Source: Candidatus Babeliales bacterium
GTDB taxonomy: Bacteria > Babelota > Babeliae > Babelales > UBA12411
Direction: 5' to 3'
DNA: 43,593 nucleotides
NCBI GenBank assembly: GCA_023128415.1
Contig: JAGMEA010000005.1
Location: forward strand, 1-43,593
A model generated the notes under the pieces. The model did not search any database and was not told the DNA's origin. It saw only the letters and a program-made list of their open reading frames with translations. Positions 1 to 43,593 of the stretch are shown in pieces; within the stretch, counting starts at the first letter, position 1, and each line of letters starts with the position of its first letter. A program made the translations under genes and the position numbers.

Positions 1-81
1 CATCAAGGCATATTTCAATCTCCAGTAGACAGAGATGCTGGGGAGGGGCTACTGGCGAGCCCGAAGAGAATAGAGGCATAA
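1..81 (+). pseudogene. Possible 3' end of a TnpB/OrfB-like (IS200/IS605) gene, truncated by the window edge
   Basis: Frame 1 is open from base 1 (HQGIFQSPVDRDAGEGLLASPKRIEA*) with TAA at 79-81. It is followed directly by an IS200/IS605-like right-end palindrome. Too short to confirm. Confidence 0.35.
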
Positions 82-99
82 AAGAGCCCAAACTCAGAA

Positions 100-130
100 C
101 CCCTTGGCTTTAGCCTTGGGTGTATGTCAG
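100..130 (+). mobile_element. Probable right end (RE) of an IS200/IS605-family element
   Basis: CCCCTTGGCTTTAGCCTTGGGTGTATGTCAG resembles the subterminal hairpin plus 'GTCA' cleavage-type end seen in this family (pattern CCC..GGCTTTAGCC..GGG..GGATGTCA). Stem CCC-TT-GGC / GCC-TT-GGG around TTTA. Confidence 0.5.
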
Positions 131-152
131 TTAAAGTCGAAGAGGTATAGAT

Positions 153-1322
153 TTGAAAGTTTCTATTGCAACAGGTGGCCGATTTTACGCATTTCATCTT
201 GCTAGTTATTTAGCCAAGAAAGGTTTATTACAACATTTGTTTACAGGATCTTATAGTAAAAATGATGAAAAAGAGATCCCCAAGGCTTTGGTTAAGAATA
301 ATAAGCTCTTTGGGCTTTTAGATATAGCCTATGATAAGTTTAGGTTGTCACATGTGATTTCTCCTTCTCCGTGGTATGTTTTTAAGGACGGTTTATTTGA
401 TGAATGGGTAAAACGACTATTATTAAAAGAAAGAGATAAGCCAGACATTTTTGTCGGTTGGTCTAATTATTGTTTGAAAAGTTTAGCTGTAGCTCGGAAA
501 AAGGGTGCCAAAATCATAGTTGAATCGGCATCATCTCATATTCTATACAAAGATAAACTTTTACGTGATGAGTACGAAAAATATAATATTTCTTTAACAC
601 CAATATCAAAGAAAAATTCTGATAAAATGCTAAAAGAATATGACCAGGCAGATTATATAATAGTTCCTTCTAAATTTGTTTTTCGTAGCTTTATTGGAGA
701 AGGTATTCCCGAGGAGAAAATGCTTAGGATTCCGACAGGTTGTGGAGTAAATTTAGATAAATTTTTAACTGTGAGAAATGAAAAGCCGTCTAAGTTTAGA
801 GTTATTTTTGTTGGACTCGTTGGTTTGAGAAAGGGAGTTCATTATTTATTAGATGCTTGGAAAAAGCTTAATTTACCTAAGGATAAAGCAGAGCTTTTAA
901 TTGTAGGGGGCATAGAAAAAAACTTTTTAAAAATTTTGAAAGAATCGACCATTACCCCAAATATTAAATTTTATGGGGGGATATCGCAAGAATATTTAAA
1001 GGAATTGTATAAAACATCCTCTGTTTTTATTTTGCCTTCTATTGAGGAGGGACTAGCCCTTGTTCAGGCTGAAGCAATGGCTACCGGGTTGCCAATAATA
1101 GGCACAACTAATAGTGGTTGTGAAGAATTAATCAATAATGGACAAGAAGGATTTATTTTATCTATACGAAGCGTTGATTCTATTGTTGAGAAGATCGAGT
1201 GGTGTTATATGAATCAGGATTTATGCTTTGAGATGGGTAAGAGGGCGCAGGAGCAAGTGAAGATGTTTACGTGGGAACGATTTGGAGATAAAGTGGTAGA
1301 ACTTTATAGTAGAACGTTATAG
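153..1322 (+). CDS. Glycosyltransferase family 4
   Basis: TTG start with AGAGG upstream. Typical GT4 C-terminal motif 'FILPSIEEGLALVQAEAMATGLPIIGTTNSGCEELI'. Confidence 0.85.
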   Translation: MKVSIATGGRFYAFHLASYLAKKGLLQHLFTGSYSKNDEKEIPKALVKNNKLFGLLDIAYDKFRLSHVISPSPWYVFKDGLFDEWVKRLLLKERDKPDIFVGWSNYCLKSLAVARKKGAKIIVESASSHILYKDKLLRDEYEKYNISLTPISKKNSDKMLKEYDQADYIIVPSKFVFRSFIGEGIPEEKMLRIPTGCGVNLDKFLTVRNEKPSKFRVIFVGLVGLRKGVHYLLDAWKKLNLPKDKAELLIVGGIEKNFLKILKESTITPNIKFYGGISQEYLKELYKTSSVFILPSIEEGLALVQAEAMATGLPIIGTTNSGCEELINNGQEGFILSIRSVDSIVEKIEWCYMNQDLCFEMGKRAQEQVKMFTWERFGDKVVELYSRTL

Positions 1323-1355
1323 AATAGAAAAACATTATAAATTGAGGAGAGGGTA

Positions 1356-1541
1356 GTGGTTTTTTTCATAATTTTTTTAGCCTTATTGACTTTTAATAGT
1401 AACCTCAATGCTTATATAGACCCTGGTTCTGGAAGTTTGATTTTACAAATGATGATTGCGGGATTTGCTGCATCATTATATTTTATTAAAGTTTTTTGGA
1501 GTAATATTAAAGCATTTACAAAATCTATTTTTAAAAGGTAA
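1356..1541 (+). CDS. Small membrane protein with YIDPGSGS motif, uncharacterised
   Basis: GTG start after GAGGAGAGGG. 61 aa: hydrophobic N-terminus, 'AYIDPGSGSLILQMMIAGF' and a second hydrophobic segment ending 'KSIFKR'. Confidence 0.7.
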   Translation: MVFFIIFLALLTFNSNLNAYIDPGSGSLILQMMIAGFAASLYFIKVFWSNIKAFTKSIFKR

Positions 1542-1615
1542 AAATTTTAAATTTGTATCTTTTTGTATAGTTATTAACAAGTAAATTTATATTTTGTTAG
1601 TGGGTTTTTTATCTA

Positions 1616-2317
1616 ATGAACAAAAAGAAATGTTTGGCGATTATTCCAGCTCGTGGAGGAAGTAAAAGGATACCAAGAAAGAATATTAAACCCTTTTTTG
1701 GTAAACCAATCATAAAATATTCTATAGATGCTGCATTGGAATCAAATTGTTTTGATGAAGTCATGGTGTCTACTGAAGACAAAGAAATTGCTTCACTAGC
1801 CAGTTCTTTAGGAGCCAAGATTCCCTTTTTTAGATCATTAAGAACAGCAGATGGAAACATTATGTTTGTTGATGTTGTAAAAGAGGTTTTAGAAGACTAT
1901 GAGAAACTAGGTAGTTCTTTTGATTATTTTTGCTGCATATTAGCTACAGCGCCATTTGTAACACCGGAATTATTGCAAAAAGGTTTTAAAAAATTATTAG
2001 ATTCAAAGGCAAGCTCGCTTATTCCGATAATAGCAGCTAATCATCCAATGCATCAATCCCTTGAATTAAAAGACGGTCGAGCTGTTCCTTTGTGGCCGGA
2101 TTGTCTACAAGAAAGATCTCAAGATCTATTAAAGGTCTATTTTAATAGTGGTTTATTTTTATGGGTTAGTATTCCAGCTTTTAAAAAGCAAGAACTGTTG
2201 ATAACCGATAATTGTGCTACCATTATAGTTCCTGAATTGGAAGCGCAGGATATAGATACCGAAGAGGACTGGATTTTAGCTGAACTAAAATATAAAAGAC
2301 TTAAGTTTAGTTCTTAA
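1616..2317 (+). CDS. neuA: Acylneuraminate/pseudaminate cytidylyltransferase (copy 1)
   Basis: N-terminal 'AIIPARGGSKRIPRKNIKPFFGKPII' and C-terminal 'ELEAQDIDTEEDW', typical of CMP-nonulosonate synthetases. Confidence 0.85.
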   Translation: MNKKKCLAIIPARGGSKRIPRKNIKPFFGKPIIKYSIDAALESNCFDEVMVSTEDKEIASLASSLGAKIPFFRSLRTADGNIMFVDVVKEVLEDYEKLGSSFDYFCCILATAPFVTPELLQKGFKKLLDSKASSLIPIIAANHPMHQSLELKDGRAVPLWPDCLQERSQDLLKVYFNSGLFLWVSIPAFKKQELLITDNCATIIVPELEAQDIDTEEDWILAELKYKRLKFSS

Positions 2318-2349
2318 AAAAATTATGTGTTAAGGAGAGGACTGTATTT

Positions 2350-3357
2350 GTGTTTAATTATAAATCAGTTTTAGTTACAGGTGGAACGGGTTCTTTTGGG
2401 AAAAAATTTATCGCAACTATTTTAAAGGATTATCCTAGTTTAGAAAAAGTTATAGTTTTTTCGCGTGATGAATTTAAACAGTTTACTATGTCCAATATGC
2501 CTGAATTTAGAAATCAAAATAAATTAAGGTTTTTTATTGGAGATGTTAGAGATAAAGAGCGTTTATATCGGGCTTTTGATGGCATTGATGTAGTAATTCA
2601 TGCTGCTGCTCTTAAACAAGTACCATCTTGTGAATATAATCCATTTGAAGCCATTAAAACTAATATTTTAGGGGCTCAAAATGTTATTGATGCTGCTATA
2701 GATAGAGATGTAAAACGAGTTATTGCCTTAAGTACAGACAAAGCTTGCGCACCAATTAATTTATATGGGGCAACAAAATTATGCGCAGATAAGTTATTTA
2801 TAGCAGGTAATGTTTATTCGGGTTGGAGAAAAACACGGTTTTCTGTTGTTAGGTATGGCAATGTAGTTGGTAGTAGGGGCTCGGTTATTCCTTATTTTAA
2901 GGAACTTATTGGCAAGGGTGTTAAAGAATTGCCGATAACGGACTATCGGATGACCCGCTTTTGGTTAAAACTAGAGGATGCTGTCAAAATGGTTTTGCGG
3001 GGTCTGGAGCTTATGCAAGAGGGTGAAATTTTTGTAAAAAAAGTTCCGTCTATGAAAATTGTTGAACTTGCTAAAATTATGGCCCCATCTTTAAAAATTA
3101 AAGAAGTTGGTATAAGACCTGGTGAAAAATTGCATGAATTATTAATTTCCAGGGAAGATGCTCAACATACTATTGATTGCGGTGATTATTATGTTATCCA
3201 ACCTATGCAGCAGATTTTAGGTGATCAGAAAAAATTTATTCCGGCAAGATTGTTGGATCAAAATTTTGAATATAGTAGTGGAAACAATCATGAATGGTTA
3301 ACAGAAGAGCAAATGTTAAACATGATTCAAGATTTGGAGAATGATTCATATGTATAG
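2350..3357 (+). CDS. pseB: PseB/FlaA1-type UDP-GlcNAc 4,6-dehydratase (SDR)
   Basis: 'VTGGTGSFGKKF', 'VFSRDEFKQ', 'AALKQVPSCEYNPFEAIKTNILGAQNV', 'LSTDKACAPINLYGATK'. GTG start. Confidence 0.85.
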   Translation: MFNYKSVLVTGGTGSFGKKFIATILKDYPSLEKVIVFSRDEFKQFTMSNMPEFRNQNKLRFFIGDVRDKERLYRAFDGIDVVIHAAALKQVPSCEYNPFEAIKTNILGAQNVIDAAIDRDVKRVIALSTDKACAPINLYGATKLCADKLFIAGNVYSGWRKTRFSVVRYGNVVGSRGSVIPYFKELIGKGVKELPITDYRMTRFWLKLEDAVKMVLRGLELMQEGEIFVKKVPSMKIVELAKIMAPSLKIKEVGIRPGEKLHELLISREDAQHTIDCGDYYVIQPMQQILGDQKKFIPARLLDQNFEYSSGNNHEWLTEEQMLNMIQDLENDSYV

Positions 3358-4147
3358 AATAGGATTAAAAGTTTGGTCTATTAATAAAAACTATATAAAA
3401 GATGCTGTTTCTTTATATAAAGAAGGAGTTTATGACTACATAGAGCTATTTTCTGTTCCGGGATCCTATGAAATGTGCATTGATTGGTGGAAGGATTTAG
3501 ATATTCCTTATGTGATTCATGCACCACATTCAGGTTGTAATATGAACTTTGCCAAAAAAGAATTTTTGGATAGCAATTTAAAAATGGCATTTGAAGCATT
3601 AAAGTATGCAGACACTTTAAAAGCTGAAATTGTTATTTTCCATCCAGGTGTTGAGGGTGATATAAAAGAGACAGCTTTTCAGATCAATAAAATTAATGAT
3701 TCTAGAATGACTATTGAAAACAAGCCTTATTATGCATTACATGATAATCTCATTAATAATGGATATTCTCCAGAAGATATAAAATTTCTAAAGGAATCAT
3801 GTAACATTGGTTTTTGTTTAGATATTCCCCATGCCATTTATTCGGCCAATTCTCAGAAGATTGATAGGTTAAGTTATCTAGAAAAATTTATTAAATTAAA
3901 TCCTATAATTTTTCATATATATGATGGTGATTATTTTGGTGTTTATGATTATCATAAAAAATTCGGTGAAGGATCATTCAGCTTTGGGGAGATTTTTAAG
4001 ATTTTGCCTTTGAATCGACCTATTTCTATAGAGACACCAAAAAAATCTAAAGAAAATTTGGAAGATTTTAAACAAGATGCTTACTTCTTAAAAGGGCTTT
4101 TTTCTTCTGCGGAGGAGATACCTGAAAAATGGACAGAAAAAATATAG
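3350..4147 (+). CDS. Xylose isomerase-like TIM-barrel (sugar phosphate isomerase/epimerase)
   Basis: Starts inside the end of the upstream ORF. 'VIHAPHSGCNMNFAKKE', 'IVIFHPG', 'MTIENKPY', 'CLDIPHAIYSAN', 'ISIETPKKSKENLEDFKQD' fit AP-endonuclease family 2 TIM barrels. Confidence 0.65.
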   Translation: MYRIGLKVWSINKNYIKDAVSLYKEGVYDYIELFSVPGSYEMCIDWWKDLDIPYVIHAPHSGCNMNFAKKEFLDSNLKMAFEALKYADTLKAEIVIFHPGVEGDIKETAFQINKINDSRMTIENKPYYALHDNLINNGYSPEDIKFLKESCNIGFCLDIPHAIYSANSQKIDRLSYLEKFIKLNPIIFHIYDGDYFGVYDYHKKFGEGSFSFGEIFKILPLNRPISIETPKKSKENLEDFKQDAYFLKGLFSSAEEIPEKWTEKI

Positions 4148-4836
4148 TTATAGCTACAATAAAATCTTGGAATATTGCTTTAGCACAGGAGTTTAAAGAG
4201 CAATATAAAAATGATTATAATGTTTTTATAATAACTGATAAATCAGAGCTAACGTATGATTTATTAGGAGAAATTAAGCCTGTCTATGTATTCTTTCCAC
4301 ATTGGTCTTGGATAATATCCTCAGATATATGTGAAAATTTTGAATGTATTGTTTTTCATCCTACTGATTTGCCTTATGGTCGTGGTGGTAGTCCAATACA
4401 AAATTTAATTGTAAATAAGCAATATGAAACGAAGGTCTCAGTTATCAAAGCAGACAAGGGGATAGATTCTGGTTTAATTTACTTTAAAGAACCATTTTAT
4501 CTCGGAACAGGAAATGTTGAAGAGTTACTAAAAATGTATGCCCGAACTATATTTTATAAATTAATTCCAAAGTTTTTAGCTGAAAAGCCAATTCCTATCG
4601 AGCAAAGTGGAGAGGTTGTAAAATTTGTAAGAAGAAAACCTAGTGAAAGCAGGATTTCTGAAGAGAGGCTTATAAATTTAAACGATTTTTATGACCATAT
4701 TCGAATGCTAGATGGGGAAGGCTATCCAAAAGCTTTTATACAATTAGGTAATTTTAAAATTTTATTTTCTGGTGTTCATAAAAGCAGTGGAGAACTTAAG
4801 GGCATTTTTGAAATTAAAGAAGAAAAGTTAGGTTAA
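4129..4836 (+). CDS. Formyltransferase-fold protein (sugar N-formyltransferase-like)
   Basis: 'VFHPTDLPYGRGGSPIQNLI' matches the formyltransferase HxSxLPxxxG region, and 'ADKGIDSGLIY' the Asp loop. Confidence 0.75.
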   Translation: MDRKNIVIATIKSWNIALAQEFKEQYKNDYNVFIITDKSELTYDLLGEIKPVYVFFPHWSWIISSDICENFECIVFHPTDLPYGRGGSPIQNLIVNKQYETKVSVIKADKGIDSGLIYFKEPFYLGTGNVEELLKMYARTIFYKLIPKFLAEKPIPIEQSGEVVKFVRRKPSESRISEERLINLNDFYDHIRMLDGEGYPKAFIQLGNFKILFSGVHKSSGELKGIFEIKEEKLG

Positions 4837-6275
4837 TATAATCCTTCAGAGATTTGTTGCTTTGGTTTAGGCATCATTTTAGTCTGCATTTTATATGCTT
4901 TGATTATGTTATCAATCAACATTGCTATAGTTAAAGGTCCAACGCCTCCTGGTATGGGAGTGATATAAGACACCTTTTTTATTACACGATCAAAGTCGAC
5001 ATCACCAACTGTTTTATCATTTAGTTTTGCTGTTCCAGCGTCAATAACAATAGTTCCTTTTTTAATATGCTTTTCGGTTATAAGGTGGGGTACTCCAGTA
5101 GCACTAATTAAAATATCAGCTTGTAACGTTTTTGCTCTTATATTTGGAGTGTCAAGTGTGCATACAGTAAATGGTAGTTGTAAATTTTGTAACATTTGAG
5201 CTAGCGGTTGCCCGACAAGAAAACCATGTCCAACTAATACAATTTTTTTATTTTTTAAACTTATATTGTAATGTTTTAATATTGTTAAAATGCCCTGCGG
5301 AGTGCAGCATGGGAAATATTCATAGTTTTGAATTAATTGATTTCTAGAAAAATCTGTTAGGCAATCAACGTCTTTTGCTGGAGTAATAGTATTTATTATA
5401 TATTTGGTATTTAATTGTTTAGGTAGTGGTAACTGAATGAGAATTCCTGTAACGGTTTTATTTTTGTTTAATTCTTTTACTATTTTTATAATGGTAGATT
5501 CAGTTATGTTTTCTGGAAATTTTATTAATTCAAAATCAATTCCTGTATTTTGGCATATTTTAATTTTTTTTCTCACGTATATTTGAGATGCCGGATCCTC
5601 TCCGACTAGTATTACAGCAAGTTTGGCGTGAATATTTTCTTTTTTAATTTGAATTTTTTTTGTATTTAAAAAAAATTCTGATAATAATGCGCCATTTAAA
5701 ATTTTATCTTTATAAATCCTTTTTTTTGTTTTTAAAATTTCACCCTCAGTAACTATCCAATGAATAGACTGATCATGTTTTTCTGTAGGTATTTTTGATA
5801 AGATCTGTTCTTCGTATGCTAGGCAAATAGTTTCTAAAGAGTGATTCAGGCTTAAAAATTTATCATAAAAACTTCCGCCCCTACCGAGCCTATTCCCAGA
5901 TTTATCAACCCCAATACATGGTATAATTAAAAGATCAAGAGTTAGGGCGTTTTTTAAAGGACAAGTTGGTTTTGGCTCCCTAATGCCATATTCACCTATT
6001 GTTGTTTCGTTTAAATTTTTTATTTGTCTAAAAATGAGAGAAGTTTTAGTTGTTTTGGGAAGGCAAATTTCTTTGCCTAGGCTTAATAGCTTTTGAATAA
6101 GCTTATGAGTTTTTACTTCGTGATCTTTTGAGTAATAAAGTCCGATTCTCTTTGCTTCTTTAATTTGTTTTAATGATAACAAATTTTCAATTACATGCTG
6201 TGATTTTACTTCTAGAGCTTTATTTGTTAATAATTGTATTTTATTTTTTATTGATTTTCTTAAAGTATTTTTCAT
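4833..6275 (-). CDS. folD: Fusion: N-terminal 5-formyltetrahydrofolate cyclo-ligase (MTHFS) and C-terminal FolD methylene-THF dehydrogenase/cyclohydrolase
   Basis: N-terminal half 'RLGRGGSFYDKFL...CLAYEEQIL' (MTHFS). C-terminal half 'VGEDPASQIYVRKK', 'GILIQLPLPKQLN', 'PAKDVDCLTD', 'PCCTPQGI', 'TPIPGGVGPLTIAMLIDNII' (FolD). Confidence 0.9.
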   Translation of the reverse strand: MKNTLRKSIKNKIQLLTNKALEVKSQHVIENLLSLKQIKEAKRIGLYYSKDHEVKTHKLIQKLLSLGKEICLPKTTKTSLIFRQIKNLNETTIGEYGIREPKPTCPLKNALTLDLLIIPCIGVDKSGNRLGRGGSFYDKFLSLNHSLETICLAYEEQILSKIPTEKHDQSIHWIVTEGEILKTKKRIYKDKILNGALLSEFFLNTKKIQIKKENIHAKLAVILVGEDPASQIYVRKKIKICQNTGIDFELIKFPENITESTIIKIVKELNKNKTVTGILIQLPLPKQLNTKYIINTITPAKDVDCLTDFSRNQLIQNYEYFPCCTPQGILTILKHYNISLKNKKIVLVGHGFLVGQPLAQMLQNLQLPFTVCTLDTPNIRAKTLQADILISATGVPHLITEKHIKKGTIVIDAGTAKLNDKTVGDVDFDRVIKKVSYITPIPGGVGPLTIAMLIDNIIKAYKMQTKMMPKPKQQISEGLY

Positions 6276-6366
6276 TTTCTTTGCTTGTCGGAAAGTATTT
6301 ATTTTTTTATAGTTTATATCATCTAAAAAGTGTGAATAGATTTATGGTAATATTTTAGGTAACTAA

Positions 6367-7059
6367 ATGACTAAAACTAAAAAAATTGGTATAATTGCTG
6401 CGCATCCTGATGATGAGATTTTAGGTTGCGGGGGAGCAGTTGCAAAACACGTTAAAAATGGAGATGAAGTTCACGTTCTCATTGTGGCAGAAGGAATAAC
6501 TGCTAGAGATACCAAAAGAGATGTTGAAGCAAGAAAGGATGGTCTTGAGTTTCTAAGTAATTGTTCAAAAAGAGCAAACGAAATTTTGGGTGTTTCTTCT
6601 TTAACTATGAATAACTTTCCAGACAATAGAATGGATTCTATTGAGCGTTTAGATGTTATTAAATTGATAGAGAAATTTATTAAGAATATTTCACCCGAAG
6701 TTATTTATACTCATTTTGTTAATGACGTTAATATTGATCATCGTAGAGTTCATGATTCAGTAATTGCTGCTTGCAGACAGCTCCCTGGCAGTATTGTCAA
6801 AAGATTATTATTTTTTGAAATTGCTTCTAGTACTGAGTGGAGACCTCCATTAGGAGCAACTTTTTCACCTAATTGGTTTGTTGATGTGTCTGATACATTA
6901 TCAACAAAGTTAAAGGCATTAGAAGCATATAATTCTGAAATGCGAGATTTTCCACATCCAAGATCCCTAAAAGCATTGGAGTATTTGTCCAGATGGAGAG
7001 GTGCTACAATTGGAGTTGATGCAGCAGAAGCATTTGTTTTGGGTAGAAATGTAGAGTAG
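6367..7059 (+). CDS. PIG-L family deacetylase
   Basis: 'GIIAAHPDDEILGCGGAVAKH' zinc motif and 'NIDHRRVHDSVIAACR'. Confidence 0.9.
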   Translation: MTKTKKIGIIAAHPDDEILGCGGAVAKHVKNGDEVHVLIVAEGITARDTKRDVEARKDGLEFLSNCSKRANEILGVSSLTMNNFPDNRMDSIERLDVIKLIEKFIKNISPEVIYTHFVNDVNIDHRRVHDSVIAACRQLPGSIVKRLLFFEIASSTEWRPPLGATFSPNWFVDVSDTLSTKLKALEAYNSEMRDFPHPRSLKALEYLSRWRGATIGVDAAEAFVLGRNVE

Positions 7060-7941
7060 GTGAGTTTCGTGAAGGTACTGATTATTGGGTCTTCTGGAAT
7101 GTTAGGAAAGGCTCTTGTTAGAGAAGCCAAATTTCGCACCTTCGAGTGTTTTGGCGTAGATCTAGAAGATGCTGATTACAATATAAATATTACTAGTTAT
7201 CTTAAGCTAAAAGAATTAATAAGTTATCTACAACCGAATCTTATTATTAATACCGTAGCAATTGTTAATTTATTGGAATGTGAAAATAATCCGGAAAAGG
7301 CATATAATGTTAATGCTAAACCGGCTAAATTTTTAGCTGATTTAAGTCGATCTACAAATGCGTATTTTATACATATATCGACAGATCATTTTTACTCGGG
7401 AGACAAGGGTTCTTTACATAAAGAGGAAAACAGAATTTCCCTATTTAATGAATATGCCAAAACGAAGTATGTGGCTGAAGAATATGCATTGTCTAATCCT
7501 TCAGCCTTAATTGTTCGGACAAATATTATTGGCTTTCGTTATAAAGAGAATAAAACCTTTTTGGAGTGGGTTTTAGATTCTTTAGAAAATAAAAAACACA
7601 TGATTTTATTTGAAGATTTTTATACTTCTAGTATAGATGTTAAGCAATTTTCAAAAGCATTATTTGATTTAATAGATAAACGTCCTAAGGGTGTTTTGAA
7701 TTTGGCTAGTTCTGAAGTATTTAGTAAGAAGAGATTTATACAGTCCCTAGCAAGTGTGGTTGGATATGACTTGTCAAATACATCAACCGGGAGTATATTT
7801 TCTTTAAATGATGGAATTATAAGAGCCGAAAGTTTGGGCTTAGATGTTTCAATTGCAGAAAGGTTACTGGAATATAAATTGCCTAATTTAGATCAGGTTA
7901 TCCAAAGTATTGTTTCAGAATTTAATGAAAGGATTTTGTGA
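7060..7941 (+). CDS. RmlD-like SDR sugar reductase
   Basis: 'VLIIGSSGMLGKALV', 'HISTDHFYSGDKG', 'YAKTKYVAE' (YxxxK). GTG start, alternative GTG at 7069. Confidence 0.8.
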   Translation: MSFVKVLIIGSSGMLGKALVREAKFRTFECFGVDLEDADYNINITSYLKLKELISYLQPNLIINTVAIVNLLECENNPEKAYNVNAKPAKFLADLSRSTNAYFIHISTDHFYSGDKGSLHKEENRISLFNEYAKTKYVAEEYALSNPSALIVRTNIIGFRYKENKTFLEWVLDSLENKKHMILFEDFYTSSIDVKQFSKALFDLIDKRPKGVLNLASSEVFSKKRFIQSLASVVGYDLSNTSTGSIFSLNDGIIRAESLGLDVSIAERLLEYKLPNLDQVIQSIVSEFNERIL

Positions 7942-9011
7942 AGTATTCAACATCTTTTTTACTTAACGGACGAGAAATTTCAATAGATTCACCAACCTAT
8001 TTTATTGCTGATATTGCGTCTAATCATGATGGAGACTTAAATAAGGCGAAAGATCTCATTTGGTTGGCTAAAGAATCTGGAGCAGATGCTGCAAAATTTC
8101 AGCACTTTAAAGCAGAAACATTTGTTAGTGAAGTTGGATCTCAAAATTTAGGTAAAAAATTAAGTCACCAATCAAAATGGAAAAAATCAATATTTGAAGT
8201 CCATAAAGATGCCGAATGTAAAAGAGAATGGAGTGAAGAACTTTATAAAACTGCTAAAGAAGCAAATATAGATTTTTTTACAACTCCTTATGACTATGAA
8301 GCAATTGAATTATTAGATCCTTATATTTGTGCATATAAAATTGGATCTGGTGACATTAATTGGATTGATTTTATTCAAGCAATGGCAAAAAAAAATAAAC
8401 CAATATTTTTAGCCACAGGTGCTTCAATTATAGAAGAAGTAGAAAGAGCTGTAGAAGCCCTTCTTAAATGTAACGATAAACTTGTGCTTATGCAGTGTAA
8501 TACTAATTATACCGGCAGCTTGGATAACTTTAAGCATATAAATCTTCGTGTTTTACAGACATATGCATTAAGATTTCCCCAGATGATTTTAGGTTTGTCA
8601 GATCATACACCACATCATGCTACTGTTTTGGGAGCCATTGCTATGGGCGCTCGTGTAGTGGAGAAACATTTTACGAATGATAATGCACTTGAAGGGCCAG
8701 ATCATTTCTTTGCTATGAATCCTAAAAGCTGGAGGGAAATGATTGATAGAAGTAGAGAGTTGGAAGCTGCTTTAGGTGATGGTATTAAGCGTATAGAGCA
8801 AAATGAAAAAGAACCCATTATTGTTCAAAGACGTTCAATTAGGCTTAATAAAGATATAGGATCTGGTCATTTTATATCTGAAAAAGATCTTATATGTTTA
8901 CGTCCAGCGCCAGAAAATTCAATTTCTCCTTCAGATTTAAATAAAGTTTTGGGTCGTTCTCTAAAAAAATCTAAAAAATCTGGGGAGCACATTACTTTGG
9001 ATGATTTTTAA
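7938..9011 (+). CDS. neuB: N-acetylneuraminate/pseudaminate synthase-like (NeuB/PseI family, SAF domain)
   Basis: 'FIADIASNHDGDLNKAKDLIWLAKESGADAAKFQHF', 'YKIGSGDINW', 'LSDHTPHHATVLGAIAMGARVVEKHFT', C-terminal SAF-like 'RRSIRLNKDIGSGHFISEKDL'. Confidence 0.93.
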   Translation: MKYSTSFLLNGREISIDSPTYFIADIASNHDGDLNKAKDLIWLAKESGADAAKFQHFKAETFVSEVGSQNLGKKLSHQSKWKKSIFEVHKDAECKREWSEELYKTAKEANIDFFTTPYDYEAIELLDPYICAYKIGSGDINWIDFIQAMAKKNKPIFLATGASIIEEVERAVEALLKCNDKLVLMQCNTNYTGSLDNFKHINLRVLQTYALRFPQMILGLSDHTPHHATVLGAIAMGARVVEKHFTNDNALEGPDHFFAMNPKSWREMIDRSRELEAALGDGIKRIEQNEKEPIIVQRRSIRLNKDIGSGHFISEKDLICLRPAPENSISPSDLNKVLGRSLKKSKKSGEHITLDDF

Positions 9012-9031
9012 CCAGGTGATTATCATTTATA

Positions 9032-9901
9032 ATGAAATTAGGTATAGGTACGATTCAGTTTGGTTTAGCTTATGGTATTTCTAATAAAGAGGGTCAGGTT
9101 GCTTTTGATGATGGAAAGAAGATTTTATCGTTGGCAGCAGAAACTAACATATCTGTACTAGATACTGCTAATTCATATGGTCTAAGTGAAGAGGCCCTTG
9201 GGAGATTGATTTCTGAAAATCATAAATTTAAAATTATTACAAAAACTCCAAAATTTTTAAAAGGCTCCGCTGAAAATTTAGAAAGAGCTTTTTGTGATTC
9301 ACTTTTGAAGCTAAAACAGAGGGATGTTTACGGATTATTGGTTCATAGAACTGATGATTTGTTTGAAAAAGATGGTGAACAACTTTGGCAAAAGATGGTT
9401 GAATTAAAAAAAAGGGGACTGGTAAAAAAAATAGGTGTTTCTGTTTATGATTCTAATCAATTGGATATGGTACTCAACAAATATCCAATTGATTTAGTTC
9501 AGTTACCGGTTAATCTTTTTGACCAACGTTTAGTTAATAATGGTTATCTCAAAAAACTTAAAAAATTAAATGTTGAGATTCATGCAAGATCTATTTTTTT
9601 ACAAGGATTGTTATTAATGAAAACGGAAGAATTATCATCTTTTTTTGATTCTTTGCATGAGCATTTTAAAAAATATCACTTTTTTCTTAAAGACAATGAA
9701 ATTACCTCTTTAGAGGCGAGTTTAGACTTTGTATTGAAAATAAAAGAAATAGATTGTGTTTTGGTTGGAGTCTGCTCTGCAAAGCAATTAAATGATATTT
9801 TATTTGTGACAATGAATAGTTTTGCAAAGGAAATAAACTATTCTTGTTTAGAATATCATGATGAGTTAATCTTAAACCCCTCTTTATGGAAACAGGATTA
9901 G
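9032..9901 (+). CDS. Aldo/keto reductase
   Basis: 'LGIGTIQFGLAYGISNKEGQV', 'VLDTANSYGLSEEALGR', 'LLVHRTDDL', 'KIGVSVYD'. Confidence 0.85.
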   Translation: MKLGIGTIQFGLAYGISNKEGQVAFDDGKKILSLAAETNISVLDTANSYGLSEEALGRLISENHKFKIITKTPKFLKGSAENLERAFCDSLLKLKQRDVYGLLVHRTDDLFEKDGEQLWQKMVELKKRGLVKKIGVSVYDSNQLDMVLNKYPIDLVQLPVNLFDQRLVNNGYLKKLKKLNVEIHARSIFLQGLLLMKTEELSSFFDSLHEHFKKYHFFLKDNEITSLEASLDFVLKIKEIDCVLVGVCSAKQLNDILFVTMNSFAKEINYSCLEYHDELILNPSLWKQD

Positions 9902-9905
9902 TACG

Positions 9906-11195
9906 ATGTTAAAAAGATATTCTAGTTCAAATAAAATGCTTGAACGAGCACTAAAATCTATACCATTTGGGTCACAAACTTTTAGCAAGGGAAGGTCGCA
10001 TTATCCTTACGGAGCTTCTCCTTTATTTGCACAAAGAGGAGAAGGGAGCAGCCTTTGGGATGTTGATGGTAATGAATACATTGACTTTGTTAGTGCTTTA
10101 GCAGCTATTTTGCTTGGTTATAATGATAAGGATGTTATCCAAGCAGTTAAAAATCAACTAGATGAAGGAACTGTTTTTTCACTGTCACATTCAATAGAAT
10201 CGGAAGTTGCAGAAAAAATAATCAAGCTGATTCCTTGTGCGGAAATGGTTCGGTTTGGAAAAAATGGATCAGATGCTACTGCAGCAGCAGTTAGACTTGC
10301 TAGGGCATATACATGTAGGGATCATATTATTACTTGTGGTTATCATGGTTGGCAAGATTGGTATATAGGGTCGACTTCTAGAAACTTAGGGGTTCCAAAA
10401 TCTACTCAAAAACTAACACATAGTTTTATTTATAATGATATTGATTCATTGCAGAATGTGTTTAGTGAATTTAAAAATGAAGTTGCTGCTGTTATCATGG
10501 AGCCTATGAATAGCACATATCCTAAAGATGGTTTTTTGGAAGCTGTTAAGTCTCTTACGCACAAGAATGGAGCAGTTTTTATTTTTGATGAAGTTATTAC
10601 AGGATTTCGTTATTCACTAGGTGGGGCTCAAGAATTATTTAATGTTACTCCTGATTTGGCTACTTTTGGTAAGGCTATGTCTAATGGGTATCCAATTTCT
10701 GCTGTTGTTGGACGTGCAGATATAATGAAATTAATGGAAGATATTTTTTACTCTTTTACTTTTGCAGGTGAAACTATTTCTTTAGCTGCAACCCTGGCAA
10801 CTCTGAATAAATTAGAAAAGCAGCCTGTTCTTTCTACCGTTAATAAGCAAGGTGAAAAGGTAATTAAAGGAATTAATGTCTTAATAGAAGATCATGGAGT
10901 TTCTGATGTTTTTTCTCTTTCGGGCCATCCAAGCTGGACATTTTTATCTATTAACAATTTAAATTCATATTCTAGCTTTGAAGTTAAAACGTTACTTTTA
11001 CAAGAAATGTTTAAAAGAGGAATTTTAACTATTGGGACTCACAATATGACTTTTTCACATACTGACAAAGATATTGAGTGTTTGCTTGCTGCATATAATG
11101 AAGTTTTTCCATTTATTAAAAATGCTATTGATAATAAGCTATTGAATAATTTTATTGAGGGAGAAATTTTAAAACCTCTTTTTAAAATTAGATGA
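9906..11195 (+). CDS. Class-III PLP aminotransferase (glutamate-1-semialdehyde aminotransferase-like)
   Basis: 'LWDVDGNEYIDFV', 'VRFGKNGSDATAAAVRLARA', 'FDEVITGFR', 'FGKAMSNGYPISAVVGR' (PLP Lys). Confidence 0.88.
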   Translation: MLKRYSSSNKMLERALKSIPFGSQTFSKGRSHYPYGASPLFAQRGEGSSLWDVDGNEYIDFVSALAAILLGYNDKDVIQAVKNQLDEGTVFSLSHSIESEVAEKIIKLIPCAEMVRFGKNGSDATAAAVRLARAYTCRDHIITCGYHGWQDWYIGSTSRNLGVPKSTQKLTHSFIYNDIDSLQNVFSEFKNEVAAVIMEPMNSTYPKDGFLEAVKSLTHKNGAVFIFDEVITGFRYSLGGAQELFNVTPDLATFGKAMSNGYPISAVVGRADIMKLMEDIFYSFTFAGETISLAATLATLNKLEKQPVLSTVNKQGEKVIKGINVLIEDHGVSDVFSLSGHPSWTFLSINNLNSYSSFEVKTLLLQEMFKRGILTIGTHNMTFSHTDKDIECLLAAYNEVFPFIKNAIDNKLLNNFIEGEILKPLFKIR

Positions 11196-11222
11196 ATTTT
11201 AAAAAATAATTAGGAGAATTAA

Positions 11223-11963
11223 ATGAAGAAACACTTAGCGATTATTCCGGCTCGGGGTGGTAGTAAGAGAATTCCTAACAAAAATATACGTTCTTTTTTT
11301 GGTGCCCCTATTATTCAATATTCTATTAACGCAGCATTGCAATCAAATTGTTTTGATGAAGTAATGGTATCTACAGAAAATAAAAAAATTTCTGAAATTG
11401 CAATTTCTTGTGGAGCTAAAGTTCCTTTTTTTCGTTCAGATGAAATGGCTAGTAATGAGGCTATGTTCATAGAGGTAATGGAAGAAGTTCTAAATGAATA
11501 TGAAAAAAGAGGACAGAGTTTTGATACATTTTCTTGTCTTTTAGCCACTGCACCATTTTTGTCCCCTGGGCTATTTCAAAAAGCATTTAATTTATTAGAA
11601 TCTACCGGTGCAGATTCAGTATTGCCGGTTGTTCGTTCTAGTTATCCAGTTCAGCAGGCATTTAGGATAAAGGAGGGCAAGTTAGATCTTTTTTGGCCTA
11701 AGTATTATGAAGCTAGAACTCAAGATTTAGAGCCGTCCTATTTTGACTGTGGTTTATTTTTTTTAGTAAAAATTGAGGCTTTTAGGGATAAAAGAAAACT
11801 TGTGACAGAAAATAGTGTTCCTCTAATTGTATCAGAGTTAGAAGCACACGATATTGATACAGAAGAAGATTGGGCTATTGCTGAAAGAAAATATTATATT
11901 TTGAATAATTTCCCTAAAAAAACTGGAGAATCCGGATTGGGGTTTTTAAGTCGTGACAAGTAA
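11223..11963 (+). CDS. neuA: Acylneuraminate/pseudaminate cytidylyltransferase (copy 2)
   Basis: 'LAIIPARGGSKRIPNKNIRSFFGAPIIQYSINAALQSNCFDEVMVSTE' and 'ELEAHDIDTEEDW'. Clear paralog of 1616-2317. Confidence 0.85.
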   Translation: MKKHLAIIPARGGSKRIPNKNIRSFFGAPIIQYSINAALQSNCFDEVMVSTENKKISEIAISCGAKVPFFRSDEMASNEAMFIEVMEEVLNEYEKRGQSFDTFSCLLATAPFLSPGLFQKAFNLLESTGADSVLPVVRSSYPVQQAFRIKEGKLDLFWPKYYEARTQDLEPSYFDCGLFFLVKIEAFRDKRKLVTENSVPLIVSELEAHDIDTEEDWAIAERKYYILNNFPKKTGESGLGFLSRDK

Positions 11964-12927
11964 TATGCCTATTTATAATGTTCTTATTATTGGGGCTGGA
12001 AAAATCGGAGCTTTTTATGATTCTTCTAGCTCTCAAAATATACTAACTCATGCCCATGCATTTTCTTTGCACAAGGGGTTTAATCTAATTGGATTTGTAG
12101 ACTCTGATTTGTCTAAAGCGCAAGATGCTTGTTTAATGTGGAGTGGCACTTGTTTTAATTCAATAGAAGATGCATTTAGTAAAAATCAGATAGATGTTGT
12201 GTGTGTTGCTGTTCCTGATGAGTACCATTATGCTGTTTTGGATAAATTAGCATTTTATTCTCCCAAGTTAGTTTTTGCTGAAAAACCATTAACAAAAACA
12301 ATAGAAGAAGCTGAGAGAATATTAACATTGTATCAAGAAAAAAAGATTCCTTTGTTAGTTAATTATACTCGGAGATTTGTTCCAGAGATTGTAGAAATAA
12401 AAGAAAAAATCCAAGCGGGATTTTATGGGGAATATGTTACTGGCACAGCATATTACGGAAAAGGAATTACACATAATGGGTCACACATAATAGATATCGT
12501 AAGATTATTTTTGGGTGAGATTATTGATTTTAAGGTAGCATCTTTTAAATTTGATTTTTATAAAGATGATCCAAGTGTTTCTGGCGTTTTGAAGTTGCAA
12601 AATAAAAAAGATTTTTTTTTACAAGCCGTTGATAGTCGGATATATGCACTTTTTGAAATAGATTTAATATTTGAGAATGGTAGAATTAGAATCAATGATA
12701 CAAATTTTCAGTTTGAAGAGTTCACTGTGAAAAATGATCCTATTTTTAAAGAAGCTTTTAATTTAGTTAAATCTAAAAAAATTACCTTAAGCCAAGGTAA
12801 GGCTTTGTTATTTGCGTGTGATAATATTTATAACAATCTTCTAAAAAATGAAAATTTGAAGTGTTCTGCTATTGAAGCATTAAGATCCTTAGACGTTTGT
12901 TTATCCATATCTAAAGGGTTGCAATGA
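11953..12927 (+). CDS. Gfo/Idh/MocA-family oxidoreductase
   Basis: 'NVLIIGAGKIGAFYDSS', 'DVVCVAVPDEYHYAVLDKLAFYSPKLVFAEKPLTKTIEEAERI'. Confidence 0.88.
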   Translation: MTSNMPIYNVLIIGAGKIGAFYDSSSSQNILTHAHAFSLHKGFNLIGFVDSDLSKAQDACLMWSGTCFNSIEDAFSKNQIDVVCVAVPDEYHYAVLDKLAFYSPKLVFAEKPLTKTIEEAERILTLYQEKKIPLLVNYTRRFVPEIVEIKEKIQAGFYGEYVTGTAYYGKGITHNGSHIIDIVRLFLGEIIDFKVASFKFDFYKDDPSVSGVLKLQNKKDFFLQAVDSRIYALFEIDLIFENGRIRINDTNFQFEEFTVKNDPIFKEAFNLVKSKKITLSQGKALLFACDNIYNNLLKNENLKCSAIEALRSLDVCLSISKGLQ

Positions 12928-14057
12928 GTAAAGTGCTCCTTTTTTCGCATGATTTTGGTGGAGCTAATACGATAATACCTTTAGTAAAAAAATTACGGAA
13001 ACGTAATTGTAATGTTTTATTATATGGAAAAAATTATTCTTTAAAAAAATATTTAGCTTTTGGCTTAGATAGTAAAAATATTGACGATGAAATCAATTCA
13101 GAAATTTATACAGATGTTTTAAATTTTGTAAAAAAAGAAAAACCAGACTTAATTATTACAGGAACAAGTGCTGAAGATTTTACTGAAAAATATCTTTGGA
13201 TAGCTGCAAATAGCTTAAAAATTCCAACGTGTGCGATTTTGGATCAATGGATGAATTATGGTGTGCGTTTTTCAAAGTACCCAGTTTCATTGATTGAAGA
13301 GTATGAAAAAGAAAAAAAACATGATTATATGCCATCCAAAATTGCTGTAATGGATGATTATGCTAAGAAAGAAGCAATTCTAGAGGGATTAGATGAAGAT
13401 AAAATTATTATAACGGGACAACCATATTTTGATTTATTATTAGATTGGAAAAAATCTATCACTAAAATCAACTTTAATTCACTTAAGTCTAAATTGGGAA
13501 TCAACCAATCAGATTTTGTTATAACATATATTTCTGATTATATTTCGAGTATATATGGCAATATGTTTGGTTATACAGATTTAACTGTTTTTCAAGAATT
13601 AATTAATGCTCTAGATATAGTTGCAAGAGATAAAAACATCAAAATTTCTCTAATAATTAAGCGTCATCCTACAGAAGAAAATGATCTTTATACTCCCTTG
13701 ATAAAGAATTTTAACAATAAAAATATAAAATTTATTTTAGTAGATAATTTATATAATCCTTTTGATTTAATTGGGATGTCCGATTTACTTTGTGGAATTT
13801 CGTCTATTATGCTTATTGAGTCATTAATTATTGGCAAGCCTATTATTAGTATTCAGATTGGTCTAAAAAGAAAAAGCTTTTTTCCTCTAGATTCTAGGGG
13901 GTTAGTGAAAAGTATTATGGATTCTCAGGATTTGATCCAAAAGATAATTTCTATTATTGAAAATAAAGAAAATAGGTGCGAATTTAACATCTTGTCTGAT
14001 GCAGCTTCAAATTTGATAAACAAACTAGAGGTATTATATGGCAAAATTGGCAGTTAA
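12924..14057 (+). CDS. GT-B-fold-like protein of glycan loci (glycosyltransferase / UDP-sugar hydrolase-epimerase-like), function unknown
   Basis: 'LLFSHDFGGANTIIPLVKKLRKR', 'DLIITGTSAEDFTEKYLW', 'IKRHPTEENDLYTPLI', 'DLLCGISSIMLIESLIIGKPIISIQIG'. Confidence 0.6.
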   Translation: MSKVLLFSHDFGGANTIIPLVKKLRKRNCNVLLYGKNYSLKKYLAFGLDSKNIDDEINSEIYTDVLNFVKKEKPDLIITGTSAEDFTEKYLWIAANSLKIPTCAILDQWMNYGVRFSKYPVSLIEEYEKEKKHDYMPSKIAVMDDYAKKEAILEGLDEDKIIITGQPYFDLLLDWKKSITKINFNSLKSKLGINQSDFVITYISDYISSIYGNMFGYTDLTVFQELINALDIVARDKNIKISLIIKRHPTEENDLYTPLIKNFNNKNIKFILVDNLYNPFDLIGMSDLLCGISSIMLIESLIIGKPIISIQIGLKRKSFFPLDSRGLVKSIMDSQDLIQKIISIIENKENRCEFNILSDAASNLINKLEVLYGKIGS

Positions 14058-15390
14058 TGGTGGTAAAAAACTGAGGGACAGAAAATTTTCTTACTCCAAT
14101 TTTATTTTGGATGAAGAAAAAAAGGCAGCTTTAGATGTTTTAGATGGTGGTATACTATCGCAGTATTTAGGTTGTTCGCATGAAAACTTTTATGGTGGCA
14201 AAAGAGTACAGAAATTTGAAGAAGAGTGGGCAGAATATTTTGGAGTTAAGCATGCTATAGCCGTTAATTCTGCGACTTCAGGATTATACTGTGCAGTTGG
14301 AGCAACAGGAGTGGAAGTTGCTGATGAAATTATTGTTTCTCCGTATACCATGAGTTGTTCTGCTGTTGCACCATTGATTTATAATTCAATTCCTATCTTT
14401 GCTGATATTGAAAAAGATTTTTTTTGCCTAGATCCTGATTCTGTAAGAGAGAAAATAACTTCTAGGACGAAGGCTATAATTGTAGTAGATATTTTTGGAA
14501 ATCCGTATGATGCAAAAAAAATTAATGATTTAGCCAGAGAACACAATCTTTTAGTTATTGAGGACTGTGCTCAAGCCCCTGGGGCCTTTTATCAGGGAAA
14601 ACCAGCAGGTACTCTTGGTGATATTGGTATTTATTCATTAAATTATCATAAACACATCCATACAGGGGAAGGCGGAGTCGTAGTTACCAATAATGATACA
14701 GTTGCCGAAAAAATCCGTTTAATTAGGAATCACGCAGAAGCTGTATTAGATGGGCAAAGATCTAATGATTTAGTAAACATGCTTGGTTTTAATTATAGGA
14801 TGTTGGAAATTCAAGCAGCTATTGGAAGTATTCAATTAAAAAGATTAAAAGATTTGGTTTTAGAGCGTCAAAAAAATGTAAATTATCTTTCCAATAGGCT
14901 ATCACAAATACCTTGCTTAAGGCCGATGGGTCCACGTGAGGGTTCAACTCATTCATTTTATTTACACCCAATTAAGTTTAATTCAGAGGTTGCTAGTGTA
15001 GATAGAAATACTTTTGTTGATGCTGTTAAAGCAGAATTGCCATTTATGGAAAAGCGAGAAAAAGAGGGGGTGCTGATTGAGAGTGGCTATGTTAAACCTT
15101 TATATTTACAGCCTTTATATCAATCGAAAATGGCTTATGGTTCTAAACATTTTCCTTGGAGTTATACACAAGAGGGAATGTCGATAAATTATAATAAGGG
15201 CTTGTGTCCAGTTTCAGAGTTGATGTTTGAAAAGGAACTGATTGTTCACGAATTGATTCGTTCTGGAATGAAGCAAGTTGACTTAGATGATGTAGCATGT
15301 GCATTTGAAAAGGTGTGGAATTATAGAGAGGAGCTCAATGGTTTTTCCATTTTTAATAGGGGAAAAAATTTATCTACGGAAGCTTTCTGA
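14038..15390 (+). CDS. DegT/DnrJ/EryC1/StrS aminotransferase
   Basis: 'HAIAVNSATSGLYCAVGA', 'IVVDIFGNP', 'VIEDCAQAPGA', 'IYSLNYHKHIHTGEGGVVVTNN'. Confidence 0.9.
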   Translation: MAKLAVNGGKKLRDRKFSYSNFILDEEKKAALDVLDGGILSQYLGCSHENFYGGKRVQKFEEEWAEYFGVKHAIAVNSATSGLYCAVGATGVEVADEIIVSPYTMSCSAVAPLIYNSIPIFADIEKDFFCLDPDSVREKITSRTKAIIVVDIFGNPYDAKKINDLAREHNLLVIEDCAQAPGAFYQGKPAGTLGDIGIYSLNYHKHIHTGEGGVVVTNNDTVAEKIRLIRNHAEAVLDGQRSNDLVNMLGFNYRMLEIQAAIGSIQLKRLKDLVLERQKNVNYLSNRLSQIPCLRPMGPREGSTHSFYLHPIKFNSEVASVDRNTFVDAVKAELPFMEKREKEGVLIESGYVKPLYLQPLYQSKMAYGSKHFPWSYTQEGMSINYNKGLCPVSELMFEKELIVHELIRSGMKQVDLDDVACAFEKVWNYREELNGFSIFNRGKNLSTEAF

Positions 15391-15877
15391 GGAGGACGCC
15401 CAAGGAAATTATCCTGGATGGTTAAATGATCAGATCGTATGTAATAATAACTCCCATGCAGTATTTCCTTATTCTAGAAAAGAGGCATTAGATTATATTT
15501 TAAATATACATAAAAATTCGGAATCGCTTGTATTAGCGATAACATTGAAGAATGATGATAGGCACATAGGTAATATTTCTCTTCAGTGTATAAATAACAT
15601 TAATCGCAGTGCTGAACTAGCTATTTTGATAGGGGAGAAAGATTGTTGGGGCAAAGGATATTCAAAGGAAGCTGCAAAATTAATTGTGTCTCATGGTTTT
15701 AATAAAATGAACTTAAATAGAATATGTTGTGGAACGTCTTCCAAAAATTTTGCCATGCAAAAGTTAGCACAATTTTTGGGTATGAAAGAAGAGGGAAATA
15801 GGCGTAAGGCGCTTTATTTAAATGGTGAATATTTAGACTTAATTGAATATGGTCTATTGAAAGATGATTTTTGTTAG
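15338..15877 (+). CDS. GNAT N-acetyltransferase (RimJ/RimL-like)
   Basis: ATG at 15338 with GAGAGGAG upstream, inside the upstream ORF. 'IGEKIYLRKLSEEDAQGNYPGWLNDQ', 'IGEKDCWGKGYSKEAAKLIVSHGF', 'NRICCGTSSKNFAMQKLAQFLGM'. Confidence 0.85.
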   Translation: MVFPFLIGEKIYLRKLSEEDAQGNYPGWLNDQIVCNNNSHAVFPYSRKEALDYILNIHKNSESLVLAITLKNDDRHIGNISLQCINNINRSAELAILIGEKDCWGKGYSKEAAKLIVSHGFNKMNLNRICCGTSSKNFAMQKLAQFLGMKEEGNRRKALYLNGEYLDLIEYGLLKDDFC

Positions 15878-15897
15878 AAAATTAGGAATTAGTAATC

Positions 15898-17094
15898 ATG
15901 GGTATTGAATCACCACAAGGTCCTTTGTTCAAAAATTTAAGATATTGTTTACGTTGCTGTGTTCCAGAAACAGAGGAAGGTATGAGTTTTGATGAAATGG
16001 GAATGTGCCAGTCTTGTCAATCATCAGAACAAAAAATGCATATTGATTGGACTGTTCGCGAGAAAAAATTAAGAAATCTTTTAGAAGATGCTAAGGCTAA
16101 AGCTGGCAATAATTATGATTGTATTGTGCCGATTAGCGGAGGGAAAGATAGTACTTTTCAGCTGCATGTTTTGGTTAAAGTTTACAACATGAAGCCGCTG
16201 GCCGTAACATTCAATCATAATTGGTATAATGAAATTGGTTGGTATAACTTACAAAATGCTTTAGAAAAATTTAATGTTGATCACATAATGTTTACTCCCA
16301 ATAGGAAATTGGTAAATCGTTTAGCCAAAAGCTCTTTGGGAGCTATTGGTGATGCCTGTTGGCATTGTCATGCAGGTGTTGGAGCATTTCCATTGCAAGT
16401 TGCTGTTAATTTTAAAATTCCTTTATTAATATGGGGTGAATCAATAGCAGAGGCTTCTGGTAGAGCAACGTATAATGACCCCAAAATTGTTTTTGATAGA
16501 GAATATTTTACGAGAGTTTCTGCGAAGAAAACAGCTAAACAAATGGTTGATGAAGATTTGAGTGAAAAAGATTTAGCGCCATTTGAGATCCCTTCGTCTG
16601 AGAGTTGTGAAGCTGTAGGAGTGCATGGGATTCATCTAGGGGACTATATTTTTTGGGACGATGAGAGACAAATGGAATTTGTTAAAAGGACTTATGAGTG
16701 GAAAGAGGTTAACATAGAGGGAACTTATAAAAGATATAAGAGTGCAGAATGTGTGCTGCCAGGAATGCATGACTTTACTAAATATTTAAAAAGAGGATTT
16801 GGTAGGGCTACTGATCATGCATGTATAGATGTGAGAAATGGATTACTTTCAAGAAGTGAAGGTTTTAAATTGGCCAAAAAATATGATACTCAAGAGCCAA
16901 ACGCTTTAAAATATTATTTGAAAATCACAGGAATGACAGAGAAAGAATTTTATGAAGCTATGAAAAAACATAGAGTTTCTCAGCTACAGGACATCGATCT
17001 TCCTATTTCCAAAGATAAAAAAAAGGAAGAAGTTGAACCATTTGTACAGACCTTTTTAAAGAGAATTAGAAAAGAATATCCTGATAATGAGTAG
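15898..17094 (+). CDS. N-acetyl sugar amidotransferase (WbpG/PseA-like PP-loop enzyme)
   Basis: 'YCLRCCVPETEEGMSFDEMGMCQSCQ' Cys motif and 'CIVPISGGKDSTFQLHVL' PP-loop, then 'WYNLQNALEKFNVDHIMFTPNRKL'. Confidence 0.9.
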   Translation: MGIESPQGPLFKNLRYCLRCCVPETEEGMSFDEMGMCQSCQSSEQKMHIDWTVREKKLRNLLEDAKAKAGNNYDCIVPISGGKDSTFQLHVLVKVYNMKPLAVTFNHNWYNEIGWYNLQNALEKFNVDHIMFTPNRKLVNRLAKSSLGAIGDACWHCHAGVGAFPLQVAVNFKIPLLIWGESIAEASGRATYNDPKIVFDREYFTRVSAKKTAKQMVDEDLSEKDLAPFEIPSSESCEAVGVHGIHLGDYIFWDDERQMEFVKRTYEWKEVNIEGTYKRYKSAECVLPGMHDFTKYLKRGFGRATDHACIDVRNGLLSRSEGFKLAKKYDTQEPNALKYYLKITGMTEKEFYEAMKKHRVSQLQDIDLPISKDKKKEEVEPFVQTFLKRIRKEYPDNE

Positions 17095-18520
17095 TAGTAT
17101 GAAAAATAGTTTTTTAGATTTAAGTATTAAGCAAATACTTAATAAGTATTCTGAAGGAACTTTTGATTCGGTAGATGTTGCCAAAATGTGTATTGATCAT
17201 GTTAATAGTTTAGAAAAATATGTTCATTCTTGGGTGAAATTTGATTCCGATCATTTATTATCTAAGGCTCACGATAGTTTGGATAATATAAAAAGAGGTA
17301 TTATTCGCAGTTTGGAGGGTATACCCATTGGGGTCAAAGACATTTTTAATACTGTTGATTTTACGACGGAAATGGGGAGTTCTTTATGGAAAGGTTTTAC
17401 TCCCGGGAATGATGCTAGAGTAGTTTTTGAATTGAAAGAAGCAGGGGGAATTATTCCAGGCAAAACAACTACGGCCGAATTTGCTGTACATGCTTTAGAC
17501 AAAACTTTAAATCCTCACGATAGTTCTAGAACTCCAGGAACGTCTTCTAGTGGTTCTGCTGTTGCTACAGCTTTAGGAATGGTGCCAGCAGCACTGGCTA
17601 CTCAGACTGCAGGATCTATTGTCAGGCCGGCAAGTTTTTGCGGTATTTATGGTTTTAAACCTTCATTTGGGCTAATTCCTAGGAAGGGTGTTTTAAAAAC
17701 AACAGATACTTTAGATTCTATAGGTTTTTTCGTCACTCATCTTGAAGATATTACTAATGTTTTTAATATTTTAAGAGTTAAAGGAAGGGATTATCCTTTA
17801 AGCAATTTTGCTTTGAATGACATTTCTAGACAAAGCTCTCCAATAAATCGGCCGTGGAGAGTCGCTTTTGTAAGGACCCATGTTGATCAATTTGCAGAGT
17901 CGTATGCTAAAGAAAGTTTGAATAGTTGGTTAAAACATATTCAAAAAAATTGCAAAGAGATCGAAATTGATGAAATTAATTTACCTGAGATAATGAACAA
18001 TGCTCATGAAGTTCATTCAACTATTTATTACAAGTCTTTAGCCTATTACTTCCAAAAAGAATATGTTAATAGGGAGTCGATTTCTTCAATAATGAGCAAG
18101 CTTATTAATAAGGGTAACCTTATATTGAACGAGAGCTTTAAAAATGCTTTAGTGATACAAGAAGAAATGGTTGAAGCAATGGATTCCTTCTTTGATAAAT
18201 ATGATATTTTGGTTTCTTTAAGTACAGCAGGGGTTGCTCCTTTAAGGAGTCAAAATGAAAAACCGGATACGGCTTTTATGTGGACAATGACATATTTACC
18301 AATAATTTCCGCCCCAGCATTTGTTTCAGATCAAGGGTTACCTTTTGGTGTTCAACTTGTGTCTAAAAGGTACAATGATTTTTTATTAATTAGATTTGCT
18401 GAAAATTTATTAAATAAAGGATTGCTATCTAAAGGTCCAAATCCGTTGTCATATCTAATAAAGCAGGGTAATCAAAATCGAATTGATACTTATGATCGGA
18501 AAGAGAATTTACTTACGTAA
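17087..18520 (+). CDS. Amidase-signature family amidase (GatA-like)
   Basis: Complete-looking Ser-cisSer-Lys signature: 'GIPIGVKDIFNT' (Lys), 'PGTSSSGSAVATALGM', 'QTAGSIVRPASFCGIYGFKPSFG'. Start overlaps the upstream stop by 8 nt. Confidence 0.9.
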   Translation: MSSSMKNSFLDLSIKQILNKYSEGTFDSVDVAKMCIDHVNSLEKYVHSWVKFDSDHLLSKAHDSLDNIKRGIIRSLEGIPIGVKDIFNTVDFTTEMGSSLWKGFTPGNDARVVFELKEAGGIIPGKTTTAEFAVHALDKTLNPHDSSRTPGTSSSGSAVATALGMVPAALATQTAGSIVRPASFCGIYGFKPSFGLIPRKGVLKTTDTLDSIGFFVTHLEDITNVFNILRVKGRDYPLSNFALNDISRQSSPINRPWRVAFVRTHVDQFAESYAKESLNSWLKHIQKNCKEIEIDEINLPEIMNNAHEVHSTIYYKSLAYYFQKEYVNRESISSIMSKLINKGNLILNESFKNALVIQEEMVEAMDSFFDKYDILVSLSTAGVAPLRSQNEKPDTAFMWTMTYLPIISAPAFVSDQGLPFGVQLVSKRYNDFLLIRFAENLLNKGLLSKGPNPLSYLIKQGNQNRIDTYDRKENLLT

Positions 18521-18992
18521 GCTTAGAGTTGAGGATGCTTCACAAGAATATTGTAATTGGTTGAATGACTTTGAAGTAAACAGGTTTTTATCTACTAAAA
18601 AAATAACTATTAAGGAAATTAAAAATTATCTTGAAGAGCAGCTTAATAAAGAAGATGCTCTTTTTGTTGGTATTTTTGACAAATTTAATAATAAACATAT
18701 TGGTAATATTAAATTGGAACCTATTGATTATAAAAATAAAATTGCAACTTTGGGAATATTGATAGGTAATAAAAATTACTGGGGAAAAGGCATTGGTAAA
18801 GAAGCTGTAAAATTGATTATAGACTATAGTTTTAAAGTTTTAAAGTTAAAAAAAATTGATTTAAGTGTGATTATAGATAATCAAAGAGCGATTAGATTAT
18901 ACAAGAGTGTTGGATTCAAAGTTTTAAATTATTACAAGTGCCTCATAAAACATACGGATAAAGTTAAGATGGAGCTGGTTCATTCTAATTAA
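18492..18992 (+). CDS. GNAT N-acetyltransferase (second copy)
   Basis: 'MIGKRIYLRKLRVEDASQEYCNWLNDFEVNRF', 'IGNKNYWGKGIGKEAVKLIIDYSF', 'IDNQRAIRLYKSVGF'. TTG at 18483 is an alternative start. Confidence 0.87.
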   Translation: MIGKRIYLRKLRVEDASQEYCNWLNDFEVNRFLSTKKITIKEIKNYLEEQLNKEDALFVGIFDKFNNKHIGNIKLEPIDYKNKIATLGILIGNKNYWGKGIGKEAVKLIIDYSFKVLKLKKIDLSVIIDNQRAIRLYKSVGFKVLNYYKCLIKHTDKVKMELVHSN

Positions 18993-19020
18993 TTTTTTAT
19001 AAGAGATTTGGGTTTATTTT

Positions 19021-20784
19021 ATGTTGTCTTTTTTTAGTAAAAATGCCTTTTGGAGAAGATTAAGTAAAATTATGTCTAGAAAGGACAAATTTATTCTTTT
19101 GGGACTTCTTTTTTTATCAATATTTGTTGCGTTTGTTGAAACGTTAGGTATATCCCTCATAATGCCATTTATATCTGTTGCAACTAATTTCGGAATCATT
19201 GGAAAACATTTTTACATTAATTGGTTATATGAATTTTTGGGCAGTGAATCGCCCAGAGCATTTGTAGTGAATTTGGGTGTTATTTTATTGTTGTTCTATT
19301 TGTTTAGAACAATTTTAACTATATTTTTTACTTATGCTCTTAATAAATTTTCGGCTATAAAGTATGGGGATGTTGCAAAAATCTTTTTTAGAAATTATAT
19401 GGAATTTGATTATAAAAAATATACATCTAAAAATTCTGCAACCGTTTATAAAATAATCTTTTCGGATTCTAATGCTATAAATTTAATTTTATTATCCACT
19501 CTATCTCTTGTCTCAGAACTTTTTACATTTTTTTTAATATATTTAATGTTGCTTTGGACGAGTTTGAAAATAACTATTGTTATTACGCTTTTATTTTGTT
19601 TAAAGGTTTTATTTATTATTAAACCATTTTTTTCAAGAATAGAGGCCGAAGGAAAGAAGGCTGGCTATTATAGTTGGTCGATGGTTAAGACATTTTATGA
19701 GACTTTTAATAATTTTAAACTAATAAAGTTTCTTTCTAATGAACAATATCTTTTTAACAAATTTGCTGAATCTAATGATGGATATATCAAAACATCAGTT
19801 TTTAATGTTACCTTACAAGCTGTTCCCAGGTCTCTTTTGGAGCTTTTGGGATTTTGTATTTTGATTGGCACAGTAATGTATGTTGTTTTATTCGCTGGTA
19901 CTCCAGAATTATTGATGCCGATGGTTTCAATGTATGCAGTGGCGTTTTATCGATTTTTACCATCAGTTAACAAGATTTTAGATAATTATAACAAAATAAT
20001 ATTTTCTAGTGGTTCCTTAGAAGACGATTACTATAACTTATTAGATGTGACTGAAAAAGAATTAGTTAAGAATGTAGTTTTTAAAGAAAGAATAGAATTT
20101 CAAAATATTTCCTTTTCGCATGATATGAAGAAGCCTTTATTAGAAAATATAAATCTGGTTATTAATAAGGGTCAAAAAGTTGGATTTATTGGAGAAAGTG
20201 GTGTTGGAAAAAGCACTTTAATCGATATTTTGACTGGAATATACAAGCCTAAATTGGGTGAAATTGTTGTAGATGGTTGTTCTTTAACTACTTCAATGCT
20301 GAGGACGTGGAGAGAAAAAATAGGTTATGTTCCCCAGGATACTTATTTGTTTGATGGTAACGTTGCAGATAATGTTATTTTTGGTAGGGATTATAATTTA
20401 GATCAACTAATTAAAGTATTAAAGCGAGCCAATATTTATGATTTTCTGCTTATTAAAGATGGGGTTGAAACTAAAGTTGGTGAAGGAGGCATTAAGCTTA
20501 GTGGTGGTCAAAAACAAAGAATATCGATAGCCCGTGCTTTATATTCTAATCCAGAAATTTTGATTTTAGATGAAGCAACTTCTTCGTTGGACACAGCTGT
20601 AGAAGCTAAAATAATGAAAGAAGTCTATGATAATAGTCTTGATTTTACATTAATTATTGTTACGCATCGCCTTTCAACTATTTATGGATGTGATATTGTA
20701 TACGAAATTAAAAATGGAGATCTTCATAAGTTGATAAATCATTATAAAGTCAATGAGCAATCTTTAGTTAAGGATTTTAATTAA
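19021..20784 (+). CDS. pglK: PglK-like ABC-type glycan flippase
   Basis: Membrane half 'FLSIFVAFVETLGISLIMPFISVATNF' resembles PglK. ATPase motifs 'GFIGESGVGKSTLIDIL', 'LSGGQKQRISIARALYSNPEILILDEATSSLD'. Confidence 0.8.
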   Translation: MLSFFSKNAFWRRLSKIMSRKDKFILLGLLFLSIFVAFVETLGISLIMPFISVATNFGIIGKHFYINWLYEFLGSESPRAFVVNLGVILLLFYLFRTILTIFFTYALNKFSAIKYGDVAKIFFRNYMEFDYKKYTSKNSATVYKIIFSDSNAINLILLSTLSLVSELFTFFLIYLMLLWTSLKITIVITLLFCLKVLFIIKPFFSRIEAEGKKAGYYSWSMVKTFYETFNNFKLIKFLSNEQYLFNKFAESNDGYIKTSVFNVTLQAVPRSLLELLGFCILIGTVMYVVLFAGTPELLMPMVSMYAVAFYRFLPSVNKILDNYNKIIFSSGSLEDDYYNLLDVTEKELVKNVVFKERIEFQNISFSHDMKKPLLENINLVINKGQKVGFIGESGVGKSTLIDILTGIYKPKLGEIVVDGCSLTTSMLRTWREKIGYVPQDTYLFDGNVADNVIFGRDYNLDQLIKVLKRANIYDFLLIKDGVETKVGEGGIKLSGGQKQRISIARALYSNPEILILDEATSSLDTAVEAKIMKEVYDNSLDFTLIIVTHRLSTIYGCDIVYEIKNGDLHKLINHYKVNEQSLVKDFN

Positions 20785-22226
20785 TGAGAGTAGCATTTTT
20801 TCCATTTTATATGTTGAGTACTCCAGCATTTGAGATAGAATTAGAGCTTATGCTTGAGCATAAGAACAAGGGGGATGATATTTATGTTGTTCATTGCAAG
20901 GGAGACTTGCCTCTGTGCCAGAATCAAATTTCATACCATTCAGTTAACCTTAAAAAAATAAATTGTTTTGAATGTAAATTTAGATTTGATCAGGGGATTC
21001 GATTAGTTGGTTTGCCCAAAGAAAATATTTTTCCATTAAATAACAAGTCACGTTTTAATTCTTTTCCTGAAAAGTTTAATTCTATTGAAGAGTTAAAAAA
21101 TTTTACGGTAGATGGTTCTAATATTGGATTAGGCGTTGCATCTACATTTTTAACAACTTACATGTGTGATTACACTGCTGATTGTTTTTTAAATCATGAT
21201 GTAATAATAAATTTGTTAAAAACATCTGTTTTAATTTATGAGACGGCAATAGATGTATTAAATAAAACCGATGCTGATCGAGCATATATTTTAAATGGTA
21301 GGTTTCATGATGTTTGGCCGGCAATTTTGGCTTGTAAGAAATTAGGAGTAGAATTTTTAACATTTGAAAGAGGTGCAAGTATAAATAAATATTGGCTTTT
21401 AAAAAATAGCCATATTTTAGATTTATATTATTTAAAAGAAGATATTGAAAGACTTTGGGTAGAAAAAAATATATCTATAGAAGAAAAAATAATTATAGGA
21501 AAACAATGGTTTCAGGATAAAAGAGATGGTGTAGATAGGGATTGGCGTTCAATGACTGCAAATCAAAGACGGGATAGCTTGCCTAGTAATCTTGACTTAT
21601 CCAAAAGGAATATTGGCATTTTTGTTTCTTCCAATAGTGAAAGAGTTACAGCTCCAGACTATTTAGATCATCCATTTGAGGATGACTATAAAGTTGTTGA
21701 AAAAATACTAAGTCATTTTGAACAAGATATTAATTATCATTTTTATGTAAGAATGCACCCTTGTTTAGGAGTACGTAATAATCAAATTTTGCAATATGAA
21801 AAAATAGGTCAAAAATATAATAATGTTACGATTATTTGGCCGAATATGACTATAGATTCATATAAACTTTTAGATGTTGTAGAAACAGTAATTTCATTTG
21901 GATCAACTATAGGAATAGAGTCGATTTTTTGGGGAAAACCAGTAATATTAGCATCAAGGGCCGATTATGAAGATTTATCATGTTATAGGCCGAGCAGTGT
22001 TGATGATCTTTTGCACATGCTTTCCAAAAAGTTGTCAGTTTCGGATAAAAGTAATGCTATAAAGTATGGATTTTATCGTTCTGTTTTTGGTGAGGACTAT
22101 AAATATTATCAACCTAAAAATTTTATGAGTGGATTATTTTTGGGAAAACGTTTGGTTCCGAAGTATCACTGGAAGAATGTGATTTTAAGTTGTGCAAGGT
22201 ATTTAAATAATAAAATTAAAAGTTAA
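20784..22226 (+). CDS. Capsule/glycan biosynthesis protein, GT-B-like with N-terminal four-Cys motif (copy 1)
   Basis: 'VVHCKGDLPLCQ...INCFECKFRFDQGI', 'NGRFHDVWPAILACKK', 'FYVRMHPCLG', 'SFGSTIGIESIFWGKPVILASRADYEDL'. Confidence 0.65.
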   Translation: MRVAFFPFYMLSTPAFEIELELMLEHKNKGDDIYVVHCKGDLPLCQNQISYHSVNLKKINCFECKFRFDQGIRLVGLPKENIFPLNNKSRFNSFPEKFNSIEELKNFTVDGSNIGLGVASTFLTTYMCDYTADCFLNHDVIINLLKTSVLIYETAIDVLNKTDADRAYILNGRFHDVWPAILACKKLGVEFLTFERGASINKYWLLKNSHILDLYYLKEDIERLWVEKNISIEEKIIIGKQWFQDKRDGVDRDWRSMTANQRRDSLPSNLDLSKRNIGIFVSSNSERVTAPDYLDHPFEDDYKVVEKILSHFEQDINYHFYVRMHPCLGVRNNQILQYEKIGQKYNNVTIIWPNMTIDSYKLLDVVETVISFGSTIGIESIFWGKPVILASRADYEDLSCYRPSSVDDLLHMLSKKLSVSDKSNAIKYGFYRSVFGEDYKYYQPKNFMSGLFLGKRLVPKYHWKNVILSCARYLNNKIKS

Positions 22227-22252
22227 TGAAATATTTTTAAAAGGTGATTTAT

Positions 22253-23365
22253 ATGCATAGGTGGAGTAGGCTTTCTTCTTTCCTGAAGGATAATGAAAAT
22301 CAAGAGGAAAAGTGGTTGTATGATAGTGAATCGGAAAGAAAAGAATATTTAATAAATGCTTCCTTTGGAAAATCTGTTAATTTTTTATCATTAAAAAAAC
22401 CTATTATTAATGATTTTAGTCATCAGCTTAGCACTATAAAAAATAGGGTAAGTTCACTATACAAACCAGAAAATTTGGAAGATATAAGTAACTGTCCGAT
22501 TTGTAATTCTAGCTTGTCAAATTCTAAAAAATTATTTGCTATTTACGGAGTACATTATTTCCAGTGTTCTGAATGTCTCCACTCTTTTGTGAAGCAAAGG
22601 CCAACTCTAGAAATCTTAAATAAATTTTATGAAGATGATGTTGGATATCAAGGTACATATGCTGATAAGAAAAATTTAGACATTAGAATTCAAGATGTTG
22701 TTATGCCTAAGGTAAAATGGGTTATGAAAGAATTTGAACGGGCATATAAACGAAAGCCATTAAAAATATTGGATGTTGGTGCGGGTTCGGGGCACTTTGT
22801 TTATGCTTGTAGGCATCAGGGTTTAAATGCAGATGGTGTAGAATTGAGTGCTTCTGGAAAGGATTTTTGTGAAAAAAACTTTGGTTTTAGTTTGATAAAA
22901 GATGATTTTATAAAGAATTTTTCAAGGTTTTCCGAATATGACTGCATAACATTTTGGGGAGTTATTGAGCATATTCCTTATCCGATACATATGCTACAAG
23001 CTGCTTTTAATATTTTAAAAAATAAAGAGGGTTTAATCGTAGCGGAGGTTCCAAGATGGGAGTCGTTGACTACAGTAGTTCAGAGTTTCAATACAGACAA
23101 TGTAGTTAGGCATTTAGATCCATCTGGTCATATACACTGTTTTACGGATTCTTCCTTGTCCACTGCGTTTAAGTTAAGTGGATTTCAATTGTTTGGTGCG
23201 TGGTATTATGGCATGGATGCGTATGAACTTTTTATGCAGTTGTCCATTAAGAGGTCAGATGATCAAATAATTAAATCTAATGGAGAAAATTTAAATTTAT
23301 TACAAAAAAAGTTGGATGGGGCGAGACTATCGGACTTTATTGCCTTATCCGGTAAAAGTATTTAA
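22253..23365 (+). CDS. Class I SAM-dependent methyltransferase with N-terminal zinc-ribbon-like segment
   Basis: 'CPICNSSLSNSKKLFAIYGVHYFQCSEC', 'ILDVGAGSGHFVYACRHQG', 'FWGVIEHIPYPIHMLQAAFNILKNKEGLIVAEVP'. ATG 22253 after AAAAGGTG. Confidence 0.85.
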   Translation: MHRWSRLSSFLKDNENQEEKWLYDSESERKEYLINASFGKSVNFLSLKKPIINDFSHQLSTIKNRVSSLYKPENLEDISNCPICNSSLSNSKKLFAIYGVHYFQCSECLHSFVKQRPTLEILNKFYEDDVGYQGTYADKKNLDIRIQDVVMPKVKWVMKEFERAYKRKPLKILDVGAGSGHFVYACRHQGLNADGVELSASGKDFCEKNFGFSLIKDDFIKNFSRFSEYDCITFWGVIEHIPYPIHMLQAAFNILKNKEGLIVAEVPRWESLTTVVQSFNTDNVVRHLDPSGHIHCFTDSSLSTAFKLSGFQLFGAWYYGMDAYELFMQLSIKRSDDQIIKSNGENLNLLQKKLDGARLSDFIALSGKSI

Positions 23366-23399
23366 TTAGAAACTCGAAAAGTAAGATTATTAGATATCT

Positions 23400-24830
23400 A
23401 TGAAAGTTTTATTTTTTTCTATAAATAATTCTTGCAGTCCAAACTTCGAACGAGAATTAGAGTTAATGTCCAATCATAAAGAAAAGGGTGATGATATTTA
23501 TGTATTGGGTTGTAAGGGAGTATTGAAAAGTTGTTATTCCAATCTCGATCACAAAAAGTCACGATGTGTTTATTGTAAATTGAGGTTTAACAATGGAATT
23601 GAACTTTTAGAGATTTCTAAAAATAATATCTTTTATATTAAAGATAAAACTCTTACAAAATTTAAAAACGCCTTCAGCAATCTTGAAGAATTAAAAAGTT
23701 TTAACTTATTTGGAGTAAATTTAGGTTTAGGAGTAGCTTCATCTCTAATATCAGAAGTTGCTGATCATAAACCCGATTTATTAAAATATAAACAATTGAT
23801 CAATAAAATGCTTAACTCGTCTATTTTAATTTATGAGACAATTGTAGATTTATTTAAGTTGTACAAATTTGATTTGGTATATTTTTTTAATGGTAGATTT
23901 CATGACGTTCATCCGGTTTTTCAAGCTTGTAAACAATTTAAGATTGATTTTTATACCCATGAAGCAGCTGCTTATCTTGATGCAAGTCGATATACTATTT
24001 TTAAAAATTCATTACCCCATGATTTAGAAGGAATCTGGAGAGATATAGAAGATGTTTGGGATAGGGGAGACTCTAATAGAGCTGTTATAAGTAAACAGTG
24101 GTTTGAAAATCAGAGAAGAGGCAAGGCTTTTATACCAAATTTTCTTGAGCATCAGAGGTTGAGTATGCTTCCTGCTGGTTTTGATAACTCTAAAAAAAAT
24201 ATTGTATTTTTTAATTCTTCCATTGATGAATATGAATGTATTCCTGGATGGAGGAGCCATTTATATACAAATGAAAATGATTTTATTTTAAAAATAATCA
24301 AATATGTTGGGCATCTAAACAAAAATATTAAATTTTACTTAAGAATGCACCCGCGTTTAAAAGGTTATAATAACTCTCAAATAGATGAATTGAGGAGAAT
24401 AGAGAGTTTAAATTATGAAAACTTTAAGATAATTTGGCCTGAAGATTTAGAGGATAGTTATGCATTATTGGATGCATGTGATCAAATTATAGTTTTTAAG
24501 TCTACTATTGGAGTAGAGGCAAGTTATTGGGGAAAACCAGTTATATTGGGAGGTAGGGCATTTTATGAAAAACTGGAATGTGCTTATGTGCCAAATAATT
24601 TCGAGAAGCTTGTACAGATGATTATTTCAGATTTGCCTGCTAAAAATGGAAACAATTGTTTGAAATTTGGATATTGGGTATCTAAAAAGGGTATTAAGTA
24701 TAGAAAGTACAAATCTACGGGGACATTTAGTGGAAAGTTTTTAGGAAGAGAATTAGTATCAAAGTATAGTGCGAAAAAAATACATCTTTGGATTGTAAAA
24801 TTGCTGGAAAAATCATATTTGCTTAAATAG
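23400..24830 (+). CDS. Capsule/glycan biosynthesis protein, GT-B-like with N-terminal four-Cys motif (copy 2)
   Basis: Paralog of 20784-22226: 'VLGCKGVLKSCY...SRCVYCKLRFNNGIE', 'NGRFHDVHPVFQACKQ', 'FYLRMHPRLKG', 'FKSTIGVEASYWGKPVILGGRAFYEKL'. Confidence 0.65.
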   Translation: MKVLFFSINNSCSPNFERELELMSNHKEKGDDIYVLGCKGVLKSCYSNLDHKKSRCVYCKLRFNNGIELLEISKNNIFYIKDKTLTKFKNAFSNLEELKSFNLFGVNLGLGVASSLISEVADHKPDLLKYKQLINKMLNSSILIYETIVDLFKLYKFDLVYFFNGRFHDVHPVFQACKQFKIDFYTHEAAAYLDASRYTIFKNSLPHDLEGIWRDIEDVWDRGDSNRAVISKQWFENQRRGKAFIPNFLEHQRLSMLPAGFDNSKKNIVFFNSSIDEYECIPGWRSHLYTNENDFILKIIKYVGHLNKNIKFYLRMHPRLKGYNNSQIDELRRIESLNYENFKIIWPEDLEDSYALLDACDQIIVFKSTIGVEASYWGKPVILGGRAFYEKLECAYVPNNFEKLVQMIISDLPAKNGNNCLKFGYWVSKKGIKYRKYKSTGTFSGKFLGRELVSKYSAKKIHLWIVKLLEKSYLLK

Positions 24831-24858
24831 ATAAAATATATAAATAAGGAATTATTGG

Positions 24859-25755
24859 GTGTTAAATTTTTCTAAGATAAAAATTTTAAGAGATTTAATT
24901 AAAAATAATCAAAATATAAGTTTGTATCTTAGTGATAAAGAATGCGATATTGAAGATGTAATCGAATATTCATACGATTTACAAACAGGTAATTATATTA
25001 ATTTAATGGGCAATGAAGAGTTTTATAACAGGAAGAAAAAACATGGAGCAGAAATTGCCAAGATTATAGAATCCTTAGGGGGAACAGACATATTAGAGGT
25101 TGGTATAGGTGAGGCTATTACGTTATCTGAAGTTGCGTCCAATCTTCAAGCTAGGCGTTTTTATGGGTTTGATATATCATTTAGCCGCTTACTATGTGCT
25201 AAAAAATATTTAGAAAAAAGAGGGATTACGACAGAGCTTTTTGGTGCAGACTTAAATAACATTCCGTTAGCGGATAATTCTCTTGATGTAGTTTATACTC
25301 ACCATTCTATTGAGCCAAACTTTGGCAATGAAAAACAAATATTAGATGAATTGTTAAGAATAACTAAAAGATATTTGATATTAATAGAGCCTATTTATGA
25401 GCTTGCTACAGGTGAAGTTAAAAAACATATGGAAAAACATAGATATTGTCGGGGATTGTTGGACTATTTGAAGCAAGCTAACGTTAGAATTTTAGATTGT
25501 AGACCCTTTCATGAAGACCAATTGAATAAGTTGAATCCCTCAACCTTAATAATTGTAGAAAAAAATAACATTTCTGGTCATAGTGTTAAGTCCTTAGTTC
25601 CGTATTTTGTTTCTCCTATAAGTAAAAGGAGATTATTTGTTCAAAAAGGGAGTTTGTTTTGTCCTGATGATGGTTATCTGTATCCCATAATCAATGGAAT
25701 TCCATATTTGTTAAAAAGCAAAGCGATCTTAGCTTCTAAGTTTTTAGATTATTAG
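24859..25755 (+). CDS. Class I methyltransferase with C-terminal Trm112-like segment
   Basis: 'ILEVGIGEAITLSEVASNLQARRFYGFDIS', 'NSLDVVYTHHSIEPNFG', C-terminal 'YFVSPISKRRLFVQKGSLFCPDDGYLYPIINGIPYLL'. Confidence 0.8.
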   Translation: MLNFSKIKILRDLIKNNQNISLYLSDKECDIEDVIEYSYDLQTGNYINLMGNEEFYNRKKKHGAEIAKIIESLGGTDILEVGIGEAITLSEVASNLQARRFYGFDISFSRLLCAKKYLEKRGITTELFGADLNNIPLADNSLDVVYTHHSIEPNFGNEKQILDELLRITKRYLILIEPIYELATGEVKKHMEKHRYCRGLLDYLKQANVRILDCRPFHEDQLNKLNPSTLIIVEKNNISGHSVKSLVPYFVSPISKRRLFVQKGSLFCPDDGYLYPIINGIPYLLKSKAILASKFLDY

Positions 25756-25759
25756 AGAT

Positions 25760-26806
25760 TTGATGAAAAAAATACTTCTAGTAGGGGAATTTTGTAATAC
25801 AAAGGACGTATATTTTTACTCAAATTCTTTTGTAAATATTTTGAAAAAATTAGGTTATGAAACAAAAACTTTTAATATTAAACCGTGCTACTTTGGCAGC
25901 AAGCAAATTGGACGATTAAGAGTTTTTGAGGATTTATTTGTTAATATTTCTTTGAAAAATACTGTAAAAGGACTGAATCCGGATTTAATATTTTTTATAA
26001 AAGCAAATAATATCTATGCAAAAACCCTAAAATGGATAAAATATTATAAAAAAAGTTATTTGATTAATTTTTATCCAGATAATCCGTTTGTTTTTTGGAA
26101 CGGAAACTCTAATTCCAATGTGCTAAAATCACTGCCATTGTACGATTGTTTTTTAATTTGGTCTCGAAAGTTAATGCAGATATTAGATTCTTCAGGATGT
26201 AAGAGATCTATATACTTTCCTTTTGCCTATGACAAAAATTTGTTTCCAGTTAACTTGCCGATTGTAGAAGAGGAACAAGAGGACTATGAATCAGATGTTT
26301 GTTTTATAGGAACTTGGGAGTCTGATCGAGAAAAATGGCTAACTGAGTTATGTGAGTTGATGCCAGATTTGGATTTGGTTATTTGGGGCAATTTGTGGGA
26401 AGAAAATTTAACGAAAAACTCTATTTTAAGAGGACGTTTAAGAGGAAGGGCCATTTATTTTAATAAGATGATAAAGGCGTTTCGTTCTTCTAAAATTGTT
26501 TTAAACTTTGTGAGAAAACAAAATATAGATGCGCATAACATGCGAACGCTTGAAGTTCCTGCAAGTGGTGCTTTTTTATTAACACAAAGAACAAAAGAGC
26601 AGTCAGAAGAATTATTTAAGGAAGGTGAATCCGTAGAGTGTTTTTCAACACTAGGGGAACTGGTAAATAAAATCAATTTTTATTTAGAAAATGATGTTGT
26701 TAGAAAAACAATTATTGAAAACTCAAAAAAAGAAGTAGAAAAATATCAACTAGAGCCTTGGCTTAAAGGACTTATGGACGAAATATTTCATGAAAGAAAT
26801 AATTAA
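25760..26806 (+). CDS. CgeB-like glycosyltransferase
   Basis: 'INFYPDNPFVFWNG', 'SDVCFIGTWESDREKWL', 'KIVLNFVRKQNIDAHNMRTLEVPASGAFLLTQRTKEQSEELFKEGESVECFST'. Confidence 0.8.
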   Translation: MMKKILLVGEFCNTKDVYFYSNSFVNILKKLGYETKTFNIKPCYFGSKQIGRLRVFEDLFVNISLKNTVKGLNPDLIFFIKANNIYAKTLKWIKYYKKSYLINFYPDNPFVFWNGNSNSNVLKSLPLYDCFLIWSRKLMQILDSSGCKRSIYFPFAYDKNLFPVNLPIVEEEQEDYESDVCFIGTWESDREKWLTELCELMPDLDLVIWGNLWEENLTKNSILRGRLRGRAIYFNKMIKAFRSSKIVLNFVRKQNIDAHNMRTLEVPASGAFLLTQRTKEQSEELFKEGESVECFSTLGELVNKINFYLENDVVRKTIIENSKKEVEKYQLEPWLKGLMDEIFHERNN

Positions 26807-28067
26807 AAAACCCAAAATTGCAATACTTACTCTTCATCCCTATAACTATGGAGGTATCTTATCTTCTTTAAAGGTTGTATATGATTTTTGTTCAAAATAT
26901 TTTGAACCTACAGTCTTTTTTTTGAGCTTTGATAAAGAGATTTCTGCTTATTTAAAAGGTTTTAAATTTACTTCAAAAAGTAGATTTAAAGATTATTTTG
27001 GAATGAACTGCGTAGAAATTGGTGCTAGATTTTCATTCTGGGAACCTGGGCATTATAGTTTTACTGCCAAAGATTGGAAGAAATGCTTGTCAGAGTTTGA
27101 TTATTTTTTTGTTACATCCGGTACAGCTATCCCAGCACACCCTCTAGTTTTCTTAAATAAAAAATTTGTAATGTGGGTTGCAACTACTTATGAAGAAGAT
27201 AAGAAAAATAGAATTCAAGAACTATCTTATTTAAGGTTTTTATTAGATCGATTGGGAGCTGTTTTTGTTCGTAAAATAGAAAAAATAATTTTAAGGAGGG
27301 CTAATTTAACTTGGGCTCTAAGTAGCTATGCAAAAAAAAGTTTTCAAGAAGAGTTAGGGGTTGTTGCGCCATCGCTTTCTCAGTGTGGATATCCGATGGA
27401 AATGAAGGCTAATTTTGCCCTAACTAATCTAAAAAGCAGAGAAGAAAATATTATAGCGGTTGGTAGGTTTGATGATCCTAGAAAGAATTTAGGAATGCTA
27501 ATTAGAGTTTTTAATAAACTTTCTGAATCTAAGGATAATATTAACCTTTATATTGTTGGCCCCAAGCCAAGCGATGATAGAATAAAAAGATTTTTAGGCG
27601 GAAAAACCCCTAAAAATATTATTTTTACAGGATTAATTTCTAATGAAAAGTTAGATGATTTGTATAAGCGCTCATCATTGATGCTAATTACTTCATATCA
27701 GGAAGGCTTAGGGATTATTGGTTTAGAAGCAATGTCTTATGGGGTTCCAATTATAGCTACCGACTGTGGAGGGACTAGGGATTATATTGTTAATGGTAAA
27801 AGCGGCTGGTTAGTTCCAATAGATGACGATGAACAAATGTTCAATAAGGCATACAATCTTCTTCGAGATAATAAATTAGCTGAAGAGTTTTCTATTTTTT
27901 CTCATAATTTTATAAGAAATAATTTTTCCTATGAAAAAATTTATTCAACTTTTAGAGAGGGTTTATCCAAAGTTTACCCTGAGCTGAAGGATTATTTTGG
28001 TTTGTATAATTTAGAAGAAACAAATTTAAAATTTAATAAAGATTCTTATGAAGATTCTAATAATTAG
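26790..28067 (+). CDS. Glycosyltransferase family 4
   Basis: 'IIAVGRFDDPRKNLGMLIRVF', 'LMLITSYQEGLGIIGLEAMSYGVPIIATDCGGTRDYI'. Confidence 0.88.
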   Translation: MKEIIKKPKIAILTLHPYNYGGILSSLKVVYDFCSKYFEPTVFFLSFDKEISAYLKGFKFTSKSRFKDYFGMNCVEIGARFSFWEPGHYSFTAKDWKKCLSEFDYFFVTSGTAIPAHPLVFLNKKFVMWVATTYEEDKKNRIQELSYLRFLLDRLGAVFVRKIEKIILRRANLTWALSSYAKKSFQEELGVVAPSLSQCGYPMEMKANFALTNLKSREENIIAVGRFDDPRKNLGMLIRVFNKLSESKDNINLYIVGPKPSDDRIKRFLGGKTPKNIIFTGLISNEKLDDLYKRSSLMLITSYQEGLGIIGLEAMSYGVPIIATDCGGTRDYIVNGKSGWLVPIDDDEQMFNKAYNLLRDNKLAEEFSIFSHNFIRNNFSYEKIYSTFREGLSKVYPELKDYFGLYNLEETNLKFNKDSYEDSNN

Positions 28068-29190
28068 TCATACATATTGTGCTGCTATTAATCGAGTAAA
28101 GTGGGTAAAATTAGCAGAGTTATATCCAGAATGTAGTATAAAAGTTGTTTTTCCCGATGTTTGGCCAGATGTATTATTTACACATGATTCTAAAACAATA
28201 GAGAACAGTGGCTTTTCTAATTGTTCTTTCCTGCCACTGAAGTCGTTCAGAGCTGGCAATGAAGTTTTATACAGATATTCTTTTAAGTCTTTTGTAAAAA
28301 TAATGAGAAGTTTTAGGCCCGATTTGATTCATGTTGAGCAGGGTGATAACGCGCTAAGTTATTTTCAAAGTATTATTTTATCTAAAATATTTTGTCCCAA
28401 GGCACATTTGGCATTTTTTACATGGATTAACTGGAAAGAAAAACGTTCTCTAAAATATAGATTGTTGTGGTCTTGGATTGAGAAATTTAATTTAAAGTTT
28501 TCGCATGGTGCTTTTGTTGGCAACCACGATGCTAAAGAGATTTTGAAGGACAAAAGCTTTTTGAAGCCTATTAAGGTTTTACCTCAGTTGGGCGTGGATT
28601 TAGAGTTTTTCAAACCATCAGAAAAGAAAAATAAGGAAATTGTCATTTCATTTATTGGTAGATTTGTTACGGAAAAGGGTATTTATTTATTGGCTGATGC
28701 TTTTTCGAAGTTAGTTAAGGATTTTTCTAATATTAGATTATTGTATGTAGGCGGTGGAGCTGAAGAGTCGTCTCTTAGAGGCTATATTAAAAAAATGGCA
28801 TTATCAGATAAAGTGGATTTTGTAATATCAGCTACTCATGAAAAGGTTCGCGATGTTTTGCAATCAGCAGATATGTTGGTTTTGCCTTCTTATGATACCA
28901 ATGAGTGGAAGGAACAATTTGGTCATGTCTTGATTGAAGCAATGGCGACAAAAGTTGTTGTTATCGGGTCAGATGCTGGAGAAATACCAAATGTTATTGC
29001 TGATGCAGGTTTAGTTTTTACGCAAAAAAGCACGGAAGATTTATATAAAGCTTTACAGCTTCTTTTAAAAGATACTTTTTTAAAGAAGTCGTTAATAGAT
29101 TTAGCTTATAAGAGAGTGCAAAAGATGTTTTCACATGAAGCAATTGCTAGAGAAACTTATAGTTTCTGGAGAGAGATAAAAGGAATTTGA
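28048..29190 (+). CDS. Glycosyltransferase family 4
   Basis: 'VISFIGRFVTEKGIYLLADAFSKL', 'LVLPSYDTNEWKEQFGHVLIEAMATKVVVIGSDAGEIPNVI'. Confidence 0.88.
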   Translation: MKILIISHTYCAAINRVKWVKLAELYPECSIKVVFPDVWPDVLFTHDSKTIENSGFSNCSFLPLKSFRAGNEVLYRYSFKSFVKIMRSFRPDLIHVEQGDNALSYFQSIILSKIFCPKAHLAFFTWINWKEKRSLKYRLLWSWIEKFNLKFSHGAFVGNHDAKEILKDKSFLKPIKVLPQLGVDLEFFKPSEKKNKEIVISFIGRFVTEKGIYLLADAFSKLVKDFSNIRLLYVGGGAEESSLRGYIKKMALSDKVDFVISATHEKVRDVLQSADMLVLPSYDTNEWKEQFGHVLIEAMATKVVVIGSDAGEIPNVIADAGLVFTQKSTEDLYKALQLLLKDTFLKKSLIDLAYKRVQKMFSHEAIARETYSFWREIKGI

Positions 29191-30065
29191 TGTATTTTAA
29201 GAATCGTTTGATTTTAAAAATAGCTTCTATTACAAGAAAAAGAAAATTGTATAAATTGGATTGGATTTTAAGGAAAATTTATAATCCAGAAAAGCGTAAA
29301 TCGAATTATATCGATGCTGCAGTGTTATTGAATAATCGTCTTTTGATGCGTCTTAATACGTCTTCATATTTAGAATGGTATATTTTTTTTTATGGTATCT
29401 ATGAACCAATGATTTCCAGATTAATAAATTTTGTTCTAAAACCTGGTGGAGTTGCAATAGATGTTGGGGCTAATATTGGCGCACATTCTTTAGTAATGGG
29501 ACAGCAGGTTGGCCGATCTGGAAAAGTTTATTGTTTTGAACCTCATCCACAGATTATAGAACGGTTAATAGAAAACATCAGTTTAAATGGTATGGATTAT
29601 ATAATTCCAATTAAATTAGGATTAGCAAATAATTCTGGTGTTGCAACTTTATTTGGTTTTGATGGTAAAGATAGCAATCAAGGAACCTCGACTTTGGTTA
29701 AAACAGAAACTACACCTATTGACGGTCCAAAATTTGAGGTTAAAACAATAACTCTAGATGAGTTTTCTAAAAAAGAGAGATTAGAGCGGTTAGATCTTTT
29801 AAAAATTGATGTTGAGGGTGGAGAGATTGGTGTTTTATTGGGGGGTCTTGAAACTATTCAAAAATTGAAACCATTTATTATTTTTGAATATAACAGTTCT
29901 AGAGATCCAGACAAAAAAGTATTTTCTCATATATCTAATTTATTTAAGGATTTTAAATATAGGTTATATATAATTAACCATAATTTATTAATAGATTTAG
30001 ACAAGGTTGATCAATTTTCAAAAGAATTTAATCTTTTGGCAGTTCCGTTGAGGCATTTAAATTAA
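29190..30065 (+). CDS. FkbM-family methyltransferase
   Basis: 'GGVAIDVGANIGAHSLVMGQQVGRSGKVYCFEPHPQIIERL', 'LDLLKIDVEGGEIGVLLGG'. Confidence 0.88.
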   Translation: MYFKNRLILKIASITRKRKLYKLDWILRKIYNPEKRKSNYIDAAVLLNNRLLMRLNTSSYLEWYIFFYGIYEPMISRLINFVLKPGGVAIDVGANIGAHSLVMGQQVGRSGKVYCFEPHPQIIERLIENISLNGMDYIIPIKLGLANNSGVATLFGFDGKDSNQGTSTLVKTETTPIDGPKFEVKTITLDEFSKKERLERLDLLKIDVEGGEIGVLLGGLETIQKLKPFIIFEYNSSRDPDKKVFSHISNLFKDFKYRLYIINHNLLIDLDKVDQFSKEFNLLAVPLRHLN

Positions 30066-30106
30066 TGTGATAGCCTTGAAAATAAAGAAATTAAAAAGGG
30101 AGCCTT

Positions 30107-31492
30107 ATGAAAAGGATTGCAATTGTAGGTGCAGGATATGTTGGTTTAGTTACCGCAGCATGTTTTGCAAAAAAGGGCAATAAAGTAGTAGTTGTTGAAA
30201 ACAACAAGGCTAAGCTAAAACTTTTATCTTTAGGGAAACCACATTTTTATGAACCTGGATTGCCAGAACTAGTTGAAGAGGGTGTTAATTCTGGTTTGCT
30301 TACCTTTGTAGATAATATTGATAAGGCTTTATCTGAAAATCCTGAAATTATTTTTTCTTGTGTTGGGACTCCCTCTTTGGCCGATGGTTCTGTAGACCTT
30401 TCTTATGTTAGAAGTGTTGCTAAAGAAGTTGGTAAATGTCTTAATAACTACATTTTATTTGTAAACAAATCAACTGTTCCTGTTGGCACAACAAAGGAAG
30501 TTCGTCAACTAATTGAGAAAGAATTAAAAGTTAGAAATACAAAAATTACTTTTGATGTGGCATCTAATCCTGAATTTTTAAAAGAAGGTGATGCTATTAA
30601 TGATAGTTTATATCCGGATCGTATAGTTGTTGGGGTTTCTTCTAAAAAATCAGAGGATTTTTTATATAATCTTTATAAACCATTTCTAACAATAGATGAT
30701 CAATTTATTGTAATGAATTGCGAATCTGCCGAGCTTACAAAATATGCTTCTAATGCTATGTTAGCAACCCGAATTAGTCTTATGAATGAATTAGCCCAAT
30801 TATCTGAAGAAGTTGGTGCAGATATTATGCAAATAAAAAAAGGTATGGGCTATGATAATAGAATAGGCTCAAAGTTTCTTAATGCTGGCATTGGATACGG
30901 GGGGAGCTGTTTTCCCAAAGATGTTAAGGCTTTGATTAGTATAGGAAGAGCTAATTCATTAGATATGAACATAGTTCAGTCTGTAGATAGAGTGAATGAT
31001 TTTCAGCGCAAATGGTTCATAGATAAAATAAAAAAATATTTTAATGAAAAATTAAATTCTAAGAAAGTTGCTATTTTAGGCTTATCTTATAAACCTGAAA
31101 CTGATGACATTAGGTACGCTCCTTCTATAGATGTAATTTCTCAAATGTTAGATTGCGGGGTTTCTATTATTGCTTACGATCCAGCAGCTTCGGAGAATGT
31201 TAAAAAAGTATTTGGGGATAGAATTGAATTTGCTGTATCTGCAAATGAAGCACTAAAAAATTCTGACTTTGCTATTGTTTTAACAGAATGGAAAGAGTTT
31301 AAGAAGCTTGGTATAGAAACTTGGTTGTTACTAAAAGAAAGAATAGTTTTCGATGCACGTAATTGTTTAGATAGTTTACTTTTAACAACCAATGGGATTG
31401 AATATTTTTGCATTGGAAGGAACTCAAAATCAGAATATCAGCCTCAAAATTTAACAGCTTCAACTAAGAAAAACAGAAGAATATTTTTATAA
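30107..31492 (+). CDS. ugd: UDP-glucose/UDP-HexNAc 6-dehydrogenase
   Basis: 'IAIVGAGYVGLVTAACFAKKGNKVV', 'SNPEFLKEGDAINDSLYPDRIVVG', 'NAGIGYGGSCFPKDVKAL', 'LGLSYKPETDDIRYAPSIDVI'. Confidence 0.93.
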   Translation: MKRIAIVGAGYVGLVTAACFAKKGNKVVVVENNKAKLKLLSLGKPHFYEPGLPELVEEGVNSGLLTFVDNIDKALSENPEIIFSCVGTPSLADGSVDLSYVRSVAKEVGKCLNNYILFVNKSTVPVGTTKEVRQLIEKELKVRNTKITFDVASNPEFLKEGDAINDSLYPDRIVVGVSSKKSEDFLYNLYKPFLTIDDQFIVMNCESAELTKYASNAMLATRISLMNELAQLSEEVGADIMQIKKGMGYDNRIGSKFLNAGIGYGGSCFPKDVKALISIGRANSLDMNIVQSVDRVNDFQRKWFIDKIKKYFNEKLNSKKVAILGLSYKPETDDIRYAPSIDVISQMLDCGVSIIAYDPAASENVKKVFGDRIEFAVSANEALKNSDFAIVLTEWKEFKKLGIETWLLLKERIVFDARNCLDSLLLTTNGIEYFCIGRNSKSEYQPQNLTASTKKNRRIFL

Positions 31493-31501
31493 AGGCAGCT
31501 A

Positions 31502-33469
31502 ATGTGCGGTATCTCTGGAATAATTTCTGACGAATCTGTTGATAATAAGAAAGTCTTGAGATCCGAGGTTATAAAAATGACCGATGCATTGAAGCATCGG
31601 GGGAATAATGAACCAAAATTTTTTGAAGACTCTCGATGCTTTTTTGGACATCAGCGTTTATCAATAATTGATCTAAGTCCAGCTGCAGCTCAGCCGATGC
31701 CCAGCCTTTGTGGGCGATATGTAATTGTTTTTAATGGAGAGATTTATAATTATATAGAGCTTGCTTCGGAATTACGACAGCATGGAGCTAACGTTTCAGG
31801 GAACAATGACACAGAAGTCCTTCTTTATAGTTATATAGTTTGGGGAAAAGACTGCTTAGATAAATTAAGGGGAATGTTTTCTTTTGCGATTTGGGATTTA
31901 AAGAAACAAAAACTATTTGCGGCAAGAGACCATTTAGGAATTAAACCGTTTTATTGGTTTAATGGTAATATTGAAGGAAAACAGTGTTTCGCTTTTGCTT
32001 CAGAAATAAAATCCTTTCTTAAAACTTCTTTCATTTCTAGAATTGTTAATAAACAGGCCCTTAAAAATTATTTGTTGTTTTATAGTATTAATCCACCAAA
32101 TACTATTATCAAAGATATTTATTCGTTAATGCCTGGTCATTATCTAGAATATGAAAATGGTAATATCAAAACATCTTCTTATTGGAGTGTTTTTAACTTA
32201 AAAACTGATCAGAGATGGCAAGGTGTTGAAGAAATCCAAGCTAGGGTTAGAGAAACTTTATATGAGTCCGTAAAACTTAGAATGAGGGCTGACGTTTCAG
32301 TAGGAGCATTTTTAAGCGGAGGATTGGATTCGGCAACTATCGTTGGTCTTATGTCCTCTTTGTCTGATAAGCCAGTTGAAACTTTTAGCGTTGGTTTTGG
32401 AAAAGAGGGTGATTATATAAATGAGCTTAATTACGCAAAGCTTGCAGCGCAAAAGTTTGCTAGCAATCATCACGAACTTGTAATTGAAGGTAATGATTTT
32501 AAATCCAATTTCAAAAAATTTATTTCACATATAGATCAACCAAGTGGGGATGGTATTAATTCTTTTTTAGTATCACAGGCTGCAGCCAATAAGGTTACAG
32601 TTGCTTTATCTGGATTAGGCGGAGATGAGTTGTTTTTAGGGTATAGATATTTTCAAGATCTTGCTCGGATGTACCGAATTAAAAGTAAAAAAGTTCTAAA
32701 TAAATTGGTTTTTGTTTTAGCTGAGATTTATAAACGAAGCGATAATTTTAAGGCTTTTGCTTGGAAAAATAAATTAAACTTTTTAAAACATTGGCCTGCT
32801 GATGGCTGTAATTTTTATTTTAAAAATAGAATTCTTTTTTCTAATAATGATTTAGAAGAACTTACAAATATGTCTCTTCCAGAATTTGATTTTGTTTCAA
32901 ACTATAAGCATGCCTTTGAAAATGAAGAAGATATTTTGAATGCTTTTTCTAAATTAGAATTAGCATGGTATACAACGGGGACTTTGTTGCGAGATGCCGA
33001 TGTAACTTCTATGGCCCATACGCTAGAGGTTAGGGTTCCGTTTTTAGATAAAAATCTTATTGAGCTTATGTTAAATGTTCCAAGTAGCTATAAGGTTAAT
33101 GCTGGTCAAAAAAGCAATAAGCCATTGTTAACAGGGGCTTTTGATGACTTGTTGCCTAAAGAGTTATTGTCTTTGCCTAAAAAGGGCTTTGAGATGCCCA
33201 TAGGATTTTGGCTAAAAGATAATTTTTCTACAAAATTAAACGATTTAATAAATGTTTCCTGGTTCAATAAAGAGTATATGATAAAATTAACGAATAAGTT
33301 TTATAAAGATCCTAGGAACTATTTAAAGATTTGGGCTTTATTAGTTCTAAAGGAATGGTTAGAAGAAAATAGAATCGAGATATCTGATGAAGAAGATTCT
33401 TTATATACATCATGGACAGGGCCTAGGGGGAGCGCCGCTGAGCCTTCTCTATTTGATCGAGGGGCTTGA
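31502..33469 (+). CDS. asnB: Asparagine synthase-like glutamine-hydrolysing amidotransferase
   Basis: 'MCGISGIISDES' (Cys nucleophile), 'RGMFSFAIWD', 'VGAFLSGGLDSATIVGL' PP-loop, 'HTLEVRVPFLDKNLIEL'. Confidence 0.92.
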   Translation: MCGISGIISDESVDNKKVLRSEVIKMTDALKHRGNNEPKFFEDSRCFFGHQRLSIIDLSPAAAQPMPSLCGRYVIVFNGEIYNYIELASELRQHGANVSGNNDTEVLLYSYIVWGKDCLDKLRGMFSFAIWDLKKQKLFAARDHLGIKPFYWFNGNIEGKQCFAFASEIKSFLKTSFISRIVNKQALKNYLLFYSINPPNTIIKDIYSLMPGHYLEYENGNIKTSSYWSVFNLKTDQRWQGVEEIQARVRETLYESVKLRMRADVSVGAFLSGGLDSATIVGLMSSLSDKPVETFSVGFGKEGDYINELNYAKLAAQKFASNHHELVIEGNDFKSNFKKFISHIDQPSGDGINSFLVSQAAANKVTVALSGLGGDELFLGYRYFQDLARMYRIKSKKVLNKLVFVLAEIYKRSDNFKAFAWKNKLNFLKHWPADGCNFYFKNRILFSNNDLEELTNMSLPEFDFVSNYKHAFENEEDILNAFSKLELAWYTTGTLLRDADVTSMAHTLEVRVPFLDKNLIELMLNVPSSYKVNAGQKSNKPLLTGAFDDLLPKELLSLPKKGFEMPIGFWLKDNFSTKLNDLINVSWFNKEYMIKLTNKFYKDPRNYLKIWALLVLKEWLEENRIEISDEEDSLYTSWTGPRGSAAEPSLFDRGA

Positions 33470-34571
33470 TAAAAGTTTATACCATCCAATTGTTTTATTT
33501 CTAAAAGATTCTGAAGTTGTTGATTTATATAAACAAAAAGGCATAGAAGTTTTTGGACCAATTAATCTTAGTGACTTTTCCCATACCAAGATTTGGTGGT
33601 ATAAATGGTATCATCCGCATCATTTAATTAGAGCTACATTTGATACAATAAAAACATCTTTTTTTACTGCAAAATATTGGTTGAAAAAAATAAAACCTGA
33701 TATTGTGCATTTAAATACAAGTTCGCTGATTGCATGGGGAAAGGTTGCTAAAAAATTAAAAATTCCAGTGATATGGCACATAAGAGAGCCGTTATCAAAA
33801 GGTTATTTAGGAATTCGAAAAAAAATAGTTCAATATTATGTAAAAAAATATTCAACTTTCATTTTACCAATATCTAAAAGTGATTCTGATCCATGGAAAG
33901 GATTATCTAAACTAAAAGTTGTTTATAATGTTGTTACAGAAGAACGATTTAATTTAAATATTGAGCTGGCAATTTTGGATTCTGTTTCCTTAGATTCGCC
34001 AAAAATTCTTTTTTTAGGTGGATTATCAAAAGAAAAAGGAACATTGTTAATTCTAAAAATTTTTGAAATTTTATTAAAAAGAATGCCCAGTGCCAAACTA
34101 TTAATAGCAGGTTATTTTGATTTTAATTCAAAACCAAAATATTCAATAAGATATTATTTACCTACAGAGAAATACAAAAGACAGGTTTATAAAATTTTAA
34201 AAAAAATTAAAGATAACGTTTTATTTTTAGGGCCAATTAATAATGTGCCTAATGTTATGGCTTTAAGTGATGTTATTGTTTTTCCTGCGACAGAGGGACA
34301 CTTTGCGCGTCCGATTATAGAAGCTGGATTTATGGCTAAGCCTGTAATTGCTTCTAATTTACCACCCCTTAATGAACTTGTTATTAACAACAAGTCTGGT
34401 TTTTTAATTGATTCTGATGATTTAGAAAGTTGGGTTAAAAAAATTGAATTAGTCCTTAAAGATAAAGAATTGGCTAAGTCATTGGGTGCCTTTGGTTACA
34501 GCTATTGCTTGGAAAAGTTTAATTTAAATAAGCAAATTAAAACTGTAGAAGATATTTATTCTAAATTGTGA
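33387..34571 (+). CDS. Glycosyltransferase family 4
   Basis: 'ILYIHHGQGLGGAPLSLLYLIEGL', 'ILFLGGLSKEKGTLLILKIFE', 'VIVFPATEGHFARPIIEAGFMAKPVIASNLPPLNELV'. N-terminus overlaps the asnB 3' end. Confidence 0.87.
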   Translation: MKKILYIHHGQGLGGAPLSLLYLIEGLDKSLYHPIVLFLKDSEVVDLYKQKGIEVFGPINLSDFSHTKIWWYKWYHPHHLIRATFDTIKTSFFTAKYWLKKIKPDIVHLNTSSLIAWGKVAKKLKIPVIWHIREPLSKGYLGIRKKIVQYYVKKYSTFILPISKSDSDPWKGLSKLKVVYNVVTEERFNLNIELAILDSVSLDSPKILFLGGLSKEKGTLLILKIFEILLKRMPSAKLLIAGYFDFNSKPKYSIRYYLPTEKYKRQVYKILKKIKDNVLFLGPINNVPNVMALSDVIVFPATEGHFARPIIEAGFMAKPVIASNLPPLNELVINNKSGFLIDSDDLESWVKKIELVLKDKELAKSLGAFGYSYCLEKFNLNKQIKTVEDIYSKL

Positions 34572-36259
34572 ACCGATGCAAAATTTGGTTTTTGGGATAG
34601 GAGTTCTTTAGAAATTTCAACGATTTTATGTTCTTTAATTGTTAAAATTCTATCCATTTTTTCTACAAGTGAGAGTCTATGGGAGATAATTATAACTGTT
34701 TTATACTTACATATTTCTTCTAGAGCTTTCCGAATTGTTTCTTCTGATTCGTGATCCAATGCTGAAGTTGCTTCATCAAATATGAGTATTTCTGGGTTTT
34801 TTAATAATGCCCTAGCAATTGTTATCCGTTGTTTTTGTCCACCAGATAAAAGTGTTCCATCCTCGCCTACTATGGTATCGTAACCATTTTGAAGATTACT
34901 TATAAAGTCATGAGCATGAGCAGTTTTACATGCGTTAATCATTTCTTCATCAGATGTTTCGGGGTTGGCATATTTTACATTTGCTTTGATTGTATCGTTA
35001 AATAAAAACGTTTTTTGTCCTACGTAGCCAACTTGTTTTCTTAGGCTGGAAAATGCAATTTTAGTTATGTCTTTGTCATCTAAAAATAGAGTTTCAGATT
35101 TTCCTTGAATAAATCCTAGAATTAAATCAGAAAAAGTACTTTTTCCACAACCAGAAGGACCAATTAATCCTATAGACTCACCCTTTTTGATTTTGAGATC
35201 CATGTTTTCAAAAATAGGATATTTTGAATCATAATTAAATGAGAAATTCTTAAACTCTATCAAGTTATTAAACTTGTCCAAAATTATCTCTCTGTTTTGA
35301 TTGGCATGATAATTGAGATCCATTATCTCAAAAACTCTTCCTGCCGCGGCGATTCCCGTTTGGACTTCTGCATAAACATTAACAATTCTTTTAATAGGCT
35401 GATATGCCAATAAAGTTGCGGTTGCGAATGATGCCAATTGTCCGGCTGTGATACTGCCATTTAATACTTGTTTTGCAGCTATATAAAATATTATTCCGCA
35501 TCCACTCATTGCTATTATTTCTATAAGGGCTGGGGTTATTGAAATCGCTCTTACATTTTTCATTGTTGAGCCAAAAAACTTTTTAAGTGATTCGGATAAT
35601 CTATTTACTTCAGTTTGTTCTGTATTAAAAGATTTTATTTCTCGAAGACCTATAAACATTTCTTGTAAAACAGAGCTTATGTTTCCCATCGCTTGTTGAC
35701 TTGTTTTCGCAGTAGAACGCATTTTTTTACCCATCTTTTGGATGGTTATTCCTACGATAGGACCAACGGTTATAAGTAAAATTGCTACCTGAAGATTTTG
35801 TTTGCAAGCAACTAGCAATAAGAAAGAGGCTTCAAAAAAAGTTCTAATACCGTTTCTGATAGCGGTGGATGTTGCATTTTGGATAGCACCAATATCATTT
35901 AAAAAGTATGAAATTAGTTGTCCGGTTGTTTTATTTTGATAAAAGGATGTAGGGAAATAAATTATTTTTTTGAATAAATCGTAACGTATATCATTTACGA
36001 CATGTGTACCAACCCAATGCATATAATAGTTGGATAAGTACATGAAAATACCTTTTAAGATAAACAACGAAATAAACAATACTATGAATGGCATTAATAA
36101 GTGAACGTGCCTTGCTACAAAGACGTTGTCAATTATATGTTGTACTAAATAAGTAGGAGCTGCTGAAAATATTCCATAAAAAATTGCAGCAGTGCCAGAT
36201 ATAGTTAATCGTTTCCAATAAAGTTTTGTATAACTTAATATTCTTTTTAGTGTGCTCAT
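34556..36259 (-). CDS. MsbA-like ABC transporter (TMD-NBD)
   Basis: 'IGLIGPSGCGKSTFSDLILGF', 'LLSGGQKQRITIARALLKNPEILIFDEATSALDHESE', N-terminal TM segments. Confidence 0.9.
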   Translation of the reverse strand: MSTLKRILSYTKLYWKRLTISGTAAIFYGIFSAAPTYLVQHIIDNVFVARHVHLLMPFIVLFISLFILKGIFMYLSNYYMHWVGTHVVNDIRYDLFKKIIYFPTSFYQNKTTGQLISYFLNDIGAIQNATSTAIRNGIRTFFEASFLLLVACKQNLQVAILLITVGPIVGITIQKMGKKMRSTAKTSQQAMGNISSVLQEMFIGLREIKSFNTEQTEVNRLSESLKKFFGSTMKNVRAISITPALIEIIAMSGCGIIFYIAAKQVLNGSITAGQLASFATATLLAYQPIKRIVNVYAEVQTGIAAAGRVFEIMDLNYHANQNREIILDKFNNLIEFKNFSFNYDSKYPIFENMDLKIKKGESIGLIGPSGCGKSTFSDLILGFIQGKSETLFLDDKDITKIAFSSLRKQVGYVGQKTFLFNDTIKANVKYANPETSDEEMINACKTAHAHDFISNLQNGYDTIVGEDGTLLSGGQKQRITIARALLKNPEILIFDEATSALDHESEETIRKALEEICKYKTVIIISHRLSLVEKMDRILTIKEHKIVEISKELLSQKPNFASVHNLE

Positions 36260-36341
36260 ATCTACTTTTATGTTTAAAACCCAATGTTAATGCTACAATC
36301 TTTGAGTATTATTGTAAAATTTGGATTTTATGCGCGTAGTT

Positions 36342-37589
36342 TTAATAAATAGGAAAATTTTTACAGAAAATGTTTATTTCTTCTTTTAAGTTTTGTAAAA
36401 ACATTTCGTCATTACGTTTTTTTATTACCTCATGTACCCAGTGTGCAATCTGCTTAACTTCATTTTCTTTAAATCCTCGGGTTGTTATAGCTGGTGTTCC
36501 TATTCTTATACCACTAGTAATTAGTGGGCTTTCTGTGTCGAAAGGTACAGAGTTGCGGTTAAGAGTGATGCCAGCTTTTTCTAGGGCTCTTTCAACTATA
36601 TCACCAGTTATTTCTTGGCCAGATAATTCGTTGTTAGAAGAATTACATGTCTTTTTGAGATTAATTAAGAATACATGGTTGTCTGTTCCATTAGAGACAA
36701 TATGATACCCTAGATTTTTAAATTCTGTACACATTGCTTTTGAATTTAAAACAACCTGTTTTTGATATTCCTTAAATGCTGGAGTTTGTGCTTCTTCAAA
36801 AGCTACCGCTTTTGCTGCGATACTGTGCATTAACGGTCCTCCTTGGGAACCAGGCATTACAGAGCGATCAAGCTTTTGACCATATTCGGCAGTAGATAAT
36901 ATTAATCCTCCCCTAGGGCCTCTAAGTGTTTTGTGAGTGGTGCTTGTTACAAAGTCGGCCACAGAAACGGGACTAGGGTGAAGTCCAGCAATAACTAATC
37001 CTGCGATATGTGCGATATCTGTCATTAATAAGGCATTGTTATCTTTAGCTATTTTAGATATTGCAGCAAAGTCTATAATTCTAGAATAGGCTGAAGCCCC
37101 AGCAACAATGAGTTTTGGTTGGTGTTGATTAGTTAAAATTTCTATTTCGTTATAATCGATTAGCTCGTTCTCTGGGTTAACATTATAAGGGACAAAGTTA
37201 AAGATTTTCCCCGAGAAATTTATTTTATGTCCATGGGTAAGGTGTCCTCCAGAACCAAGTCCCATGCCTAATACTGTGTCTCCCGGCTTCAATATGCTCA
37301 AGTAAACAGCCATATTAGCTTGGGATCCTGAATGCGGTTGTACGTTGACATGGTCGGCTTCAAAAAGCTTTTTGCCCAGATCTTTAGCATAATCTTCTAT
37401 TTTATCGATTGTTTCACACCCTGAATAATAACGTTTTCCCGGATATCCTTCTGCATATTTATTGGTTAAGACTGATCCAGTAGCCTCTAATACGGCTTTG
37501 CTCGCGTAGTTTTCTGAGGCAATAAGATTTATAGTTGATTCTTGACGATTTTTTTCTTCTTTTATTAACCCGAATATATGATTTTCCAT
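36342..37589 (-). CDS. glyA: Serine hydroxymethyltransferase
   Basis: '[39 protein letters not shown]', '[17 protein letters not shown]', '[19 protein letters not shown]'. Confidence 0.97.
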
Positions 37590-37688
37590 AAATTCCTTAT
37601 TCGTGATTTGTTTTGTAGCGAAGGCTAATGCCTAAAATATTGACTATTTGTATTATATTTTGCCATTCTAATATATGAGGTTATGAGT

Positions 37689-37738
37689 TTCTTAATTTTA
37701 TTGATAAAAGCGGAAGCTGTCACTGATAAAATTAAGAA
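37689..37738. repeat. Perfect 13-bp inverted repeat with 24-nt loop in an intergenic region
   Basis: TTCTTAATTTTAT (37689-37701) and ATAAAATTAAGAA (37726-37738). Loop contains AGC-GGAA-GCT. Confidence 0.85.
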
Positions 37739-37790
37739 GAGTTTCGGCTGTGCACTTGCAGTTAGATTTTAGATGGAAAAGGAAGGGGAA

Positions 37791-38099
37791 ATGAATAAAA
37801 CATTATTAAGTTTTGCTATGATAGTGGCTTTGGGAATTACAGGCTTGTCTGCTGGTCGCTTTGGAGATTATTTGGGAGCCCATGTTCTTGGAGATGTGAT
37901 AACCGATGTTAGACGTGGGGCTCTTAGTCCAAGAGAACGTGCTGTTAGAGGGGGAGGCTCTTGTGATCGCGTTGCGAATAGGTATGAAGATGAAATTAAA
38001 AGCATGGAAAAATCTCATAGAAGAGAAATTAAAAAATTAAAAAATAGAATTGAGGATCTTGAAAGAGAAAATAAAAAACTTAGAAGAGAATTAAAATAG
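37791..38099 (+). CDS. Small probably exported protein with C-terminal charged coiled coil
   Basis: ATG 37791 after GGAAGGGGAA. Hydrophobic 'LLSFAMIVALGITGLSAG' N-terminus, 'SCDRVANRYEDEIKSMEKSHRREIKKLKNRIEDLERENKKLRRELK' coiled-coil C-terminus. Followed by a terminator. Confidence 0.7.
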   Translation: MNKTLLSFAMIVALGITGLSAGRFGDYLGAHVLGDVITDVRRGALSPRERAVRGGGSCDRVANRYEDEIKSMEKSHRREIKKLKNRIEDLERENKKLRRELK

Positions 38100-38123
38100 A
38101 GTTTTGTTTATCTAAAAATTAAG

Positions 38124-38150
38124 AAGCGCCCTTTAACAGGCGCTTTTTTT
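38124..38150 (+). terminator. Rho-independent terminator
   Basis: AAGCGCC-ctttaaca-GGCGCTT followed by TTTTTT. Confidence 0.9.
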
Positions 38151-38224
38151 ATTGCTTTTTTATTCTAATTTTCTACTATTATAGTATCTAAAACTATCTA
38201 AAATTCTAAATTATAGAGGTATTT

Positions 38225-38788
38225 GTGATTTCACCTACGGATTTTAAACGCGGAAGTACAAAAATTCTTTGGAATAATGAGCCATGGTTAGTTATAGAAT
38301 TTCATCATGTTAAACCTGGAAAAGGTGGGGCTTATGTTCGTACAAAACTAAAAAATCTCAAAACTGGTAGAATTTTAGAACAAACCTTTAGGTCTGAAGA
38401 AAAGCTTGCTACTCCAGATATAGAATACAAAAAGATGCAATTTTTATACACTGAGTCTGGAATTTATCATTTTATGGATCAACAAGATTATGAGCAATTT
38501 GATTTTGGTGAAGACCAGATAGAGTCTGTCAAAACTTATCTTAAAGAAAATGAAGTTTATAACGTTGTGTTTTTTGATGGTAAGCCAATATCAGTAGAAC
38601 CCCCAACATTTATGATTTTAGAGATTAAAGAAACGGTTCCAGGTGTTCGTGGTGATACGGCACAAGGAGGGACAAGTAAGCCTGCAACTTTAGAAACAGG
38701 ACTAGTTGTTCATGTTCCGCTTTTCTTAAATGAAGGTGAAAAAATTAAAGTTGACACAAGGTCAGGAGAATATGTCGAACGAGCATAA
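38225..38788 (+). CDS. efp: Elongation factor P
   Basis: 'WNNEPWLVIEFHHVKPGKGGAYVRTKLKNLKTGRILEQTFRSEEKLATPDIE', 'VPLFLNEGEKIKVDTRSGEYVERA'. GTG start. Confidence 0.96.
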   Translation: MISPTDFKRGSTKILWNNEPWLVIEFHHVKPGKGGAYVRTKLKNLKTGRILEQTFRSEEKLATPDIEYKKMQFLYTESGIYHFMDQQDYEQFDFGEDQIESVKTYLKENEVYNVVFFDGKPISVEPPTFMILEIKETVPGVRGDTAQGGTSKPATLETGLVVHVPLFLNEGEKIKVDTRSGEYVERA

Positions 38789-38799
38789 TAAGGGATTTT

Positions 38800-39309
38800 G
38801 TGAGCAAAAAAAATAAAAATATTATGGCATTTTTAGAAGAGAGCTTTTTAGAAAAATTAGAAGCTACTTCTATGAGGGATCTAAGATCATTAGCCTTTCA
38901 TTTTCTTTATGCGATGGAACAGTTTGATTATGATATTTCTCTAGAGGCTGTGGTGGATACTTTTAGACGTGGATTTAACTTAGAACTGTCTGATGATTCT
39001 CTTGCTATAAGAATAGCTAAGGGAGTTATCGAAAATCGTAAAGAGTTGGACAGAGAAATAGTTCCTCTTTTAAAAAATTGGGAACTGAAGCGTCTTGGTT
39101 TATGTACAAGATTAATTTTACGAATGGCTGTTTGGGAATTAAATCAACCAGATGCCATAGTAAGCGTTGTAATTAATGAAGCAATAGAATTGTCTAAAGA
39201 TTTTGCAGAAAAAGATGCTTATAAATTTGTTAACGGTATTTTGGATGAATTAGCCAAGAGTAGGGGGATGATTGATGAAGCTGGATCAGATGATGAAAAA
39301 TCTGAATAG
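38800..39309 (+). CDS. nusB: Transcription antitermination factor NusB
   Basis: 'RDLRSLAFHFLYAMEQ', 'RLGLCTRLILRMAVWEL', 'VINEAIELSKDFAEKDAYKFVNGILDELAK'. Confidence 0.85.
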   Translation: MSKKNKNIMAFLEESFLEKLEATSMRDLRSLAFHFLYAMEQFDYDISLEAVVDTFRRGFNLELSDDSLAIRIAKGVIENRKELDREIVPLLKNWELKRLGLCTRLILRMAVWELNQPDAIVSVVINEAIELSKDFAEKDAYKFVNGILDELAKSRGMIDEAGSDDEKSE

Positions 39310-40114
39310 TACGGATAACAATAAACCATTATTTTTCATTCTTGGTCCTTGTGTAATTGAAAGCGAAGCACATTCTCTAAAAGTTGCTGAATTTTTAAAA
39401 AAACTTTCCGATGAACTTAATTTTACTTTAGTTTTCAAAAGCTCTTTTGATAAGGCAAATAGAACCTCGTTAGGTGGATTTAGGGGAATGGGTTTGAAAA
39501 AAGGCCTTAATATTTTGCAAAAAGTAAAAGAACAATTTGATATTCCAATTTGTACAGATATTCATTTGCCTTATCAAGCTGAAGAAGTTTCAAGTATTGC
39601 GGATGTGATACAAATTCCGGCGTTTTTATGTAGGCAAACAGACTTATTGGTTGCTGCTGGAAATACAGGAAAAATAATTAATGTTAAAAAGGGTCAATTT
39701 ATTGCACCTGAAGCATTTCAAAAGGCTGCAGATAAGGTTAGGTCTACAGGAAATAAAAATATTTGGCTTTGTGAAAGAGGTGTTACATTTGGATATGGTG
39801 ACTTAATTGTGGATTATAGAAATTTTCCTAAAATGAAGAAATTTGGTTATCCAATAGTTTTTGATGCTACCCATTCTGTTCAGAGACCAAAAGGATCTTC
39901 AACAGATGGAGATAGAACCTTGGTTCCTGATTTAGCGACGGCAGCAGTATCGACAGGTATAGCAGGACTTTTTATGGAAGTTCATGAAGAACCTGAAAAA
40001 GCCATGAGTGATGGTCCAAATTCAATACGATTGTCTCAACTTAAAGACTTAATAAGTTATCTAACTGAACTTGATTCTTGGATTAAAAGTAAACCACGTC
40101 CTAAAATTTCTTAA
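39290..40114 (+). CDS. kdsA: 3-deoxy-D-manno-octulosonate 8-phosphate synthase
   Basis: 'FFILGPCVIESEAHSLKVAEFL', 'FKSSFDKANRTSLGGFRGMGL', 'IWLCERGVTFGYGDLIVDYRNFP', 'FDATHSVQRPKGSS'. Start could also be 39272. Confidence 0.95.
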   Translation: MMKNLNSTDNNKPLFFILGPCVIESEAHSLKVAEFLKKLSDELNFTLVFKSSFDKANRTSLGGFRGMGLKKGLNILQKVKEQFDIPICTDIHLPYQAEEVSSIADVIQIPAFLCRQTDLLVAAGNTGKIINVKKGQFIAPEAFQKAADKVRSTGNKNIWLCERGVTFGYGDLIVDYRNFPKMKKFGYPIVFDATHSVQRPKGSSTDGDRTLVPDLATAAVSTGIAGLFMEVHEEPEKAMSDGPNSIRLSQLKDLISYLTELDSWIKSKPRPKIS

Positions 40115-41067
40115 CGATAAAAGGAAAAGGCTGGAATTATAATTTCTGGAGATATAATATTTTCTAGTGCTTTTGTTATTTTTTCAGGTTTAATTTCACC
40201 AGAGGCTGTATCTTTGATTGTTTTTATAAAATTATTTGCGCGTAAAGCTTCCTTTTCTTCTCTTTCTTTTGCGCTTTTTTTATCTGGTTTGTAGTTAGGA
40301 ATTCCATTTTCATCAAAATGAATTTTTCCATTTTGATGAAAATCAAATTTTTCGAAACCATGGATGTTTTGTAAATAAAGTTTTTTGGGAATATCTAGTA
40401 GTGATTTTGCTACAATCCATCTATGAATTTCACTGTGAGTTGGGTCTTCATTAAAAAATCCACCACTGCTGTCCATTGTTATTCTAAAATTTATTGAGCG
40501 TTTAACATCGTGAATAAGTCGTTGATAGAAACCAAATACTTGTTGTATGCTATCTCCCCTAGAATAGAAATTGTATAGGTATTTTATGATCGACATATTA
40601 GGTTTATAGTCTTCCATATCAATGGGTGTTGCCAAGAAAATAGCACGATCAATTATGTATTCTGGAAACTCTTCTTCATTGTTACCAAGTGGTATTTTAA
40701 TTTTATTTAGTTCGGAAGATCCTTTTGTAGGGTTTAATAACTGACTTGCTATAGCAATTACATTGCCTCCATGACTATGACCAATTAATATTTTTTTTTC
40801 TTCTTTGGGATAACTTTGTATAACTTTAACTAATGCTTCAGCTCCTTGGAGTCGGTTTTCATGACTTAATCCACCGGTCCAGGTAAAAGGAACTAGGGAT
40901 TGGTTAATTTTATTGGCTTGTCGTTCAAGTTCATCATAAAATTGTCCACCAGGTCGACACCAACCTTCATCGGCTGCAAATGTTCCATGTACCAATATGA
41001 TTACGCATTGAGTTTTTGTTATGAATGAAAACAAAAAAAGACAAAAAATTATTCTGATCTTCATCAA
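40111..41067 (-). CDS. Exported alpha/beta-hydrolase (lipase-like)
   Basis: Signal-peptide-like N-terminus, 'IILVHGTFAADEGW', nucleophile elbow 'IGHSHGGNVIAIAS'. Confidence 0.75.
   Translation of the reverse strand: MMKIRIIFCLFLFSFITKTQCVIILVHGTFAADEGWCRPGGQFYDELERQANKINQSLVPFTWTGGLSHENRLQGAEALVKVIQSYPKEEKKILIGHSHGGNVIAIASQLLNPTKGSSELNKIKIPLGNNEEEFPEYIIDRAIFLATPIDMEDYKPNMSIIKYLYNFYSRGDSIQQVFGFYQRLIHDVKRSINFRITMDSSGGFFNEDPTHSEIHRWIVAKSLLDIPKKLYLQNIHGFEKFDFHQNGKIHFDENGIPNYKPDKKSAKEREEKEALRANNFIKTIKDTASGEIKPEKITKALENIISPEIIIPAFSFYR
40306..40343. repeat. Perfect 15-bp inverted repeat inside the hydrolase CDS
   Basis: ATTTTCATCAAAATG (40306-40320), 8-nt spacer, CATTTTGATGAAAAT (40329-40343). Confidence 0.9.
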
Positions 41068-41185
41068 TATATCTGCCCAATAAAATTTAACTATTACTAG
41101 TTAAAAATAATCACATTTATATGTGTTACTTGGTCAAGAGTTTTATTGAAAAATATTGATGATTTGAGAGTGTATGGGAAAATTT

Positions 41186-41223
41186 GAAAAAAAATTGCGG
41201 GTAAAATTAATTACCCGCAATTT
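41186..41223 (-). terminator. Rho-independent terminator downstream of ndk
   Basis: Minus strand AAATTGCGGGTAA - ttaatt - TTACCCGCAATTT, followed by a T run. Confidence 0.92.
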
Positions 41224-41229
41224 AGTTAT

Positions 41230-41637
41230 TTAATTAAGTTCTGGAAAAAAGAAAGCAACTTCTTTTTCAGCGTTTTCTAAAGAATCAGATCCATGAACAG
41301 CATTATTACCAATGGAGGTACCATAAAGTTTCCTCAAAGTTCCTTCATCTGCTTGTTCTGGATTTGTAGCTCCCATTAAGTTTCGCCATACCTTTACAGC
41401 ATTTTCTTTTTGAAGAGCGATAACTATAATTGGACCAGAAGCCATAAATTGTGTTGCTTCACCAAAAAAAGGTTTTTCTTTGTGGACAGCATAAAACTCT
41501 TCAACTTGTTCGACTTGAAGATTTAGCATCTTTAATCCAAGTATTTCAAAGCCTTCTTCTTCTATTCTATCGACAATTTTACCTATGTTTTTATTTTGAA
41601 CTGCATCAGGTTTAATTATTGCTAATGTTTTTTCCAT
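41230..41637 (-). CDS. ndk: Nucleoside diphosphate kinase
   Basis: 'EKTLAIIKPDAVQNKNIGKIVDRIEEEGFEIL', 'NAVHGSDSLENAEKEVAFFF' (catalytic His). Confidence 0.97.
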   Translation of the reverse strand: MEKTLAIIKPDAVQNKNIGKIVDRIEEEGFEILGLKMLNLQVEQVEEFYAVHKEKPFFGEATQFMASGPIIVIALQKENAVKVWRNLMGATNPEQADEGTLRKLYGTSIGNNAVHGSDSLENAEKEVAFFFPELN

Positions 41638-41641
41638 AATA

Positions 41642-43438
41642 TTATTCTTTTTTATCGTCGTCTTTTTGTTCTTCAGCTAATTTTTCTTTCATATCGTCTA
41701 ATGCCTGCTTCAAAGTATTATTTAAACCAGACTTAGGCATGGATTTTGGTTTATTAGCCGAACTTTTAGCCTTTTTAGGTGCTTCTGTTTGAACTTTGTC
41801 TTCTAAAGCCTTCAAGCTTAATCCAAGTTTTTGTTCTTCTTTGTTGACCTTAATTACCTTAAATTGGGTTTTTTGGCCAACAGTTAAAACATCTTCAACT
41901 TTTTTAACACCCTTGTTAGCTAGTTCTGATACATGAACCAAACCTTCAATACCTGATGGTAATTTAATGAAAGCTCCAAAATTAGTTATTTTAGAAACGG
42001 TACCTTCAACAATTTTTCCAACAGGATATTCTTTTTCTATTTCTTCCCAAGGATTTCCTTGAATTTGTTTGATTCCAAGAGAAATCTTTCTATTTTCTGC
42101 GTCTATTCCAAGAATGATAGCTTCAACAACGTCACCTTTTTTGAAGCGTTCCCCTGGGTGACTTATATGATCAGTCCAAGAAAGATCGGATACGTGAACA
42201 AGCCCATCAATACCTTCATCCAGTTGAACAAAAATACCAAAATCGGTTATGTTGCTTATTCGGCCAGAAATCTTTTCATCAACCTTGAATTTCTTTTCAA
42301 TGTCTCTCCAAGGATCGCCCTTAATTTGTTTAACACTTAGAGACATTCTTCTATTTTCTTTATCCAAGGCAACAATTATAGCTTCTACTTTATCGCCTGT
42401 TTTAAAATGTTTGGATAAGTTAGTGATTCTATCTGTCCAAGATATTTCGGAAATATGAACAAGTCCCTCTATACCTTTTTCTACTTCAACGAATAATCCA
42501 TAGTCAGTAATACTAGAAACTCTACCGCTAACTTTGCTGTCTACAGTGTACTTATCTTCAATAGTATCCCAAGGATTTTCAGTTAATTGCTTCATGCCAA
42601 GAGAAATTTTTTCTCTTTCCTTGTCGAAAGAAAGGATTTTGACAGAGATAGTGTCTCCAATTCTGACAAGCTCGCTAGGGTGTGCAATTCTTCCCCAAGA
42701 CATGTCTGTGATGTGAAGTAAACCGTCAATTCCTCCAATATCAACGAAAACACCATAGTTGGTAATGTTTTTAACAATACCCTGAACAACTTGTCCTTCT
42801 TGAATAGTTTCAAGAGCAATTTTTCTTTCTTCTGAACGTTGTTCTTCTAAATATTTTCTTCTGGATATAATAACGTTTCCACGTTTTTTATTTATCTTAA
42901 GGATTTTGCAGATAACTTCCTTACCAACGAATTGATCAAAATCTGTAACACGTTGAGTGTCTACTTGAGAGCCTGGTAAGAATGCTGGGATTCCGATATC
43001 AACGCTAAGACCACCTTTGACCTTATGTAAAACAATACCTCTTACAGGATCATCTGTTTTAGCAATATCGGCAATTTTTTCCCAAGCTTTGAGGGATTTA
43101 GCTTTTTGGTAAGATAAAACAACGTTTCCATCTTCGTCTTCTAAACGATCTATAACAACATCAATGGTATTATCTTCTCTAAACCGTTTCAACTCTACGT
43201 CTGTAAATTCATGGCCTGGAATTAAACCGTTAGATTTATAGTCAATATCGACTAAAACATTGTTACCATCTACAGCGATGATTTTACCGATAATAATTTT
43301 GCCTACTTGGAATTTGTTTTCTAGACCATCATAGAGTGAATCTAACTCTGCCTTTTGTTCAGGACTAAGTTTTATTGCGTCATCTAAATCTAAACTGAAA
43401 GTTGACGAAATATTTGTTTTATCGTGCTTTTTAAGCAT
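41642..43438 (-). CDS. rpsA: 30S ribosomal protein S1, six S1 repeats
   Basis: Tandem S1 motifs such as 'GIVKNITNYGVFVDIGGIDGLLHITDMSWGR' and 'GRISNITDFGIFVQLDEGIDGLVHVSDLSWTDH'. Start placed at MLKKHDKTN, inside the longer ORF (to 43507). Confidence 0.95.
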   Translation of the reverse strand: MLKKHDKTNISSTFSLDLDDAIKLSPEQKAELDSLYDGLENKFQVGKIIIGKIIAVDGNNVLVDIDYKSNGLIPGHEFTDVELKRFREDNTIDVVIDRLEDEDGNVVLSYQKAKSLKAWEKIADIAKTDDPVRGIVLHKVKGGLSVDIGIPAFLPGSQVDTQRVTDFDQFVGKEVICKILKINKKRGNVIISRRKYLEEQRSEERKIALETIQEGQVVQGIVKNITNYGVFVDIGGIDGLLHITDMSWGRIAHPSELVRIGDTISVKILSFDKEREKISLGMKQLTENPWDTIEDKYTVDSKVSGRVSSITDYGLFVEVEKGIEGLVHISEISWTDRITNLSKHFKTGDKVEAIIVALDKENRRMSLSVKQIKGDPWRDIEKKFKVDEKISGRISNITDFGIFVQLDEGIDGLVHVSDLSWTDHISHPGERFKKGDVVEAIILGIDAENRKISLGIKQIQGNPWEEIEKEYPVGKIVEGTVSKITNFGAFIKLPSGIEGLVHVSELANKGVKKVEDVLTVGQKTQFKVIKVNKEEQKLGLSLKALEDKVQTEAPKKAKSSANKPKSMPKSGLNNTLKQALDDMKEKLAEEQKDDDKKE

Positions 43439-43593
43439 ATACTGCATTCCTTGCCGGGCGTTTAATTGGGGACATACCCGTTTAAATAACGAACTGATTA
43501 CAATCACCTAACAATGTTTGAAGGGGAGGGTTGTCCCGACCCTGGTCCCAGAAAACCGATTAGGATAGGTGAACTACCGACCACTAAGCTTGA

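Follow-up and report, generated by a model that had tools for sequence, protein, structure and literature searches.

The WbuX-amidase locus

The window (the whole 43,593-nucleotide stretch of DNA that was analysed) is a polysaccharide island with pseudaminic-acid-type genes. Within it lie two intact open reading frames, overlapping by 8 nt, for an amidotransferase of the WbuX/WbpG/PseA family and an amidase-signature enzyme. The pair and the sugar genes around it are as follows.

1616..2317, + strand: second PseF-type cytidylyltransferase (TIGR03584, 249.5 bits, above cut-off)
2350..3357, + strand: PseB-type UDP-GlcNAc 4,6-dehydratase (TIGR03589, 507.7 bits, above cut-off)
7938..9011, + strand: NeuB-family nonulosonate synthase (PF03102, 232.8 bits; below the NeuB_NnaB and PseI cut-offs)
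11223..11963, + strand: PseF-type CMP-nonulosonate cytidylyltransferase (TIGR03584, 247 bits, above cut-off)
11953..12927, + strand: Gfo/Idh/MocA dehydrogenase, same module as the pair (PF01408, 70 bits; recurs)
14038..15390, + strand: PseC-like DegT/DnrJ aminotransferase, same module as the pair (PF01041, 281 bits; recurs)
15299..15877, + strand: GNAT N-acetyltransferase, proposed maker of the acetamido group that WbuX would convert to acetamidino (PF13302; beside the pair in most loci)
15898..17094, + strand: WbuX/WbpG/PseA-family N-acetyl-sugar amidotransferase (PP-loop ATPase, zinc tetracysteine), amidase-coupled subfamily (TIGR03573, SGGKDS and CxxC..CxxC, tree clade)
17087..18520, + strand: amidase-signature enzyme, proposed ammonia donor; triad K84/S153/S177, malonamidase-like R180 (PF01425, alignment, clade 100/100)
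18483..18992, + strand: second GNAT, of uncertain role in this system; overlaps the amidase gene at the latter's 3' end (PF13302; PseH-like below cut-off)

The WbuX protein scores 352.2 bits against TIGR03573, where the curated cut-off is 203.2, and has an SGGKDS PP-loop at residue 80 as well as a CxxC...CxxC zinc motif. An SGGxDS PP-loop and a tetracysteine CxxC...CxxC define the WbuX-type motifs, and LpNASAT (structure 8WEX) is a PP-loop, zinc-tetracysteine amidotransferase of the TIGR03573 kind (PMC10607449). The window protein is predicted to introduce an acetamidino group into an N-acetyl sugar. The amidase scores 224 bits against PF01425 (cut-off 27) and falls under all of the equivalog cut-offs shown, GatA's included; its Lys-cisSer-Ser triad (Lys84, Ser153 and Ser177) is intact in the alignment, and its predicted activity is the release of ammonia from a primary amide. 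These results agree with the first-pass annotation, which had described a WbpG/PseA-like amidotransferase at 15898 followed, with the same 8-nt overlap, by an amidase-signature gene with an intact-looking Lys/Ser-cisSer signature.

A Gfo/Idh dehydrogenase, a PseC-like aminotransferase and a GNAT lie beside the pair in most of the loci described below, and the NeuB types vary from one paired locus to another. In the WbpB-WbpE-WbpD-WbpG pathway of P. aeruginosa, synthesis of an acetamido group precedes its amidination; the dehydrogenase-aminotransferase-GNAT set beside the pair parallels the WbpB-WbpE-WbpD steps ahead of WbpG, and these neighbours probably build the acetamido group first. The same island also encodes an asparagine synthase with a class-II glutaminase domain (31502-33469), a HemL-like class-III aminotransferase (9906-11195) and a formyltransferase-like protein (4129-4836).

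Co-conservation of the pair

Scanning of ∼85,000 genomes with the window amidase yielded 78 relatives. The best five of these (L034-L038, at 46–54%) each have a WbuX of the same subfamily directly upstream (60–65% to that of the window), and no WbuX lies beside any of the other 73. In the Desulfovibrionaceae member (L035) the two proteins form one uninterrupted 875-aa ORF, with WbuX at residues 6–390 and the amidase at 416–874. The adjacency is not due to chance, as the pair recurs in Betaproteobacteria, Desulfovibrionaceae (fused), Ignavibacteria, a further Bacteroidota-phylum genome, Synergistaceae, another proteobacterium and tailed phages; 13 loci with a paired amidase span five phyla in addition to the phages. 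Five IMG/VR loci (L113-L117) have WbuX followed by the amidase, the order is swapped in L130/L131 with a 90-aa ORF between the two genes, and in G929 the amidase lies two genes from WbuX. The genome survey that the first-pass annotation had suggested, of the pair's co-occurrence without HisH/HisF, thus revealed strong co-conservation together with a natural fusion and phage-borne copies, and functional coupling of WbuX and the amidase is strongly supported. No member of the amidase-coupled WbuX subfamily was found in plasmid records (best 35%) or in phage GenBank records.

An AlphaFold2 model of the fused L035 protein has a mean pLDDT of 77 and a pTM of 0.56; the linker (393-414) is disordered, and the model does not decide how the two halves are placed. 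A C-terminal WbuX tail (...PFxQQ...) was considered as a pair-specific interface and ruled out, being absent from the amidase-bearing L113 and L223.

Amidase or HisH/HisF as the partner of WbuX

The usual ammonia supplier of a WbuX-type enzyme is made up of two proteins, the HisH glutaminase and a HisF-like partner. The window contains neither, as had been claimed for it. HisH/HisF paralogues elsewhere in the genome had been named as evidence that would speak against an amidase-coupled system, and none was found in the 949-kb, 93.3% complete assembly: searches of the whole genome for HisF/HisA-type proteins (PF00977) and for HisF2 (NF038364) gave no match, and the only class-I GATase match (PF00117) lies in a 554-aa frame that, from its length, is probably PyrG-like. 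The window pair does not belong to a WbuX-HisH-HisF system, HisH and HisF2 being absent from window and genome alike. It is possible that HisH/HisF lie in the missing part of this genome; the other loci are independent of that. The true GatA of the genome is a separate gene (at C34), and another genome of the same order (L005/G067) carries a normal WbuX-HisH-HisF set.

WbuX profile surveys covered 395 genomes in the phylum of G102, 395 in that of G103 and 398 in that of G101. The scores fall into two groups, with the paired type at 540–806 bits and all others at or below 312 bits. Within flanks of ∼1.5 kb, both HisH and HisF were present at 58 of the 87 survey loci, one of them at six, an amidase at four and neither kind of partner at 19 (G929 among them); a few of these 87 loci are repeat views of the same place. 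HisH and/or HisF lie within ∼1.5 kb at 64 of the 82 low-scoring loci, some of which are likewise repeat views, and an amidase at 0/82. The two kinds of partner are mutually exclusive: no amidase was found beside a WbuX outside the paired clade among the surveyed loci, and no HisH/HisF next to a paired-clade WbuX among the loci examined. Two genomes have both kinds of system at separate places, G105 with a HisH-HisF-WbuX cluster besides its paired WbuX, and G104 (Synergistaceae) with HisH/HisF2 near a second, divergent WbuX-like stretch away from the paired one. At four HisH/HisF-type loci (L145, L148, L197 and L199) a single ORF joins WbuX to HisF, much as WbuX is joined to the amidase in L035. 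WbuX has N-terminal extensions of ∼260–380 aa in L202 and L218.

The window system shares with WbpG-HisH2-HisF2, WbuX-WbuY-WbuZ and PseA the same PP-loop, zinc-tetracysteine amidotransferase in nonulosonate/O-antigen clusters, but differs in having an amidase in place of HisH and HisF and a WbuX of a separate clade.

Phylogeny of the two partners

In an IQ-TREE phylogeny of 89 WbuX sequences the 13 paired proteins form one clade (100/97), nested within the HisH/HisF-linked radiation. Some members of a neighbouring clade (L138, L140, L144, L172, L195 and others) have adjacent HisH/HisF, and a phage WbuX (L118) is sister to the paired clade (100/100). The paired amidases also form one clade (100/100), separate from GatA, and the pairwise distances of WbuX and amidase are correlated (r = 0.48, Mantel p = 0.004). 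We read the trees and this correlation as pointing to a single partner replacement followed by joint transfer. The partner switch is one evolutionary event, and the paired loci are therefore not independent of one another. Fisher tests are left out of the evidence on account of this relatedness and of rounding in their counts.

Relationship of the amidase to GatA

Lys84, Ser153 and Ser177 are invariant in 12 paired amidases. Against the GatA equivalog TIGR00132 the window amidase misses the cut-off (204.3 vs 481.1 bits), and in all paired amidases the alignment has gaps where GatA carries its segments at S. aureus Tyr309 and Asp425; we take these segments to be glutamine-binding, so that glutamine is no more than a possible donor. 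Malonamidase E2 Arg158 corresponds to R180 and is kept in all paired amidases; the Arg is also present in aligned unpaired non-GatA amidases and is thus not diagnostic. Structure comparison with the fused L035 model places malonamidase E2 and AtzE first and GatA after. Malonamidase E2 and AtzE-type amidases are the closest in solved sequence and fold and have the same triad and Arg, but they are not paired with WbuX, and the paired amidases form a clade of their own.

Judged from these alignments and scores, the paired amidase is not a GatA. The earlier label of a GatA-type amidase holds only loosely: the protein is nearer to malonamidase E2/AtzE and lacks the GatA-specific segments. The likeness to GatCAB is that an amidase-signature subunit is proposed as the source of ammonia for a partner that uses ATP; here, however, that partner is a PP-loop sugar enzyme and not GatB, and no GatC was recognised among the ORFs neighbouring the pair.

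Phage-borne copies

PHROGs comparisons identify terminase, portal, head-tail adaptor, two major tail proteins and tape measure genes around the pair in L115/G108, confirming that this locus belongs to a tailed phage. In the phages the pair is kept together between the major tail and tail-completion genes, whereas the other sugar genes are scattered. The phage of L118/G111 has a WbuX gene (5995-7086) that adjoins the terminase gene, and neither amidase nor HisH/HisF was found on its 59-kb contig; free or host ammonia may be enough for this enzyme. Nonulosonic-acid genes (PseF, Gfo, aminotransferase, GNAT, WbuX plus amidase, PseB, RmlD and NeuB) are interspersed among virion structural genes in several tailed phages (L229 2967-15408, L230 1410-3642, IMG/VR G108; L114, L116 and L119).

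A proposed amidase-coupled sugar amidotransferase

The best explanation of these observations, to which we give a probability of about 0.7, is that the amidase has replaced HisH/HisF as the ammonia donor of WbuX. WbuX and the amidase would be a two-component (and once a one-component) amidotransferase, in which the Ser-cisSer-Lys triad of the amidase would free ammonia by hydrolysis of a small primary amide, with glutamine and asparagine the likeliest. WbuX would use ATP to activate an N-acetyl group carried by a nonulosonic-acid-type sugar, and the activated group would react with the ammonia to become acetamidino; the ammonia transfer, the substrate and a channel are what we infer here. The amidase would have taken the place of the HisH glutaminase and HisF-like partner once, and the two genes would afterwards have moved together by horizontal transfer, between phyla as well as into phages.

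The ammonia that the amidase supplies might instead come neither from glutamine nor from asparagine but from another amide, for instance a malonamate-like one, as the amidase's best sequence and structure match is malonamidase E2 and R180 is kept throughout; we think this unlikely, the Arg being shared with unpaired amidases. It might also act in the same sugar pathway on another bond, removing or exchanging a nonulosonate N-acyl group before or after WbuX, which would use free ammonia. In favour of this, amidase-signature enzymes act on many different substrates, the paired amidases are without the GatA-specific segments and have malonamidase E2 and AtzE as their neighbours in fold, and L118 is a relative without an amidase. 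However, the fusion is to WbuX and not to the GNAT or the aminotransferase, HisH/HisF are strictly replaced, and the pair is retained across different NeuB types, all of which makes action on another bond distinctly improbable. Gene shuffling is frequent in polysaccharide islands, and the arrangement could in principle be coincidental with no functional link, but we find this scarcely credible: it is already contradicted by the survey, by recurrence in five phyla and phages, by the fusion in L035 and the swapped order in L130/L131, and by the monophyly of both partners.

With replacement of HisH/HisF by the amidase as the preferred reading, we consider it reasonably likely that the pair is an undescribed architecture, in which an amidase feeds ammonia, possibly via a channel, to an amidino-sugar PP-loop ATP-pyrophosphatase, and which arose by a single partner swap and spread across bacterial phyla and also by phages. 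No published description of WbuX with an amidase, or of acetamidino with an amidase, was found in the open-access literature. Known donors for PP-loop enzymes include class-I GATase, Ntn-type and nitrilase-type ones, and GatA-GatB is, to our knowledge, the established amidase-signature ammonia donor in a two-enzyme amidotransferase. If the proposal is true, the PP-loop/amidase pair is a second, independent case beside GatA-GatB, and shows that a single acceptor enzyme can exchange its donor module. The proposal can be tested directly on the natural 875-aa fusion, and the pair can serve in genomes as a marker of acetamidino-nonulosonic acids, both in uncultured bacteria and in tailed phages with sugar genes of their own. 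At one Synergistaceae locus (L037, 1489-4320) the aminotransferase, WbuX, amidase and cytidylyltransferase genes directly follow a flagellin-like gene, which suggests flagellin glycosylation.
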